NCBI GenBank assembly: GCA_016741995.1 | Contig: JACVCO010000004.1 | Location: 62,001-126,000 of the forward strand | DNA from: Hydrogenophaga sp. | GTDB lineage: Bacteria > Pseudomonadota > Gammaproteobacteria > Burkholderiales > Burkholderiaceae_C | Direction of reading: 5' to 3' | Length of the DNA stretch: 64,000 nucleotides | Shown here: positions 1-64,000 of the stretch, one piece after another | Layout of the letters: each line of letters starts with the position of its first letter | Position numbering within the stretch: the stretch's first letter is position 1 | Translations under genes and position numbers: made by a program | The notes under the pieces: model-generated | What the model was told of the DNA's origin: nothing | The model's input: the letters and a program-made list of their open reading frames with translations, nothing else | The model's database searches: none

Positions 1-242
1 AGGAGCAACAGCTGGTCGCTGTCCACGTCCTGCCGCTGCGGCGCGGGTGCCACGGGCGCCGGGGCCGCGGGTTGCAGCCGGTTGAAGCCGCCGCCGCCCC
101 CATTGCCGCCCCCCCGGTTGCCACCGCCGGATGCCGACGCACCCCCCGGGCCACGCCCGCCGCCACCCCCCGCGGTCTGGGCCCAGGCCGAGCCGAACCA
201 CAGGCCGTGCAGCAGCAGCGCAAGCATGACGACGGCGCGCAT
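1..242 (-). CDS. Gly-rich secreted protein, 3' part outside window
   Basis: Only the first 80 codons are in the window. The ATG lies 2 bases after the anti-sigma stop, so this is probably the third gene of the sigma/anti-sigma operon. Residues 1-21 form a signal peptide ending AWA, followed by Gln. The mature part begins with a Gly/Asn/Arg/Ser-rich, low-complexity stretch and then a Pro/Ala linker, and reaches the window edge in DVDSDQLLL. Such linkers usually separate a signal peptide from a folded domain, but that domain is not visible. The function is not recognised. The position suggests an envelope or extracytoplasmic protein produced with the stress sigma factor. Confidence 0.7.
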   Translation of the reverse strand, partial: MRAVVMLALLLHGLWFGSAWAQTAGGGGGRGPGGASASGGGNRGGGNGGGGGFNRLQPAAPAPVAPAPQRQDVDSDQLLL

Positions 243-244
243 GG

Positions 245-913
245 TCAGGGCCCTTCGGCGGGCGATGCGCTGTCGAACACGGCCCCGGCGTCGGCCAGCA
301 GGGCCTGCGCCAGGCGCTGGGCCTGCGCGTCGCGCGGCGTGCCATCGGCGCCGGCCTCGACGCGCAGCGTGTACACGCCCAGCGCGCTCGGCCCGTTCAC
401 GATGCGCGCGTTGGCGCGCCGCAGCGCCTCGCGCAACTGCGGCTCGGTCACGCTGGCCCGCACCGTCACGTGCAGCAGCACGCCGGTGGCCTGGGTGGCC
501 GTGGGCCCGCCCGCGGCGCGGTAGTCGGCACCGGGCTGCATCAGCGTGCCGATCACCACCGCCTGGGCCACGAGCAGCGCGCAGGCGGTGGCCAGCACGG
601 GCAGGGTGTTGGCCTGCAGCCAGTCGCGCAGCCGCTCGGCCCAGCCGGGGCTGGCACGGCGTGGGGTGGGCGATGCGGCCGGCAGGCGTTGCGCAAAGGC
701 CGACCAGCCCAGGTCGCCCTCGGGCACGGGGTCCAGCGGCTGCGCGTGCAGCGTCTCGCGCAAGGTTTGCAGCCAGCGCAGTTCGTGCTGCAGCTCGGGG
801 TGGCGCAGCAGGCCGGCGTCGAGCTGGGCCTGTTGCGCGGGCGTGAGCGTGCCGTTGGCGGCCAGGGGCAGCAGCGCGCGCAGGCCGTGTTTGTCGGCGG
901 CGTGGTCAACCAT
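245..913 (-). CDS. Transmembrane anti-sigma factor
   Basis: A 222-residue protein whose start overlaps the 3' end of the upstream ECF sigma gene by 8 bases, the usual sigma/anti-sigma coupling. The N-terminal cytoplasmic part (residues 1-100) is helical and Leu/Gln-rich and would hold the sigma factor. It lacks the Cys/His zinc motif of zf-HC2 anti-sigmas, so it belongs to the zinc-free (RskA/RseA-like) kind. One membrane segment (about 103-125, LPVLATACALLVAQAVVIG) is followed by a periplasmic domain of about 95 residues that could sense a signal. The role as antagonist of the adjacent sigma factor is inferred from position and topology. Protease cleavage sites cannot be judged. Confidence 0.82.
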   Translation of the reverse strand: MVDHAADKHGLRALLPLAANGTLTPAQQAQLDAGLLRHPELQHELRWLQTLRETLHAQPLDPVPEGDLGWSAFAQRLPAASPTPRRASPGWAERLRDWLQANTLPVLATACALLVAQAVVIGTLMQPGADYRAAGGPTATQATGVLLHVTVRASVTEPQLREALRRANARIVNGPSALGVYTLRVEAGADGTPRDAQAQRLAQALLADAGAVFDSASPAEGP

Positions 914-1532
914 GTTGCGCTCCGGCGAAGGGGCCGTCGCTGTGGCCGAACAGGCGCTGCAGGCATTCCTTCATCTTGCGCCGCGCGTGGAACAGGCGCG
1001 TCTTCACGGTGTTCTCGGGGCAGGCCTGGATCTGCGCGATGTCGGCCAGCGGCAGGTCTTCGTAGAGCGCGAGGTGCAGCGCCTCGCGCTGGTCCTCGGG
1101 CAGCTTGTTGGCGCAGTGGGCAATCATGTCGTGGTGCTCGCGCTGCGCCACGCGTTCGAAGCCCTCGGGCGCGTCAGATTCGGCGTCGATGCCGGGGCCG
1201 TCGCCGGCCTCGTTCTCCTCGTCGAGCGATTCGTGGCGGTGGCGGTAACGCTCGCGCAGTTTGTCGAGCAGCTTGTGGCGGGCGATGCCCAGTACCCAGG
1301 TGCGCACGCTGGACTGGCCCGCGAAACGCCGCGCGTGGCACCACACCTCGTACATGGTTTCCACCACCACCTCCTCGGCCTGCACCGGGTCGCTCAGGCG
1401 GCGCATGGCGAACTGGAAGGTGGCGGGGGCGAAGGCGGCGTAGAAACGCTTCATGGCCTGCTGGTTCTGCGCCGCGATCGCGGCGAGATCCGCCCGGTGG
1501 GTGTCGTCGTCGTGGCGTGAAGAAGCCTGCAT
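906..1532 (-). CDS. ECF-family RNA polymerase sigma factor
   Basis: A 208-residue group-4 sigma factor. Region 2 lies at about residues 25-95, with the -10 recognition helix around VRTWVLGIARHKLLD. An acidic linker (DEENEAGDGPG) follows, then region 4 with a helix-turn-helix at LADIAQIQACPENTVKTRL, which would read the -35 element. I chose the ATG at 1532 (MQASSRHDD) because the codons upstream give no sigma-like sequence. A sigma70-type promoter lies 66-93 bases upstream. The gene is followed by its anti-sigma gene. Three promoters of one ECF type lie 0.7-1.4 kb away and are its likely targets (inference). Confidence 0.9.
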   Translation of the reverse strand: MQASSRHDDDTHRADLAAIAAQNQQAMKRFYAAFAPATFQFAMRRLSDPVQAEEVVVETMYEVWCHARRFAGQSSVRTWVLGIARHKLLDKLRERYRHRHESLDEENEAGDGPGIDAESDAPEGFERVAQREHHDMIAHCANKLPEDQREALHLALYEDLPLADIAQIQACPENTVKTRLFHARRKMKECLQRLFGHSDGPFAGAQHG

Positions 1533-1597
1533 GCCCTGTCTCGCTCGAACCCTTTGTGCTGGGTGGCCCGTGGCCCGGTGCGCGACCGGGCCGGGCC

Positions 1598-1625
1598 AGT
1601 ATAGGACCGCCCCCGCGCACCGCAA
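1598..1625 (-). promoter_or_regulatory. Putative sigma70 promoter of the ECF operon
   Basis: On the minus strand, TTGCGG (1625-1620) and TATACT (1603-1598) are separated by 16 bases. The -10 match is near consensus and the distance to the sigma start codon (about 65 bases) is reasonable. No TTGAACC-type ECF promoter is seen here, so the operon may be expressed constitutively rather than autoregulated. Confidence 0.5.
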
Positions 1626-1668
1626 GCCCGTTGCCAGGGCATCGCCGATCGGCTTCACCGGCGCCTCC

Positions 1669-2223
1669 TCAGAACGTGGGACCGACGCAGGACGAGCGCT
1701 GCGCGTTGTTGTTCTCGAAGCGCTCGGCCACCTGCTGCACCGGGTCGGCGGTGATGACGAAACGGCACATCGCGCTGGAGCCGGGGCTGAAGCAATCGGC
1801 GGGGATGGCCAGGCGTTTGACCACGTGCGTGTGGGCGGCCAGCGGCTGCACCGGCACGTCGACGTCGCGCGTCTGCTGCGTCTGGGGGTTCACGAACTGC
1901 ACGCGCACCACGCTGGCGGGCGCGGCCACGCTGCCGCGGTTGTGCACCTCGAAGTACACGCGCCGGGCCGGGCCGCCCTGGCCGTCGTTGCCGCCGCAGA
2001 ACGCCACGTTGGGAAAACCGACCGGCAGGCCCGCTTCCTCAGGCGATTTGTAGAAGGGGTGGATGAACAGGTCGGGCTTGTCGTTCGACGTCAGCACGGC
2101 CTTGGGGGCCATGGGCACGGCGGCGGTCTGTGCCCGCACGGCCGGCACGGCGGCGCAGGCCAGGCACAGGCCCAGCAGCCCTGCGCGGGCGGTGGGCAAC
2201 AGGGGGAAGCGGGTGGTGGTCAT
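1669..2223 (-). CDS. Secreted CARDB-like protein, ECF regulon member
   Basis: A 184-residue exported protein. The signal peptide occupies residues 1-31 (cleavage after VRA, before QTAAV). The mature region contains a single Ig-like segment with the pattern of CARDB/APHP adhesion domains: DLFIHPFY near its start, YFEVHNRGSVAAPASVVRVQF in the middle and a conserved-looking ERFENNNAQR near the end. Four Cys residues could form disulfides. The ATG at 2223 was chosen over a longer frame because it is preceded by a strong GGAGACC ribosome site and begins the signal peptide. It is transcribed divergently from the glycine-zipper lipoprotein gene, from a mirrored copy of the same ECF-like promoter. 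The ligand and role are unknown. Confidence 0.75.
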   Translation of the reverse strand: MTTTRFPLLPTARAGLLGLCLACAAVPAVRAQTAAVPMAPKAVLTSNDKPDLFIHPFYKSPEEAGLPVGFPNVAFCGGNDGQGGPARRVYFEVHNRGSVAAPASVVRVQFVNPQTQQTRDVDVPVQPLAAHTHVVKRLAIPADCFSPGSSAMCRFVITADPVQQVAERFENNNAQRSSCVGPTF

Positions 2224-2271
2224 GTCGGTCTCCGGTGGGTGAACGGGTGTCGGCGCCTGGCCTGACACCCG

Positions 2272-2302
2272 CTGAGTCGGGGGCTGGTGGGCAGCGGTTC
2301 AA
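2272..2302 (-). promoter_or_regulatory. ECF-type promoter, minus strand
   Basis: Read on the minus strand, TTGAACC (2302-2296), a 16-base spacer, then CGACTCAG (2279-2272). The same -35/-10 pair with the same spacing occurs at 2313-2343 and 2856-2886 in front of two neighbouring genes. It lies 49 bases upstream of the CARDB-like gene start. Assignment to the sigma factor at 906-1532 is inference from proximity. Confidence 0.7.
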
Positions 2303-2312
2303 TCTTTTTTGT

Positions 2313-2343
2313 TTGAACCGGCGCCGCGCGGCGGGCGACTCAG
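2313..2343 (+). promoter_or_regulatory. ECF-type promoter, plus strand
   Basis: TTGAACC (2313-2319), 16 bases, CGACTCAG (2336-2343), ending 29 bases before the lipoprotein ATG. Its -35 box is only 10 bases from the -35 box of the divergent promoter, and together they form the inverted repeat CGGTTCAA/TTGAACCG around a T-rich centre. Confidence 0.7.
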
Positions 2344-2372
2344 GCGGCACCACCACCCCACCGGAGACCGCC

Positions 2373-2843
2373 ATGAAGACCCGCACCCCCGCCGTCCTGA
2401 TCGCCGTCACCCTGGCCGTTGCCCTGCTGCAGGGCTGTGCCCACCGCAGCCACGCGGACAACGTGTACGCCGATGGCGACACCCAGCGCGCGCACAGCAT
2501 CACCCTGGCCACCGTCATCTCGGTGCGCGCCATCGTCATCGAACGCGCCGGCAGCGGCATGGGCGCAGCGGCCGGCGGCCAGATCGGCAATGCGCTGGGC
2601 GGCCTGGCGGGCAAGAACAACTTCAACGCCTGGTTCGTGGGCACCGCGCTCGGTGGTGCCGCCGGCAGCCTGGCCGGCCACGCCATCGAGGCGCAGGTGG
2701 CCCGCCACCCCGGCCTGGAAATCAGCATGCGGCTCGACGACGGGCAGCAGATATCGGTGGTGCAGGCGGCCGACGAGCCTTTCCGCAAGGGCGACCGCGT
2801 GCGCGTGCTCACCGCCGAAGGCAAGAGCCGCGTGACGCGCTGA
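2373..2843 (+). CDS. Glycine-zipper outer-membrane lipoprotein (SlyB/Pcp-like)
   Basis: 156 residues. A lipoprotein signal ends in the lipobox LLQGC, so Cys21 would be lipidated. A Gly/Ala-rich double glycine-zipper region at about 63-106 (GSGMGAAAGGQIGNALGGLAG, then GTALGGAAGSLAGHAIEA) marks the 2TM glycine-zipper family of SlyB/Pcp. The C-terminal part (LEISMRLDDGQQISVVQAAD, FRKGDRVRVL) is the small beta domain found in these lipoproteins. The start has GGAGACC 4 bases upstream. SlyB-type proteins help envelope integrity under stress. Here the gene is predicted to be under ECF control because of the promoter at 2313-2343. Confidence 0.85.
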   Translation: MKTRTPAVLIAVTLAVALLQGCAHRSHADNVYADGDTQRAHSITLATVISVRAIVIERAGSGMGAAAGGQIGNALGGLAGKNNFNAWFVGTALGGAAGSLAGHAIEAQVARHPGLEISMRLDDGQQISVVQAADEPFRKGDRVRVLTAEGKSRVTR

Positions 2844-2855
2844 TCTGCAAACGGT

Positions 2856-2886
2856 TTGAACCGATCGGCTCGCCACGCCGACCCAG
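2856..2886 (+). promoter_or_regulatory. ECF-type promoter, plus strand
   Basis: TTGAACC (2856-2862), 16 bases, CGACCCAG (2879-2886), 44 bases before the ATG of the 455-residue secreted protein. This is the third copy of the motif in 600 bases. That this gene has its own copy, although it follows the lipoprotein gene by only 87 bases, supports a real regulatory element. Confidence 0.7.
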
Positions 2887-2930
2887 TGGCGAACGTGTTC
2901 CCGACCCCACCCAACCCACTGGAGACCCCC

Positions 2931-4298
2931 ATGAAAAACCCTTCACGCCTTCACCGCCTGGCCCTGGCGAGCCTGGCCTGCATGGCCGGCCAGGCCGCGT
3001 TCGCGGGGCCGATCTCGACGCCGAACTACGAAAGCTTCGAGCACATCAGCGTCAGCAGCGGCCAGACCGCCACCGTGAACGCGGCCTCGGCGATCCGCGT
3101 GCGCTCCAACGGCAGCGACTACACCGAGGCCGTGGGCAGCCACGTCACCTACCGCATCGGCGGCTCGGTCAAGGTCAGCGCGAACAAGTGGCGCGTGTTC
3201 AACGTGCAGTTGGGCATCGGCGCGCTGGCGGTGATGAACGACGGCAGCCGCCTCGATGCCCAGGCCAATGGCCACCTGCCCAACTTCGGCAGCTTCCACA
3301 GCGTGGGCGTGAACCAGTACCCGAAGAAGAGCTACAGCATCAAGGACCACCCGGTGCAGGTGCCGCTGGGCGCCTCGGGCCTGGGCAGCTTCGCCGTGCA
3401 GCGCTGCAACGCGAACAAGACCGGCCTGCTGCAGCAGGGTGTGAGCCGCATCGCGGTGTTCAAGCAGTCGCGCACCATCACCATCCCCGTGGCCTTCCAC
3501 TTCGCGGCGCAGGTGCACGACAAGGACAAGGAAGAGGAGCACAGCCACGAGGGCGCCGTCGGCCACGGCAGCGGCGGCATCGGCCTGGGCGAGCGCTACT
3601 GGCGCCAGGCCACGCTGTGGCAGAACGTGAACGTGATTTGCGAACAGGCGCCCGATCTGCCCCTGGCCTCGCCCAAGGACCCGACGCCGATACCCACCGG
3701 GCCGCAGGACCTCGCGCTGCGCGCCGGTGTGACGCAGTCCTTCCTGACGCTGATCGAGAAGAGCCGGCCCGCAGGCAGCTGCGGCGTGAAGCTCTCGGGT
3801 GTGATCGAGACCAACCTGCCCAACACCACGGTCACCTTCGCCTACCGCAACCACCAGGGGGTGGAGACACCCGCGCGCACGCTCAAGACCGACCACAGCA
3901 AGACGGTGATGTTCGTGGACGAGATCGATTTCAACCAAGGCAAGGGCGGTGGCCTGGGGCTCACCACGCCGGTGGCCCCGGCGGCGCCCGGCAACCCCAC
4001 GGGCTCGTTCGCGGCGCCCACCTCCAACCAGCAGTACCACGGCTGGTACCAGATCGTGGGCAAGAACTTCAGCTTCAAGTCGAACATGGCCGAGTACAGC
4101 TTCAGCTGCCTGCCCAAGGGGCCCGATGGCCTGAAGGCACCGAACCTGGGGCAGCCCGGGCCGTCCGCGGCACCGCTGGGTGGCCTGAAGGCCATGGGCG
4201 TGGTTCCCGCGGTGCGGCCCGATCCGCGTCCGGTGTCGGGGCCCGCGGTGCGTGGCCTCGCGGTCCCACCGGTGCCCACCCGCCGCGCTGGCGAGTGA
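2931..4298 (+). CDS. Secreted protein of unknown function, ECF regulon member
   Basis: A 455-residue exported protein that I do not recognise. The signal peptide covers residues 1-25 (cleavage after AFA, before GPIST). The mature N-terminal half is rich in beta-strand-like Val/Ser/Thr stretches. A conspicuous acidic/His-rich loop near residue 205 (HDKDKEEEHSHEG, then GHGSGG) could bind metal. A second segment with paired Cys follows (CGVKLSG ... FSCLPKG), and the tail of about 60 residues is Pro/Ala-rich. The ATG at 2931 was chosen for the GGAGACC ribosome site and the signal peptide. It has its own ECF-type promoter. A structural, surface or stress-protective role is possible, but nothing in the sequence decides it. 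Confidence 0.7.
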   Translation: MKNPSRLHRLALASLACMAGQAAFAGPISTPNYESFEHISVSSGQTATVNAASAIRVRSNGSDYTEAVGSHVTYRIGGSVKVSANKWRVFNVQLGIGALAVMNDGSRLDAQANGHLPNFGSFHSVGVNQYPKKSYSIKDHPVQVPLGASGLGSFAVQRCNANKTGLLQQGVSRIAVFKQSRTITIPVAFHFAAQVHDKDKEEEHSHEGAVGHGSGGIGLGERYWRQATLWQNVNVICEQAPDLPLASPKDPTPIPTGPQDLALRAGVTQSFLTLIEKSRPAGSCGVKLSGVIETNLPNTTVTFAYRNHQGVETPARTLKTDHSKTVMFVDEIDFNQGKGGGLGLTTPVAPAAPGNPTGSFAAPTSNQQYHGWYQIVGKNFSFKSNMAEYSFSCLPKGPDGLKAPNLGQPGPSAAPLGGLKAMGVVPAVRPDPRPVSGPAVRGLAVPPVPTRRAGE

Positions 4299-4304
4299 TC
4301 CGCC

Positions 4305-5054
4305 TCAGCGGGCCAGCAGCGGGCGCAGCATGCGCCCGGGGTCGGCCATGAAGCCGCGCATCACCTGGAAGTGCTCCGTGTCTTCGTACGGCACCCGTTC
4401 CAGGCCATTGCGCGAGAACTGGAAGATCCACGCGTCGGGGTAGGCCATCAGGATGGGCGAATGCGTGGCGATGAAGAACTGCGAGCCATCGAGCACCAGG
4501 TCGTGCAGGCGCGACAGGGCCGCGAGCTGGCGTTGCGGCGAGAGCGCGGCCTCGGGTTCGTCGAGCAGGTACAGGCCCTGGCCGCTGAAGCGCTCCATCA
4601 GCAGCGCCAGGAAAGACTCGCCGTGCGACTGCTCGTGCAGCGCGCGCTCACCGTACGACGGGCCGATGGGGGCGCCGATGGTGGGTTCCGCATCCAGCCG
4701 CTCGATCTCGGTGGCCACGTTGAAGAAGCTCTCGGCGCGCAGGAAGAAGCCGGTGCGTGGGCGCTTCACGCCCTTGGCGATGCGCAGGTACTCGTGCAGG
4801 TTCGAATGCGAAGCGCGGGTGCCGAAGTGGAAGTTCTTCGAACCGCCTTCCGGGTTGAAGCCCAGCGACACGGCCATGGCTTCGAGCAGCGTGGACTTGC
4901 CCGAACCGTTCTCGCCGATGAAGAAATTCACCTTCGGGTGCGGTTCGAACCGGTCCAGTGTGCGGATGGCCGGCAGGTGGAAGGGGTAGCGATCGAACGA
5001 CTCGATCTTGTCGCGCCGCAGCGTGACGCGGCTGACGAACTGGGTGGCGATCAT
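4305..5054 (-). CDS. AAA-family ATPase, predicted OLD/ABC-like (COG3910 type)
   Basis: 249 residues with the complete ABC-type ATPase set: Walker A GENGSGKST near residue 50, Walker B LYLLDEPEAAL near residue 165, and the switch histidine in IATHSPIL near 198. There is no membrane segment and no coiled-coil arm, so it is neither a transporter subunit nor an SMC protein. It matches the small stand-alone predicted ATPases with an AAA_21-like fold. The substrate is unknown. It converges on the secreted-protein gene with a 6-base gap and lies 34 bases after lldD on the same strand. Confidence 0.8.
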   Translation of the reverse strand: MIATQFVSRVTLRRDKIESFDRYPFHLPAIRTLDRFEPHPKVNFFIGENGSGKSTLLEAMAVSLGFNPEGGSKNFHFGTRASHSNLHEYLRIAKGVKRPRTGFFLRAESFFNVATEIERLDAEPTIGAPIGPSYGERALHEQSHGESFLALLMERFSGQGLYLLDEPEAALSPQRQLAALSRLHDLVLDGSQFFIATHSPILMAYPDAWIFQFSRNGLERVPYEDTEHFQVMRGFMADPGRMLRPLLAR

Positions 5055-5088
5055 GCCGCCCAGTATCCGTTCAACGGGTGCCGGCGGC

Positions 5089-6240
5089 TCAGGCCGGGTA
5101 GGTGCCCGGCAGCAGGATGGATTTGTCCACCGTCTCGACGTCGGTGTGGCCGCAGAAGGCCATGGTGAGGTCGAGCTCCTTGTGGATGATCTCCAGCGCC
5201 TTGCTCACGCCTTCCTCGCCCATGGCGCCCAGGCCGTAGAGCATGGCGCGGCCGATGTAGGTGCCGCGCGCGCCCAGGGCACGGGCCTTGAGCACGTCCT
5301 GCCCGCTGCGGATGCCGCCGTCCATGTGCACCTCGATCGCCGGGCCCACCTCGGACACGATGGCCGGCAGCGCGCGGATGCTGGACTCCGCGCCGTCGAG
5401 CTGGCGCCCGCCGTGGTTGCTCACGATCAGCGCGTCGGCGCCGGACTGCACGGCCAGGCGCGCGTCCTCCACGTCCTGGATACCCTTGAGGATGAGCTTG
5501 CCGCCCCAGCGGGCCTTGATCCACGCCACGTCGCCCCAGTTGAGCGCGGGGTCGAACTGCTGTGCTGTCCAGGCGCCGAGGTTGGCCATGTCGGTGACGC
5601 CTTGCACGTGGCCCACGATGTTGCCGAACTGGCGCCGCTTGGTGCCCGCCATGCCCAGCGCCCAGCGCGGCTTGCTGGCGATGTTGATCATGTTGGCCAG
5701 CGTGAGCTTGGGCGGTGCCGACAGGCCGTTCTTCAGGTCCTTGTGGCGCTGGCCGAGGATCTGCAGATCGAGCGTGAGCACCAGCGCGCCGCAGTTCGCG
5801 GCCTTGGCGCGGTCGATCAGGCGTTCGATGAAGGCGCGGTCCTTCATCACGTAGAGCTGGAACCAGAAGCCTTCGCCCGCGTGCTGCGCCACGTCCTCGA
5901 TCGAGCAGATGCTCATGGTGGACAGCGTGAAGGGGATGCCGAACTTGCGGGCCGCGCGCGCCGCGAGGATCTCGCCGTCGGCGTGCTGCATGCCGGTGAG
6001 GCCGGTGGGCGCGATGGCCACCGGCATGGCCGTGGACTGACCGATCATGGTGGTGCGCGTGCTGCGGTTTTCCATGTTCACCGCCACGCGCTGGCGCAGC
6101 TTGATCGCCTGGAAGTCCGACTCATTGGCGCGGTAGGTGCCCTCGGTCCACGAGCCGGAATCCGCGTAGTCGTAAAACATGCGCGGCACGCGTTTTTGCG
6201 CCAGCACGCGCAGGTCTTCGATGGTGGTGATCACGGTCAT
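5089..6240 (-). CDS. lldD: FMN-dependent alpha-hydroxy-acid dehydrogenase (L-lactate dehydrogenase-like)
   Basis: 383 residues, the normal length of the (S)-2-hydroxy-acid oxidase/dehydrogenase family. The FMN-binding barrel is complete. The active-site signature SNHGGRQLDG contains the catalytic His, and FMN phosphate contacts are in GGIRSGQDVLKARALGA. The family would oxidise L-lactate or a related 2-hydroxy acid and pass electrons to quinone. The substrate loop reads LDLQILGQRHKDLKNG, which differs from the textbook VDxPxxGxRxxD form, so substrate could be another hydroxy acid. The gene symbol is by family, not proof of lactate specificity. Transcription is divergent from the acyl-CoA ligase gene across a 139-base gap. 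Confidence 0.85.
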   Translation of the reverse strand: MTVITTIEDLRVLAQKRVPRMFYDYADSGSWTEGTYRANESDFQAIKLRQRVAVNMENRSTRTTMIGQSTAMPVAIAPTGLTGMQHADGEILAARAARKFGIPFTLSTMSICSIEDVAQHAGEGFWFQLYVMKDRAFIERLIDRAKAANCGALVLTLDLQILGQRHKDLKNGLSAPPKLTLANMINIASKPRWALGMAGTKRRQFGNIVGHVQGVTDMANLGAWTAQQFDPALNWGDVAWIKARWGGKLILKGIQDVEDARLAVQSGADALIVSNHGGRQLDGAESSIRALPAIVSEVGPAIEVHMDGGIRSGQDVLKARALGARGTYIGRAMLYGLGAMGEEGVSKALEIIHKELDLTMAFCGHTDVETVDKSILLPGTYPA

Positions 6241-6379
6241 GGCGGCGTCTCCTCGGGTTCGGTGTGGGCGCGATGGTAGCGAGGCCCCCGCCCGGCGGCA
6301 CGTGAAAGCGCGGCGCGGCGGTTTGAAAGATTTTCAGAGTGGGTGGCTAACATCGCGGGACAACAAGGAGACAGCCCGC

Positions 6380-7936
6380 ATGAACCTGGCCCATCTGCTG
6401 GCGCGCGACGCCGCGCGCGCGCCCGACCGCCCCACGCTGTTCGATGGCACGCGCTGCGTGGCCAGCGCTGCGCAGTGGGCGGCGCGCAGTGCCCGGCTGG
6501 CGCAGGCGCTGCACTCGCGCGGCATCGCGCCGGGCGACCGGGTGCTGCTCTTCATGCGCAACCACCCGCGCTACCTGGAACTGCTGTTCGGCCTCTGGTG
6601 GGCGGGGGCGGTGGCGGTGCCGGTCAACGCCAAGCTGCACCCGGCCGAGCTGCGCTGGATCGCCGACAACGCCCAGGCCGCGCTGGCCTTCGTCACGCGC
6701 GACGTGTGGCCCGAGGGCGAGGCGCTGGGCGACGTGCCCGTGCTCGACGCGCTGGGCGACGACACCACCGCACTGCTCGAAGCCGGCGAGCCCGCCGCCA
6801 TCACCGAACGCGCCCCCGGCGACACCGCCTGGCTGTTCTACACCAGCGGCACCACCGGCCGGCCCAAGGGCGTGATGATCACGCACCGCAACCTCATGGC
6901 CATGGGCCTCACGTACTTCAACGACGTGGACGCCATCGCCCCGGGCGACACCATCGCCTACGCCGCGCCCATGTCGCACGGCGCCGGCATCTACGCCGTT
7001 CCGCACCTCATGGCGGGCGCGCGCCACGCGGTGCCGGCCTCGGGCGGCTTCGACGCCGCCGAGCTGCACGCGCTGGGCCTGGCGCTCGGCCCGCTCTCGC
7101 TGTTCGCGGCGCCCACCATCGTCAAGCGCCTCGTCGACCACGCCGAGGCGCAGGGCCACGGGCCGGCGCAGGCCGCAGCCGCGTACAAGACCATCGTCTA
7201 CGGCGGCGCGCCCATGTACGAGGCCGACATCCGCCGCGCGTTGCGGCTGATGGGCCCGCGCTTCGTGCAGATCTACGGCCAGGGCGAAACGCCCATGACC
7301 GGCACCGCGCTCTCGCGCGCCGTGCTGATGGACGAGGCCCACCCACAGTACGCGGAGCGCGTCGCCTCGGTGGGCGTGGCGCAAACGCCGGTGCGCGTGC
7401 GCGTGGCCGGGTCCGACGGCCAGCCGCTGCCCGCGGGCGCCGTGGGCGAGGTGCTGATCCAGGGCGACACCGTGATGGCCGGCTACTGGCGCAACCCCGA
7501 GGCCACGGCCAGCGCCCTTCGCGGCGGGTGGCTCTGGACCGGCGACATGGGTGCGCTGGACGCGCACGGTTTCCTCACGCTCAAGGACCGCAGCAAGGAT
7601 CTGATCATCAGCGGCGGCTCCAACATCTACCCGCGCGAGGTCGAGGAGGCGCTGCTCACCGCACCCGGCGTGGCCGAGGTGGCGGTGGTGGGGGCGCACG
7701 ACCCGGAGTGGGGCGAGGTGGTGGTGGCCTTCGTGGTGATGCAGCCCGGGCAACCCGGCCGCCCGGGCGATGCCGCCGCGCTGGACGCCCATTGCCTTGG
7801 GTGCATTGCGCGCTTCAAGCGGCCCAAGCGTTACGTGTTTGTGGAAACCCTGCCCAAGAACAACTACGGCAAGGTCCTCAAGACCGCCTTGCGCGAGCGC
7901 CTGGCGGCCGGGGAGGGCGACCGTGAGCGCGTCTGA
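6380..7936 (+). CDS. AMP-binding acyl-CoA ligase
   Basis: 518 residues of the ANL superfamily, which activates a carboxylic acid as acyl-AMP and then forms the CoA thioester. The ATP P-loop YTSGTTGRPKG lies near residues 154-164, the adenylate-binding core is IYGQGETPMTG, and the hinge and C-terminal domain start at DRSKDLIISGG. The catalytic Lys is in NNYGKVLKTALRE near the C terminus. The ATG at 6380 follows AAGGAGA by 8 bases. The acid substrate (fatty, aryl or dicarboxylic) cannot be read from the sequence. A short DUF4124 gene follows after 49 bases. Confidence 0.88.
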   Translation: MNLAHLLARDAARAPDRPTLFDGTRCVASAAQWAARSARLAQALHSRGIAPGDRVLLFMRNHPRYLELLFGLWWAGAVAVPVNAKLHPAELRWIADNAQAALAFVTRDVWPEGEALGDVPVLDALGDDTTALLEAGEPAAITERAPGDTAWLFYTSGTTGRPKGVMITHRNLMAMGLTYFNDVDAIAPGDTIAYAAPMSHGAGIYAVPHLMAGARHAVPASGGFDAAELHALGLALGPLSLFAAPTIVKRLVDHAEAQGHGPAQAAAAYKTIVYGGAPMYEADIRRALRLMGPRFVQIYGQGETPMTGTALSRAVLMDEAHPQYAERVASVGVAQTPVRVRVAGSDGQPLPAGAVGEVLIQGDTVMAGYWRNPEATASALRGGWLWTGDMGALDAHGFLTLKDRSKDLIISGGSNIYPREVEEALLTAPGVAEVAVVGAHDPEWGEVVVAFVVMQPGQPGRPGDAAALDAHCLGCIARFKRPKRYVFVETLPKNNYGKVLKTALRERLAAGEGDRERV

Positions 7937-7985
7937 GCACCCGACCTGCGGGGGAACCGCGGCCGGCCGGCGGGGTCACAGCCGC

Positions 7986-8306
7986 ATGCTGCGCAACATC
8001 GTTCTCTGCGGTCTGCTTGCGCTGGGTGCCGCGTCGGCCGTGCACGCCGCCGAGATCTGGCGCTGGACCGACCGCTACGGTTACACCCACTACACGCAGG
8101 CGGTGGACATTCCCGAGCCGTACCGCGCCAGCGCCGAGCGGGCCGACACGCCCTTGCCACCCGGCACCCGCGCCTGCCTGGTGGCCTGGCACCGTTACGC
8201 CGCCAGCCAGGCCTGCTTCGACGCCTACCGCGTGGTGGGTGGTGGCCTCAAGCCCGAGGCCTTCCAGCGCTGCAAGGAACTGCCCGAGCCCGAACCCTGC
8301 CGCTGA
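7986..8306 (+). CDS. DUF4124-type periplasmic protein
   Basis: 106 residues. The signal peptide spans residues 1-21 (ending VHA, then AEIW). The mature part begins with EIWRWTDRYGYTHYTQ, the Trp/Tyr-rich DUF4124 core seen in many small proteobacterial exported proteins. Three Cys in the C-terminal half (RACLVAW, QACFDAY, CKELPEPEPC) may make disulfides. No enzymatic role is known for the family. The start was taken at the ATG beginning the signal peptide; a longer frame running back into the ligase gene has no protein-like character. Confidence 0.75.
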   Translation: MLRNIVLCGLLALGAASAVHAAEIWRWTDRYGYTHYTQAVDIPEPYRASAERADTPLPPGTRACLVAWHRYAASQACFDAYRVVGGGLKPEAFQRCKELPEPEPCR

Positions 8307-8312
8307 GCGTGC

Positions 8313-9746
8313 TCAGCCCAGCCGCTGCTGGTGCCGCGCGATCTGTGCGCGCACCTGGGCCGGCGCGGTGCCGCCCAGCGTGTTGCGTGCCGAGAGCGAG
8401 CCGCGCAGGCTCAGCACCTCGTACACGTCCTTGCCGATGTCGGGGTGGAAGCCCTGCAACACGGTCAGGGGCAGCTCCGACAGGTCGCAGTTGTGCGAGG
8501 TGGCGGCCTTCACCGCATGGGCCACGGTCTCGTGCGCGTCGCGGAACGGCAGGCCCTTCTTCACCAGGTAGTCGGCCAGGTCGGTGGCGGTGGCGTAGCC
8601 CTTGTTGGCCGCGGCCTCCATGGCGGGGGCGTTCACGGTGAGGCCGCCTTCCTTGGCGCCCGTGGCCGGGTTCAACTGGCCACCCACCATCTCGGCAAAG
8701 ATGCGCAGCGTGTCCTTGAGCGTGTCGACGGTGTCGAACAGCGGCTCCTTGTCTTCCTGGTTGTCCTTGTTGTAGGCCAGGGGCTGGCCCTTCATGAGGG
8801 TGATGAGCCCCATGAGGTGGCCCACCACGCGCCCGGTCTTGCCGCGCGCGAGTTCGGGCACGTCGGGGTTCTTCTTCTGCGGCATGATCGACGAGCCGGT
8901 GGTGAAGCGGTCGGCGATCTTCACGAAGCCGAAGTTCTGGCTCATCCACAGGATGAGTTCTTCGCTGAAGCGGCTGATGTGCACCATGCACAGCGAAGCG
9001 GCCGCGGTGAACTCGATCGCGAAGTCGCGGTCGCTCACGCCGTCCAGGCTGTTCTGGCAAATGCCCTCCATGCCCAGCGTCTTCGCCACGCGCTCGCGGT
9101 CCAGCGGGTAGGTGGTGCCGGCCAGAGCGGCGCTGCCCAGCGGCAGGCGGTTGGTGCGGCGGCGCACATCGGCAAAGCGCTCGGCGTCGCGGCTGAACAT
9201 TTCCACGTAGGCCAGCAGGTGGTGCGCAAAGCTCACGGGCTGCGCCACCTGCAGGTGCGTGAAGCCGGGCAGGATCACCTCGACGTTCTTTTCCGCCACG
9301 TCCACCAGGGCCCGCTGCAGGTCGTTCAGCAGGTCGATGATGAGATCGGTCTCGCCGCGCAGCCACAGGCGCACGTCGGTGGCCACCTGGTCGTTGCGGC
9401 TGCGGCCCGTGTGCAGGCGCTTGCCGGCGTCGCCCACCAGTTGCGTGAGGCGCGCCTCGATGTTGAGGTGCACGTCTTCAAGATCAAGCTTCCATTCGAA
9501 CTCGCCGGTCTCGATCTCGGTCGTGATCTGCGCCATGCCGCGCTGGATGTCGGCCAGGTCGGCCGCGCCGATGACGCCTTGCGCGGCCAGCATTTCCGCG
9601 TGGGCCAGACTGCCCTGGATATCGGCCTGCCACAGGCGTTTGTCGAAGAAAACACTGGCGGTATAGCGCTTGACCAACTCGCTCATGGGCTCCGAGAATA
9701 GGGCGGACCAGGCTTCGGATTTCTTGTCGAGTTGGTTGGATGACAT
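8313..9746 (-). CDS. argH: Argininosuccinate lyase
   Basis: 477 residues, near the usual 460-480. It catalyses the last step of arginine synthesis, cleaving argininosuccinate to arginine and fumarate. The fumarase/lyase superfamily signature [11 protein letters not shown] sits at about 284-294 with the catalytic Ser, and HTGRSRNDQ (112-120) and THLQ (163-166, general-acid His) are intact. The enzyme is a cytosolic homotetramer. The stop lies 6 bases from the convergent DUF4124 stop. The upstream region separates it from the sensor kinase gene by 96 bases. Confidence 0.97.
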
Positions 9747-9842
9747 GGTGTTGTCAGCGGCTGGACGGGGGAGGTGTCGGGCGCCTGGGTGACCAAGCGC
9801 GGGCCTGGGTGGCCGACCGAATGGAAAACGGCATCGCTTCCC

Positions 9843-10904
9843 ATGAAAGATTCGCGGATTTTATCGACCTTCCAGGAGTTGCCCCACGCGGCGGGTGCTC
9901 GCCCCCTGGCCGAGATGCCCGAGCACGTGCGGGCGCGCGTGCAGGTGTTCGACACCTGCCAGGTCGGCGTGGTGCTGCGCGCGGTGCTGTTCGTGCAGGC
10001 CGTGGTGGCGGTGGCGGCCATGTTCCAGGCCGAATCCCTCACGACCTGGGGCACGCGCATGGCGGTCATCACCGGCGCGGCCCTGCCAGCGGTGCTGGCC
10101 TGGCTGCTGGTGGTCTGTGCCCTCAAGCGCAAGCTCGGCCGGCTCGAAAGCCCCTGGCAATGGACGATCGGGGTGGCACTGGGCGCCCTGGCCGGCCTGT
10201 ACGGCTGCGGCCTCGTGGCGTGGCTGGGCATCGTCGACCACGACCTCTGGCTGGCCAGTGCGGCCTCCGGCGCGCTGGTGGCTGCGGTGCTGGTGGCCGG
10301 CCTGGTGTGGCGCGCGAAGGCGCGCATGCCCGCGGGCACCACGGCGCGCCTAGCCGAGCTGCAGGCCCGCATCCGCCCGCACTTCCTGTTCAACACGCTC
10401 AACAGCGCGATCGCGCTGGTGCGGGAAGAACCCGCCAAGGCCGAGGCGCTGCTGGAAGACCTGAGCGAGCTCTTCCGCCACGCGCTGGCCGACCCGAAGG
10501 AGGCCGTGCCGCTGTGGCAGGAGCTGGAACTGGCCGAGCACTACCTGGCCATCGAGCAGGTGCGTTTCGGTGATCGGCTGCAGATCGAATGGGCCATCGA
10601 CGAGACCGCGTCCAAGGCGCGGCTGCCCCCGCTGATCCTGCAGCCGCTGGTGGAGAATGCGGTCAAGCATGGCGTGGAGCCCAGCGCCAACGGGGCCACG
10701 GTGCGCATCAGCACCCAGCGCCGCGGCGGTGTGGTGGTGATCAAGGTGACCAACACCGTGCCCGCGGGCACGGGCAAAAGGGGCAACGGGCTGGCTCTGG
10801 ACAACGTGCGGCAGCGCCTGTCCTTGCTGCATGATGTGCAGGGGCGCTTCCAGAGCGCGCTGGTCAACGGCGTGTTCCAGGTGCGGTTGGAAATCCCGGT
10901 ATAA
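9843..10904 (+). CDS. LytS/AlgZ-type sensor histidine kinase
   Basis: About 353 residues. Four hydrophobic segments span roughly residues 35-155. A His_kinase domain with the phosphoacceptor in [15 protein letters not shown] follows, then a HATPase domain with the N box [12 protein letters not shown] and a G box around [13 protein letters not shown]. This is the FimS/AlgZ family lacking a PAS domain. It would phosphorylate the LytTR regulator encoded 39 bases downstream. I chose ATG 9843 (MKDSRIL). An in-frame upstream start at 9774 would add 23 residues without hydrophobic character, so the exact start is uncertain. Confidence 0.87.
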
Positions 10905-10943
10905 GCACGACATCACAAGGCTTGGCCGATCACGGAGCAAGAC

Positions 10944-11687
10944 ATGGCACTGAAGGTTCTGATCGTTGACGATGAAGCCCTGGCGCGGTCGCGCATGCGC
11001 ACGCTGCTGGTCGAATGCACCGAACCCCGCACCGACGTGGTGGGTGAGGCCGGCAACGCCGTGCAGGCCATGGACATGATCCAGCGCACGCACTGCGAGC
11101 TGGTGTTGCTGGATGTGCACATGCCCGGGGTGGACGGCATCACGCTGGCCAACACGCTGCGCCAGATGGCCGCACCGCCCTCGATCGTGTTCGTGACGGC
11201 CTACCCCGAGCACGCGGTGAGCGCGTTCGAGGTGGAGGCGGTGGACTACCTGACCAAGCCGGTGCGCCGTGAGCGGCTGCAACAGGCGCTGCAGAAGGTG
11301 TTGAAGGTTCGCGCCGGCAAGGAGGGCGGGGCGCCCGATGCCGGCCCGCCCGAGGCGCTGATCATCCAGGAGCGCGGGCGCAGCGAGCGCGTGGCGCTGT
11401 CCGACATCATCTACCTCAAGGCCGAGCTCAAGTACATCACCGTGCGCACGGCCGAGAAGGAACACATCTACGACGGCGCGTTGAGCGACCTCGAGTCGCG
11501 CTACTCGCACCTGTTCGTGCGCGTGCACCGCAACGCGCTGGTCTCGCGCCGCGCCGTGCGCGCGGTCGAGAAGCACAGCGACCCGGTCGAGGGCGAAGGC
11601 TGGACGGTGCGGCTCGATGGCGTCGATGAACGCCTGGCCGTGTCGCGCCGCCAGCTGGCCGCCGTGCGCGAAGCCCTGATGGGCTGA
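10944..11687 (+). CDS. LytTR response regulator (AlgR family)
   Basis: 247 residues. The receiver domain (1-120) has acidic residues in VDDEAL, the phosphoacceptor Asp in VLLDVHMPG and the conserved Lys in YLTKPV. The LytTR DNA-binding domain (about 140-245) contains SDIIYLKAELKYITVRTA and LFVRVHRNALVSR. The family binds direct repeats as a dimer and, as AlgR, governs twitching motility, type IV pili or exopolysaccharide in gammaproteobacteria. The target set here is unknown. It is probably cotranscribed with the kinase gene and converges on recJ with 9 bases between. Confidence 0.92.
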   Translation: MALKVLIVDDEALARSRMRTLLVECTEPRTDVVGEAGNAVQAMDMIQRTHCELVLLDVHMPGVDGITLANTLRQMAAPPSIVFVTAYPEHAVSAFEVEAVDYLTKPVRRERLQQALQKVLKVRAGKEGGAPDAGPPEALIIQERGRSERVALSDIIYLKAELKYITVRTAEKEHIYDGALSDLESRYSHLFVRVHRNALVSRRAVRAVEKHSDPVEGEGWTVRLDGVDERLAVSRRQLAAVREALMG

Positions 11688-11696
11688 AAAGCCCCG

Positions 11697-13433
11697 TCAG
11701 ACCTCGGCGGCTTCCACCAGGAAGCGCACCCGCCGCTGCCCGTGCCATTCGTCCGCATCGAGCCGGAACGCGATCTTCACGCGCTCGGGCAGTGGTTCGG
11801 TGTGGCCGAACCAGATGCCGTCGACCGCGTCGCCCTGGTGCTGCAGCTTGAGCGCGAGGTGCTTCTCGCCCACGATGCGCTGGCTCACCACGCGCACCTC
11901 TTCGCTGAACAGCGGCGGCGCGAAGCCCTGTCCCCACACCTGCCCGTGCAGTGTGTCCACCAGGTCGGCCCGGCGGTACTGGCGGTCCAGCGGGCCGTCG
12001 GTTTCCACGCGGCGCTGCAGCGTGGCGGCGTCCAGCCATTCGTGCGCCACCTGCTGCAGGGCTTGCTCGAAGGTGTCGAGCTGTTCCTCGTCGATGGTGC
12101 AGCCCGCGGCCATGGCGTGGCCGCCGAAGCGCAGCAGCACACCCGGGTGGCGCTTGGCCACCAGGTCGAGCGCGTCGCGCAGGTGAAAGCCCGCGATCGA
12201 GCGGCCCGAGCCCTTGAGCTCGTGCTCCTTGCCGGCCGCCGAACTGGCCGCGAACACGAAGGTGGGGCGGTGCAGCTTGTCCTTCAGGCGCGAGGCCACG
12301 ATGCCGACCACACCCTCGTGGAAGTCGGGGTCGAACACCACCAGCGCGGGGGGCGCCTGTTCGTCCTCGTCGAACATTCCGTCCACCATCTGCAGCGCCT
12401 GCTCGCGCATCTCGCCCTCGATGGCCTTGCGCTCGCGGTTGATGCCGTCGAGCGTGCGCGCCAGTTCGTCGGCGCGCGTGGCGTCGTCGGTGAGCAGGCA
12501 TTCGATGCCGAGCGACATGTCGGCCAGGCGGCCGGCCGCGTTCAGGCGCGGGCCGAGGGCGAAGCCGAAATCGAAGGTGGTGGCGGTTTCCACGCGCCGG
12601 CCCGCGGCGGTGAAGAGCGCCGCCAGGCCCGGGGGCAGGGCGCCCGCGCGCACGCGCTTGAGGCCCTGCGCCACCAGGCGGCGGTTGTTGGTGTCGAGCT
12701 TCACCACGTCGGCCACGGTGCCCAGGGCCACCAGGGGCAGCAGGGTGTCGACCTTCGGTTGCGTGGCCTGGTCGAACACGCCGCGCGCGCGCAGCTCGGC
12801 GCGCAGCGCGAGCAGCACATAGAACATCACGCCCACGCCCGCGATGCTCTTGCTCTCGAAGCCGCAGCCAGGCTGGTTGGGGTTGACGATGATGCAGTCG
12901 GCGGGCAGCACCACGCGGCCGTCCTGCTGCGCGGGCAGATGGTGGTCGGTCACGAGCACCTGCAGGCCGAGCTCGCGCGCGGCGCGCACGCCGTCGAGGC
13001 TGGCGATGCCGTTGTCCACCGTGACCAGCACCTCGGCGCCCAAGGCCTTCACGCGCTGTGCGATGGAGGGCGTGAGGCCGTAGCCGTCGACCACGCGGTC
13101 GGGCACCAGGTGGTGGATGTCGTCGAACCCGAGTGGCGCGCCGAGCAGGCGCAGGCCACGCACGCCGACCGCGCACGCGGTGGCGCCGTCGCAGTCGTAG
13201 TCGGCCACGATGCAGATGCGTTGCTTCGCGGCCATGGCGTCGGCCAGCGCGCGCGCGGCTTCGTCAGCACCTTTCATGGACGAGGGCGGCAGCAGTTGGG
13301 CCAGCGCATCGTCGAGCTGCTCGCGCTGGGTGATGCCGCGCGCGGCATACAGCCGCGCCAGCAAGGGGTGCAGGCCGCTTTGTTCAAGCGCCCAGGCGGC
13401 GCGCGGGGGCACCTCGCGGGGAATGATCTTCAT
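11697..13433 (-). CDS. recJ: Single-stranded-DNA-specific exonuclease RecJ
   Basis: 578 residues, the expected size. This 5'-3' ssDNA exonuclease acts in RecF-pathway recombination and mismatch repair. The DHH phosphoesterase motifs are present: IVADYDCDGATA (motif I), VTVDNGIAS (II), VLVTDHHLP (III, the DHH triad), and the DHHA1 glycine motif GGHAMAAGCTI. A C-terminal OB-like domain follows. The start (MKIIPREVP) overlaps the stop of the upstream gene in an ATGA arrangement, indicating translational coupling. Confidence 0.96.
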   Translation of the reverse strand: MKIIPREVPPRAAWALEQSGLHPLLARLYAARGITQREQLDDALAQLLPPSSMKGADEAARALADAMAAKQRICIVADYDCDGATACAVGVRGLRLLGAPLGFDDIHHLVPDRVVDGYGLTPSIAQRVKALGAEVLVTVDNGIASLDGVRAARELGLQVLVTDHHLPAQQDGRVVLPADCIIVNPNQPGCGFESKSIAGVGVMFYVLLALRAELRARGVFDQATQPKVDTLLPLVALGTVADVVKLDTNNRRLVAQGLKRVRAGALPPGLAALFTAAGRRVETATTFDFGFALGPRLNAAGRLADMSLGIECLLTDDATRADELARTLDGINRERKAIEGEMREQALQMVDGMFDEDEQAPPALVVFDPDFHEGVVGIVASRLKDKLHRPTFVFAASSAAGKEHELKGSGRSIAGFHLRDALDLVAKRHPGVLLRFGGHAMAAGCTIDEEQLDTFEQALQQVAHEWLDAATLQRRVETDGPLDRQYRRADLVDTLHGQVWGQGFAPPLFSEEVRVVSQRIVGEKHLALKLQHQGDAVDGIWFGHTEPLPERVKIAFRLDADEWHGQRRVRFLVEAAEV

Positions 13434-14389
13434 AGGGTCTTGAGCAGGGTGTGCACGCCGGGTGCGCGTGCCAGGCCGATGGCCTGACCGAGCGTGGCGG
13501 CCAGGCGTTGCCAGGCACTGCGCGGCGCGGGTGCGAGGGTGACGGCGGCGCGTTCGCCGCACAGGGTGAGTGCGAACGGTTCGTGGCGTTGGGCGCGTTC
13601 CAGCAGGCGCGCGATGAGCGTTGCGTCCAACGCCTGCCAGGCCGCGCGCCAGGCCGCGGCGTCGCCGCGCAACGCGCTCGCGCGCAGGCAGTCGTCGCAG
13701 GGCGGCGGCGGGCCGGGTGGGGTGTTCGCGTCCACCGCGCCCGCGCCGCTGAACCACACGCCGTTGACGGGCAGTTGCCGCGCCGCTTCGCGCGCGTCGT
13801 TCACGGAGTGGGTATAGAAAAGCATCTGTGCTTCGCTCATGAGGCGCTGCAGCCAGCGCGCTTCGCCGCCTTGCGGCAACCACGCGGCCACCGAGCGGCC
13901 GGCCACGCGGTCCAGGCTGGCGCAGCGCAGCGCGGCCAGCCGCGCACCGCTGGCGCGCCAGCGCGTGGGGTGATCGAAGTGCAGCGTCACGCCGTCTTCG
14001 GCGCACAGGGGCGCCAGGGCATCGAACAGGCGGCGCGAGCCGGCCTCGTCGAAGCCGAACAGCTCGGCCGGTTGCAGGCTCACCTGGTCCATGCCCACCT
14101 GCAGGTGCACGGGGTGCACCCAGGCCTGGGGCGTGTGCGGGTCTGTGCCGTGCAGTGCGGCATCCGGGCACGCATCGCCCGCGAGCGCCACGCCGCGCGC
14201 GCGCGCCACCGCGCGTTCGTGCGGTGCGGTGTACGTGGTGTCTTCGCCGGTGTCGCGGGCCAGTTCGCGCAGTTGCGGCAACAGCGCCTGCAGGTTCGGC
14301 AGGGCGGGCGGTTCGACAGCGGTGCCGAGGGCGGCGAAGGGAACCACCCAGTGGTGCGCCGGATCGGGGGCCATGGGGGTGGCGGGCAT
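13430..14389 (-). CDS. Conserved hypothetical protein coupled to recJ
   Basis: 319 residues, cytosolic, with no signal or membrane segment. Recognisable features are an N-terminal WVVPFAAL segment, a paired DPHTPQAWVHPVHLQVGMDQ stretch, and a C-terminal half with CDDC and FSGAG motifs. Proteins of this kind sit upstream of recJ in many Burkholderiales and are sometimes labelled phosphoglycerate-mutase-like or RpfE-like. I cannot confirm a catalytic site, so no function is assigned. The ATG at 14389 opens the protein-like frame; its stop overlaps the recJ start by 4 bases. Confidence 0.72.
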   Translation of the reverse strand: MPATPMAPDPAHHWVVPFAALGTAVEPPALPNLQALLPQLRELARDTGEDTTYTAPHERAVARARGVALAGDACPDAALHGTDPHTPQAWVHPVHLQVGMDQVSLQPAELFGFDEAGSRRLFDALAPLCAEDGVTLHFDHPTRWRASGARLAALRCASLDRVAGRSVAAWLPQGGEARWLQRLMSEAQMLFYTHSVNDAREAARQLPVNGVWFSGAGAVDANTPPGPPPPCDDCLRASALRGDAAAWRAAWQALDATLIARLLERAQRHEPFALTLCGERAAVTLAPAPRSAWQRLAATLGQAIGLARAPGVHTLLKTL

Positions 14390-14433
14390 GGGCCGATTGT
14401 CGGGGATGCCACAATGCCCGCCGACCACCGACC

Positions 14434-15682
14434 ATGCAAACCCCTTACGAACTCCTGCTGGGCTGGCGCTACACGCGCGCCGGCCGCGCCACACGGCGCA
14501 ACGGCTTCATCTCCTTCATCTCGGGCGTGTCCATGCTGGGCATTGCGCTGGGCGTGGCCGCGCTCATCATCGTGCTGTCGGTCATGAACGGCTTCCAGAA
14601 GGAAGTGCGCGACCGCATGCTGGGCGTGCTCTCCCACATCGAGGTGTTCGAGGCCGGTGGTCAGGCGATTCCCGATCTGCCGCGCACGCTGTCCCTCATC
14701 GAACAGCGCCCCGAGGTGCTGGGCGCCGCGCCCTTCGTGGGCGCGCAGGCCTTGATCGCACGCGGGGAGGACATGAAAGGCGTGCTGGTGCGCGGCATCG
14801 ACCCGGCGCTGGAGCCGCGCGTCACCGACCTCGCGGCCGATCTGGCCGACACCGTGCTGCCGCGCCTGAAGGCCGGCGAGTTCGGCATCGTGCTGGGCGG
14901 CGAACTCGCGCGCAGCCTGGGCGTGATCGCGGGCGACACGGTCACGCTGATCGCACCGAGCGGGCAGGTCACGCCCGCGGGTGTGGTACCGCGCGTGCGC
15001 AGCATGACGGTGGTGGGCACCTTCGATTCCGGCCACTACGAATACGACTCGGCGCTGGCCATGCTGCACCACGAGGACGCGGCGCGCATCTTCCGCGTGG
15101 AAGGCCCCACCGGCGTGCGCGTGAAGATCCGCGACCTGCACGCCGCGCGCGAGGTGGCCGTGCGCATGGCGGCCGAACTGCCACCGGGCCTGGTGGTGCG
15201 CGACTGGACGCGCCAGAACCGCACCTGGTTCGCGGCCGTGCAGCTCGAGAAACGCATGATGTTCATCATCCTCACGCTCATCGTGGCGGTGGCCGCGTTC
15301 AACCTCGTGTCCACGCTCGTGATGACCGTGACCGACAAGCGCGCCGACATCGCGATCCTGCGCACGCTGGGCGCCAGCCCGGGCAGCGTCATGGGCATCT
15401 TTGTGGTGCAGGGCGCCGCGGTGGGCGTGATCGGCACCGGCCTGGGCCTGCTGCTCGGCCTGGGCATCGCGTTCAACATCGACACCCTGGTGCCCGCGCT
15501 GGAGCGCCTGCTCGGCGCGAGCTTCCTGCCGCAGGACATCTACCTCATCAGCCGCATGCCCAGCGATCCGCAGCAGGGCGACATCATGCCGGTGGCCATC
15601 ATCTCGCTCGTGCTGTCCTTCGCGGCCACGCTCTACCCGAGCTGGCGCGCCAGCCGCGTGAACCCTGCGGAAGCGCTGCGCT

Positions 15683-15690
<8 letters not shown>
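14434..15690 (+). CDS. lolC: Lipoprotein-releasing ABC transporter permease
   Basis: 418 residues with the FtsX/MacB permease topology: one membrane helix near residue 25-50 ([19 protein letters not shown]), a periplasmic domain of about 220 residues, then three helices (around 275-300, 320-345 and 380-400). LolC/LolE extracts outer-membrane lipoproteins from the inner membrane for transfer to LolA. The gene overlaps lolD by 8 bases, and only one permease gene is present, as in betaproteobacterial LolCD (LolF-type) systems. The transporter partners with LolB, encoded at 45.8 kb. Confidence 0.93.
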
Positions 15691-16357
<667 letters not shown>

Positions 16358-16588
16358 ACCGGGCTACCATCGCCGCCATGTTCCCCTCGCCCGCTCGCGT
16401 GCATCCCCTGTCCCGATACCGCCCCATTGCGTGGGCGCGTGCGGTGCAGCCCGACGCACACCCCTGAGCCCGGCGATCCCCCTCCCTCCTTTTCGCGCCA
16501 CCACCGATCGCCGGGCCCACCGCCCGGCGCAGCCCTGGCCGTTGCACCCGCCACCGTGGCGGGCCGCCGGCCGCCGATGGAGCCGAAC

Positions 16589-16990
16589 ATGGAACCCTTC
16601 TCGCTCAACGAACGCACCCTTACCGAACTGGATTACGTCCGCCTCGACCGCCTGCGCCGCCAGGGCGCGGCCGTGCCGGTGGACGCGCTGCTGGACATGG
16701 CCAGCGTCGTGCCCTCGCGCGAGGTGCCGCCCGACGTGGTGACGATGTACTCGCAGGTGCTGGTGCAGGAAGACGGCAGCGCCGAACGCCGCCGCCTCAC
16801 GCTGTGCTACCCCGACGACGCCGAGCCCGCGGCCGGTTTCATCTCGGTGCTCTCGCCCGTGGGCCTGGCCTTGCTCGGCCTGCCCGTGGGCAGCATGGCG
16901 CGTTGGCACGCACCCGACGGCACACCGCACCGCGTCGAGGTGGTGGCCCTGCTGTTCCAGCCCGAGGCCAGCGGCGACTACACCACCTGA
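16589..16990 (+). CDS. rnk: GreA/GreB-family nucleoside diphosphate kinase regulator (Rnk-like)
   Basis: 133 residues. A short N-terminal helical part is followed by the GreA/GreB C-terminal fold (about 50-130) containing SVLSPVGLALLGLPVGS and a final VEVVALLFQPE strand. It lacks the long coiled coil of GreA that enters the RNA polymerase channel, which matches Rnk. Rnk-type proteins bind RNA polymerase and affect NTP pools and alginate production in pseudomonads. ATG 16589 has GGAG 7 bases upstream; an ATG 12 bases earlier is in frame. The 231 bases before it contain no convincing gene. Confidence 0.8.
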   Translation: MEPFSLNERTLTELDYVRLDRLRRQGAAVPVDALLDMASVVPSREVPPDVVTMYSQVLVQEDGSAERRRLTLCYPDDAEPAAGFISVLSPVGLALLGLPVGSMARWHAPDGTPHRVEVVALLFQPEASGDYTT

Positions 16991-17008
16991 GCGCGTTCGG
17001 GCGCGCGG

Positions 17009-17431
17009 TCAGGGCTTGCTGCGCGCAAAGCGCAGCGGCTGGGCCTGCCCCTCCACCGCAATCAGCAGTGCGCCGCCTTCGATGCGCACGGTCTGCGCCT
17101 TCTGCAGCGCGGCCATGTAGCGGGTTTCCTGGTCGCCCGCCGGGCCCATGCAGGCCATGCGCGTCATGCCCATCTGCCCGAAGGCGATGCGCTCCTGCAC
17201 CAGGGTGTAGGTGCCGAAGAAGCGGTTGCAGGAACTGAAGCCGGCCACGCGGCCGGCTTCGGGGAACGCCAGCGTGGCCTGCACACCATCGATCGCGCGG
17301 CTGCCGCCCAGGTCTTCCAGGCGCCATTCGGTGCCCACCAGCGCGGGCGCCGCGCCGGGGCCCGGGGGCATGGCGCAGGCCACCAGGCCGGCGAGCAAGG
17401 GCAGGGCAAGGGCGAAACGGATGGGGTTCAT
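17009..17431 (-). CDS. META-domain lipoprotein (HslJ-like)
   Basis: 140 residues. The signal peptide ends in a lipobox (GLVAC), so the protein should be a lipoprotein. The META domain runs from EWRLEDLGG through FSSCNRFFGTY and MTRMACMGP to the end, with the typical Cys pair. HslJ/META proteins are induced by heat or novobiocin and by envelope stress, but their biochemical role is not settled. The start at 17431 follows GGAGGAAGCC. It is divergent from the tatD gene. Confidence 0.83.
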   Translation of the reverse strand: MNPIRFALALPLLAGLVACAMPPGPGAAPALVGTEWRLEDLGGSRAIDGVQATLAFPEAGRVAGFSSCNRFFGTYTLVQERIAFGQMGMTRMACMGPAGDQETRYMAALQKAQTVRIEGGALLIAVEGQAQPLRFARSKP

Positions 17432-17482
17432 GGCTTCCTCCTCTGGCGGTGACAATGCAAGACGTCCCGCCTTATACCGCCG

Positions 17483-18313
17483 ATGTGGATCGACACGCAC
17501 TGCCACCTTGACGCGCCGGAGTTCGACCCGGCCGATGCCGCCGCGCAGCGCGATGCCGCGCGTGCGCTGGGCGTGGCGCGCTGCGTGGTGCCCGCGGTGG
17601 AACGCGCCAACTGGGCCGTGGCGCGCACGCTGGCCCACCGCCTGGGCGACGCGTATGCGCTGGGCATTCACCCGCTGTACGTGCCCCGCGCGCACGATGA
17701 CGACCTCGATGCGCTCGACGCCGCGCTCACCGAACACCGCGACGACCCGCGGCTGGTGGCCGTGGGCGAGATCGGGCTCGACTTCTTCGTGCCCGCGCTC
17801 ACCGAGCCCGCCATGCGCGAGCGGCAGACGCACTTCTACCGCGCGCAGCTGCGCCTGGCGCGCAAGCACGGCCTGCCGGTGATCCTGCACGTGCGCCGCA
17901 GCGCCGACGCCTTGCTCAAGGGCTTGCGCGAGCTGCCCACCGGCGGCGGCATCGCGCACGCCTTCAACGGCAGCGTGCAGCAGGCGCAGGCCTTCGTCGA
18001 TCTTGGCTTCGCGCTCGGCTTCGGCGGCGCACTCACCTTCGAACCCGCGCGCCAGTTGCGCCGCCTCGCGAGCGATCTGCCGCTGGAGGCCCTGGTGCTC
18101 GAAACCGACGCGCCCGACATCCCGCCGCAGTGGCTGTACGTGCCCGCGGCCGAACGCGCCGCGGGCCGGGCGCAGGGCATCAACCACCCGCGCGAATTGC
18201 CGCGCATCGGCGCCGTGCTGGCCGACTTGCGAGGGCTGCCCGCCGAGGCGGTGGCACGCGCCACCACGGCCAACGCGCAGCGCGTGCTGCCGCGCCTGGC
18301 CGCGCTGGCATGA
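17483..18313 (+). CDS. TatD-family metal-dependent hydrolase
   Basis: 276 residues with the amidohydrolase-type barrel of TatD DNases. Metal ligands are seen in WIDTHCHLD, VGEIGLDFF, ILHVRRS, HAFNGS and ETDAPDIPP. Family members have 3'-5' exonuclease or DNase activity and act in DNA repair or quality control. The specific paralog (TatD, YcfH or YjjV type) cannot be told apart from sequence reading alone. The stop overlaps the start of the glycosylase gene by 4 bases (ATGA), an arrangement that joins two DNA-metabolism proteins. Confidence 0.9.
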   Translation: MWIDTHCHLDAPEFDPADAAAQRDAARALGVARCVVPAVERANWAVARTLAHRLGDAYALGIHPLYVPRAHDDDLDALDAALTEHRDDPRLVAVGEIGLDFFVPALTEPAMRERQTHFYRAQLRLARKHGLPVILHVRRSADALLKGLRELPTGGGIAHAFNGSVQQAQAFVDLGFALGFGGALTFEPARQLRRLASDLPLEALVLETDAPDIPPQWLYVPAAERAAGRAQGINHPRELPRIGAVLADLRGLPAEAVARATTANAQRVLPRLAALA

Positions 18314-18804
18314 CGCGCCTCATCGGCCTGCCCCCCATCGCGGACGAAGGCACCCGCCTGCTGGTGCTGGGCAGCTTCCCTGGCTTGGCTTCGCTGCGCG
18401 CGCAGCAGTACTACGGCCACCCGCAGAACGCCTTCTGGAAAATCCTGGGCACCCTGTGGGCCTTGCCGCTGGTGCAGGCGGGCTACGACGAGCGCGTGGC
18501 CGCGGTGCGCGCGCACGGCCTGGGCATCTGGGACGTGTACGCCAGTTGCGAACGCGAGGGCAGCCTGGACGCCGACATCCGCAACGCCGTGCTCAACGAT
18601 TTCGCCGCGCTGCGCGCGCATTGCCCGCGGCTGCAGGCCATTGCACACAACGGCGGCGAAAGCTTTCGCCACGCGCGCCACACCCGCGCGCTGGGCCTGC
18701 CGGTGCTGCGCCTGCCCTCCACCAGCCCGGCCAACGCCAGTTGGTCGTTCGATCGCAAGCTGGCGGCCTGGCGCGAGGCGCTGGCCGCGCACGGCGTGGC
18801 CTGA
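18310..18804 (+). CDS. DNA-deoxyinosine glycosylase, uracil-DNA glycosylase family
   Basis: 164 residues. LVLGSFPGLASLRAQQYYGHPQNAFWKIL is the UDG-fold motif with the family-6 (hypoxanthine-DNA glycosylase) look, split here as LVLGSFPG and YYGHPQNAFWKIL. The helper segments GLGIWDV and LPSTSPANA occupy the later UDG motif positions. The likely role is removal of deaminated purine (hypoxanthine) in base-excision repair. It starts at the ATGA overlap with the tatD gene and its last base is 3 bases before the convergent mscS stop. Confidence 0.85.
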   Translation: MTRLIGLPPIADEGTRLLVLGSFPGLASLRAQQYYGHPQNAFWKILGTLWALPLVQAGYDERVAAVRAHGLGIWDVYASCEREGSLDADIRNAVLNDFAALRAHCPRLQAIAHNGGESFRHARHTRALGLPVLRLPSTSPANASWSFDRKLAAWREALAAHGVA

Positions 18805-18807
18805 GGG

Positions 18808-19626
18808 TCAGGCCGTGGCCACGGTGCGGTGCAGCACCGGCGTCTCGGGCACCGGGTAGCCCGCGGCGCCAAAGGTGGTCACCACCGCCTTGTGGGTGTC
18901 GAAGTAGACCTGCCAGTAGTGGTCGGTGTGCGTGTAGGGGCGCACGCACAGCAGCGGGCCTTCGGGCGTGAACTGCAGGATCTCCACGTCCGGCGCGGGC
19001 TCGGTCTTCACGTTCGGTATGGCGGCCAGCGCGGTGCGCAGCCGCGCCATCGCGTCGTTCACGTCCACCCCGTTGGCCACCTTGGCCACGCAGTCCACGC
19101 GGCGGAAGGCCTCGGTGCTGAAGTTCTGGATGTTGTCGCCGAACACCTTGTTGTTGCCCACGATGGTGGTGACGTTGTCGGGCGTGAGGATGGTGGTGGC
19201 GAACAGGCCGAGTTCCTTCACCGTGCCGGTGATGCCGCCCGCGGCGATGAAATCGCCCACCTTGTAGGGCCGCAGCACCTGCAGGAAGATGCCCGCCGCG
19301 AAGTTGGCGAGCATGCCGCTCCAGGCCGCGCCGATGGCCAGGCCCGCGCCGGCCAGCAGGGCCGCGAACGAGGTGGTGCGGATGCCGAAGATGTCGAGGA
19401 TCGCGAGGATCAGCACCACGGTGAGCAGCACCGAGATGATGGATTTGAGGTAGCGGATCAGCGTCGCGTCAACCTGCCGGCCCTTCTCCATCGCCGCGCC
19501 GATCAGCCCCACCGCGATGCCGATCAGCCAGCGCCCGATGATCCAGGCCGCGATGGCGCCGAGCACCTTCAGGCCGAAGTCGGCACCCTGCGTCACGATG
19601 AAGTTCCAGATGACTTCCGTGTTCAT
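18808..19626 (-). CDS. Small-conductance mechanosensitive channel (MscS family)
   Basis: 272 residues, the size of classical MscS. Three N-terminal membrane helices (about 18-40, 60-82, 88-115) end in the Gly/Ala-rich pore helix LLAGAGLAIGAAWSGMLANFAAG. The cytoplasmic beta domain follows (VGDFIAAGGITGTVKELGLF, then NNKVFGDNIQNFS). It opens under membrane tension at osmotic downshift. The start ATG at 19626 follows AGGGAACC. It is divergent from the spermidine-synthase-like gene. Confidence 0.92.
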   Translation of the reverse strand: MNTEVIWNFIVTQGADFGLKVLGAIAAWIIGRWLIGIAVGLIGAAMEKGRQVDATLIRYLKSIISVLLTVVLILAILDIFGIRTTSFAALLAGAGLAIGAAWSGMLANFAAGIFLQVLRPYKVGDFIAAGGITGTVKELGLFATTILTPDNVTTIVGNNKVFGDNIQNFSTEAFRRVDCVAKVANGVDVNDAMARLRTALAAIPNVKTEPAPDVEILQFTPEGPLLCVRPYTHTDHYWQVYFDTHKAVVTTFGAAGYPVPETPVLHRTVATA

Positions 19627-19694
19627 AATGGTTCCCTCTCTTCCCGTTGTTGGCACAGGCTGAGCGCCTGCGATGGCGACGGTAGCGCTTTCCG

Positions 19695-20443
19695 ATGAAA
19701 ACCACGACCCCCCTGCCCGAAGTCAATATTTCCGAAGACGGCGAGGTGCGTTTCCTGCACCTGGGCACCGAGTGGATTCAGGGTTCCATGCTGCTCGACG
19801 CGCCGTTCGACATCGAGCTGGACTACGTGCAGCGCATGATGGCCTGGCTGCTGTTCGTGGCGCCCGACACCGTGCACAAGCGCCGCGCGCTGCAGCTGGG
19901 CCTGGGCTCGGCCGCGCTCACCAAGTTCTGCTTCAAGCGCCTGCGCATGGACACCACCGCCATCGAGATCAACCCGCAGGTGGTGGCGGTGTGCCGGCGC
20001 TGGTTCAAGCTGCCGCCCGACAGCGCCCGCCTGCGCGTGCTGCTGGCCGACGCGGGCCAGGCCATCCGCGCGCCCGAGCACCGCGGCCGATACGACGCCG
20101 TGCAGGTGGACCTGTACGACCACGAAGCCGCCGCGCCCGTGCTCGATTCCGCCGCGTTCTATGCCGACTGCCGCGACACGCTGGCCGACGAAGGCTGCCT
20201 CACCGTCAACCTGTTCGGGCGCGACGCGAGCTACGAGCGCTCGCTCAAGAGCCTGTGCGAGGCCTTTGGCGAGCACGCGGTCTGGGCCTTCAAACCCACG
20301 CGCGAGGGCAACACCATCGTGCTGGCGCAACGCCACGCCAGCCGCCCCGCGCGGCCCGAACTGCTGGCCCGCGCCGAGGCCGTGCAACAACGCTGGGGCC
20401 TGCCGGCCACGAAGTGGCTGCGCCTGTTCCAACCCGTGGCCCG

Positions 20444-20447
<4 letters not shown>
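19695..20447 (+). CDS. Spermidine-synthase-like protein
   Basis: 250 residues with a class I methyltransferase-like fold: QLGLGSAALTKFC (motif I), AIEINPQVVAVCRRW (acidic loop), VLLADAGQAI and VQVDLYDHEAAAP. This resembles SpeE but is shorter, and the gate-keeper aspartate region reads VDLYD rather than a clear putrescine-binding DxxD. It may be an aminopropyltransferase homolog of different specificity; many betaproteobacteria carry such a short homolog. The stop overlaps the start of the downstream GspE gene by 4 bases. Confidence 0.78.
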
Positions 20448-22264
<1,817 letters not shown>

Positions 22265-22602
22265 GTCTGTAGTCTCCGGCTGCAGCGGCCACCGCCGACC
22301 GGGCACCCGGCTCCGCGACTGTCCCCCGGACCGGGCTTGCAGCCCGATCCTCCTCCTTTATGTCGCTACGCCGGATGCCCGATCACCGGTGGCCTCGGGG
22401 GTGGGAGAGGCGAGGTGGACGCATACGGTTTCAATGGGAAGTGTCTGATCTGTCTTCTCTGCGTATGCGTTCAGCATGTCGGGTTAGATGATCGATCTCA
22501 GATTCGCTTCTGAACTGCCGCACGGTTTTATTTTTGGACTGGGATTGTGGGTATCCTGCGGTCTATCGGATACGTCAAAGTAAGGCGTCGCAGCCACTTC
22601 CC
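22265..22602. other. Intergenic region at the left edge of the accessory patch
   Basis: These 338 bases have no convincing gene. They hold a REP-like element (22311-22370), the inverted repeat CGCATACG/CGTATGCG (22420-22427 and 22462-22469), and GTTAGAT at 22483-22489. GTTAGAT fits the integron core-site consensus GTTRRRY, but I find no matching RYYYAAC partner upstream. Base composition falls sharply from about 22430 rightwards. Confidence 0.6.
22311..22370 (+). repeat. REP-like palindromic element, copy A
   Basis: Starts CTCCGCG, continues CTGTCCCCCGG, holds a hairpin CGGGCT-TGC-AGCCCG, and ends CTCCTCCTTTATG(T/C)CGCT. A second copy lies in reverse orientation at 24056-24113. The flanks are nearly identical while the hairpin arms differ in a compensated way, which suggests selection on structure. 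Confidence 0.75.
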
Positions 22603-23196
22603 ATGCCTCAACCTGGATCAGAAAGCCGCGGCGTGCGTCTTGCGCTAGCGATTGGCGGTCTCCTGCTGTTTTTCATCCCACTTCTAAGTGTTGTGCTCTA
22701 TGTGCTCTTGGTGAGCAGCTTCACTCAGACAGCAGTACTGAAGCCAGCAGCAGACATGGCTTCAATCGCGGGTGCGTTGTTTTGGCTCGCCCTGGCTTGG
22801 AACAGCCTTGTTGGTGATGTTCGTACTGGTTGGATTGAGGGCAAATGGAAGTTGCTCTTGCAGTCCATCGGACTGTTCTTGTTCACCCCGATTTTCGGTT
22901 GGGCTGTGCTCCAAGCGTTCTTCGCTGGGCCTGTCAGCTACGTCCTTCACAGTGTCGCTGGATCGGAGAGTTCTACCCGCGAGGTTGTGGTTCTCCGCGC
23001 TGACGACTTCGGCGGTCGCGGCTGTCGCAACCGGATCGTTCTTCAGAATGGAGCGCTGTTCTGGCGAGAAGAGCTCTGCGGCGTTTCCAGCGATGCCGTG
23101 AACCAGCTCCGCCGCGGTGGACGCCTTCGCATTCAGGGCACCTTCAGCCAGTACGGCATACAGCTCGAGCGCTATCAGGTCATTGACGGCGCCTAA
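22603..23196 (+). CDS. Cassette-borne membrane protein of unknown function
   Basis: 197 residues, not recognised. Three hydrophobic segments lie in the first 110 residues (LALAIGGLLLFFIPLLSVVL, ASIAGALFWLALAWNSLVG, LLLQSIGLFLFTPIFGWAVL). A soluble C-terminal domain with two Cys follows (GRGCRNRIVLQ, FWREELCG). The gene has lower GC and less regular codon use than its neighbours, pointing to transfer. Its TAA stop is inside the RYYYAAC box of an attC site, the classic end of an integron cassette. I chose ATG 22603; a TTG at 22534 in frame would add 23 residues. Confidence 0.65.
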   Translation: MPQPGSESRGVRLALAIGGLLLFFIPLLSVVLYVLLVSSFTQTAVLKPAADMASIAGALFWLALAWNSLVGDVRTGWIEGKWKLLLQSIGLFLFTPIFGWAVLQAFFAGPVSYVLHSVAGSESSTREVVVLRADDFGGRGCRNRIVLQNGALFWREELCGVSSDAVNQLRRGGRLRIQGTFSQYGIQLERYQVIDGA

Positions 23197-23257
23197 CCCT
23201 TCGATCGGGCGGCCTGGGCGCAACCCCATCGTCCACCACCAAGCCTAAACGTTGGGT
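23191..23257 (+). mobile_element. Integron-type attC recombination site
   Basis: A 67-base segment from GCCTAAC (RYYYAAC, 23191-23197) to GTTGGGT (GTTRRRY, 23251-23257). The left box overlaps the stop codon of the preceding gene. The right box lies 9 bases before the ATG of the next gene. The outer boxes pair with two wobble positions, and GCCTAACCCTTCG resembles the opening of many chromosomal-integron attC sites. Inner stems are weaker than in textbook sites. No integron integrase gene is in the window. Confidence 0.7.
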
Positions 23258-23266
23258 ATCACAGCC

Positions 23267-23917
23267 ATGTCACGAGAACGTCTCACACGAGCCTTTGAAC
23301 TCACGTACGAGTACCTGCGGATGAAGATCAACGGCGGGAGGATTCGAGTAGAGACCGAGGCATCGCTGCAACTACAGTTTGCCGCGATTCTGAAGTCAGT
23401 TGGCGAACTCCTCGAGATTCAGCGAGACGAGTACTTCTCCATCGAGTTGGAGAAACCTGTTTCGCACAAAAGCGGCGTTTTCGGAAAGAGTGGCTCGACC
23501 AAGGCAAAGGTCGACATCTACTGCGCCTTCACCAATGCGACAACAGGGGAGTCAACTGGATGCGCCATCGAGTTGAAGTTCTTCAAGCAGAAGAATCATC
23601 GCGAGCCGAACAACAGGTATGACGTCTTCGCAGACGTGCATAACCTGGAGAACTATGGTTCGTTCGCTGACTGCTGCTTCATGGTCGTAGCTACAGACCA
23701 TGATCACTACGTATCTCAAGCAATCTACTCACCGGATACAGAGGACTTCGATTTCCGCGAAGGGAAAAAACATCGGGCCGGCACCACTTGCACTTACCGC
23801 ACCGTCAAACCCTATGGCCCGCCAATCACTCTCGCCGGGGCGTACGAATTCAAGTGGGATACAGCAGTAGGTGGGCTCCACTTTCTTAAAGTCCAAGTCC
23901 TGCCTCAACGAGGTTAG
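23267..23917 (+). CDS. Cassette-borne protein with PD-(D/E)XK-like motif
   Basis: 216 residues, no recognised family name. The segment KVDIYCAF followed 18 residues later by AIELKFFKQ places Asp83, Glu102 and Lys104 as a D-X18-E-X-K pattern typical of restriction-endonuclease-fold nucleases, with an acidic helix upstream (VETEASLQLQF). The rest (YDVFADVHNLENYGSFADCCFMVV) fits alternating strand and helix. It may be a restriction-type or defence nuclease, but activity is unproven. Low GC and the attC site immediately upstream mark it as horizontally acquired. No matching attC is visible after its stop. Confidence 0.65.
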   Translation: MSRERLTRAFELTYEYLRMKINGGRIRVETEASLQLQFAAILKSVGELLEIQRDEYFSIELEKPVSHKSGVFGKSGSTKAKVDIYCAFTNATTGESTGCAIELKFFKQKNHREPNNRYDVFADVHNLENYGSFADCCFMVVATDHDHYVSQAIYSPDTEDFDFREGKKHRAGTTCTYRTVKPYGPPITLAGAYEFKWDTAVGGLHFLKVQVLPQRG

Positions 23918-24225
23918 CCCCAGACCTTCACTGGCGAGAAGCCGCAGGACGTGAGGAGCGCCATGTAACAGATGCTGTTGCACTGCGCGACAGGTTAAGC
24001 GCCATCGAATGCAGACCAGCCAACCCCCTCTCCAGCTCGCGGGTGTGGGGTGCTTCACGCAGCGGCATAAAGGAGGAGGCCCGGCGCAGCCGGGCCGGGG
24101 GACAGCCGCGGAGTGGAGTACCCCGCGACCGCGAGCGTGCGAGGTGCAGCAACAGAAGCGCACCGAGCACCACAAAGCCCCGCAAAGCAACCCCATGAAG
24201 CGCGAGATCGATAATCCTTCGCTTC
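23918..24225. other. Intergenic region at the right edge of the accessory patch
   Basis: 308 bases with no convincing gene. It contains GTTAAGC at 23994-24000 (fits GTTRRRY but has no properly spaced partner), the inverted REP-like copy at 24056-24113, and a possible -10 GATAAT-like sequence about 15 bases before the transporter start. Normal high-GC sequence resumes at about 24000. Confidence 0.55.
24056..24113 (-). repeat. REP-like palindromic element, copy B (inverted)
   Basis: Read on the minus strand it repeats copy A: CTCCGCG, GCTGTCCCCCGG, hairpin GCCCGGC-TGC-GCCGGGC and CTCCTCCTTTATGCCGCT. The two copies point towards each other around the cassette genes, 1.7 kb apart. The hairpin stem is longer here than in copy A. 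Confidence 0.75.
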
Positions 24226-25164
24226 ATGTCCGCCACCCCCCACCCCCACCTCGCCACCGGCCTGCTCTTCGCCTCGCTCGGCTCCATCGCCTTCAGCGGC
24301 AAGGCCATCATCGTCAAGCTGGCGTACCGCTACGGGGTCGACGCGGTCACGCTCATCATGTACCGCATGCTGTTTGCGCTGCCGCTGTTCGTGGCGCTGG
24401 CGTGGTGGGCGAGCCGGCCGCGCAATGGGGTGCGCCCGGCGCCGCTCACGCAGCGCGACTGGCTGGGCGTCATCGGTCTCGGCGTCACGGGTTACTACCT
24501 CGCGAGCTTTCTCGATTTCTGGGGGTTGGAATACGTCACCGCCAGCCTGGAGCGGCTCATCCTCTACCTCAACCCCACGCTCGTGCTTGTCCTGGGTTGG
24601 CTCATCTACGGCCGGCGCATCACGCGGCTGCAGGCTATGGCCATGGCCGTGAGTTATGCGGGTGTGTTGCTGGTGTTCGGGCACGAGGCCGGCCAGCAGG
24701 GGCCCAACGCCGCGCTGGGTGCGGCACTGGTTTTTGCCAGCGCCATCAGCTACGCCATCTACCTCGTCTACAGCGGTGAACTCGTCAAGCGCCTGGGCTC
24801 CATGCGCCTGGTGGGGCTGGCCACCAGCGTGGCCTGTGTGCTGTGCATCGCGCAGTTCGTCATCCTGCGGCCCATGTCGGCGGCCGCGGTGGCGCCCGAG
24901 GTGATCGGGCTCTCGCTGCTCAACGCCACGCTGTGCACCTTCGTGCCGGTGCTGCTGGTGATGATGGCGATCGAGCGCATCGGCTCGGGGCTCACCGCGC
25001 AGACCGGAATGATCGGCCCCATGTCGACCATCGTCATGGGCGTGCTGATTCTGGGCGAGCCGTTCAACGGCTGGATCGTGGCGGGCACGGTGCTCGTGCT
25101 CGCGGGTGTGTACCTGGTGACGCGCTTTGGCGCGCCGAAGGTGATCGAAAAAACTGGAGATTGA
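24226..25164 (+). CDS. EamA/DMT-family transporter
   Basis: 312 residues with about ten membrane segments in two EamA repeats (roughly residues 8-140 and 155-300). Repeat signatures include LDFWGLEYVTASLERLILYL at the end of the first repeat and GMIGPMSTIVMGVLILGEPF at the end of the second. The family exports amino acids, nucleosides or other metabolites; the substrate is not readable. The downstream SDR gene starts 4 bases after its stop, so the two are probably cotranscribed. Confidence 0.88.
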   Translation: MSATPHPHLATGLLFASLGSIAFSGKAIIVKLAYRYGVDAVTLIMYRMLFALPLFVALAWWASRPRNGVRPAPLTQRDWLGVIGLGVTGYYLASFLDFWGLEYVTASLERLILYLNPTLVLVLGWLIYGRRITRLQAMAMAVSYAGVLLVFGHEAGQQGPNAALGAALVFASAISYAIYLVYSGELVKRLGSMRLVGLATSVACVLCIAQFVILRPMSAAAVAPEVIGLSLLNATLCTFVPVLLVMMAIERIGSGLTAQTGMIGPMSTIVMGVLILGEPFNGWIVAGTVLVLAGVYLVTRFGAPKVIEKTGD

Positions 25165-25168
25165 TGCA

Positions 25169-25966
25169 ATGGATCTGGGTATTGCCGGCAAGTGGGCCCT
25201 GGTGGGCGGATCGAGCAAGGGCCTTGGCCTGGGCTGCGCGCAGGCGCTGGCCGCCGAGGGCGTGAACGTGGTGATGGTGGCGCGCGGCGCCGACGCGCTG
25301 CAGGCCGCGGCGGCCGGCATTCGCGCCGCACACCCGGGCGTGCAGGTGCTGCCGGTGGCGGCCGACATCACCACGCCGGCGGGGCGCGACGCGGTGTTCG
25401 GCGTGGCCGGCGGCCCGGGCAAGGCCTTCGACATCGTGATCACCAACGCGGGCGGCCCGCCGCCGGGCGATTTCCGGCAGTGGGACCGCGACGCCTGGCT
25501 GGCTGCGCTCGACGCGAACATGCTCACGCCGATCGAGCTCATCAAGGCCACCATCGACGGCATGGCCGAGCGCGGTTTCGGCCGCATCGTCAACATCACC
25601 TCGGGCGCGGTGAAGGCGCCGATCGACATCCTGGGCCTGTCCAACGGCGCACGCAGCGGGCTCACGGGCTTCGTGGCCGGCGTGGCGCGCAGCAGCGTTA
25701 CCGCCAAGGGGGTCACCGTCAACAACCTGCTGCCCGGCGCGTTCGACACCGACCGCCTCAGGGTCACCATGGTGGGGGCCGCCACCAAGAGCGGCAAGCC
25801 GATCGAGGCCGTGGCCGATGCGCGCCGCCAGACGATTCCGGCGCGCCGCTTCGGCACCTCGGAGGAGTTCGGTGCCGTCTGCGCGTTCCTGTGCAGCGCG
25901 CAGGCAGGCTACATCACGGGCCAGAACATCCTGGCCGATGGCGGCGCCTACCCGGGCACGTTCTGA
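25169..25966 (+). CDS. Short-chain dehydrogenase/reductase, atypical active site
   Basis: 265 residues with a Rossmann fold: dinucleotide motif GGSSKGLGLGCA near residue 12, NAGGPPPGDF near 90, and the C-terminal AGYITGQNILADGGAYPG common to SDRs. The catalytic Ser is present in ITSGAVKAP, but the expected Tyr-x-x-x-Lys is replaced by SNGARSG. This variant characterises a divergent SDR subgroup, so classic oxidoreductase activity is uncertain. It is coupled to the EamA transporter gene. Confidence 0.87.
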   Translation: MDLGIAGKWALVGGSSKGLGLGCAQALAAEGVNVVMVARGADALQAAAAGIRAAHPGVQVLPVAADITTPAGRDAVFGVAGGPGKAFDIVITNAGGPPPGDFRQWDRDAWLAALDANMLTPIELIKATIDGMAERGFGRIVNITSGAVKAPIDILGLSNGARSGLTGFVAGVARSSVTAKGVTVNNLLPGAFDTDRLRVTMVGAATKSGKPIEAVADARRQTIPARRFGTSEEFGAVCAFLCSAQAGYITGQNILADGGAYPGTF

Positions 25967-25975
25967 GCCCGCCGG

Positions 25976-27211
25976 TCAACGGGCGCCGAAGGCGTTGATG
26001 ACGCCGTTCATGAACGCGCCGCGTTCCCGGCGCGCGGCCTCGGGGGACGATTGCGTCCAGGCGGCGGTGTGCACGATCACCAGCCCGTGCGCGGGCACCA
26101 CGGTGATCTGCTGCCCATAGACCCCCAGCATCGCAAAGCCGCGCGCGGCGCCGCGGCCCAGCCAGAACTGGTAGCCGTAGCCAAAGCCCGGCCCGGCTTC
26201 GTTCACGCGAAAACCCGTGGGCAGGCGCGCGGAATCGGTGGCCTGCAGCAGGTAGTCCTTGGGCACGATCTGGCGGCCGTCGCGTTCGCCGTCGCGCGCG
26301 AGCAGCATGCCCAGGCGGGCGTAGTCGCGCGCGGTGGCGTTGAAGCCGCCACCGCAGTACTCAATGCCCTGCCAGCCCACCAACCACGAGGCCGCGGCCT
26401 CGGCGCCCAGCGGCTTCCACAGCCACTCTTGCGTGAGCTCGCTCACGTTGCGCTTGGTGGCGCCGTGCAGCACATGGCACAGCACCTGGGTTTCGCCGGT
26501 GGCGTACTTGAAGCGTGTGCCGGGGGCCGCATCCTGCGGCCGGCGTGAGGTGAGCACCGACGTCGGGTTGCCGCCGCGGTGCACGCGGAACAGCGCGGCC
26601 CAAAGGTCGCCCACGTCGTCGCGGCCGCTGTAGTCCTCCTGCCAGCGCACGCCCGAGCCCATGAGCAGCAGGTGGCGCACGGTGGCCGCCCCGTAGGCGC
26701 TGCCCTTGAGTTCCGGGGCGTAGGTTTCGGCCGTGTCGTCGATCGACTTGATGAGCCCTTGCTCCAGCGCGATGCCCACCAGCAGCGAGGTGATGCTCTT
26801 GGCCATGGAGAAGCTGATGAAGCGCTGCTGCGCGGTGCGGTCGTACTGGTAGCGCTCCAGGCGCAGCTCGCCGTCCTTCACGATGACCAGGCTCGTCACG
26901 CGCTGGCGCTGCAGGTAGTCCTCCAGCGTGAGCGTCTGGCCGTCAAGCGTGTAGCGGATGTCGGGGGAGGGTGCGCCGGGCTTGAGCTCCCACACCGCGC
27001 CGTCGCGCGCCACGGGCTTGCTCGGGAAGATCTCGTCCATGGCGCTGAAGCTGCCGACCTTGTGGCGCTCCGCGAACGCTTCCTGCGGTGAGCCGCGCGG
27101 GTAGCCGGCGGCCTTGCCCAGCGTGTCTTCGTCGGGCGCGGCCAGTGCCGCGCCGGCCCACAACGCCCACCCCAACGCCGACCCCAGTGCCCATGCGATC
27201 CGCTGGTCCAT
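25976..27211 (-). CDS. Periplasmic serine hydrolase, beta-lactamase class C family
   Basis: 411 residues. The signal peptide (1-24, ending ALA) is followed by the beta-lactamase/transpeptidase-like domain. The nucleophile motif SxxK is seen as SMAKSITSLLVG and a downstream Y-x-N-like site lies in the ATARDYARLGML region. The C-terminal YGQQITVVPAHGLVIVHTAAW is characteristic. Such enzymes are esterases, peptidases or amidases more often than true beta-lactamases. ATG 27211 has GGAGG 4 bases upstream. Confidence 0.87.
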   Translation of the reverse strand: MDQRIAWALGSALGWALWAGAALAAPDEDTLGKAAGYPRGSPQEAFAERHKVGSFSAMDEIFPSKPVARDGAVWELKPGAPSPDIRYTLDGQTLTLEDYLQRQRVTSLVIVKDGELRLERYQYDRTAQQRFISFSMAKSITSLLVGIALEQGLIKSIDDTAETYAPELKGSAYGAATVRHLLLMGSGVRWQEDYSGRDDVGDLWAALFRVHRGGNPTSVLTSRRPQDAAPGTRFKYATGETQVLCHVLHGATKRNVSELTQEWLWKPLGAEAAASWLVGWQGIEYCGGGFNATARDYARLGMLLARDGERDGRQIVPKDYLLQATDSARLPTGFRVNEAGPGFGYGYQFWLGRGAARGFAMLGVYGQQITVVPAHGLVIVHTAAWTQSSPEAARRERGAFMNGVINAFGAR

Positions 27212-27287
27212 GCCGCCTCCTTGATGGTTGGCCGACACGCTAGCGCATGCCTCGGCAAGCCACAACCGGGGCAGCCCGGCCCCGCGC

Positions 27288-28211
27288 TCAGCGGCGCGAC
27301 GAGATCAGGATGCCGCCGACGATGAGCACGAAGCCCACCCCGTGGTGCAGGCGCGGCGATTCGCCGAGCAGCGCGGCCGACATCACCGCGGCGAACAGGG
27401 GCGTGAGGTTGGTGAAGAAGCTCGCGATGGTGGGGCCCACGCGGGCCACGCCGGCGCCCCAGCAGCGGTAGGCCAGCACCGACGGAAAGATGGCCAGGTA
27501 GGCCAGCGCGATCACCAGCGGCCAGCCCCAATCGATGCGCGTGCCGGCGGGCAGGTACAGCCATTCGGCCGAGGCCAGCAGGCCCGACCACACCAGCCCC
27601 ATCGCCACCTGCGCGAGCAGGAAGGCGGCCCAGTCGGCCTTGATGTCGGGTGGGTCGCCGCCTTCGGGCGGGCGCACCAGCAGCCAGCTGTAGCAGGCCC
27701 AGACCACCGTGGCCAGCAGGATCCAGCCGTCGCCCGGCACGAAGCGCACCGCCAGCAGGTTGGCCAGGCTGCCGCGCGCCAGCACCACCGCCACGCCGCA
27801 CAGCGAGAGCGCAGCGCCGAAGGCGGCGCGGCGCGACACCGGCACGCCGTAGACCACGCGGCCGATGAGCAGCATGAACACCGGCATGCTCGCGGCCACC
27901 AGCGTCACGTTCAGCGGGGTGGATGTGGTGAGCGCGAGGTACTGCAGCGCGTTGTAGCTGCCCACGCCCAGCGCGCCCAGCAGCGCGAAGCGGCGCCAGT
28001 GCCGCCACAGGTTGCTGCCCGGGCGCAGCACCCAGGCCGCCAGCGGCAGCAGGATCAGCAGGGCCAGGCTCCAGCGCAGGAAGTTCAGTGTGCTGGGGGG
28101 CACGGTGCCGTGCATCAGGCGGCCCACCACCGCGTTGCCGGCCCACACCAGCGGGGGCACGAGCAGCAGGGCGGCGGTGGCGAGGTTCAGGCGGGCGGGC
28201 GCAGCGGACAT
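27288..28211 (-). CDS. EamA/DMT-family transporter
   Basis: 307 residues with ten predicted membrane segments in two EamA repeats. The first begins at AALLLVPPLVWAGNAVVGRL and contains the typical LNFLRWSLALLILLPLA. The second ends FFTNLTPLFAAVMSAALLGE and HHGVGFVLIVGGILIS. It is a drug/metabolite exporter of unknown substrate, unrelated in close sequence to the EamA protein at 24.2 kb. ATG 28211 opens the first helix. A short divergent gap of 100 bases separates it from the quinone reductase gene. Confidence 0.88.
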   Translation of the reverse strand: MSAAPARLNLATAALLLVPPLVWAGNAVVGRLMHGTVPPSTLNFLRWSLALLILLPLAAWVLRPGSNLWRHWRRFALLGALGVGSYNALQYLALTTSTPLNVTLVAASMPVFMLLIGRVVYGVPVSRRAAFGAALSLCGVAVVLARGSLANLLAVRFVPGDGWILLATVVWACYSWLLVRPPEGGDPPDIKADWAAFLLAQVAMGLVWSGLLASAEWLYLPAGTRIDWGWPLVIALAYLAIFPSVLAYRCWGAGVARVGPTIASFFTNLTPLFAAVMSAALLGESPRLHHGVGFVLIVGGILISSRR

Positions 28212-28311
28212 GGGGCGCGACTGTAGCAAGCGCGGCAAGCCCCGCCCGGCCGCGGGGCCGCGGCAAACGTGGCAGCATCGCGCCCCAAGGCAAACCCAAC
28301 CAGGAGACACC

Positions 28312-29304
28312 ATGGCCACCACCAGCCGCGCCGTTCGCATCCACGCCCACGGCGGCCCCGAACAACTCGTGATCGACACCGTCGAGGTCGGCGAACCCGG
28401 CCCGGGCCAGGTGCGCATTCGCCACCACGCGGTGGGCCTGAACTTCATCGACGTCTACCAGCGCACCGGCCTGTACCCGAACGCCATGCCGCTGGCCCTG
28501 GGCATGGAGGGCGCGGGCGTGATCGAAGCGGTGGGCGAGGGCGTGACGCACCTCAAGGCGGGCGACCGCGCGGCCTACGCATCGAACCCGCCCGGCAGCT
28601 ATTGCGACGTGCGTGTGATGCCGGCGATGAACGTGTGCAAGCTGCCCGACGCGATCGACTTCGAGACCGGCGCGGCCATGATGCTCAAGGGCCTGACCGC
28701 GCAGTACCTGCTCAAACACTGCAAGCCGGTGGAAGGCCTGGAGGCGGGCGACCACGTGCTGTTCCATGCCGCGGCGGGCGGCGTGGGCCTGATCGCCTGC
28801 CAGTGGGCGAAGCACCTGGGCCTGAAGCTGATCGCCACCGCGGGCTCGGACGACAAGTGCCAGCTCGCGCTCGACCACGGCGCGGCGCACGCCATCAACT
28901 ACCGCACCGACGACTTCGCGGCCAAGGTGAAGGCCATCACCGACGGCAAGGGCGTGAAGGTGGTCTACGACTCGGTGGGCAAGGACACCTGGGACAAATC
29001 GCTCGATTGCCTGCGCCCCTTCGGCCTGATGGCCAGTTTCGGCAACGCCTCGGGCCCGGTGCCGCCGTTCGCGCCCGGCATCCTGGGTGGCAAGGGCTCG
29101 GTCTACGTGACGCGCCAGACCCTGTTCTCGCACATCACCAGCCGCGAGCGCACGCAGCGCATGGCCGACGACCTGTTCGGTGTGGTGGCCAGCGGTGCGG
29201 TGAAGATCCGCATCGACCAGCGCTTCCCGCTGACCGAGGTGAAGAAGGCGCACGAGAGCCTGGAGGCGCGCGCCACCACGGGTTGCACCGTTTTGCTGCC
29301 TTGA
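28312..29304 (+). CDS. NADPH:quinone reductase, zinc-free MDR family
   Basis: 330 residues of the medium-chain dehydrogenase/reductase superfamily without zinc ligands, like Qor. The catalytic domain begins at RIHAHGGPEQL. The NADPH site HAAAGGVGLIACQWAKHLG lies near residue 150. The VVYDSVGKDTWDKSLDCL and FGNASGPVPPF segments are Qor signatures. It would reduce quinones with NADPH in the cytosol. The start has AGGAGA 6 bases upstream. selD follows after 25 bases in the same direction. Confidence 0.93.
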   Translation: MATTSRAVRIHAHGGPEQLVIDTVEVGEPGPGQVRIRHHAVGLNFIDVYQRTGLYPNAMPLALGMEGAGVIEAVGEGVTHLKAGDRAAYASNPPGSYCDVRVMPAMNVCKLPDAIDFETGAAMMLKGLTAQYLLKHCKPVEGLEAGDHVLFHAAAGGVGLIACQWAKHLGLKLIATAGSDDKCQLALDHGAAHAINYRTDDFAAKVKAITDGKGVKVVYDSVGKDTWDKSLDCLRPFGLMASFGNASGPVPPFAPGILGGKGSVYVTRQTLFSHITSRERTQRMADDLFGVVASGAVKIRIDQRFPLTEVKKAHESLEARATTGCTVLLP

Positions 29305-29329
29305 TGCCTTGCCCGAACCGGAGACCCGC

Positions 29330-30403
29330 ATGAACGCGCCCACCCCACCCCAGGCCGCCGAGCCGCGCCTCACCAGCCTGTCGCACGGCGGCGGCTGCGG
29401 CTGCAAGATCGCTCCCGGCGTGCTCAGCGACATCTTGAAGGGCACCGCGCAGATGCCCATCCCGAAGGAGCTGCTGGTGGGCATCGAGACCGCGGACGAC
29501 GCGGCCGTGTACCGGCTCAACGACGAGCAGGCGCTGATCGCCACCACCGATTTCTTCATGCCCATCGTCGACGACGCGTACGACTTCGGCCGCATCGCCG
29601 CCACCAACGCCATCAGTGACGTCTACGCCATGGGTGGCACGCCCATCATGGCGCTGGCGCTGGTGGGCATGCCGATCAATGTGCTGAGCACCGACACCAT
29701 CGGCCGCATCCTCAAGGGCGGGCAGGACGTGTGCCAGGCCGCGGGCATCCCGATCGCGGGTGGCCACACCATCGATTCGGTGGAGCCCATCTACGGCCTG
29801 GTGGCGCTGGGCCTGGTGCACCCGCAGCGCGTGAAGCGCAACGCCGACGCGAAGGTGGGCGACCGCCTGGTGCTGGGCAAGCCACTGGGCGTGGGCGTGC
29901 TGTCGGCCGCGCTCAAGAAGGACAAGCTCGACGCCGCGGGCTACGCGCAGATGATTGCGCACACCACGAAGCTGAACACGCCGGGCCCCGAGCTCGCGAA
30001 GCTCGACGGCGTGCACGCGCTCACCGACGTGACCGGCTTCGGCCTCGCGGGCCACGCGCTGGAAATGGCGCGCGGCGCGGGCACCACCGTGCGCCTGCAC
30101 TGGGCGCGCGTGCCGATGATTGCCGGCGTGCGCGAGCTGGCCGGTGCGGGCCTGGTGACCGGCGCCTCGGGCCGCAACTGGGCGGCCTACGGGCGCGAAG
30201 TGCAACTGGGCGCCGGCTTGCAGGCACCCGACCAGGCCCTGCTGAGCGATCCGCAGACCAGTGGAGGCCTGCTGGTGGCCTGCAGCGCCGATGCGGTGCC
30301 CGAGGTGCTCGCCACCTTCCAGCGCCACGGCTTCGCGCAAGCGGCCGAGATCGGCGAGATCGTGCCGGCCGCCGAGGGCGGCATCCGTTTGCAGGTGGTG
30401 TGA
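29330..30403 (+). CDS. selD: Selenide, water dikinase
   Basis: 357 residues, typical of SelD. It makes selenophosphate from selenide and ATP for selenocysteine or 2-selenouridine. The N-terminal glycine-rich loop GGGCGCKIAPG holds the reactive Cys (Cys rather than Sec) and the invariant Lys. The AIRS-type core TDFFMPIVDDAYDFGRIAATNA and VTDVTGFGLAGHALE-like segments follow. ATG 29330 follows GGAGACCC. No selA, selB or selC is in the window. A flavoprotein of the family sometimes fused to SelD lies 1.6 kb downstream on the other strand. Confidence 0.95.
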   Translation: MNAPTPPQAAEPRLTSLSHGGGCGCKIAPGVLSDILKGTAQMPIPKELLVGIETADDAAVYRLNDEQALIATTDFFMPIVDDAYDFGRIAATNAISDVYAMGGTPIMALALVGMPINVLSTDTIGRILKGGQDVCQAAGIPIAGGHTIDSVEPIYGLVALGLVHPQRVKRNADAKVGDRLVLGKPLGVGVLSAALKKDKLDAAGYAQMIAHTTKLNTPGPELAKLDGVHALTDVTGFGLAGHALEMARGAGTTVRLHWARVPMIAGVRELAGAGLVTGASGRNWAAYGREVQLGAGLQAPDQALLSDPQTSGGLLVACSADAVPEVLATFQRHGFAQAAEIGEIVPAAEGGIRLQVV

Positions 30404-30406
30404 GCC

Positions 30407-31108
30407 ATGTCCAACCCGCCCGTTTCCCTTCTTGTTTTCGACATCTTCGGCACCGTCGTCGACTGGCACGGCAGCATCGTGCGCGAGGTGTCGGCGCTGT
30501 ACCCGCAGGTGGACGCCGACGCCTTTGCGCTGGCCTGGCGCGCGGGCTACCAGCCCGCGATGCAGCGTGTGCGCGGTGGCGAGATCGGCTTCGTGCGGCT
30601 GGACGAACTGCACCGCGGCATCCTCGACGACATCCTGCCGCGCTTCGGCCTGGCGCACCTGGGTGAGGCCGAACGCGCGCAGCTCAACCGCGTGTGGCAC
30701 CGGCTCAACCCCTGGCCCGACAGCGCGGCCGGGCTCACGCGACTCAAGCGGCGCTTCACCATCAGCACGCTGTCCAACGGCAACATCGGCCTGCTCACGA
30801 ACATGGCCAAGCGCGGCGGCCTGCCCTGGGATTGCGTGCTCTCGGCCGAGGTGTTCCGGGCCTACAAGCCCGACCCGCGCGTGTACCTGGGCGCGGCCGA
30901 GACCTTCGGCCTCTCACCCGCCGAGGTGATGATGGTGGCCGCGCACCACGAGGACCTGGCTGCGGCGCGCGATTGCGGCCTGGCCACGGCCTACATCGAA
31001 CGGCCGCTGGAGTTCGGCGCGAACAACGTGAAGGACGTGTCGCCGGTGGCGGCCAACGGCTGGCACGCGCGCGATTTGCTGCACCTGGCCGATCAGCTCG
31101 GCTGCTGA
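30407..31108 (+). CDS. Haloacid dehalogenase type II (HAD superfamily)
   Basis: 233 residues. The nucleophile Asp is in LVFDIFGTVVDWHGS, the second motif is STLSNGN, and motif III/IV is VFRAYKPDPRVYLGA followed by MVAAHHEDLAAARDCGL. The arrangement matches L-2-haloacid dehalogenases, which replace halogen by hydroxyl through an aspartyl ester, though many homologs act on other small substrates. The gene follows selD after 3 bases and is probably in the same transcript. Confidence 0.88.
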   Translation: MSNPPVSLLVFDIFGTVVDWHGSIVREVSALYPQVDADAFALAWRAGYQPAMQRVRGGEIGFVRLDELHRGILDDILPRFGLAHLGEAERAQLNRVWHRLNPWPDSAAGLTRLKRRFTISTLSNGNIGLLTNMAKRGGLPWDCVLSAEVFRAYKPDPRVYLGAAETFGLSPAEVMMVAAHHEDLAAARDCGLATAYIERPLEFGANNVKDVSPVAANGWHARDLLHLADQLGC

Positions 31109-31110
31109 GT

Positions 31111-31923
31111 TCAGCGCACCTCGAGGCGCGCGTTCACCGGCTCGGCCACGGGCCGGCGGCCGTCCGCGTTGTCGAGCATTTCCAGCTTGAGCGTGTAGCG
31201 GCCCGCGGGCGGTGCGAGCCAGACTTCCGTCTGGCCATCGACGAAGTCCATCACCGCCGGTGCGGGGCCGGCGCCCTCGGGCGCCACCGTGAGGCGGAAG
31301 TGCCCGGTGTCGGGAATCTTCTGCGTCATCTGCGCCACGTTGAGCAGCGAGGCGTGGAAGCGCACGCGCAGCGGCGGGCGCGACGCGGGCGCGTCCAGGC
31401 CGATCTCCAGCCCCTTTTTCTGCAGCGTGGCCGGGTCGGTGTCGTTCTTGCGCGTGACGGTGATCTTGGCCGGCTTGCTGAACACGAAGTGCGGCAGGTG
31501 CTTCTGGTCGGCCAGCAGCATGCGCAGCGTGTATTCGCCTGGCGCGAGCGTCAGCACCGTCTCCATCTGGCCTTTGCCGAAGTGGATGTACTGGTCGTTG
31601 AAGGGCAGGGCTTCCTTGAAGTTCAGCGGCAGGTCGCGGTTGACCAGCAGGTGGTGGTGGCCGCTTTTTCCGTGCCCGGCCTGCGCGATGGGCGCCAGCC
31701 CCCAGCCGCCCGAGAGGCCGAACTTGAGCAGGTAGGGCGTCTCGATGCGGTCACCGTCCTTGAGGTTGGTGAAGTAGGCCTCGGCCGAGAGGCGCGGCGG
31801 TGGCACCTGCCAGGGGTGCAGCGGCGTGGCGGCGGGCGGTGCCGATGGGGTTTGTGCCGGCGCGAGGCCGGTGGCCAGCAGCAGGGTGGCGAACACGCAC
31901 GGAAGATGGCGGCGGAAGGTCAT
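31111..31923 (-). CDS. DUF4399-containing periplasmic protein
   Basis: 270 residues. The signal peptide spans 1-23 (APA, then QTPSA). The DUF4399 domain (about 45-150) contains YFTNLKDGDRIETPYLLKFG, the GHHHLLVN histidine cluster and HFGKGQMETVLTLAPGEYTL. A second related beta domain follows (PPLRVRFHASLLNVAQ, MDFVDGQTEVWLAPPAGRYTL). The role of DUF4399 is unknown; the His cluster hints at metal binding. It converges on the dehalogenase gene with 2 bases between. Confidence 0.8.
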   Translation of the reverse strand: MTFRRHLPCVFATLLLATGLAPAQTPSAPPAATPLHPWQVPPPRLSAEAYFTNLKDGDRIETPYLLKFGLSGGWGLAPIAQAGHGKSGHHHLLVNRDLPLNFKEALPFNDQYIHFGKGQMETVLTLAPGEYTLRMLLADQKHLPHFVFSKPAKITVTRKNDTDPATLQKKGLEIGLDAPASRPPLRVRFHASLLNVAQMTQKIPDTGHFRLTVAPEGAGPAPAVMDFVDGQTEVWLAPPAGRYTLKLEMLDNADGRRPVAEPVNARLEVR

Positions 31924-31986
31924 GGCGGCACCGGGTACGGGTAGGGGTAAACCAGCAGAGTCTACGGCCCGGCCTTGAAGCCCGCC

Positions 31987-33195
31987 TCACGGCGTGGGGC
32001 CGGCGTCCCCCGCTTGTGGTGTGTCTGCCGCAGCGGGGCCGGCGGGTTGGCCGCCCTGCGCGTCCATGGCCCGTTGGTCGCTGCGCTCCTTCCATCGGCG
32101 CACCCAGCGGCCCCGCACCCACCACGGCCCCCAGGCCGCGACCGCGTGCGAAGCCCCGCAGGCAACAAAGACGCGCGTGGTCTGCGGCGGCCAGTGCGGT
32201 TTGAAAGCCTGGCCTTCGTGCGCCGCGCCCAGGTTGTGCGCCAGCACCGGTGCCGCGCGCAGCGCCTGTGCGAGGTTGCGCGGGCGGGCGGTGGGCAGGT
32301 CGTCGCGCTCGGCCGCTTCGCCGCAAGCGAACACGTTGGCGTGCGAGCTGCTTTGCAGAAAGCGGTTCACGCGCACATGGCCCTGCTCGCCCAGGGCCAG
32401 GCCGCTGTCGGCGAGCCAGGCGGGGGCGTCGCCGTCCTCGGCGATCACGGGCACATCGCAGCGCAGCAGAGCGCCGTTGCCGAGGTGAATGCCTTGCGCG
32501 TCCACCGCGACGCAGGGTTCGCGCAGCACCTGGATGCCCGCGCGCTGCAGGCGGCAGCCCACGTGGGCACGCGCCGCCGCCGGTAGCCCGGGCAGAAGGC
32601 CGGCGGCACCGGTGATCAGCGTGAAGGTGCTGCCCGGCAGGCCATCGCGGCGCAGGCGCTCGGCCGCGGCGAAGGCGGTTTCCACGGCCGCGTTGCCGGC
32701 GCCGAGCACCGCCAGCGAGACGGGCTGGCGCTGCGCGAGCGCCACCACGTCGGGCCACAGATGCAGGAACCCGTCGAGAGGCCACAGCGCCAGCGCGTGC
32801 TCGCGCGCGCCGGGCAGGCGCGCGGCCAGGTGCTCGCGATCGAGCGCGATGGCCGGGTCGATGGAGAGCAGGTCGTAGCCGAGTGGTGGCGGCGTCGGGC
32901 CGTCGACCGCCTGCCAGTGCACCGTGCGCGCCTCGGCGTCGAGGGCCAGGCAGCGACCCGCGAGCCAGCGCGCATGGGCGGCCTGCACCCGCGGAGGCAG
33001 TGGCGTGCGCGCCCGGGCCTCGCTGCGCTGCCCCGCGATGAGCGAAGGCAGCAGCGCGGTGTGCGTGTGGTGGGGCCAGGGCGCGAGCAAGGTGACCTGT
33101 AGATCACCCGGGTGGTGCCGTGCCAGACCATCGAGCACCGCCAGGTGAGCGGGGCCCGCGCCGATGAGGAGAAGCCGCGTGATGCCGCTGCGCAT
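31987..33195 (-). CDS. SelD-associated FAD/NAD(P)-binding oxidoreductase
   Basis: 402 residues with two Rossmann motifs, GAGPAHLAVLDGLARH for FAD at the N terminus and LGAGNAAVETAFAAAERL for NAD(P)H near 150, plus the closing NVFACGEAAE. It belongs to the NDH-2/sulfide-quinone-reductase-like branch that in some bacteria forms the N-terminal half of a fusion with SelD (TIGR03169-type, by recollection of the family). Here it is a separate gene near selD. The C-terminal 60 residues are Pro/Ala-rich and look disordered. A role in selenide or sulfur redox chemistry is inference. Confidence 0.78.
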   Translation of the reverse strand: MRSGITRLLLIGAGPAHLAVLDGLARHHPGDLQVTLLAPWPHHTHTALLPSLIAGQRSEARARTPLPPRVQAAHARWLAGRCLALDAEARTVHWQAVDGPTPPPLGYDLLSIDPAIALDREHLAARLPGAREHALALWPLDGFLHLWPDVVALAQRQPVSLAVLGAGNAAVETAFAAAERLRRDGLPGSTFTLITGAAGLLPGLPAAARAHVGCRLQRAGIQVLREPCVAVDAQGIHLGNGALLRCDVPVIAEDGDAPAWLADSGLALGEQGHVRVNRFLQSSSHANVFACGEAAERDDLPTARPRNLAQALRAAPVLAHNLGAAHEGQAFKPHWPPQTTRVFVACGASHAVAAWGPWWVRGRWVRRWKERSDQRAMDAQGGQPAGPAAADTPQAGDAGPTP

Positions 33196-33228
33196 GGGGC
33201 GCGATGGTACGACGCCCCTTCGCCTCCC

Positions 33229-33696
33229 TCACCGGGGCGCGGGTGGGTGGCGCCGCCACCAGGCGTGGTCCAGTGACCAGTGGCTCGGCCCGAACAGCGC
33301 CAGCGCGGCCAGCAAGGCCCCCCAGGTGAGGTGCAGCTGGTAGGCCGCGGGCGCGATTTCGCTGAGGCTGAGCACGGCAACGATGTTGACCACGCTGAGC
33401 CCCAGCGCGGCAAAGCGCCCGCCGAGGCCGAGCAGCAGCAGCACGGGCAGCACCAGTTCCCCGGCGGTGCCCATGACCGCGGCCAGGCCAGGTGGCAGCA
33501 GTGGCACGCGGTACTCCTCGGTGAAGAGCAGCAGGGTGGTGTCCCAATCGCGCAGCTTGGTGAGACCGGAGAGGAAGAACACCTGCGCGATGTACAGGCG
33601 CGCGAGCAGCGCGGCGGGGTGCTGCAGCGCGTCGAGCAGGCGTGCGATGGGTTGCCACGCGTGGCTGACGAAGTGGCGTGGTGAGGGCGTGTTCAT
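33229..33696 (-). CDS. DoxX-family membrane protein of bufferin operon
   Basis: 155 residues with four predicted membrane segments and the DoxX patterns LARLYIAQVFFLSGLTKLRDW and MGTAGELVLPVLLLLGLGGRFAALGLSV. DoxX proteins are often the last gene of bufferin (DUF2282) operons and are thought to serve redox or quinone-linked maturation. The start ATG at 33696 overlaps the stop of the upstream bufC-like gene by 4 bases, so translation is coupled. Confidence 0.9.
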   Translation of the reverse strand: MNTPSPRHFVSHAWQPIARLLDALQHPAALLARLYIAQVFFLSGLTKLRDWDTTLLLFTEEYRVPLLPPGLAAVMGTAGELVLPVLLLLGLGGRFAALGLSVVNIVAVLSLSEIAPAAYQLHLTWGALLAALALFGPSHWSLDHAWWRRHPPAPR

Positions 33697-34490
33697 GCGG
33701 TGTCTCCCGGCGGGGTGATCGGTGTGGGTGTGTGGGTGTCGTGGGGTGGGCCGAAGCCGAGCAGGCGCCCGGCCTGCACGGCTTCGGTGAGCCAGGCCGG
33801 CAGGTCGTCGATGGGCGCTTCGCCGAGCGCGCGGCCCAGGCTGTGGCCGGCCAGCAGCCGGGCTTCGAAGCGCGCGGTGGGCGCGTCAATGAAACAGGCG
33901 CGCACGCGGCCGGCGTGGCGCCACACACGCACGGCTTCGCGCACGCCGTCGCGCAGGCGCTGGGCCACGGCGTCGAAACCGGGGTCGCCGTGCAGATGCG
34001 CGTCGACGATGGACAGCACCGGCCACGCACTGTCGAGCACCCAGGTACCCGTGGCGAGCCGTGCGTGCAGGCGGTCGGGGTGGTGGTCCTGCAACCGCGC
34101 GAAGCTTGCGGGGTCGGGTCTTGCGTCGGGCGATCGCGCGGCCTGGTGCAGGGCCCACTCCACACGCGCGACGTCGCCCAGGTAGGGCAGTGGGTCGAGG
34201 TCGGGCTCGGTGGCGATGAAGAGGGCCAGCGCTTCGCCCCATTCACCCAGGTCGCCGCGCAAAGGCGGGTGGCGATGCCACAGCGCACGGGCCAGGGCGT
34301 TGAACGCCTCGTCGCCCAGGAGGGCGCGCACCACGGGGTACGTGCCGGACAGGGTGCGCTCGGCGTGTGCGTGGGCGTTGGCGCGGTAGGCGCCGAGGCC
34401 GGTCGGGTTCCAGCAGGCATCGGCCTGTGGTGGCTGTGGCTGGAACAGGGCGTCGAGCAGCGCGCGTTGCGAAGCGGCCAGCGTGCTCAT
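33693..34490 (-). CDS. bufC: Bufferin maturation partner protein (DUF2063/HvfC type)
   Basis: 265 residues. The N-terminal helical domain (FLxPQPPQADACWNPTGLGAYRANA region, about 10-100) is the DUF2063 domain that binds precursor peptide and the multinuclear iron enzyme. The C-terminal half (WPVLSIVDAHLHGDP onward) is less conserved. In known systems the protein works with BufB to convert Cys residues of BufA into thiooxazole groups. Start and BufB stop share one base (TGATG). A long frame upstream of 34490 is only a shadow of bufB. Confidence 0.87.
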   Translation of the reverse strand: MSTLAASQRALLDALFQPQPPQADACWNPTGLGAYRANAHAHAERTLSGTYPVVRALLGDEAFNALARALWHRHPPLRGDLGEWGEALALFIATEPDLDPLPYLGDVARVEWALHQAARSPDARPDPASFARLQDHHPDRLHARLATGTWVLDSAWPVLSIVDAHLHGDPGFDAVAQRLRDGVREAVRVWRHAGRVRACFIDAPTARFEARLLAGHSLGRALGEAPIDDLPAWLTEAVQAGRLLGFGPPHDTHTPTPITPPGDTA

Positions 34491-35392
34491 CAGGCAGCCT
34501 CCGCCGGCAGCGCGGTGGCCAGTGTTTCGCGTGCGTGCTGCTGTGCGCGGGCGGCTTCGTCGAGCAGCACCGCGAACGCGGGCAGGTCGGTGTCCCATTC
34601 GATCAAGGTGGGCACCGCACCAAAGCGGTTGATGGCGTGGCGGTACAGCGCCCAGACCGGTGCGCTCACGCGGCCGCCGTGGTCGTCGATCACCACGTCG
34701 CCACGGTCGTGGTGGCCGGCGAGGTGGATTTCGCTCACCAGCGCGGGGTCGATGGTGTCGATCCAGTCGCGCACGGCACGCTGCGGATCGCTGGTCAGGC
34801 CACGGCGCTGGTCGTTCAGTGCGTTCACGTAGAGGTTGTTCACGTCGAGCAGCAAGCGGCAGCCGGTGCGTTGGCACAGCGCACTCAGGAAGCCGGTTTC
34901 GCCCATGTCGTGTTCGGGCCAGCTCAGGTAGGCCGAAAGGTTTTCGATGGCGATGGGGCGGCGCAACCGGTCCTGCGTGCGGCCGATGTTGGCGCTCATC
35001 ACGGCCAGCGCCTCGTGCGTGAAGGGCAGGGGCAGCAGGTCGACGGCATGCACCGCACGGCCTTGCCAGGTGCCGCGCGCGAAGCAGGCGTGTTCGCTCA
35101 CGAAGGCGGGTTCGGTGGCTTGCACCAGTTCGGCCAGGCGGTCCAGGTGCCAGGGGTCGATGCCATCGGCCGAGCCCAGTGAAAGGCCGACGCCGTGTAG
35201 GCTCAGCGCCTGGTGTTCGCGGGCGCGCAACAGCGGTTCAAGCACCGCGGCATCACCGCTGAAAAAGTTCTCGGCGTGGACTTCGATGAAGTCGAGCGCA
35301 GGGCGCTGCTCCAACAACGCCTGTTGGTGGGGTGCGCGCCAGCCGATGCCCACGGGGGCGGTGTATCCGTGGTCGTGAAGGGCATCGGGCAT
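34490..35392 (-). CDS. bufB: Multinuclear non-haem iron oxidative enzyme (DUF692) for bufferin
   Basis: 300 residues of the MbnB/BufB family, TIM-barrel enzymes with two or three iron ions that oxidise peptide cysteines. Candidate ligands are in HAENFFSG, LSLHGVGLSLG, VSEHACFA, IENLSAYL, LLDVNNLYVNA, EIHLAGHHD and IEWDTDLP. The substrate is expected to be the small peptide encoded 31 bases upstream (BufA). The start has AGGCGCTGCC nearby and is not ideal, but the ATG is well placed. Confidence 0.92.
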   Translation of the reverse strand: MPDALHDHGYTAPVGIGWRAPHQQALLEQRPALDFIEVHAENFFSGDAAVLEPLLRAREHQALSLHGVGLSLGSADGIDPWHLDRLAELVQATEPAFVSEHACFARGTWQGRAVHAVDLLPLPFTHEALAVMSANIGRTQDRLRRPIAIENLSAYLSWPEHDMGETGFLSALCQRTGCRLLLDVNNLYVNALNDQRRGLTSDPQRAVRDWIDTIDPALVSEIHLAGHHDRGDVVIDDHGGRVSAPVWALYRHAINRFGAVPTLIEWDTDLPAFAVLLDEAARAQQHARETLATALPAEAA

Positions 35393-35423
35393 GGCAGCGC
35401 CTGAGATGAATGGCCGTGTGGAA

Positions 35424-35705
35424 TCAGCTCTTCATCGTGGCCTTTTTGGCCTCGTCGCCCGAGAGGCCGCCCATCTGCTTGCAGGTGCCTGCGGGCACGT
35501 ACTTCCATTCGCCCTTGTCGTTGTCCAGCTTGGCCTGGCCGGCGCACGAGTGCGTGCCGGCGAGGTTGGCGCAGTCGTTCTTGCCCGCCATGGCGATGCC
35601 GTAGCACTTTTCCTTGGCGGCGTTCTGCGCCAGGGCCGGGGTGGACAACACGGCCATCGACATCAGCGTGGTGGCAGCGGCGGCGAGCAGTTGGCGTTGG
35701 TTCAT
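35424..35705 (-). CDS. bufA1: Bufferin precursor peptide (DUF2282, BufA1 type)
   Basis: 93 residues. The signal peptide covers 1-27 (ALA, then QNAAK). The mature peptide has four Cys at about 34, 45, 54 and 75 in the DUF2282 pattern [25 protein letters not shown] and [14 protein letters not shown]. In characterised BufA1 bufferins the central cysteines become thiooxazoles and the peptide buffers copper in the periplasm. The ATG at 35705 has AAGGAG 9 bases upstream. It heads the bufA-bufB-bufC-doxX operon. Confidence 0.93.
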
Positions 35706-35774
35706 GGTTGTGTACTCCTTGCGGTGTCCAGCGTCCACCGTGCGATGGCGCGGTGCAGACGTTCTGGTGCGCAT

Positions 35775-35803
35775 CGGTCGCGTCCGTGAGGGCTTTCTTA
35801 CAC
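35775..35803 (-). promoter_or_regulatory. Putative ECF promoter of the bufferin operon
   Basis: On the minus strand: GTGTAA (35803-35798), 16 bases, GCGACCG (35781-35775), about 70 bases before bufA1. A similar pair, GTGTAA-N17-GCGACGG, precedes the neighbouring redoxin gene (36397-36368). Assignment to the ECF sigma encoded at 36407 is inference from proximity and similarity. Confidence 0.5.
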
Positions 35804-35817
35804 CGCTTGTCGATGGC

Positions 35818-36339
35818 TCACAGCAGATCGGCCACGTGGTCCCAGGCCTCTGCTGGCACGCGTCCATGGAAGCTGTGCGCCACGCGGCCCTTCTTGTCGA
35901 TGAGGTAAGTGGCGGGCAACACGCCCACGGCACCGAAGCTGTCCAGATGCTCCGGGTCGCCGCGCCACAGTTGCGCAAAGCGCTGCTCCGGTGGAACGGT
36001 GAGTGCCACCAGGGCTTCCCAGTCGTCGAAGCTGCGCCGACCCGGGTCGGTGTTCACACCCACCAGCTTGAAGGGTTGGCCCTGCCAGCCGCGCAGGTTC
36101 GCGCGCAGCTCGGGCATCTTGTCCCGGCACACCGCACAGGTGGTGGACCAGAACATCAGCATGACGACGCTCCCCCGCTGCGCGGCGAGATCGAACACAC
36201 GGCCCTGGCGGTCGGTGCCGCGCAGGCGTGGGGATGTTTCGGCCGGGGCAGGGATTTGCGCAAGGGCTGCCGCAGGCAGAAGGCCGAGCGCGGCCAGGTG
36301 CAGCAGGTGGCGGCGGCCGAGCGAGTGAGGCAATGGCAT
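35818..36339 (-). CDS. TlpA/ResA-like exported thiol-disulfide redoxin
   Basis: 173 residues. The N terminus has twin arginines ([21 protein letters not shown]), so export could be by Tat or Sec. The thioredoxin fold has the redox pair CAVC at residues 68-71, followed by [17 protein letters not shown] and the cis-Pro region [13 protein letters not shown]. It is probably a periplasmic oxidoreductase that could keep bufferin cysteines reduced, or act in cytochrome or copper handling. It lies between the bufferin operon and the divergent sigma gene. ATG 36339 follows GGAGCCC. Confidence 0.85.
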
Positions 36340-36367
36340 GACGGGCTCCACGGGTTGATGTGAGTAG

Positions 36368-36397
36368 CCGTCGCGCAGACACCGTCATTCATTACAC
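36368..36397 (-). promoter_or_regulatory. Putative ECF promoter of the redoxin gene
   Basis: GTGTAA (36397-36392), 17 bases, GCGACGG (36374-36368) on the minus strand, about 30 bases before the redoxin ATG. It resembles the motif upstream of bufA1, with one base difference in spacing. The match is short, so support is moderate. Confidence 0.45.
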
Positions 36398-36406
36398 TGC
36401 CGCGCC

Positions 36407-36979
36407 ATGCCCACGCCCTCATTCGAGAACGAAGTCGCGGACTTGCGGCCTTACCTGCTGAAGTTCGCGCGGCTGCAGCTGCGCAACGAGGCCTGGGCCG
36501 AGGACGCGGTGTCGGAGACCGTGCTCGCCGCCATCGCCAAGCCGCAGGCTTTCGAGCGGCGCTCGCAGCTCAAGACCTGGCTGGTGGGCATCCTCAAGCA
36601 CAAGGTGGTGGACGTGTTGCGCGTGCAGGGCCGCGAGGTGGCGTTGGGCCAGGGCGAGGACGACGAGGCCGACCCGCTGGAGCACATGGCCTTCCATGCC
36701 GACGGGCATTTCAATGAGGCCCCGGCCGACTGGGGCAACCCCGAGCAGGACCTGCGAACGCGCCAGTTCATGGCCATTCTGGAAGCCTGCACCGACAAGC
36801 TGCCGCCCACCCAGGGGCGCCTGTTCCTGATGCGCGAGTGGCTGGAGTTGTCGAGCGAGGAGATCTGTAAGACGCTTGCGCTCACGCCGACCAATCTCTA
36901 CGTCCAGTTGCACCGGGCCCGCCTGCGCTTGCGCGAGTGCCTGGAGCTCCACTGGTTTGCCCGGACGAAAACACCATGA
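36407..36979 (+). CDS. ECF-family sigma factor of the bufferin cluster
   Basis: 190 residues. Region 2 is at about 10-70 (RLQLRNEAWAEDAVSETVL, then LKTWLVGILKHKVVDVL). Region 4 has the helix-turn-helix SSEEICKTLALTPTNLYVQLHRARLRL. The stop overlaps the start of the zinc anti-sigma gene (ATGA). Adjacent bufferin genes suggest it responds to copper or redox stress, as ECF sigma factors of other bufferin loci do. It is divergent from the redoxin gene with 67 bases between. Confidence 0.92.
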   Translation: MPTPSFENEVADLRPYLLKFARLQLRNEAWAEDAVSETVLAAIAKPQAFERRSQLKTWLVGILKHKVVDVLRVQGREVALGQGEDDEADPLEHMAFHADGHFNEAPADWGNPEQDLRTRQFMAILEACTDKLPPTQGRLFLMREWLELSSEEICKTLALTPTNLYVQLHRARLRLRECLELHWFARTKTP

Positions 36980-37188
36980 CGCCCCGCTACCCGCTGCGCC
37001 GCACCTGCAAGCAGGTCAGTGCCCTGCTGATCGCCCGGGAGGACCGCGCCTTGCCGCTCGTGGAGCGCCTGGCCTTGCGCGTGCACCTGGCCCTGTGCCA
37101 GGCCTGCCCGCGTTTCGAGCGCCAGTTGCTCACCATGCGCAACGCCATGGGGCACTGGCGCCACTACAGCGACGACGGGCTCAGCTGA
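36976..37188 (+). CDS. Small zinc-finger anti-sigma factor (zf-HC2 type)
   Basis: 70 residues, soluble. The ZAS motif is complete: Cys11, then His37-x3-Cys41-x2-Cys44 (HLALCQAC), matching zinc-containing anti-sigma domains such as ChrR/RsrA types. No membrane segment, so it would act in the cytosol, sensing redox or metal through the zinc site. The ATGA overlap with the sigma stop implies coupled translation. The 3' end overlaps the convergent ftsY stop by 8 bases. Confidence 0.88.
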   Translation: MTPRYPLRRTCKQVSALLIAREDRALPLVERLALRVHLALCQACPRFERQLLTMRNAMGHWRHYSDDGLS

Positions 37189-38170
37189 GCAGGGCCTGCG
37201 CGAACTCGCGCGCGTCGAAGGTTTCGAGGTCGTCGAGCTTCTCGCCCACACCGATGAAATAGACCGGCACCGGCCGCTCGCGCGCGATGGCGCACAGCAC
37301 GCCACCCTTGGCGGTGCCGTCGAGCTTGGTGACGATGAGGCCTGTGAGCTTGAGCGCGTCGTCGAACGCTCGCACCTGGGCGAGCGCGTTCTGGCCGGTG
37401 TTGCCGTCGATCACGAGCAGCACCTCGTGCGGGCCGGTGGGCTCGGCCTTGGCCACCACGCGCTGGATCTTGCGCAGCTCTTCCATCAGGTGCAGCTGCG
37501 TGGGCAGGCGGCCGGCGGTGTCCACCAGCACTACGTCCTTGCCGCGCGCCTTGCCCGCGCTCACGGCGTCGAAGCACACGGCGGCCGGGTCGCCACCTTG
37601 CTGGCTGATGACCTCGACCGTGTTCCGGTCGGCCCACACCGCGAGCTGCTCGCGCGCCGCGGCGCGGAAGGTGTCGGCCGCGGCCAGCAGCACGCTGGCG
37701 CCTTCGTCGGCCAGGTGGCGGGTGAGCTTGCCGATGGAGGTCGTCTTGCCGGCGCCGTTCACGCCCGCGACCATGATCACCGTGGGCTTGTGTTCGCCGA
37801 TCACCAGCGGCTTCTGCAGCGGTGCGAGCAGGTCGGCAATGGCATCGGCCAGCAGGCCCTTGACGGCCGCGGGCTCGGTGGCCCGGGCCTCCTTCACGCG
37901 GCGGCGCAGGTCGGTCAGCAGGTGCTGGGTGGCGGCCACGCCGCTGTCGGCCATGAGCAGCGCGGCCTCGAGCTCTTCGTACAGGTCTTCGTCGATGCGC
38001 GTGCCGGTGAAGACGGTGGCGATGCCGCCACCGGTCTTGCGCAGGCCGTTGCGCAGCTTGTCGAGCCAACCCTGGCGCGCCGGCGCGGCGGGCGCGGCCA
38101 CCGGTTCGGCGGCGGTGGGCGCCTGGGCGGGTTCGGGTGTGGGGGCTTTCTTGCGGAAGAACGAGAACAT
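37181..38170 (-). CDS. ftsY: Signal recognition particle receptor FtsY
   Basis: 329 residues. A short Ala/Pro-rich acidic A region (1-55) precedes the NG GTPase domain: G1 GVNGAGKTTSIGKL, G3 LVDTAGRLPTQLHLM, G4 VTKLDGTAKGG, and the DTFRAAAREQL motif of SRP GTPases. It receives ribosome-nascent-chain/SRP complexes at the inner membrane. It lies divergent from the M16 peptidase genes, with only 29 bases between starts. Confidence 0.96.
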   Translation of the reverse strand: MFSFFRKKAPTPEPAQAPTAAEPVAAPAAPARQGWLDKLRNGLRKTGGGIATVFTGTRIDEDLYEELEAALLMADSGVAATQHLLTDLRRRVKEARATEPAAVKGLLADAIADLLAPLQKPLVIGEHKPTVIMVAGVNGAGKTTSIGKLTRHLADEGASVLLAAADTFRAAAREQLAVWADRNTVEVISQQGGDPAAVCFDAVSAGKARGKDVVLVDTAGRLPTQLHLMEELRKIQRVVAKAEPTGPHEVLLVIDGNTGQNALAQVRAFDDALKLTGLIVTKLDGTAKGGVLCAIARERPVPVYFIGVGEKLDDLETFDAREFAQALLS

Positions 38171-38199
38171 TTTCTAATCTCGGGAATCCACGGGATTCT

Positions 38200-39573
38200 A
38201 TGAAACGACTTCTGCTTGCCCTTTCCCTCGGCGCGGCGCTGGTGGCGCCCGCGCCCGCACAGTCACCCCCCGCTGCCGTTGCGCAGCAATTCACCTTGTC
38301 CAACGGCATGACGCTGATCGTGCGCCCCGACCGGCGCGCGCCCACCGCGGTGCACATGCTGTGGGTGCGCGTGGGTTCCATTGACGAGGTGGACGGCACC
38401 TCGGGCGTGGCGCACGTGCTCGAGCACATGATGTTCAAGGGCAGCGAGCTGCTCAAGCCGGGCGAGTTCTCGCAGCGCGTCTCGGCATTGGGTGGTCGCC
38501 TCAACGCGTTCACCAGCCGCGACGCCACGGCCTACCACGAGCAGGTGCCGGCCGACCGCATCGAGGAGGTGATGCGCCTGGGTGCCGACCGCTTCGCCAC
38601 CAACCGCTGGCCCGACGACGAGTTCACGCGCGAGATCGAAGTGGTGAAGGAGGAACGCCGGCAGCGCACGGAGGAATCGCCCCGCTCGCGCATGTTCGAG
38701 GCCTTCAACGCCATGGTGTGGCAGGCCAGCCCCTACCGCCGGCCCATCATCGGCTGGATGAGCGACATCGAATCGCTCACGCCGCAGGACGCGCGCGAAT
38801 TCCATCGCCGCTGGTACGTGCCGGGCAACGCCGCGGTGGTGATCGCCGGCGATGTGGACGTGCAGCGTGTGCGCGAGCTGGCCGAGCGTTACTACGGGCG
38901 CATTCCCGCGGCTGCGGTACCCGAGCGCAAGCCGCGGACCGAGCCCGCGCAGCACGGGCCCCGCCGGCTGGAATACCGCGGCGTGACCGATCAGGCCATG
39001 GTGGCCCTGGCCTGGCATGCACCGCGCTACAACGGGCTCGATGACGAGGCCAACCGCGATGCGCTGGCGCTGACGGTGTTGGCCGGTGTGCTCGACGGCT
39101 ACGACGGCGCGCGCCTGGACCGCGCGCTGGTGCAGGGCGAAGGCAACGCCGGCAAGCGCGTGGCCGACAGCGCCAGTGCGGGCTACGGCCTGCTCGGCCG
39201 TGGCCCGCAGGTGTTCACGCTTTCGGCGGTGCCGGCACGTGGCGTCACGCCCGAGATGGCCGCTGCCGCACTGAAGCTGGAGGTCGAGCGCATCGCCCGC
39301 GAGGGTGTGAGCGAGGCCGAACTGCAGCGCGTGAAGACGCAATGGACGGCGAGCGAGGTCTACAAGCTCGACTCCATCATGGGCCAGGCGCAGGAGCTCG
39401 GCTCCTACTGGATCAACGGTTTGCCGCTGGACGCCGGCGAGCGGCTGATCGCGCAGCTGCGCGCGGTCACGCCGGAGCAGGTGCGCTCGGTGGCGCAACG
39501 CCATTTCGGCGACCGCACGCTCAACACTGGCGTGCTGCTGCCCGAGGCCAATGGCGGGGAGGGCACGAAATGA
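38200..39573 (+). CDS. M16-family zinc peptidase, catalytic subunit
   Basis: 457 residues. The signal peptide covers 1-24 (APA, then QSPP). The inverted zinc motif HxxEH is intact in VAHVLEHMMFKGSELL near residue 72, with the downstream Glu in the EIEVVKEERRQRTEE segment. M16 peptidases form a clamshell from two halves; here the second half is the protein encoded by the coupled downstream gene. Periplasmic location is inferred from the signal peptide. Confidence 0.93.
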   Translation: MKRLLLALSLGAALVAPAPAQSPPAAVAQQFTLSNGMTLIVRPDRRAPTAVHMLWVRVGSIDEVDGTSGVAHVLEHMMFKGSELLKPGEFSQRVSALGGRLNAFTSRDATAYHEQVPADRIEEVMRLGADRFATNRWPDDEFTREIEVVKEERRQRTEESPRSRMFEAFNAMVWQASPYRRPIIGWMSDIESLTPQDAREFHRRWYVPGNAAVVIAGDVDVQRVRELAERYYGRIPAAAVPERKPRTEPAQHGPRRLEYRGVTDQAMVALAWHAPRYNGLDDEANRDALALTVLAGVLDGYDGARLDRALVQGEGNAGKRVADSASAGYGLLGRGPQVFTLSAVPARGVTPEMAAAALKLEVERIAREGVSEAELQRVKTQWTASEVYKLDSIMGQAQELGSYWINGLPLDAGERLIAQLRAVTPEQVRSVAQRHFGDRTLNTGVLLPEANGGEGTK

Positions 39574-40898
39574 CCGGCTGGACCCGATACCTGATCGCGC
39601 TGGCGGCGGCGCTCTCGTGGACCGCGGCGCCGGCCGCCATTCCGATCCAGCACTGGACGCACGCCAGCGGCGCACGCATCTACCTCGTGCACAGCCCGAC
39701 CATTCCCATGGTGGATGTGCAGATCGACGTGGACGGCGGCAGCCGCCGCGAGCCCGCGGGCATGACCGGGCTGGCGGGCACCACGGCGGGCCAGCTCGGC
39801 AGCGGGGTGCTGGCCCACGCCGGCCTGCCCGCGCGCGACGAGAACGCGCTCGCCGCCGCCTGGGTGGATCTGGGCGCCCAGTTCGGCGCCAGCGCGGGCG
39901 CCGACCGCTTCTCGCTGCAACTGCGCAGCCTCACCGATCCGGCCATCCTGCCGCGTGCGGTGGCCCTGGCCGCGCAGCAACTGGCCGCACCGGCCTGGCC
40001 CGAGGCGGTGTGGCAACGCGACCGCGAGCGCGCGACGGCCGCCTTGCGCGAGGCGCAGAACCGGCCCGCCACCGTGGCCGGCCAGGCCTTCGCCCGGGGC
40101 GTGTACGGCAACCACCCCTATGGCCGCTACAGCACGCCTGAAAGCCTGCAGGCTCTGTCGGTGGCCGACATGAAAGCCTTTTACCGGCGCCACATGAGCG
40201 CGTGCCGGGCCCAGGTGGTGATCGTGGGTGCGGTGGACCGTGCGGGCGCGCAGGCCATCGCCGACCCGCTGCTGGCGGCGATCGGCCCCCATGGATGCCC
40301 GGCGTTGCAGGCCGTGCCCGAGGTGGCGCCGTTGGCGCGCGCGCTCGACGAGCGCTTGCCCTTCAAGGCCGCGCAGGCGCAGATCCTGATCGGCCAGCCC
40401 GGCATCGCGCGCCAGCACCCGGATTTTTTCCCGCTCTTCGTGGGCAACCACATCCTCGGTGGCAGCGGCTTCACCTCGCGGCTCACGCTCGAGGTGCGCG
40501 AGAAGCGGGGCCTCACCTATGGCGTGTACAGCCACTTCTCGCCGGGGCGTCACGCCGGCGCGTTCCAGATCGGCATGACCACGCGGCCCGACCAGGCCGA
40601 CGAAGCGGTTCGCGTGGTGCGGGAAACGCTCACGCGCTTCCTTGATGAGGGGCCGAGCGAAGAGGAGTTGCAGGCTGCGAAAGACTTCCTCATCAACGGC
40701 TTCGCCCTGCGCATCGACAGCAACCGCAAGCTGCTCGACAACGTGGCCAATGTCGCCTGGAACGGCTTGCCGCTGGACTACCTCGACACATGGACGGAAC
40801 AGATCCGCCGCCTGAGCCGCGAGGACGTGCGCCGCGCCATGCAGCGCGCCCTGCACGCCGACCGCATGGTCACCGTCGTCGTGGGAGCCACGCCTTAA
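39570..40898 (+). CDS. M16-family peptidase-like subunit, inactive zinc site
   Basis: 442 residues with a signal peptide (1-22, APA, then AIPIQ). The M16 fold is present, but the HxxEH site is missing: the equivalent segment reads MTGLAGTTAGQLGSG. The C-terminal ILGGSGFTSRLTLEVREKRGLTYGVYS segment is the conserved M16C substrate-binding part. It probably partners the active upstream subunit, as in PqqF/YmxG-like pairs. ATGA overlap with the upstream gene. Confidence 0.92.
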   Translation: MTGWTRYLIALAAALSWTAAPAAIPIQHWTHASGARIYLVHSPTIPMVDVQIDVDGGSRREPAGMTGLAGTTAGQLGSGVLAHAGLPARDENALAAAWVDLGAQFGASAGADRFSLQLRSLTDPAILPRAVALAAQQLAAPAWPEAVWQRDRERATAALREAQNRPATVAGQAFARGVYGNHPYGRYSTPESLQALSVADMKAFYRRHMSACRAQVVIVGAVDRAGAQAIADPLLAAIGPHGCPALQAVPEVAPLARALDERLPFKAAQAQILIGQPGIARQHPDFFPLFVGNHILGGSGFTSRLTLEVREKRGLTYGVYSHFSPGRHAGAFQIGMTTRPDQADEAVRVVRETLTRFLDEGPSEEELQAAKDFLINGFALRIDSNRKLLDNVANVAWNGLPLDYLDTWTEQIRRLSREDVRRAMQRALHADRMVTVVVGATP

Positions 40899-40908
40899 GC
40901 TCGGCACC

Positions 40909-41490
40909 ATGAAACACAAGACCGGCGCGCCGCCGCAGGAGGTTCGCATCCTCGGCGGCCAGTGGAAACGCAGCAAGCTGCCCGTGGCCGAGCGGCCGGG
41001 CCTGCGGCCCACACCCTCGCGCGTGCGCGAGACCTTGTTCAACTGGCTTGGGCAGGATCTCACGGGTTGGCGGTGCTTCGATGCCTTCGCAGGCACCGGT
41101 GCCCTCGGTTTCGAGGCCGCCTCGCGCGGAGCGCGCGAGGTGGTGCTGGTCGAACAGGATCCCGCGCTGGCGGCCCAGCTGCAGGCCACCCGCACCCGCC
41201 TGAAGGCCGAGTCCGTGCGCGTTCAGCGGGGCGATGGCCTCGCCGCCCTGCGCGCGGTGGCCGGGCAGGGCCTGGACGCGGTTTTCATCGATCCGCCCTT
41301 CGATGGCGCGGCGCTCTTCGGGCCCGCGCTGCGTGCGGCGCGCGAAGCCATCGGCCCCGATGGCTACGTGTACCTCGAAGCCCCGCGGCCCTACGTTGCT
41401 GAAGAGCTCGCCACCCTGGGCCTCGCGATCCACCGCGACGGCCGCGCCGGCGCCGTGGCCTTTCACCTGCTGCGCCCGCTGCCCGTGTGA
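40909..41490 (+). CDS. rsmD: 16S rRNA (guanine966-N2)-methyltransferase
   Basis: 193 residues, typical RsmD length. RILGGQWKRSKLPV and LRPTPSRVRETLFNWL are the family N-terminal motifs; SAM is bound by FDAFAGTGALGFEAASRGA; the N2-methylase motif IV is FIDPPFDG. It methylates G966 of 16S rRNA in the assembled 30S particle. It sits in the usual rsmD-coaD order, with coaD starting 21 bases later. Confidence 0.94.
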   Translation: MKHKTGAPPQEVRILGGQWKRSKLPVAERPGLRPTPSRVRETLFNWLGQDLTGWRCFDAFAGTGALGFEAASRGAREVVLVEQDPALAAQLQATRTRLKAESVRVQRGDGLAALRAVAGQGLDAVFIDPPFDGAALFGPALRAAREAIGPDGYVYLEAPRPYVAEELATLGLAIHRDGRAGAVAFHLLRPLPV

Positions 41491-41504
41491 AGCGCGCGGG
41501 ATAA

Positions 41505-42913
<1,409 letters not shown>

Positions 42914-42928
42914 GGGGCGGGATTGTCC

Positions 42929-42960
42929 CAAAAGAAAAGGCCCGCACGGGGCGGGCCTTG
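42929..42960 (-). terminator. Rho-independent terminator after rplY
   Basis: Minus strand stem AAGGCCCGC / GCGGGCCTT with a 5-base loop, followed by TTTTCTTTT. It lies between the rplY stop and the pth start, so it probably attenuates or separates the two genes. Confidence 0.85.
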
Positions 42961-42979
42961 TTCGGCATGGTGCAGAAGA

Positions 42980-43615
42980 TTACTTCTTGCCCTTGCCTTT
43001 GGCGGCCGCCTTCTTGTCGTCGGCCGGGGCGGCCACAGGCGCCGCCACCACTTCTTCCACCGGCTCGACCACGGTGGCCACGGTGATGCCCTTGCGGCCG
43101 TGGGTGACGATCTTCACGCCCTTGGGCAGCTTGATGTCGGCGGCGTGCACGGTGGCGCCCTTGGTGACCTGGCTCAGGTCGACGGTGAGGAACTCGGGCA
43201 GTGCGGTGGCCAGGCACTCGATCTCGATGTCGTTGGCCACGTGGTTGATCAGGCACTTGTCGAGCTTGACCGCGGGCGACTCTTCGGCACCGGTGAAGTG
43301 CAGGGGCACCTTCTTGCGCAGGCGGGTCTTGTCGTCCACGCGCTGGAAGTCCACGTGCAGCACGAGGGGCTTGTAGGGGTGGTACTGCACATCGCGCAGC
43401 AGCACTTTCTCGACCTTGCCGTTGAGCTCCATGTCGAGGATGGACGCGTGGAAGGCTTCCTTCTTCAGCGCGTGCCACAGCGCGTTGTGATCGAGTTCGA
43501 TCGTGGCGGGCGGCGTGGTGCCACCAAAAACGATACCGGGCGCGCGACCGGTGATACGCAGACGGCGGCTCGCACCCGTGCCCTGCTTGGCGCGCTCGAA
43601 AGCGACGAATTGCAT
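42980..43615 (-). CDS. rplY: 50S ribosomal protein L25, CTC/TL5 form
   Basis: 211 residues: an L25 domain (1-95, [31 protein letters not shown]) plus the CTC-type C-terminal beta domain (96-190), and a Lys/Ala-rich tail ending KGKGKK. It binds 5S rRNA. The gene order rplY-prs with pth downstream is standard in betaproteobacteria. ATG 43615 follows CAGGAGTCAGTC. Confidence 0.95.
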
Positions 43616-43699
43616 GACTGACTCCTGTTGAGGGGTTCCGCGACCAGAACGCCTCGTTTCAACAATGGCCGCCACAAGGGCGACCGGCTTCTTGCTGCC

Positions 43700-44674
43700 T
43701 CAGAACAGGTTGTCCTGATCGGCGAACAAACTCATGATCGACTCGCCCGAGGCGATGCGCGCGATCGACTCGGCGATCAGCGGCGCCACCGAGAGCTGGC
43801 GGATCTTGCCGCAGGCCTGAGCGGCCTGCGACAGGGGGATGGTGTTGGTCACGGCCACTTCATCGAGCGCGTTGCCCTTGGCAATGCGCTCGATGGCCGG
43901 GCCCGAGAAGATCGGGTGCGTGCAGTAGGCGTACACCTTCTTGGCGCCGCGCTCCTTGAGCACCTCGGCCGCTTTCACCAGCGTGCCGGCGGTGTCGATC
44001 ATGTCGTCCATGATCACGCAGTTGCGGCCTTCGATATCGCCGATGACGTGCATCACCTCCGACACGTTGGCCTTGGGGCGGCGCTTGTCGATGATGGCCA
44101 TGTCGCAGTTGAGCTGCTTGGCCAGGGCGCGGGCGCGAACCACGCCACCCACGTCGGGCGAGACCACCAGCAGGTCTTCGTAGTTCTTGGTGCGCAGATC
44201 GCCCAGCAGCACGGGCGAGGCGTAGATGTTGTCGACCGGGATGTCGAAGAAACCCTGGATCTGGTCGGCGTGCAGGTCCATGGTGAGCACGCGGTTGACG
44301 CCCACGGTCTGCAACAGGTTGGCCACGACCTTGGCGCTGATCGGCACGCGGGCCGAACGCGGACGGCGGTCCTGGCGGGCGTAACCGTAGTAGGGGATGA
44401 CCGCGGAGATGCGCTCGGCCGAGGCGCGTTTGAGCGCGTCGACCATGATAAGCAACTCCATCAGGTTCTCGTTCGTCGGCGCACAGGTGGACTGCACCAC
44501 GAACACGTGGCGGGCGCGCACGTTCTGGGTGATTTCGACCGTGACCTCGCCATCGGAGAAGCGGCCCACGTTGGCCGAACCGAGTTGTGTACCCAGGTGT
44601 TGGGCGATCTCGGCCGCCAGCACCGGGTTCGCGTTGCCGGTGAAGATCATGTAATCCGGGGACTGAACGTGCAT
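43700..44674 (-). CDS. prs: Ribose-phosphate pyrophosphokinase
   Basis: 324 residues, the normal size. It makes PRPP from ribose 5-phosphate and ATP. Recognisable are [18 protein letters not shown] at the N terminus, the ATP-binding [37 protein letters not shown], and the PRPP-binding loop [20 protein letters not shown] 44674 begins the conserved sequence; a longer open frame through the tRNA is not coding. Confidence 0.96.
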
Positions 44675-44715
44675 GGCATTCCCAGCGGTCTGGGCGGCCA
44701 CCGGCGGGGCCGCGA

Positions 44716-44744
44716 TCAAAAAACAACGGCCATCAACGATGGCC
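44716..44744 (-). terminator. Rho-independent terminator after tRNA-Gln
   Basis: Minus strand stem GGCCATC / GATGGCC with a 3-base loop, then GTTGTTTTTTGATC. It lies 26 bases past the tRNA-Gln 3' end and 42 bases before prs. Confidence 0.75.
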
Positions 44745-44769
44745 AGTGTGGGTGGTTCCAGAAAAACGG

Positions 44770-44846
44770 TGGCAGGGGAGGAAGGACTCGAACCCTCGCA
44801 TGCCGGAATCAAAATCCGGTGCCTTGACCAACTTGGCGACTCCCCT
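44770..44846 (-). tRNA. tRNA-Gln (TTG)
   Basis: 77 bases including encoded CCA. The acceptor AGGGGAG pairs with CTCCCCT; the anticodon stem-loop GGATTTTGATTCC presents TTG; the T-arm contains GGTTCGAGTCC. It sits between ispE and prs, as commonly found in betaproteobacteria. Confidence 0.95.
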
Positions 44847-44932
44847 ACGCAGGAGGCCCGTGCCACGAGTTCACGAACCACCGAATTGTCGCAGGTTGCA
44901 CAACCGCTGGATCGACTGCTTTGCGCGGCGGA

Positions 44933-45808
44933 TTAATCCGCGCACCAATCGGCCAATGGATGTACATCCATGTTGCTGCAGACCCGCACCCGCCAACCGG
45001 CGGGTGCATCTCCCAAGGTGCCACCCTCTGCCGGCAGCGGTGCAAACACCGCGGTGCCGGAGCCGCTCATGCGGGCGGGCAGGCCTTGTGAAGCCAGCCA
45101 GTCGATGCAATCACCCACCTCGGGGCAGAGCGCTTGCGCGACCGGTTGCAGATCGTTTCGACCGAAGGCCATGCAGGCACCAAGATCAAACGAGCCGTTT
45201 GCAGCAAAGCCTTGGATTGTAGCAGTTTCCGAGTCGCGTTTGAGAGCAGGCGAACCGAAGATGTCGGGGGTCGAGGCGCCGCCGGGGGGCTTGACCACCA
45301 CGAGGCGGCCCGGCGGCAGGCTCAGCGGCGTGATCTGTTCGCCGATGCCTTCGACCCAGGCATTGCGGCCGCCGATGAAAAATGGCACGTCGGCCCCGAG
45401 TGCCAGGCCGATGCGGGCCAGCTCGGCGCGCGATCGGTTCAAACCCCAGAGGCGGTTGAGCGCGAGCAGGGTGGTGGCCGCATCGGACGAGCCGCCACCC
45501 AGCCCGGCTTGTGCGGGCAGACGCTTGTCGAGCGCGATCTGCACGCCCCAGGGGCAGCCGGTGGCTTGCTGCAGGGCGCGGGCGGCCCGCACACACAGGT
45601 CGTCCGCGGGCAGATCACCGGGTTGCAGGTCGTCGCGGGCGATGTGGCCATCGCTGCGGCGTTCCAGGTGCAGGTGATCGCACCAGTCAATCAACATGAA
45701 CACCGACTGCAGCAGGTGGTAGCCGTCGGTGCGACGCCCCACGATGTGTAGAAAAAGGTTGACCTTGGCGGGGGCAGGCAGGTCGTACAGGCCTTTCAAG
45801 GCGCTCAC
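44933..45808 (-). CDS. ispE: 4-diphosphocytidyl-2-C-methyl-D-erythritol kinase
   Basis: 291 residues, GHMP kinase family, fourth enzyme of the MEP isoprenoid pathway. Motif 1 is PAPAKVNLFLHIVGRR, the ATP loop is LPAQAGLGGGSSDAATTLLAL, and motif 3 is PARMSGSGTAVFAPL. The start is a GTG (45808) overlapping the lolB stop as GTGA. A longer frame upstream lies inside lolB in another frame and is not real. Confidence 0.94.
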   Translation of the reverse strand: MSALKGLYDLPAPAKVNLFLHIVGRRTDGYHLLQSVFMLIDWCDHLHLERRSDGHIARDDLQPGDLPADDLCVRAARALQQATGCPWGVQIALDKRLPAQAGLGGGSSDAATTLLALNRLWGLNRSRAELARIGLALGADVPFFIGGRNAWVEGIGEQITPLSLPPGRLVVVKPPGGASTPDIFGSPALKRDSETATIQGFAANGSFDLGACMAFGRNDLQPVAQALCPEVGDCIDWLASQGLPARMSGSGTAVFAPLPAEGGTLGDAPAGWRVRVCSNMDVHPLADWCAD

Positions 45809-46290
45809 GGCTGCACCACCACGCGCAACTCGGCTGCCGGGGCAGGTTGTTCGCGCCGCGCCACCACCCGGCCTTGCGGTTGTGCCGAAAGGTCGGCGTG
45901 CCAGCCGCCGGCTTCGCTGGTGTGGCCGGCCAGCCAGCCGAACAGCGCCGCGACAGGCAGCGGTGCGCCGGTGAGTTCGCGGGTGAGCTCGTCCAGGCTG
46001 CCGCGGCGCCGGACCTCGTTGCCTTGTTGCAGTTCTGCGCCGCTGGCCGACCACCGCACGGTGGCCAGGGTCTGTCCCAGCACGGACGTCAGCCGCAGTT
46101 CGCCTGCCGTGGCATCGCCTTGCAAATCAAACAGCGCCGAGAAGGCCTGGGGCGGTTGGCTGTCCACACGCAGGGCCAGGCGCCCGCTCCAGGCGCCTGG
46201 TGCCACCGGGCCGCGGCTGGCGCATGCACCCAGCAAGGACAGCAGAGCCAACGCAGCGACGCGACGGTTCGGCGCGGTGGAGGGCGACAT
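45805..46290 (-). CDS. lolB: Outer-membrane lipoprotein receptor LolB
   Basis: 161 residues, a little shorter than the E. coli protein. The lipobox LLGAC puts the lipidated Cys at about residue 23. The rest (WSGRLALRVDSQPPQAFSALFDL, GELRLTSVLGQTLATVRW, LFGWLAGH) fits the LolA/LolB half-barrel. It accepts lipoproteins from LolA at the outer membrane. The ATG overlaps the TPR gene stop by one base. Order TPR-lolB-ispE is typical. Confidence 0.9.
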   Translation of the reverse strand: MSPSTAPNRRVAALALLSLLGACASRGPVAPGAWSGRLALRVDSQPPQAFSALFDLQGDATAGELRLTSVLGQTLATVRWSASGAELQQGNEVRRRGSLDELTRELTGAPLPVAALFGWLAGHTSEAGGWHADLSAQPQGRVVARREQPAPAAELRVVVQP

Positions 46291-48056
46291 CACGGCTGCA
46301 CGTTCAGGCGCCGCAGCGTCTGTTGCAGCGTTTCGTTGTCGTTGCCGAGCAGCAGGCCCTCACGCCAGATCCGCAGGGCTTCATCGCGTTGGCCTTTGGC
46401 CCAGAGCACTTCACCCAGGTGAGCGGCAATCTCGGGGTCGGGGCGCTTGCCATAGGCATCGCGCAGGATGTTCAGGGCTTTGTCGGTGTTGCCCATGCGG
46501 AACTCCACCCAACCCAGGCTGTCCTGGATGTAGGCATCGTTGGGCGCCATGGCCACGGCTTTCTCGATCAGTTGCTTGGCCTCGGGCAGGCGCTCGTTCC
46601 GGTCGGCCAAGGCGTAGCCCAGCGCGTTGTAGGCATGGTGGTGGTCCGGTTTGGCGTCGATGAGCTGGCGCAGCAGGCGCTCCATCTCGGCGGGCAGGCC
46701 GGCGCGCTCGGCCATGAGCGCTTGGTCATAGAGCAGGTCGGGCTCGTCCGGAAAACGCTGCGCGGCTTCGCCGTAGACCTCATAGGACTGGCGATAGGCC
46801 TTGAAATCGCGCAGCAGTTGGGCTTCGCTCACCAGTTTCAGCCGCACATCGTCAGGGCGGCGCTCGGGTTGGGAGCGGAGCAACTGGCGCGCCTCGTCCA
46901 GCCGACCCTGGCGTGCCAGCACCGAGGCGCGGCGCAATTGCGCAGCCAACATGTCTTCAGGGTTGTCGATGCGATCGATCCATGCGTTGGCGGCGACGAA
47001 ATCCTGCTGTTTCTCGGCAATCTCCGCCATCAACAGGTAAGCCTGGGTGAGGCCGCGCCGGACGCGCGCATCGGAGGTGTCGCGCACCAGCCCGATGTAG
47101 GTTTGCAGCGAAAGGGTCGCGGCGTCGTACGCGCGGTCCTGCACCTGCAGGGAGCCCAGCAACAGCCAGGGCTCCGGGTGTTCGGGCGCGCGTGTGGTCA
47201 GGCGTTCGAGTTGCACCCGCGCATCGCGCAGCCGTTGCAGATCCAGCAGCACACGGGCGTAGCTCACGGCCACGCCCAGGTCGCGCGGCGTGGTGTTGCG
47301 TGCAGCGTCGATCTGCTGGCGGATCAGGGGCTCGGCTTCGCCTTGGCCGTTCTCGAGCAGTTCGAGTGCGAGCAAGGCGGGAAAGGGCGACGCCGCATCG
47401 ATGGCGTGCCCGCGACGGGCAGCGTCGAGGGCGGCCGAGGGACGTTCGTTCACGAGTTCCATGCGGCCGAGGGACGTCCAGGCCGAGGCGCCGTGCGCGG
47501 CCTGCCCGAAGTAGGGCGCGAGCGCCTCGCGCACCGCCGCCAGCGCCAGCGCCTTGTCACTGGCCCGCGCGAACGTCTGGGGCACGGCGTTGATCGCTTC
47601 GTTGCGCTCGTTGGCGGGGGTGGATTGCAACACCGAGCGCAGCACGGGCCCGGCTTCGCTCACGCGGTTGAGCGCGAGCAGGATCTGCAGCACATAGCGA
47701 TTGGCCTCGTTGTCGCCGGGCAAGGCCTGCGACCAGGCGCGTGCGGCCGCCAGGGCCGACTCGCCGGACCGCCCTTGCAAGGCCACGTCGACGGCACGCC
47801 GGAACAACTCGGGGTCTTTCTGACGCCGGGCCGCGTCGAGGATCAGGCTGTAGCCAGAGCCCGGGTCGCCGCCGCGAACGTTGAGTTCACCCAGCAGCAA
47901 CTGGTAGAAGAGCATCGCGTCGAGCGACGACGTGGGCGGGACCGTTGGCGAGGCCGGTGCCTGCGCGCGGGCCGTTCCTGCGAGCCCGATACCGGCAGCG
48001 ATGGCCAGGGCAATCAGGGCGGGGCGGGCATGTCGCGGGCGCGTCAAGGGGTTCAT
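46290..48056 (-). CDS. Exported tetratricopeptide-repeat protein
   Basis: 588 residues. The signal peptide is 1-31 (ARA, then QAPAS). The rest is mostly helical TPR-like repeats; the clearest are HAYNALGYALADRNERLPEAKQ, AYIQDSLGWVEFRMGNTDKAL and EIAAHLGEVLWAKGQRDEAL near the C terminus. Such proteins upstream of lolB are common in betaproteobacteria and are thought to scaffold periplasmic or outer-membrane assembly. The exact function is unknown. Confidence 0.88.
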   Translation of the reverse strand: MNPLTRPRHARPALIALAIAAGIGLAGTARAQAPASPTVPPTSSLDAMLFYQLLLGELNVRGGDPGSGYSLILDAARRQKDPELFRRAVDVALQGRSGESALAAARAWSQALPGDNEANRYVLQILLALNRVSEAGPVLRSVLQSTPANERNEAINAVPQTFARASDKALALAAVREALAPYFGQAAHGASAWTSLGRMELVNERPSAALDAARRGHAIDAASPFPALLALELLENGQGEAEPLIRQQIDAARNTTPRDLGVAVSYARVLLDLQRLRDARVQLERLTTRAPEHPEPWLLLGSLQVQDRAYDAATLSLQTYIGLVRDTSDARVRRGLTQAYLLMAEIAEKQQDFVAANAWIDRIDNPEDMLAAQLRRASVLARQGRLDEARQLLRSQPERRPDDVRLKLVSEAQLLRDFKAYRQSYEVYGEAAQRFPDEPDLLYDQALMAERAGLPAEMERLLRQLIDAKPDHHHAYNALGYALADRNERLPEAKQLIEKAVAMAPNDAYIQDSLGWVEFRMGNTDKALNILRDAYGKRPDPEIAAHLGEVLWAKGQRDEALRIWREGLLLGNDNETLQQTLRRLNVQP

Positions 48057-48147
48057 CGGGTCATGATAATGGCTGGGTTTCAGGGCCGTGCCTCTGGACA
48101 CGATTTCCCCTTGTCGCGTTCCCCAACCGCCCGTTTTTCATACCACC

Positions 48148-48963
48148 GTGCCAGAACTGCCTGAAGTCGAGGTCACGCGCCGCAGTTTTGCCGAGCGCAT
48201 CGCGGGGGCCGACATCGAGCGCATTCAACTCGGCAAACCGCTGCGCTGGCCATTGGGCTGCGACCCGACCTCACTGGTGGGCCGCCGCGTGCTGGCGGTT
48301 CAGCGGCGCGGCAAATACCTGCTGGTGCAGCTCGACGCGGGCTGGCTTCTGCTGCACCTGGGCATGTCGGGCAGCCTGCAATTCGCGCCGTCGCTGCCGG
48401 TGGCCGGTGTACACGACCACTTCGACATGCGCACCAGCCGCGGTCATCTGCGGTTGCATGACCCGCGGCGTTTCGGGGCGGTGGTGCACGTGCCCGCACT
48501 CGACGATGCACGCGCGCGCAAGTTGCTCGATGGCCTGGGTGTGGAGCCGCTGGAGGCGGGTTTCGACCCCCTGGCTTTCCATCGGTCCCTCCAGAAGCGC
48601 CGCGCATCGATCAAGCAGGTGCTGCTTTCGGGCGACATTGTCGTGGGCGTGGGCAACATCTACGCCAGTGAGGCGCTGTTTCTGGCGGGCATTCGCCCGA
48701 CCACACCGGCCGATCGCATCAGCCGGCCGCGCGCGGAACGGCTGCACCGCGCCATCGTCGACGTTCTGCAGCGCGCATTGGCCCTCGGTGGCAGTACGCT
48801 GCGCGACTTCTCCAGCGCCGAGGGGCAGAGCGGCTACTTCCAGCTCGATGCCCGGGTTTACGACCGCGCCGGTGAGCCCTGCCGGGTGTGTGCCACGCCC
48901 ATCCGCTCGATCCGGCAGGGGCAGCGCTCCACGTTCTATTGCCCGCTCTGCCAGCGCCCCTGA
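48148..48963 (+). CDS. mutM: Formamidopyrimidine-DNA glycosylase
   Basis: 271 residues. It starts with GTG coding [13 protein letters not shown], giving the N-terminal catalytic Pro after Met removal; Glu2 follows. The H2TH region [24 protein letters not shown] and the C-terminal zinc finger [24 protein letters not shown] are intact. It excises 8-oxoguanine and formamidopyrimidines. mutY lies 2 kb downstream, so both GO-system enzymes are close together. Confidence 0.95.
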
Positions 48964-49032
48964 CCTTGTGTCCGCCAGGGTACGGTTGCCGAAGGGGGCG
49001 GGTGCTATATTGACCGGTCGTCGGAAACCCGC

Positions 49033-50979
49033 ATGAGCTTCATTCAAGCCTTCGATCAGCACGGTGCGTGGCGCAAGCAATTTGCCTTGCGCCTGAAACT
49101 GCTTTCCGAGTGGCTGACCGACCACGAGCTCATGGAGCCTGGCATCCGCGAACGGCTCGACCAGCTCCACGCACAGGTCAAGAACGACAAGATCACGGTC
49201 GCGTTCGTCGCCGAGTTCTCCCGCGGCAAGTCGGAGCTCATCAACGCGGTGTTCTTCGCCGGCTACGGCCGTCGCATCATGCCCGCCAGTGCCGGTCGCA
49301 CGACGATGTGCCCGACCGAACTCGCCTACGACGCCGATCTGCCGCCGTGCCTGCGCTTGCTGCCGATCGAGACGCGCCTTCAACCGCAATCGCTGCTCGA
49401 CTGGCGCAATGCCCCGCACAAGTGGGAGCGTGTTGACCTGGACGTCAACGATCCGAAGCAGTTGTCCAAGGCGATCCACAAGGTGGCCGAAGTGCGCCGC
49501 GTTCCGGTGGACGAGGCCCGCGCGATGGGTTTCTGGCACGACGACGTGCCCGAAGACAACCCTTTGCCAGGCGCCGACGGCCTGGTCGAGGTGCCGCGCT
49601 GGCGGCACGCGCTCATCAACATGGCCCATCCGCTGCTCAAGCAGGGGCTGGTCATTCTGGACACGCCTGGCCTCAACGCCATCGGCGCCGAACCCGAACT
49701 CACCGTCAGCCTGTTGCCGCAGGCGCATGCCGTGGTGTTCATCCTCGCGGCCGATGCGGGCGTCACCAAGTCCGATCTGAGCATCTGGCGCCAGCACCTG
49801 TCGGCGGTGGGCGATGGTCAGGCTTCGCGCGTGGTGGTGCTCAACAAGATCGACACCATGTGGGACGCACTGAGCTCGCCCGAGCAAGTGCAATTGCAGA
49901 TCGCCGCCCAGCGCGCCGACTCGGCCGAAATCCTTGGTGTGCCGCTGCCCCAGGTGCTGGCCGTTTCAGCCCAGAAGGGGCTGCTGGCCAAGGTCAATCG
50001 AGACGATGAACTGCTCAAGGCCAGCCAGTTGCTCGACCTGGAGCGCGCTCTGGGCGATGGCCTGCTGGGCAAGCGCCGGCGCATTCTGGGTGCGGCGGTG
50101 GCCGCGGGCGTGGAATCGTTGCGCAACGAAACCGGCCGCATGGTCCACGCGCGCTTGCGCGATCTGGTCGAGCAGATCCAGGAGCTCGAAGGCCTGCGCG
50201 GCAAGAACGCGGGCGTGATCAAGCAGATGCGTCTGCGCATCGAGCAGGAGCAAGCGGACTTCGATGCCAGTGGCGCCAAGATCCAGGCCGTGCGTTCGGT
50301 GCACCTGCGCCTGCTCAAGGATCTGTTTGCGCTGCTCAGCCCCTCGCATCTCAAATCCGAGGTGTCCGCGTTGGCCAAACAGCTCAAGAGCCCGGGCATC
50401 AAGCTGGGCGTGCGCCGCGCGTACGACCACACCTTCGATCGTCTGCGCGAGGATCTCGCCAGGGCAGACCGCATGGCCAACGAGATCCAGTCCATGCTTG
50501 AGGGCAGCTTCAAGAACCTCAATGCCGAATACGGCTTCTCGCTACAAGCGCCCAGCGGCCCGCAACTGGCGGCCTACCGCAAGGATCTTGACCTGATCGA
50601 GAAGAGCCACTTGCAGTACCTGAGCCTGGGCAACGCCCTGCGCCTGGCCCAGCCCGAATTTGCCGAGCGCTTGGCACGTGCGCTCATGAGCCGTTTGCGC
50701 GTCGTGTACGACACCGCGGTCAATGAGGTCGAACTCTGGAACAAGTCGGCTGCGGCGCAACTGGATGCACAGCTGCGTGAGCGCCGGCGCAATTTCACGC
50801 GCCGTATCGAAGCGGTTTCGCGCATCCAGCAGGCCGCCAGCGGGCTGGACGAGCGCATTCGCGAGTTGCAGAGCCAGCAATCCTCGTTGAACCTGCTCGA
50901 GGCCAAGTTCGGTGAACTGACCGAGCACCTGCTCTCGGCCTCCGAAGAAGAACCTGCCGCCGAAGCGCTGGCGGCATGA
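49033..50979 (+). CDS. Dynamin-like GTPase
   Basis: 648 residues. The GTPase domain (about 50-300) has G1 FVAEFSRGKSELINAVF, G2-like SAGRTTMCPTEL, G3 LDTPGLN and G4 VLNKIDTMWD. The first Gly of the P-loop is Ala. The second half is long helical stalk (residues 345-630), consistent with the bacterial dynamin architecture. No membrane segment. It may act in membrane remodelling or nucleoid/DNA-damage processes. The stop overlaps the mutY start by 4 bases, so it is coupled to a repair gene. Confidence 0.87.
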   Translation: MSFIQAFDQHGAWRKQFALRLKLLSEWLTDHELMEPGIRERLDQLHAQVKNDKITVAFVAEFSRGKSELINAVFFAGYGRRIMPASAGRTTMCPTELAYDADLPPCLRLLPIETRLQPQSLLDWRNAPHKWERVDLDVNDPKQLSKAIHKVAEVRRVPVDEARAMGFWHDDVPEDNPLPGADGLVEVPRWRHALINMAHPLLKQGLVILDTPGLNAIGAEPELTVSLLPQAHAVVFILAADAGVTKSDLSIWRQHLSAVGDGQASRVVVLNKIDTMWDALSSPEQVQLQIAAQRADSAEILGVPLPQVLAVSAQKGLLAKVNRDDELLKASQLLDLERALGDGLLGKRRRILGAAVAAGVESLRNETGRMVHARLRDLVEQIQELEGLRGKNAGVIKQMRLRIEQEQADFDASGAKIQAVRSVHLRLLKDLFALLSPSHLKSEVSALAKQLKSPGIKLGVRRAYDHTFDRLREDLARADRMANEIQSMLEGSFKNLNAEYGFSLQAPSGPQLAAYRKDLDLIEKSHLQYLSLGNALRLAQPEFAERLARALMSRLRVVYDTAVNEVELWNKSAAAQLDAQLRERRRNFTRRIEAVSRIQQAASGLDERIRELQSQQSSLNLLEAKFGELTEHLLSASEEEPAAEALAA

Positions 50980-52028
50980 CGGCACTGCCGTCGGTTTTTG
51001 CGCCGCGACTCATTGCATGGCAACGACAGGTGGGTCGCCATGGCCTGCCTTGGCAGGGTACGCGCGATCCCTACCGCGTGTGGCTGTCCGAGATCATGTT
51101 GCAGCAGACGCAGGTGTCCACGGTGTTGGGCTACTACCCGCGTTTTCTTGAACGCTTTCCCGATGTGGCTGCCCTGGCTGCGGCGTCGGCAGACGATGTG
51201 ATGTCGCTCTGGAGCGGCCTGGGTTATTACAGCCGCGCGCGCAACCTGCACCGCTGCGCACAGGCGGTGGTGGCGCAGCATGGCGGGCAATTTCCGCGCA
51301 CGGCGGCCGAGTTGCAGACGCTTCCCGGAATCGGGGCCTCCACCGCGGCCGCCATTGCGGCGTTCTGTTATGGCGAACGGGTCTCCATCCTTGATGGCAA
51401 TGTGCGGCGCGTGCTTTCGCGGGTGCTCGCCATCGACGGTGACGTGACGGCGGCCTCGACCCAGCGCGAACTCTGGACGCAGGCGCAAGCCCTGTTGCCC
51501 TCCGACCCTGCTGGCGATGACATGGCGGCCTACACGCAAGGCCTGATGGACCTGGGCGCCACACTGTGCACGCGCAGCAAACCGCGCTGCATGGACTGCC
51601 CGATGACCGATGTCTGCGAGGCGCGGCAGGGCGGCGATCCCGCCCGATTTCCCGTCAAACGCCGCAAGATCGCGCGCCGTTTCGAGCGCTGGTGGTTGTT
51701 GCTTCTCACGCGTGACGACGCCGTGTGGCTGCAGCGCCGCCCTGAGCAAGGTATCTGGGCCGGGTTGTATGCGCCGCCGGTGTTCGACTCGGAGGCCGCG
51801 ATGTGCGAAGCGGTGGGCGACCGGGTCGATGGCCTGCGGGCGCTGGAGCCGTTGTCACACAGCCTCACGCACCGCGAGCTCCAGCTGCTTCCGCATCGCC
51901 TGACCTGCGTGCCGGCCCCCGGGTTGTCGGGCCAGTGGGTGCCGCTCGCTCAAGCCTTGGGCCTGGGCCTACCGGCACCCGTGCGCCTGCTGCTGCAGGC
52001 GTTGCATGCTCAGCCTTTGCCCCAGTGA
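50976..52028 (+). CDS. mutY: A/G-specific adenine glycosylase
   Basis: 350 residues. Catalytic Glu39 is in SEIMLQQTQ; the helix-hairpin-helix [18 protein letters not shown] is followed by Asp140 in SILDGNVRR; the iron-sulfur loop is Cys198-x6-Cys205-x2-Cys208-x5-Cys214. The C-terminal NUDIX-like domain (about 230-345) recognises 8-oxoG. It removes A opposite 8-oxoG. The last 19 bases overlap the convergent rapZ gene. Confidence 0.96.
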
Positions 52029-52900
52029 TCGGCTTCGCGGTGGCGCACCCGCGTCACCCACTGCGTGCCGAAGTGGCTCGCCAGGCGCTCCACCAGGTAC
52101 ACCGAGCGGTGTTGTCCACCGGTACAGCCGATCGCGACCGTGACGTAGCTGCGGTGGTCGCGCATCATCTGCGGCATCCAGTGGGCCAGAAAGGTGCGGA
52201 TCTGGTCTTCCATGGACAGCACGTCGGGGCTCGCGGCGAGAAACGCCGCCACCGGGGCGTCACGCCCGGTCATGGGCCGTAGCTCGGGCTCGTAGTGCGG
52301 GTTGGGCAGCATCCGCACATCGAACACGAAATCGGCATCCATGGGAATGCCGCGCTTGAACGCGAAGGATTCGAAGACCAGTGTGAGCGGTGTCTGGGTG
52401 GCCCCCACCAGATCTTTCACCTGGCTGCGCAGTTGCGCCGGCCGCACCAGGCTGGTGTCCAGCACGAGTGCCTGTTCGCGCAACTCGGCCAGCAGCTCGC
52501 GTTCGTGTTCGATGGCGTCGATAAGTGCCCGGTGCTGGTCGTGCGAGCTCTGCAAAGACAGAGGATGCAAGCGCCGCGTTTCGGAGAAGCGCCGTACCAG
52601 GGTGTCGGTGGTCGAATCCAGGAACAGTGTGGTGAGGTGCAGCTCCTCGTTGCGCAGAGTGGCCAGGCGCCGCGGCAGGCCCGGCAACGAAGCGGCGCTG
52701 CGCACGTCCATGGCGATGGCGACACGCGCTGCCTGTTTGTTGCGCTCCAGCGCAACGAAGGACTCGAGCAGTTCGGGTGGCAGGTTGTCGACGCAATAGA
52801 AACCGACGTCTTCGAGCGCGGTCAGGGCCACGGACTTGCCCGAGCCCGACATGCCCGTGATTACCACGAGCTCAGTGGCGCTGCTGGCAGGGATCTTCAT
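52010..52900 (-). CDS. rapZ: RNase adapter / nucleotide-binding protein RapZ
   Basis: 296 residues. Walker [15 protein letters not shown] at the N terminus, Walker B-like VAIAMDVRS, and the C-terminal [20 protein letters not shown] typical of RapZ/YvcJ. In E. coli it guides RNase E to the sRNA GlmZ and controls glucosamine-6-phosphate synthesis. It follows recN with a 4-base overlap. Confidence 0.94.
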
Positions 52901-54540
52901 ACGGCGAGCAGTTCGCGCGCGTGAGCCAGCGAAACGTCGGAGCGGTCGTTGCCACCCAGCATGCGGGCCAGTTCACGCACGCGGGCTTCGTGGTCGATGT
53001 CTTGCACCGAGCTTTGCGTGCGGCCATCGCGAACCTGCTTGGAAACCAGCAGGTGCTGGTCGGCGCAAGCGGCCACCTGGGCCAGGTGGGTGACGGCCAG
53101 CACCTGGCGGTCGCGTCCGAGTTGGCGCATGAGCCGCCCGACCGTGTGCGCCACCGCACCACCGATGCCGGCATCGACCTCGTCAAAGATCAGTGTGGGG
53201 GCCTGGCCGAGCCGGCTTGTGATGACCGAAATGGCCAGGGCGATGCGCGACAACTCGCCACCCGAGGCCACCTTGGCCACCGGTCGTGGCGTGCTGCCCG
53301 CATGGCCTGCAACACGGAACTCCACATGCTCGCGGCCGTGGGCCTGGGGTTCTTCCAGCGGCAGCAAGGCCACCTCGAAGCGGCCGCCTTCCATGCCCAG
53401 GGTCTGCATGGTTTCGGTCACGGCCTTGCTCAGGCGGGGCGCCGCTTTCTGCCGAAGCTGGCTCACCGCTTTGGCTGCGGCGTCTAGGTTTGAACGCGCG
53501 CTGCGCTCGCGGGCCTCCAGGGTCTCGATGTCCGATGCCTCGTCCAGACGCTGCAATTCGGTCTTCCATTGCGCGAGCAGTGCGGGCAGTTCTTCGGCGG
53601 GAGTCCGAAAGCGACGCGCCAGCGACAGCCACAGCGAGAGGCGCTGGTCGAGCTGCGCGAGCGTCTCCGGGTCGAGCTCCGCATGCCGCTGGTGTTGGTG
53701 CAACTCGTGCACCGCGTCCTGCACCTGGGCGAGCGCGCTTTGCAGCGATTCGAGGGGTTGTCCGAAGGCCGGTTCGATATGGGCCTGCGCCTGCAGTGCG
53801 GCGATGGCCCGGCTGAGCAACCCGGAGGCGTTGTCCTCGGCTTCGTCCAGCGCCGCCACGGCGGACTGCGCGGCATCGATCAGGGCCTGCGCATTGGCCA
53901 GGCGACCGTGACGCGTGTTCAGATCCTCCCACTCACCGGGCTGCGGGTCGAGTTTGTCGAGCTCACCGATCTGCCAGGCCAGTCGCTCGCTGTCTTGTCG
54001 CAGCGAGGCCTGGCGTTCGCGTGCAGAGATCAACTCGGCCTGCGCCTGCCGCCAGGCGTTCCAGGCTTTGGTCAGCGGCGCGGTATCGATGCCGGCAAAA
54101 CCATCAAGCAGGGCCCGCACGGCCTCGGCGCGGGTGAGGCTTTGCCAGGCATGCTGGCCGTGGATGTCGACCAACGCGTCGGCGGCCTGCCGCAGCTGGG
54201 TCAGCGTGGCCGTGCTGCCGTTGATCCACGCCCGGCTGCGGCCATCGGCGTCAACCACACGCCGCAGCAGCAGGGTGTCGTCGTCGGCGAAGCCTTGCGC
54301 TTCGAGCCATTCGCGCAGCACGGCGGGGCGATCGAACTCGGCGGCCACCTCACACCGTGCCGCCCCCTCGCGCACCACGCCGGCCTCGGCGCGCGCACCA
54401 AGCGCGAGTTGCAGTGCATCGATCAGGATCGACTTGCCCGCACCCGTCTCGCCCGTGAGCACGCCGAAGCCATTGGCGAGCTCCAGGTCGAGCGTGGGGA
54501 CGATGACGAAATCGCGCAAGGCGATGCGGCGAAGGCTCAT
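52897..54540 (-). CDS. recN: DNA repair protein RecN
   Basis: 547 residues, standard length. SMC-like ATPase: Walker [19 protein letters not shown], a coiled-coil middle (about 160-370), signature [13 protein letters not shown] and Walker [15 protein letters not shown]. It acts in double-strand break repair. The order nadK-recN-rapZ on one strand is typical of the lineage. No LexA box was recognised upstream. Confidence 0.96.
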
Positions 54541-54570
54541 GGCAGGAGGGCGGTGGTCGGCAGAGGTGGG

Positions 54571-55488
54571 TCAGGCGCCTTCGTTCCAGTGCAACTTGCG
54601 CCGCAGGGTGTCGAAGTAGTTCCAGCCCACCGGGTGCAGCAGGCGCAGCGAATGCTCGGAACGTCGCACGACGATGCGGTCACCGTGCAACAGGCTGGCG
54701 AAGGACTGCATGTCGAAACTTGCGCTCGCATCCCGCCCGGCCACGATTTCCATGGCGATTTCGCTGTGCGAGGGCAACACCACAGGCCGGTTCGACAAGG
54801 TGTGCGGTGCGATCGGCACCATCACCCAGCCGCCGATGTCCGGATGCAGCAGCGGCCCGCCGGCCGACAACGCATAGGCGGTCGAGCCTGTGGGGGATGC
54901 AATGATCAGCCCGTCGGCGCGCTGATTGGCCACGAAATGGCCGTCAATCTCGACGCGCAGCTCGATCATGCTGGCCACCGCGCCGCGGTTGACGACCACG
55001 TCGTTGAGGGCGGTGGCTTCGAACACGCAGCGGTTGTCACGCCACACGCTCGCGGCCATGAGGCTGCGCGACTCTTCCTGGTACTCGCCGCGCAGCATGG
55101 GGCGCAGTGTGTCGCGGTACTCGCCGAACGGGATGTCGGTGATGAAGCCAAGCCGACCCTGATTGATGCCCACCAGCGGCACACCATGGCGCGCCATCTG
55201 GCGGCCGATGCCCAGCAAGGTGCCATCCCCCCCCACCACCAATGCCAGTTGTGCCTGGCACGGGATGGCCGCCACGTCGAGGCTGGGAAAGCCCGACAGC
55301 CCGGTGTTCAGCGCGGTCTGGTGCTCCAGCGAGACCTCGCAGCCCTCACTCAACAGAAACTGCGCGACCTCTTCAACCACGTGCCGTGCCCCGGGCGCGT
55401 GGTACTTGCCCACGATCACCACATGACCGAATCGCAGCGGGCGTTGGACCACCGGTGTGGCGGTGCGGGCATCAAGCGGGGCGTTCAT
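54571..55488 (-). CDS. nadK: NAD kinase
   Basis: 305 residues. Substrate loop [15 protein letters not shown] with the GGDG motif, the NE/D segment [11 protein letters not shown] and [19 protein letters not shown] are present. It makes NADP from NAD and ATP. ATG 55488 (MNAPLDART) fits the family; an upstream in-frame extension crosses the divergent hrcA promoter region and is unlikely. Confidence 0.95.
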
Positions 55489-55579
55489 GCGCAAATTACA
55501 ACATAGGGCCCCCGTCAAATGCCCTGCCAGGCCTACGGCGTGACCCGCATGGCAAGAGGCATTCCGTAGAATCGTTTGC

Positions 55580-56587
55580 ATGCTGGACGATCGATCTAAG
55601 CTGCTGCTCAAAGCGCTGGTGGAGCGCTATATCGCCGATGGCCAACCCGTGGGCTCGCGCACGCTGGCCAGGGCGGCTGGCCTGGAGCTGTCGCCCGCGA
55701 CCATCCGCAATGTGATGAGCGACCTCGAGGAACTCGGGCTCATAGCCAGCCCGCACACGTCGGCAGGCCGCGTGCCCACCGCGCGCGGGTACCGCCTGTT
55801 CGTCGACACCATGCTCACCGCGCGACGCGGCGATCTCCCCACCGTGACCACCCTGGCACCGGGCATCGAGTCGCCCCAGCGCGTGATCAGCCAGGCAGCA
55901 CACCTGCTTTCCAGCCTGTCTCAGTTCGTGGGCGTCGTCATGGCGCCGCGGCGCAGCTCGGTATTCCGTCACATCGAATTTCTGAGCTTGTCCGAGCACC
56001 GCGTGCTGGTGATCATCGTTTCGCCCGATGGCGAAGTGCAGAACCGCATCATCCAGACGCAGGCCAATTTCACGCAATCGCAATTGGTGGAGGCGGCCAA
56101 CTTCCTTAACTCCCACTATGCCGGCGTCACCATCGAAGCCGTGCGCGAACGCCTCAAAACCGAGCTCGAAGCACTGCGCGGCGAGATCGCCGACCTCATG
56201 AAACAGGCGGTGGACATCGGGGCGCAGCCGGGCGAGCAGGACGAGGTGGTGGTGGCGGGTGAGCGCAACCTGCTCTCGGTCAGCGAATTCAGCAGCGACC
56301 TGGGCAACCTTCGCCGCCTGTTCGACATGTTCGAACAGAAGACCCAACTGGTGCGCCTGCTCGACGTGTCCACCCAGGCAGAAGGCGTGCGCATCTACAT
56401 CGGCGGCGAGAGCCAGGTTGTTCCTTTTCAGGACCTGTCCATCGTGACCGCGCCCTACGAAGTTGATGGTCAGGTGGTCGGCACGCTGGGTGTGATCGGC
56501 CCCCAGCGCATGCCCTACGACCGCATGATCCAGATCGTTGATGTGACGGCCAAGCTTGTGAGCAACGCGCTCAGCCACGCGAAGTAG
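55580..56587 (+). CDS. hrcA: Heat-inducible transcription repressor HrcA
   Basis: 335 residues. The N-terminal winged helix ([38 protein letters not shown]) binds CIRCE operators; [17 protein letters not shown] sequence ([14 protein letters not shown]) is the family signature. The rest is the GAF-like dimer domain. It represses groESL and related operons. No CIRCE operator was seen within the window. nadK is divergent with 91 bases between. Confidence 0.95.
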
Positions 56588-56626
56588 GGCGCTCAAGGTG
56601 GGGCCCACCTACAATGCCGCGCTCGC

Positions 56627-56703
56627 GGGCCGTTAGCTCAGTTGGTCAGAGCAGAGGACTCATAATCCTTTGGTCGTTGGTTCAAGTCCAACACGGCCTA
56701 CCA
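56627..56703 (+). tRNA. tRNA with CAT anticodon (Met, or Ile2)
   Basis: 77 bases with CCA. The acceptor GGGCCGT pairs with ACGGCCT (G-U at the first pair), the anticodon loop is CTCATAA and the T-arm GGTTCAAGTCC. CAT may decode AUG (elongator Met) or, when C34 becomes lysidine, AUA (Ile2). The arm CTTTGGTCGTTGG resembles Ile2 tRNAs of enterobacteria, so the identity is not settled by eye. Confidence 0.9.
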
Positions 56704-56730
56704 GAAAAACCTGCTATACTGCGAGGCTTC

Positions 56731-56807
56731 GCGGCTGTAGCTCAGTTGGATAGAGTACTTGGCTACGAACCAAGGGGTCGTGGGTTCGAATCCTGCCAGC
56801 CGCGCCA
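56731..56807 (+). tRNA. tRNA-Arg (ACG)
   Basis: 77 bases with CCA. GCGGCTG pairs with CAGCCGC; the anticodon loop CTACGAA presents ACG; GGTTCGAATCC forms the T-arm. A TATACT -10-like box lies 11 bases upstream. The tyrosine integrase gene lies 41 bases beyond its 3' end, so this tRNA is the probable attachment site of the element to the right. Confidence 0.95.
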
Positions 56808-56828
56808 CTTTTTACGAAGTAGATCAAC
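56770..56828. other. Probable attachment junction of the integrative element
   Basis: The 3' half of tRNA-Arg (from about 56770 to 56807) is the usual crossover region for tyrosine integrases that are encoded next to a tRNA. The other junction is outside the window, so the core repeat cannot be delimited. Placement is inference. Confidence 0.4.
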
Positions 56829-56860
56829 GGCCTAGAGATGCCAGTCTCTAGGCCGCTTTT
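56829..56860 (+). terminator. Hairpin terminator after tRNA-Arg
   Basis: A 10-base perfect stem GGCCTAGAGA / TCTCTAGGCC with a 6-base loop, then GCTTTTCTTT on the plus strand. The stem overlaps the last codons of the minus-strand integrase gene, whose stop codon (56848-56850) lies in the right arm. Confidence 0.8.
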
Positions 56861-58035
56861 CTTTGCTCGGGGACTTTTGGGGGATTGAGCCCCCGCGCCT
56901 CCTCTTGTTCGCGCTTCAACATCGCCAGGCTGCGGTTCCACCGTCCGCTGTCATCGCGGATCTTCTCAAGTGCGGCGTGCAACTCGACGATCTGCGCCAC
57001 GCTGTAGTGCCTGGTCATCGTCGTCGTCACGTGCCACAGCACGTCGGCGATCGAACCCTCCGGCACTCCTGACTCTCGCAGCCGCATACCCACGGTGTGC
57101 CGCAGGTCGTGCACGTGCAGATCTCCGAGCCCCGCCGCCTTGCGCGCGCTCTGCCAGCCGTTGTTGTTCATCGTCTGGATCGGGCGGTAGGGCATCTCGG
57201 GCTGCTCGTCCATCTTCTTCACCCGCTCTCGCCGGTAGGCGAAGACATGGGTCGTGTGCATGCCCCTGCAGGACTCCACGACCGACTGCGCCACGCTGTT
57301 GCACACGATCACGCGTGAGCGCCTGCCGCCCTTGACGTGCTCGGGTGGCACATCGAAGACCGACACGCCCAGCTCAGGCACCTTGATCTCCCACGCCCAT
57401 TGCAGGTTGCAGACCACGTCGTCGCGCGCGCCGGTGTTGAGCACGAAGAGCGCCATGCGCTCCAGGTGCGCCGGCAAGGCGGGCATCAGCGTGCGCTGCT
57501 CGCTCCAGGTGATGGGTCGCGGAGGCCGCTGGTGGCCAACGAGCGGCAGCAGCGTGATTTTCGGCGCTTGCTCCAGCCAGGTCTTGCCCGTCACCTCATC
57601 CCGCCAGCACGTGGCCGCAAGGTTGAGGATGCGCCGCACTACGCCCAAGGCCAGGTTGATGGTCTTGTGCGCGAGGCCGGCCGCGAGCCGCGCGTTGACG
57701 TAGGGCGCCAACGTGCTGTCGTGGATCTGGTGCAGTGCGAGCGTTCCGATATGGGGCATCACCGACTTCAGGAGGTGGATCTCGGTTGCGATCGATGCCT
57801 TGGTCTGGTGTGTCAACAGGTAGTGCGCAGCCGCCTCGTCGAAGTTGCGGGCTGGGCGCGTGCCGTGCAGCAGCTCCGTGCGCTTCTTCGAGATTTCGCC
57901 GATCAGCCAGCCTTGCGCTTCGTCAGCAGACTCGAAGCCACGCTGGCGAAATCGGTGACCTTTGAACCACTTGTCGACCTGCCAGTACCCTGGCTTGCTG
58001 GGGTCCGGATAGACCCCGGGTGTTGTTCGGCCCAT
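56848..58035 (-). CDS. int: Tyrosine-type site-specific integrase
   Basis: 395 residues. The N-terminal arm-binding part starts RTTPGVYPDPSKPGYWQVDK. The catalytic residues are all present: Arg204 (TGARDDVV), His309 and Arg312 (HDLRHTVG), His335 (LWHVTTT) and Tyr344 (TRHYSV). It would insert and excise the element at the adjacent tRNA-Arg. Transcription runs towards the tRNA. Its first 133 bases overlap the upstream excisionase-like frame, so one of the two starts may be further in. Confidence 0.93.
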   Translation of the reverse strand: MGRTTPGVYPDPSKPGYWQVDKWFKGHRFRQRGFESADEAQGWLIGEISKKRTELLHGTRPARNFDEAAAHYLLTHQTKASIATEIHLLKSVMPHIGTLALHQIHDSTLAPYVNARLAAGLAHKTINLALGVVRRILNLAATCWRDEVTGKTWLEQAPKITLLPLVGHQRPPRPITWSEQRTLMPALPAHLERMALFVLNTGARDDVVCNLQWAWEIKVPELGVSVFDVPPEHVKGGRRSRVIVCNSVAQSVVESCRGMHTTHVFAYRRERVKKMDEQPEMPYRPIQTMNNNGWQSARKAAGLGDLHVHDLRHTVGMRLRESGVPEGSIADVLWHVTTTMTRHYSVAQIVELHAALEKIRDDSGRWNRSLAMLKREQEEARGLNPPKVPEQRKAA

Positions 58036-58328
58036 GGTTTGACTCCTTTCGAGAGGGCGGGCCGTCCGTTCCGGGGGCCATTGTGGGGGATCGCCGGTGC
58101 AGGGTCGTTCGCAGCCGTCGGCACTCCGGCGGCTTCAGCCTTGAACTCGTCGAACAGGCGGTCGAGATCCGCTCGATCGAAGAGCAGGCAGGCGCCCTGC
58201 TTGATGGCCACCAGGCGCGGGCGCCACTTCTCGTCGAAGGTGCGGCGCTTGACCCCCACGTAGGCCATAGCCTCGGCGTACGGCAGGCCCCTACGATAGA
58301 TCGCGTTGGCGTTCACGAACGAGGTCAT
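57903..58328 (-). CDS. Small DNA-binding, excisionase-like protein
   Basis: 141 residues in this reading. Residues 1-65 (ANAIYRRGLPYAEAMAYVGVK, WRPRLVAIKQGACLLFDR, LDRLFDEFKAEA) look like a short winged-helix/MerR-like excisionase or AlpA domain. The later part is Pro/Gly-rich and reads through the start of the integrase gene in another frame, so the true C terminus may not be functional. The ATG overlaps the methyltransferase stop (ATGA). The excisionase role is inferred from position between int and the other element genes. Confidence 0.6.
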   Translation of the reverse strand: MTSFVNANAIYRRGLPYAEAMAYVGVKRRTFDEKWRPRLVAIKQGACLLFDRADLDRLFDEFKAEAAGVPTAANDPAPAIPHNGPRNGRPALSKGVKPWAEQHPGSIRTPASQGTGRSTSGSKVTDFASVASSLLTKRKAG

Positions 58329-60958
58329 TTGGTTGAGTCGCCTGTGGTGGGGATGTCGAACAGCGACGGCATGTTGAACTCGCGTTCGGCCGCCTGGCAG
58401 TAGCCGATGCCATCGGCGAAGTAGCGCGGGCTCAGCTCGATGCCGTAGCCCTGGCGACCCGCCAGCACCGCGCGGTAGGGCACGGTCATCAGGCCGCCGA
58501 AGGGATCGAGCACCACCTCTTCGGGGTTGGTCCACTGCGCGATGGCGCGGTCGGCGATGTCGAACTGCATGGGGCACAGGTGCATCTCGCGCCCGGCCGC
58601 GCTCTGCGCACCGTTGAGCGTGCGCATGCGCGTGATCTCGGACCACACGTCATCGCGCCAGGACTGCGGCTGCAGCAGCATGAAGTCGGAAGGCAAGCGG
58701 CCCGCGGCCTCCAGCGTCTCGCCGATCCGCACATGGGTCTCGAAGTCGTAGACCTGCTCCAGGCTGAACTCGCGGAACCACTTGAAGATCACGTCGTGCG
58801 CCAGGTTGCGCAACTCGTCCGGCGTGAGCAGTCGGTTGCCTGCGGACCTGGTGAAGCCGTGGGCGTCGAGTTGCCAGCGCGCGCGGCTGTAGCCGGTGCC
58901 GGGCTTGATCGCCAGGTTGCGATCGAAGGGAACGGCGTTGCCCAGGTCGTCCAGACACAGCGGCTTCGACTTCAGTACTGGCTCGTCCGCGTAGCCCACG
59001 GTGTTGTCGGTGGCCGGCTTGCGGAACAGCAGCAGGTATTCCGGCATCCCGAAGCCCATCTTGCTGCCGTCCTTGCACTGTTCGCTCCAGCCCAGGCGGT
59101 AGGTCTGGTTGTTCTCGCGCACCACGTCGGTGACGATGGTCTTCATGCCCATGTAGCCCCAGCCGTGGCGCTGGAAGCGCGCGATTGCATCCGCGTGGAA
59201 GGGGTAGACGGTCTGGAAGCCGAAGCCCGTCATGCCCTTGGGCACGATGCGATCCTTCACGTGGATGGCAGCCAGGCGGCCAGGCGCCAGCACGCGCAGC
59301 AGCTCGGGGATCAGAAAATCCATCTGCTCCCAGAAGTGCGCGTTGGTGTCGGTGTGGCCGAAGTCCGCGTAGTTGGGCGAGTACTCGTACTGCGTCGAGA
59401 AGGGGATGCTGGTCAGGATCAGGCCCGCGTGGTCGGCGGGCATGCGACGCAGCTCGCGCACGCAGTCGTCGTTGACCAGGGTATGGTTGGCGCCCTGCAC
59501 CACCACGCGCTCGGCGACGCCCATGGCGCGCGTGAGGGTCTGTGCCATGGCGGCCTGCGACAGGCCAAACTCCTTGATGATCTCGCTCATGCGCTGCGCC
59601 AGTTCCTTGTGCTGGGCCCAGCGGCGTTCCAGCTCGCGCCGGACCTGGCGCTCGGCCTCGGTGTAGATGAGGTCGATCCGCACCTGCCGCTGCTGCAGGA
59701 AGCGGTATAGGCGGTGAATGGCCTGAATGAAGTCGTTGAACTTGAAGCCGATGCCCAGGAAGATGGCCCAGGCGCAGTGCCGCTGGAAGTTGCAGCCGCT
59801 GCCCAGCATCACGGGCTTGCCAGCCAGCTCGCGGTGCCGGCCCTGCGAGAAGCCGCGGATGCGATCGGCCTTGCTGTCGTCGTCGAGGCTGCCGTAGACG
59901 CTGACGACATCCGGGATCGCGCGCTCGATGGCCAGGCGCTCGGCCTCGAGGTCGTGCCAGAGGATGCGGTGCTCGTCGGGTGCCTCGGCACGCAGCTCCA
60001 TCATCTTGGCCACGCGCGCCGGAAGGCTCTCGCGCTTCTCGCGCGCGGCCTCGATGATCCCGATGGCCTCTTCCTTGAACATCAGGCCCTGGCCGGCGTA
60101 GTTCGTGCCCGCGGCCTCGTGGTCGCTCGGTATCTCGTGCCAGCGCACATCCAGCTCGGGCAGCTCGTAGCCATCGTCGCTGAAACCCAGGTCGGAGGGC
60201 TTCTGCACGAACAGGCCCCACGACGCGCACCACATCCAGAACTCGCGCTCTTTGTGCGGGTGGATGGTCAGCTCGTCGGCCTTCTCGCTGTTGCGCTTGA
60301 AGAAGCGGGTCTTGGCCTGGCTGACGTCCATGATCCCCAGGAACGCGGCATAGGCCAGCAACTCGACGTACTCATTGGGGCTGGGCGTGGCCGTGGCCAC
60401 GAACCGGTACCGCACGCCAGCGCTGCGCACGCGCGCATCCATGGTCTTGTAGTCGCCGGCGAATAGGCCCATGAACTCCCGGAAGGTCTTGGTGCCGCCG
60501 AAGCCGCGAAGGCAGGCCGCCTCGTCCAGGCTGGCCACGCTGAACGCGCGCGGATCGAGCTTGCCGTCGCGCACGGTCTCGTAATTCGTGAGGTAGATAC
60601 CCTCGGGGTCGTCGCATTCCTCGATGCGGCGGATGAACTTCACCTTAACGCCTAGCAGGGCGGCGTCGGCCTCGAACTCCTGCAACACGCCCAGCGGGAT
60701 GACGATCAACGCCATGCCGCCAGCCTTGGCGCGCGTGATGCGCACCACCTCCAACTGGATCAGGGTCTTGCCCAGGCCAAACGCCGCGAAGATGGCGCGC
60801 TGCCCGCCCATCACCGCCCAGCACACGATGGCCACCTGGTGAGGCTTTAGCAGTGGATTGACCTCGTGCGGCTCGCACACAAAGCCGTGAGCGTCAGCCA
60901 TGGTGACCTTCGCTCGCAGGAACTGCGAATAGGCATCGGCCGGTGCGGCGCGGGTCAT
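58325..60958 (-). CDS. Fused helicase-like and DNA methyltransferase protein
   Basis: 877 residues. The N-terminal part (1-440) is an SF2 helicase-like module: Walker A FGLGKT (60-65), LDEAACL (144-150), ATATPSPN (188-195) and a motif VI-like IHRLYRFLQ (near 415). The C-terminal part has methyltransferase motif IV TSIPFSTQYEY (517-527) and, further on, motif I LDPFGG with GIELSP (819-845), the beta-class order for N4-cytosine or N6-adenine enzymes. Motif IV departs from the usual D/S-PP-Y. Such fusions are frequent in phages, where they protect phage DNA or act against host restriction. Start MTRAAP overlaps the RT stop by 4 bases. Confidence 0.82.
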   Translation of the reverse strand: MTRAAPADAYSQFLRAKVTMADAHGFVCEPHEVNPLLKPHQVAIVCWAVMGGQRAIFAAFGLGKTLIQLEVVRITRAKAGGMALIVIPLGVLQEFEADAALLGVKVKFIRRIEECDDPEGIYLTNYETVRDGKLDPRAFSVASLDEAACLRGFGGTKTFREFMGLFAGDYKTMDARVRSAGVRYRFVATATPSPNEYVELLAYAAFLGIMDVSQAKTRFFKRNSEKADELTIHPHKEREFWMWCASWGLFVQKPSDLGFSDDGYELPELDVRWHEIPSDHEAAGTNYAGQGLMFKEEAIGIIEAAREKRESLPARVAKMMELRAEAPDEHRILWHDLEAERLAIERAIPDVVSVYGSLDDDSKADRIRGFSQGRHRELAGKPVMLGSGCNFQRHCAWAIFLGIGFKFNDFIQAIHRLYRFLQQRQVRIDLIYTEAERQVRRELERRWAQHKELAQRMSEIIKEFGLSQAAMAQTLTRAMGVAERVVVQGANHTLVNDDCVRELRRMPADHAGLILTSIPFSTQYEYSPNYADFGHTDTNAHFWEQMDFLIPELLRVLAPGRLAAIHVKDRIVPKGMTGFGFQTVYPFHADAIARFQRHGWGYMGMKTIVTDVVRENNQTYRLGWSEQCKDGSKMGFGMPEYLLLFRKPATDNTVGYADEPVLKSKPLCLDDLGNAVPFDRNLAIKPGTGYSRARWQLDAHGFTRSAGNRLLTPDELRNLAHDVIFKWFREFSLEQVYDFETHVRIGETLEAAGRLPSDFMLLQPQSWRDDVWSEITRMRTLNGAQSAAGREMHLCPMQFDIADRAIAQWTNPEEVVLDPFGGLMTVPYRAVLAGRQGYGIELSPRYFADGIGYCQAAEREFNMPSLFDIPTTGDSTK

Positions 60959-62331
60959 GTACGCCTCCTGTAGATCTTGCTGAGATCGCCCTTGATGCTG
61001 TGCCCGCGCCTCAGCAATGCTCGCGCCACGACGGCCTGCTCGCGATGGCTCGCGCCCGCTTGGCGCACCAGGCCCAGCAGGCTGTTGCCGGTGGCAAACA
61101 CCTCTTCGGCAGGCTGGCGCTCAAGGCGGTGGAGAGCGGCCTGCAGGGTGCGCAGGCGCGTCGTGCGCCGCCACGGCTTGATGACGTGGCCAACGAAGTC
61201 CACGCCGCGCTCCACGGGCTGCAGGATGGTCTTGGTGGGGTTCACGCGCACCGCCAGGCGCTCGATCACGAAGGCCTCGATGCGCTCGCGGGCCGCGTTG
61301 AGCCACTGCGGCGACGTGTGCACCAGCACGAAGTCATCCACGTAGCGCACGTAGTGGCGCGCGCCCACCTGGTGCTTCACGAACTGGTCGAGCGCATTCA
61401 GGTAGACGTTGGCAAAGAACTGGCTGGAGAGGTTGCCGATCGGCAGGCCGCAGTGGGCCGGCGCGTTGGCCAGGCGCTTGTGCGTGGGCACGCGGGCCTG
61501 CAGATCTGCGCGGCCGCGCAGCTCAAAGTTGGTCCGCGGGTCGTGGAACAGGATCGTGTGCGCCAGCTCGCGCCAGAACGGCTCATGAACCTTCGTGTCC
61601 AGTAGGCCGGCCAGGATGGTCTTGTCGATGCTGACGAAGAAGTTGGCCAGATCCAGCTTGAGGTAGTGCGCCGGCCGACCCCAGTTCTCCGTGGCCGAGC
61701 GGATGTGTGACTCAAGACGCTGGGCGCCGTAGAGGGTGCCGCGGCCCGGGATGCACGCGCAGCTCTCCACGCTGAACGACGCGTGGAAACGCGGCGCGAT
61801 GCGTGCGTAGAGCAGGTGGTGCACGATGCGGTCGCGAAACTCGGCCGCCCACACCTCGCGTGGCTTGGGCCGTGTGATGACGAAGCAGATCGAGCGGCCC
61901 GGTCGGTAGGTGCCGGCGAGCAGCTCGTCGTACAGGTCGCACAGGTTGCGCTCCAGGTGGGCCTCGAAGGCGAGGGCGCTGCCGCTGTTGCGCTTGTTGC
62001 GCCGGCAGTCGCGCCAGGCGAGCACCAGCTCGTGAAAGCTCAGTGGAGTGGAATCTGCGGACGAGCCGAACGCGGCCCTCGAACTTCTTGTCGTTGTTGT
62101 TCTGGTTGCCGTTGTTGAAGTTCTGGTTCCAGGCGTTGTTCTCGGAGTACTGCGTGTGCTCGCGCTATCCACGTCGCCCTGCCGGAGGCCTTGGCCGACC
62201 AGCTGGGGGACTGCACCGGACCGCACCCGCCCGCTGGCGGGGGTCTCCGTGGTGTGCATGGCCGTGGCCTTGTGGGCCAGGGGCGCGACCAGATTCACAT
62301 TGCGCACGGGCATGGGGGCCTTGACCGTCAT
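60955..62331 (-). CDS. DGR reverse transcriptase
   Basis: 458 residues from the ATG that overlaps the avd stop (ATGA). The RT domain begins near residue 100 (LAWRDCRRNKRNSGSALAF). Motif A is YLKLDLANFFVSIDK (Asp near 227), the DGR-type motif is IGNLSSQFFANVYL (near 298; SQ in place of the QG of other RTs), and the catalytic motif is YVDDFVL (330-333). This enzyme copies template-repeat RNA with errors at adenines. The first 100 residues have coding-like GC3, yet the template repeat is read out of frame inside them. A GTG at 62025 just after the repeat is an alternative start of 356 residues. Confidence 0.93.
   Translation of the reverse strand: MTVKAPMPVRNVNLVAPLAHKATAMHTTETPASGRVRSGAVPQLVGQGLRQGDVDSASTRSTPRTTPGTRTSTTATRTTTTRSSRAAFGSSADSTPLSFHELVLAWRDCRRNKRNSGSALAFEAHLERNLCDLYDELLAGTYRPGRSICFVITRPKPREVWAAEFRDRIVHHLLYARIAPRFHASFSVESCACIPGRGTLYGAQRLESHIRSATENWGRPAHYLKLDLANFFVSIDKTILAGLLDTKVHEPFWRELAHTILFHDPRTNFELRGRADLQARVPTHKRLANAPAHCGLPIGNLSSQFFANVYLNALDQFVKHQVGARHYVRYVDDFVLVHTSPQWLNAARERIEAFVIERLAVRVNPTKTILQPVERGVDFVGHVIKPWRRTTRLRTLQAALHRLERQPAEEVFATGNSLLGLVRQAGASHREQAVVARALLRRGHSIKGDLSKIYRRRT
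62052..62156 (-). repeat. DGR template repeat (TR)
   Basis: 105 bases, matched without gaps by the variable repeat at 62729-62833 and, over the 100 bases 62057-62156, by 63281-63380. On the coding strand it is dominated by AAC codons, so adenine changes can give 15 residues without a stop codon. Read in frame with the targets it would encode AWNQNFNNGNQNNN followed by KFEGRVRLVR. It lies between avd and the RT core, the usual template position. I count 14 differences from VR1, all at A, and 13 from VR2, 12 of them at A. Confidence 0.96.
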
Positions 62332-62690
62332 GCTGCAGGCGCCTTCGACTGAGACGATTTCAACCACCCGCCACCCTGCTTGCCGATGCTGTCGAGCAGC
62401 TGCACCGAGTCGGACCACAGCTTGGGTGAGACGGCCTTCATGTCGAAGCCCACGCGCAGCAGCACGGTCGCTGCGCGCTGGCGCGCGAGCAGATCCCGGA
62501 TGTGGGCCGCGCGCTCGTGGCCGCGCGTGGCGTTGGCCATGGCCATGAGGCTGACCATCTCGGTGCAGTGGGCGGTGATCTTCTCGCCCAGGTGGCGCTT
62601 GTGCGCCCTGGGCATCTGCGTCTGCACGTTGAAGGCCAGCTGCACGAGGTCGCAGCCACGCTTGTAGATCGGCAACTCGGTGTGGAGCAT
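62328..62690 (-). CDS. avd: DGR accessory variability determinant (Avd-like)
   Basis: 120 residues, all helical, in the four-helix-bundle pattern of bAvd: LPIYKRGCDLVQLAFNVQ, HLGEKITAHCTEMVSLMAMA, HERAAHIRDLLARQRAATVLL and WSDSVQLLDSIGKQGGGW. Avd forms a pentamer that binds RT and template RNA and is required for mutagenic retrohoming. It sits directly upstream of the template repeat. The start follows 28 bases after the stop of the first target gene. Confidence 0.9.
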   Translation of the reverse strand: MLHTELPIYKRGCDLVQLAFNVQTQMPRAHKRHLGEKITAHCTEMVSLMAMANATRGHERAAHIRDLLARQRAATVLLRVGFDMKAVSPKLWSDSVQLLDSIGKQGGGWLKSSQSKAPAA

Positions 62691-62718
62691 CGGGGTGGTG
62701 GCTTAAAGGATCAAAGGA

Positions 62719-63225
62719 TCAAAGCGGCAATCTGCGGACGAGCCGAACGCGGCCCTCGAACTCCTTGCCGTCGCTGAGCTGGTCGCCGTAGCCGAAGCCC
62801 TGGCTCCAGGCGTGGTTCTCGGAGTACTGCGTGCTGGTCCAGTGCCACTTGCTGGTGTCGAAGTGCTCGCGCACGTGGGCGTACATCAGGGCCGACTCGA
62901 AGCGCGTGGGCATGCGCGCGCCATCGGTGCGGCCCTCGCTGAGCTTCATGGCGCTGTCCCAGTCCAGGGCGCCCGGCTGCTCGGCCAGCAGCACCAGGTG
63001 CGCATCGGGCGCACCGGCTTCGCCGCGCGAGATGCCGGCGTAGACGCTGTTCTCGATGCCGGGCCAGGGTGCGCCGATCGCAGGGATGGCGGCGGGCGCC
63101 GCGGGCGCGGTGGATACCGGTTCGTCGGCGACGAAGCGTGGATCCAGTGATCGGTAGAGCGCGGCCATGATGGCCTGCGAACGGGGTGTGAGCTGCAGCT
63201 CAACGTCAACGGTGATGGCGGACAT
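62719..63225 (-). CDS. DGR target protein 1 (C-type-lectin/DUF1566-like)
   Basis: 168 residues. N-terminal 60 residues are Pro/Ala-rich. The rest is a short DUF1566/Lcl-like C-type-lectin fold (ISRGEAGAPDAHLVLLAEQ, LDWDSAMKLSEGRTDGARMPTRFE, KWHWTSTQYSEN) ending in the variable repeat and VRLVRRLPL. The fold displays the diversified residues on its surface. Residues differing from the template translation are H, S, G, G, Y, D, L, S, D, plus D to G and K to E. The ligand is unknown; no tail-fibre sequence is seen. ATG 63225 has GGAGGCACGC upstream. Confidence 0.88.
   Translation of the reverse strand: MSAITVDVELQLTPRSQAIMAALYRSLDPRFVADEPVSTAPAAPAAIPAIGAPWPGIENSVYAGISRGEAGAPDAHLVLLAEQPGALDWDSAMKLSEGRTDGARMPTRFESALMYAHVREHFDTSKWHWTSTQYSENHAWSQGFGYGDQLSDGKEFEGRVRLVRRLPL
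62729..62833 (-). repeat. DGR variable repeat 1 (VR1)
   Basis: 105 bases aligned without gaps to the template repeat. I count 14 substitutions, all where the template has A on the coding strand: nine AAC codons changed, GAC to GGC, AAG to GAG. The GC-rich end (62729-62760) is identical to the template and corresponds to the initiation-of-mutagenic-homing region. Confidence 0.96.
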
Positions 63226-63259
63226 GTGCGTGCCTCCTGCGTTCAAGGGATTGAAGGAT

Positions 63260-63856
63260 TCAAGGATTGAGGTGAATCAAGCGGACGAGCCGAACGCGGC
63301 CCTCGAACTTCTTGTCGTCGTCGAGCTGGTAGCCGTAGTAGGAGAGCTGGCCCCAGGCGTAGTTCTCGGAGTACTGCGTGGACGACCAGTACCAAGCCTC
63401 ATCGAAGGCTTGCGGGCTGCCCTCGCGGAAGGCCTCAACGCTGGTCTGCACCGGCAGCGCTTCGGCGTAGGGGTAACCCACCGGCACGCTGCTGGGGTTG
63501 TCGCCGTCGCGGAAGCCGCCGTAGGTCTTGTAGCCGGTCGGCTTGAGGTGGCGGTAGCCGAGTTCGAGCACGTCGCGAGCGGGGATGCACCAGTCGCGGT
63601 GGCCACCGATCTCGCGATCGAGCGCCCAGGCGGCGATGGGGCTGCCGGCCGCGGCCATGGCGCGCGTGTTGTCCATGCTGTGCCAGCAGTTCGTGCCGGG
63701 CACGAGCTGGTACTCGGGCAGCCACATGCCTTCGGTTTCGCCGTCGGCTTTGGGCGCCCACACGACTGCCAGGCGCTTGGCGCCGCCGTGGCTCACGATT
63801 TGGCCGCCGTAGAAGCCGCCCTCGAAGGGTTGGCCGATGTCAGGAAGAGTGATCAT
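63260..63856 (-). CDS. DGR target protein 2 (C-type-lectin/DUF1566-like)
   Basis: 198 residues. The N-terminal part (GQPFEGGFYGGQIVSHGGAK, LAVVWAPKADGETEGMWLPE) resembles a DUF1566-type beta domain. The C-terminal part (AWALDREIGGHRDWCIPARDVLEL, YWSSTQYSEN) continues into the second variable repeat and VRLVRLIHL. Diversified residues are Y, G, L, Y, Y, Y, L, D, D, plus one Phe to Ser change. Its gene ends 34 bases before target gene 1. ATG 63856 lies in an ATGA overlap with the upstream frame. Confidence 0.88.
   Translation of the reverse strand: MITLPDIGQPFEGGFYGGQIVSHGGAKRLAVVWAPKADGETEGMWLPEYQLVPGTNCWHSMDNTRAMAAAGSPIAAWALDREIGGHRDWCIPARDVLELGYRHLKPTGYKTYGGFRDGDNPSSVPVGYPYAEALPVQTSVEAFREGSPQAFDEAWYWSSTQYSENYAWGQLSYYGYQLDDDKKFEGRVRLVRLIHLNP
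63281..63380 (-). repeat. DGR variable repeat 2 (VR2)
   Basis: 100 bases matching TR positions 62057-62156 without gaps. I count 13 differences, 12 at template adenines and one T to C (TTC to TCC). Conserved flanks are GCGGACGAGCCGAACGCGGC at one end and the CTCGGAGTACTGCGTG stretch at the other. Confidence 0.96.
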
Positions 63857-63990
63857 GGTTTCTCGGGTGATTGAGGGGTGGAAGGGTGGGCCTCGGTCCA
63901 TGGCCCGCTGATGGAGCCGTGTTCGGAGATGAGGAGCCCGTACGGCGCTGTGAAATCCGTTCCGCACTTCGAGCAGGGCCACCGCACCAT
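63853..63990 (-). CDS. Small zinc-ribbon-like protein, possibly longer
   Basis: 45 residues from the ATG at 63990, or part of a longer protein because the frame is open to the window edge. It contains a CSKC knuckle (WPCSKCGTDF) and a polar tail ending SPEKP. The stop overlaps the start of target gene 2 (ATGA). I do not recognise a family; translational coupling to the DGR target genes is the main clue that it is real. Confidence 0.5.
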   Translation of the reverse strand: MVRWPCSKCGTDFTAPYGLLISEHGSISGPWTEAHPSTPQSPEKP

Positions 63991-64000
63991 CCCGGTCTCG

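Follow-up and report, generated by a model that had tools for sequence, protein, structure and literature searches.

To our knowledge, the start and stop of reverse transcription in diversity-generating retroelements (DGRs) are known in detail for BPP-1 alone. The BPP-1 element has a single tail-fibre target, and its avd gene is followed at once by the template repeat (TR), then by a 144-nt spacer with the Rfam Phage_DGR RNA and by the reverse transcriptase (RT) gene brt. According to a published account, the BPP-1 primer is an adenine in this 3′ spacer (PMC12875486), unlike the solution proposed below. Another study describes retron RNAs as having a 5′ msr end complementary to the 3′ msd end, with the priming G at the 5′ strand or immediately 3′ of it (PMC6868368). 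Overlap between TRs and annotated RT ORFs is already on record in the DiGReF survey, which treats the layout of structural group 3 as mechanistically irrelevant (PMC3521204).

Here we analyse a DGR in a 64,000-nt stretch of Hydrogenophaga sp. DNA (the window). It shares with BPP-1 the RT (32.5% identity to brt in tblastn, E = 1e-38), Avd, the TR, adenine-specific differences in the variable repeats (VRs) and the C-terminal position of the VRs, whereas its structured RNA, RT-15, lies 5′ of the TR and a 3′ spacer is missing. Burkholderia phage Magia (MT701587) is arranged alike: its RT is 62% identical, two VR genes beside avd, avd, RT-15, TR, RT and integrase follow in the same order, a remote third lectin-fold gene with a VR lies near the repressor, and the RT CDS is annotated from upstream of the TR. 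The host and the sequence of Magia differ, and its record lists possible DGR targets by HHpred, with the template stem unmentioned. As a DGR the element is thus ordinary, with hundreds of relatives, and the template RNA is its unusual part. We consider it probable that this prophage DGR copies the 105-nt TR, with mutations at adenines, into three C-termini, and that its template RNA is clamped in a retron-like manner by a stem between RT-15 and the TR 3′ end, where the cDNA would start.

The prophage DGR and its target genes

The ORF list and translations place the DGR parts on the minus strand of the window in the order of two VR-bearing target genes, avd, TR and RT (Table 1). A sequence-only reading had claimed a complete DGR with this order and strand, which the ORFs, the repeats and the RT and Avd matches bear out. 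The same reading counted two targets; this count stands within the window, but not for the prophage, which has three. When the TR DNA was searched against the whole genome of the organism (82% complete), a third repeat, VR3, was located outside the window at C23:131326-131430 (window-equivalent 69326-69430), and the next-best match after it had an E value of 0.03. The third target, which carries VR3, lies about 6 kb upstream, beyond the window end. The whole DGR, third target included, is held by a prophage of ~40 kb inserted in a tRNA-Arg gene, and this prophage retains an integrase, attachment repeats at both ends and structural genes.

Table 1 Positions of the DGR and prophage features in the window
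Feature	Position	Strand	Basis or remark
Target 1, 198 aa from ATG, VR1 C-terminal	63260..63856	-	Weak Lcl_C/DUF1566-type match; phrog_4245, E 1.5e-24
VR1	63276..63380	-	Repeat search and TR alignment
Target 2, 168 aa from ATG, VR2 C-terminal	62719..63225	-	ORF, domain, PHROG, TR alignment
VR2	62729..62833	-	Repeat search and TR alignment
avd, 120 aa	62328..62690	-	PF22296 above cut-off; phrog_3206
RT-15 RNA (Rfam RF03018), full length	62153..62344	-	avd tail to TR start; 161.3 bits, gathering 82, E 1.1e-39
a1, 5′ strand of clamp stem	62290..62299	-	Unpaired in RT-15 model; 62296-62290 (seven bases) pair with a2 here
G directly 3′ of a1	62289	-	Invariant in 137/137 loci; predicted priming base
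TR, 105 nt	62052..62156	-	Predicted end of copied part: 62058, next to a2 on its 5′ side
a2, 3′ strand of clamp stem	62048..62057	-	Overlaps TR 3′ end and RT reading frame
RT reading frame, 458 aa, from ATG overlapping avd stop	60955..62331	-	Core from about 62043; start codon inferred
Tyrosine integrase	56848..58035	-	Same prophage end as DGR; domain and PHROG matches
Attachment-site repeat, tRNA-Arg 3′ end, 46 bases	56763..56808	+	Second copy at C23:158782-158827

The VRs lie at the C-termini of open target genes. All three targets match Lcl_C (PF07603), each below the family cut-off, and a comparison of target 1 with solved structures gave no relative at E < 0.03. The targets are small proteins with a putative C-type lectin fold, the C-termini of which are likely rewritten by the DGR.

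An independent repeat finder returned a 114-nt repeat in three register copies (62057-62170, 62734-62847 and 63281-63394), confirming that TR, VR1 and VR2 are alignable repeats, as the sequence-only reading had proposed. Mismatches were counted over a 99-nt interval (62156 to 62058) and evaluated by a hypergeometric test. TR adenines account for 12 of the 13 mismatches with VR1 (P = 2.5e-6), all 14 with VR2 (P = 1.2e-8) and 15 of 17 with VR3 (P = 2.3e-7), that is, for 41 of 44 differences in the pooled VRs, and the adenines are replaced by G (25), T (10) or C (6). The differences at other bases number one in VR1, two in VR3 and none in VR2. The computer alignment of TR, VR1 and VR2 thus found enrichment at adenine positions, the lack of which that reading had named as evidence against a DGR.

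The RT translation contains YVDD and the DGR-type IGNLSSQ, both of which had been read from the DNA, and matches RVT_1 above the cut-off. Its best solved relative is PDB 8ub7 (328-aa RT, E = 1.3e-41, 146.6 bits), which we infer from the equal length of 328 aa to be BPP-1 Brt; the best group II intron RT structure scored 40.8 bits and a chain named 'retron-type' 30.8 bits. In NCBIfam the group II RT model is best, yet far under its cut-off (79.9 of 300 bits). Pairwise scores favour 8ub7 and brt, and the tests run gave no assignment to the group II or retron RTs. The Avd-like gene is borne out by Pfam bAvd (PF22296, above cut-off) and by the PHROG 'Avd protein of DGR', and its score against NCBIfam DivGenRetAVD is below cut-off (47 vs 80 bits). 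At the sequence level, the adenine-biased TR/VR differences, C-terminal VRs, Avd and affinity of the RT support the assignment of the element to the DGRs.

RT-15 and the stem at the TR 3′ boundary

RT-15 lies directly 5′ of the TR, and the TR abuts the RT core. In 11 of 11 sources examined RT-15 was found, and found 5′ of the TR; when genomes were fetched by RT-15 alone (399 searched), all nine above the cut-off had this RT directly downstream. A structured spacer of the BPP-1 type between TR and RT was not found here. The match to the Rfam RT-15 model is full length, and the model ends at the TR, leaving the partner of the unpaired a1, a2, outside it.

The RT frame contains no ATG, GTG or TTG from the TR as far as its conserved core; in the other direction it stays open across the TR up to an ATG that overlaps the avd stop. 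The sequence ATGA occurs at the avd stop in 45 loci, and in 42 of these its ATG is in frame with the RT, suggesting a possible coupling of RT translation to avd, with ribosomes crossing RT-15. Of 137 loci, 135 share a single phase for the distance from a2 to the RT core. Annotated RT starts differ among five named relatives: Magia and Cruim01 have theirs within the TR or ahead of it, Haboob, LPPA56 and QDWS later. In the outgroup records phiARM81mr, ACA1 and VP58.5 the annotated RT CDS spans the TR plus spacer. We dropped the TR-RT overlap as the main novelty, since these three records and DiGReF (PMC3521204) already show such overlap. What differs from DiGReF group 3 (PMC3521204) is that the overlap here keeps one phase and has a covarying stem within it. 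The VR-frame phase is likewise single in 130 of 142 loci; the 12 exceptions mostly appear to be misassigned VR frames, but L083 and L163 are genuine. L036 and L042 have their TR far from the RT core, at 541-848 nt upstream.

The stem was evaluated in 137 of the 142 TR-bearing loci, with a1 and a2 placed by alignment-based anchors. Pair 7 is Watson-Crick in 131 of 137 loci and G-U in two, and occurs as all four Watson-Crick types (G-C 85, U-A 30, C-G 10, A-U 6). Among 80 distinct a1/a2 combinations, pair 7 is formed in 77, compared with 36.2 when a2 was shuffled (0 of 20000 shuffles). An RT tree with 136 tips shows 18 changes of the a1 base, 16 of the a2 base and 18 of the pair, so both bases change together. 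In 63 aligned sequences, both-side changes were found in 53 cells, against 16.9 after shuffling, and 88.6% were paired in register, against 24-46% when the strands were slid. RNAalifold recovers the a1/a2 stem unprompted. The support is uneven along the stem: in 34 of 137 loci pair 6 does not form, and there is no support for pair 10. When the Hydrogenophaga sequence was folded alone, the stem was missing from the minimum-energy structure and seen in the centroid, and the fold did not exceed shuffles in stability (z = -0.25). By covariation among relatives, a stem that joins RT-15 to the TR 3′ boundary is shown to be conserved across the 137 loci. In shape, the RT-15 clade thus has the arrangement of retrons, in which the RNA ends are complementary and a G marks the inner end of the 5′ strand.

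The stem sits where TR-VR identity ends. This identity is about 1.00 through the base preceding a2 and then runs 0.98, 0.91, 0.92, 0.66, 0.61, 0.49, 0.37 and 0.13 over the first eight a2 bases, with 286 of 292 VRs reaching a2. The VR counterparts of a2 pair with a1 at seven or eight of eight places in 133 of 292 VRs, so the stem by itself cannot distinguish TR from VR. The idea that these counterparts discriminate sharply between the two proved only partly true, with 5.84 pairs of eight in VRs and 7.53 in TRs.

A second group, related to the DGR of Bacteroides phages F2/F4, also has an RNA interval 5′ of the TR, a short TR-RT gap and a covarying stem around the TR. A single-protein scan gave three F2-like relatives and an alignment scan 41; 38 of these were unique, of which 36 were tested, giving 28 distinct combinations. 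The best stem scored 7.99, compared with 6.49 when partners were swapped (0 of 20000), and 26 of the 28 distinct combinations scored at least 6.25. The letters of this stem are other than those of the RT-15 clade stem. The group differs further in its RT (36-39% identical), in giving no Rfam match and in the start of the RT, 29-51 nt past the TR. No G follows a1 in the F2-like loci, which indicates that the primer base is not general.

Alternative roles of the stem and of the locus

The a1/a2 stem could be real but regulatory, controlling the RT translation start by hiding or exposing it, or marking a cleavage that separates the template RNA from the RT mRNA, with priming elsewhere, for example at a nicked RNA 3′ end. 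The presence of a2 inside the RT frame, in one phase in nearly all loci, means that the stem touches translated sequence, and this and the in-frame ATG at the avd stop favour such a role. However, the match between the stem position and the end of TR-VR identity is not expected of a regulatory stem, and the F2-like group keeps its stem even though its RT starts beyond the TR. We therefore regard a purely regulatory stem as unlikely. It is very improbable that the element is an ordinary BPP-1-type DGR, in which spacer and primer 3′ of the TR are hidden in the RT 5′ coding part and RT-15 is an unrelated upstream element. In eight of nine outgroup DGRs the TR does end 135-320 nt ahead of the RT core, and the Rfam RNAs Phage_DGR (BPP-1) and RT-14 (BalMu-1) both lie 3′ of the TR, but the position of RT-15 in all 11 sources speaks against this arrangement here. 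In 139 related RT genes (3000 of 9320 sequence pairs sampled), only one 12-codon window of the RT 5′ part showed elevated same-codon conservation, the first (ratio 0.34), which overlaps the TR and a2; the following windows gave ratios of 1.12, 0.91, 1.06 and 0.97. Since conservation is flat beyond the first window, no hidden RNA element is visible in the RT 5′ coding part, and a hidden 3′ spacer was rejected.

The DGR might also be a fossil, with its parts intact in sequence, its activity lost and its VR differences old, as the changes at bases other than adenine would allow, those in VR3 falling within an otherwise identical 3′ part. We consider this quite unlikely, in view of the intact RT, Avd, RT-15 and stem, the restriction of VR2 differences to adenines, and the integrase, attachment repeats and structural genes kept by the prophage.

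A proposed retron-like clamp and its implications

In the clamp mechanism that we favour, one avd-(RT-15)-TR-RT transcript would serve as both mRNA and template, and an RT-Avd complex would bind RT-15. The a1/a2 stem would set the 3′ end of the template, and the 2′-OH of the G after a1, or of a neighbouring base, may prime cDNA synthesis opposite the TR base that immediately precedes a2. This cDNA, carrying errors at adenines, would then replace the VRs. As in retrons (PMC6868368), complementary ends enclose the structured RNA and the template, a conserved G marks where the 5′ strand ends on its inner side, and the template begins beside the 3′ strand. On the other hand, the RT is DGR-like and not retron-like, Avd, TR and VRs are present, adenine mutagenesis is predicted, and the F2-like group is without the G. 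The element would resemble a retron in its working, yet by its RT it is not a retron.

A search of mainly open-access literature found no paper that ties RT-15 to DGR priming or describes a retron-like DGR stem. More tentatively, and with slightly less than even confidence, we suggest that DGR template RNAs come in two designs. In the known design, priming starts from a structured 3′ spacer. The retron-like design would combine a 5′ structured RNA, a clamp at the 3′ end and 2′-OH priming beside the 5′ strand (from a conserved G in the RT-15 clade) with an RT gene that starts within the template or ahead of it, one RNA thus acting as mRNA and template, and would be common to at least two distant groups. 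If true, this reading would link the template RNAs of DGRs and retrons to one design. If many phage DGRs start from a retron-like clamp, the 3′-spacer model would not be general to DGRs. RT-15 would gain a function, and the limit of the copied region could be read from the sequence alone, which bears on the relationship between DGR and retron RNAs and on locating template boundaries in uncharacterised DGRs.

Three targets of a prophage-borne DGR

All parts of the diversity-generating retroelement (DGR) that the sequence-only reading had placed on the minus strand were recovered (see table), and alignment and a repeat search bore out the gapless match of the template repeat (TR) with the variable repeats VR1 and VR2. 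Over the 99 nt up to the stem described below, 12 of 13 differences from the TR in VR1 and 14 of 14 in VR2 fall on TR adenines, confirming the expected enrichment, as do 15 of 17 in a third repeat, VR3. At least one VR is changed at 20 of the 32 TR adenines.

Parts of the DGR and the two strands of the a1/a2 stem (window positions)
Feature	Position	Strand
Target 1	63856-63260	minus
Target 2	63225-62719	minus
avd	62690-62328	minus
a1 (5' strand)	62290-62299	minus
TR	62156-62052	minus
a2 (3' strand, at the TR 3' boundary)	62048-62057	minus
Reverse transcriptase (RT)	frame down to 60955	minus

VR3 (C23:131326-131430, on the contig holding the window but outside the window itself, which is C23:62001-126000) was found by searching the TR against its own genome, a 3.57-Mb, 82%-complete assembly with one RVT_1-matching RT gene. 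It lies C-terminally in a 172-aa ORF that matches Lcl_C weakly (C23:131283-131801; window-equivalent 69283-69801). The earlier count of two targets holds for the window but not for the prophage. The third target is remote from the DGR cassette and close to a repressor gene; a VR-bearing lectin-fold gene has a similar location in phage Magia. Since 46-base repeats of a tRNA-Arg 3' end (C23:118763-118808 and 158782-158827) bound ~40 kb with integrase, helicase/methyltransferase, ParB-like, repressor, primase, terminase, portal, capsid/protease, tape-measure and tail genes, this region is a prophage. The DGR adjoins the integrase, and the tail genes, on the opposite strand at C23:147-154 kb, include none of the three targets. 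An 877-aa protein (58325-60958), with matches to families of phage DNA helicases and DNA methyltransferases, overlaps the RT stop.

RT relatives are encoded by 381 stretches of viral contigs and 105 of species genomes (the best 80 of each were carried forward), by 118 phage records (8 at 60-80% identity) and by 7 of 100 genomes of relatives searched, own genome counted. DUF1566-type targets and multiple VRs are already known in DGRs (PMC6642488).

RT-15 RNA and the a1/a2 stem

An Rfam scan of the own locus gave a full-length RT-15 (RF03018) match spanning the interval between the avd tail and the TR start, as annotated in the phage Cruim01 record. RT-15 was present in 11/11 sources scanned, and in the six named phage records among them its end is at most a few bases from the TR start. 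In the reverse search, which covered 399 genomes of the order, RT-15 was above the cut-off in 9, each with an RT relative downstream; 3 more matches, below the cut-off, had no RT relative. Among the nine outgroup DGR records, BPP-1 has the order avd, TR, a 144-nt spacer holding Rfam Phage_DGR, and brt; BalMu-1 has RT-14 3' of its TR; and the Rfam scan gave no match in the remaining seven. The distance from the TR end to the RT core is 135-320 nt in eight of the nine outgroups, 36 nt in F2 and mostly 6-33 nt in the RT-15 clade.

A conserved stretch of the RT-15 model, ending AAUCUGG, has no pairing partner in the model and is complementary to the TR 3' boundary. Within the ranges compared at the own locus, GAAUCUG/CAGAUUC is the sole helix of at least 7 that contains no more than one G-U. 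The TR was detected in 158 of 167 loci having an RT match (142 of 151 unique loci), and the stem was tested in 137 of the 142 (L035, L036, L042, L110 and L113 were not testable). Pairs 1-5 are each paired in at least 131 loci (pair 2 as U-A in 133 and C-G in 4) and pair 6 in 103; pair 7 is Watson-Crick in 131, with all four types, and G-U in 2, while pair 10 has no support in the 137 loci. The 34 loci with pair 6 unpaired (A-C, G-G, A-G) have this mismatch mid-stem, where the neighbours pair well. In 80 distinct a1/a2 combinations, pair 7 is paired in 77 versus 36.2 with a2 shuffled, and 0/20000 shuffles reach the observed value. The RT tree gives 18 changes for the pair, and 18 and 16 for its sides; thus, the two sides change together. 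A covariation count (63 sequences) and RNAalifold also support the stem, and the RT-15 helices themselves are 91.6% paired in a like test. Counting against it, the own sequence folded singly gives the stem in the centroid only. The a1/a2 stem is very likely real. In BPP-1, avd and the 3' part of the TR share an 8-bp complementarity (L185:7578-7585 and 7791-7798), which may be chance.

RT reading frame across the TR

The RT frame is open across the entire TR in 96 of 142 loci; in 44, by eye mostly Pseudomonas, it is stopped within the TR and also starts there, and in 2 the TR lies far upstream of the RT. In L036 and L042, 541-848 nt separate the TR from the downstream RT core, and the RT has its own ATG and no TR-encoded stretch. 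In the own locus, the frame (60955-62331) crosses the TR in a phase differing from that of the VRs, so that a Thr-rich, TR-encoded segment precedes the RT core. ATG, GTG or TTG occurs between the TR end and the core in only 19/142 loci; the a2-to-core distance ranges from 14 to 58 nt, yet has a single phase in 135/137 loci (exceptions, L083 and L163); and ATGA lies at the avd stop in 45/139 loci, its ATG being in the RT frame in 42. Thus, RT translation likely starts upstream of or within the TR. In L083 and L163, unlike the remaining loci, the RT frame reads the TR in the same frame as the VR; L083 has an ATG downstream of the TR and L163 lacks one.

TR-RT overlap in itself is already known. 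The annotated RT genes of phiARM81mr, ACA1 and VP58.5 (L186, L187 and L191) run from the avd stop through the TR and spacer; thus, a TR inside the RT frame extends beyond the RT-15 clade.

Predicted copying boundary and proposed cDNA priming site

TR-VR identity is ~1.00 over the 14 bases preceding a2 (292 VRs, 137 loci) and drops inside a2, where the eighth base stands at 0.13. Of the 292 VRs, 286 reach a2. A G directly follows a1 in 137/137 loci.

In a second group, the F2-like DGRs, whose RTs are 36-39% identical to the Hydrogenophaga RT, the TR is preceded on its 5' side by an RNA interval and separated from the RT by a short gap. Of the 38 unique loci, 36 could be tested and 28 are distinct; stems lie at corresponding positions, for example TTTCCGTAA/TTACGGAAA, GTTATCTG/CAGATAAC and ATCTGTAAA/TTTACAGAT. 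The mean best stem score is 7.99 versus 6.49 after partner swap (0/20000), and 26 of the 28 distinct combinations score at least 6.25. TR-VR identity stops 1-3 bases ahead of the stem region (33 VRs, 31 loci), and a1 is not followed by a G in the F2-like loci. Since their RT starts 29-51 nt past the TR, the stem is independent of TR-RT overlap.

The priming stem of retrons consists of complementary 5' and 3' ends, with a G at the 5' strand or immediately 3' of it (PMC6868368), and the RT-15 clade resembles retrons in its complementary strands around the template and the G after a1. In BPP-1, in contrast, an adenine within the 3' spacer is the primer (PMC12875486), whereas we infer that the RT-15 clade would prime cDNA at the a1/a2 stem. 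On sequence grounds, the Hydrogenophaga element is a genuine and common DGR type with three targets and predicted activity, and its new part is the template-RNA design.
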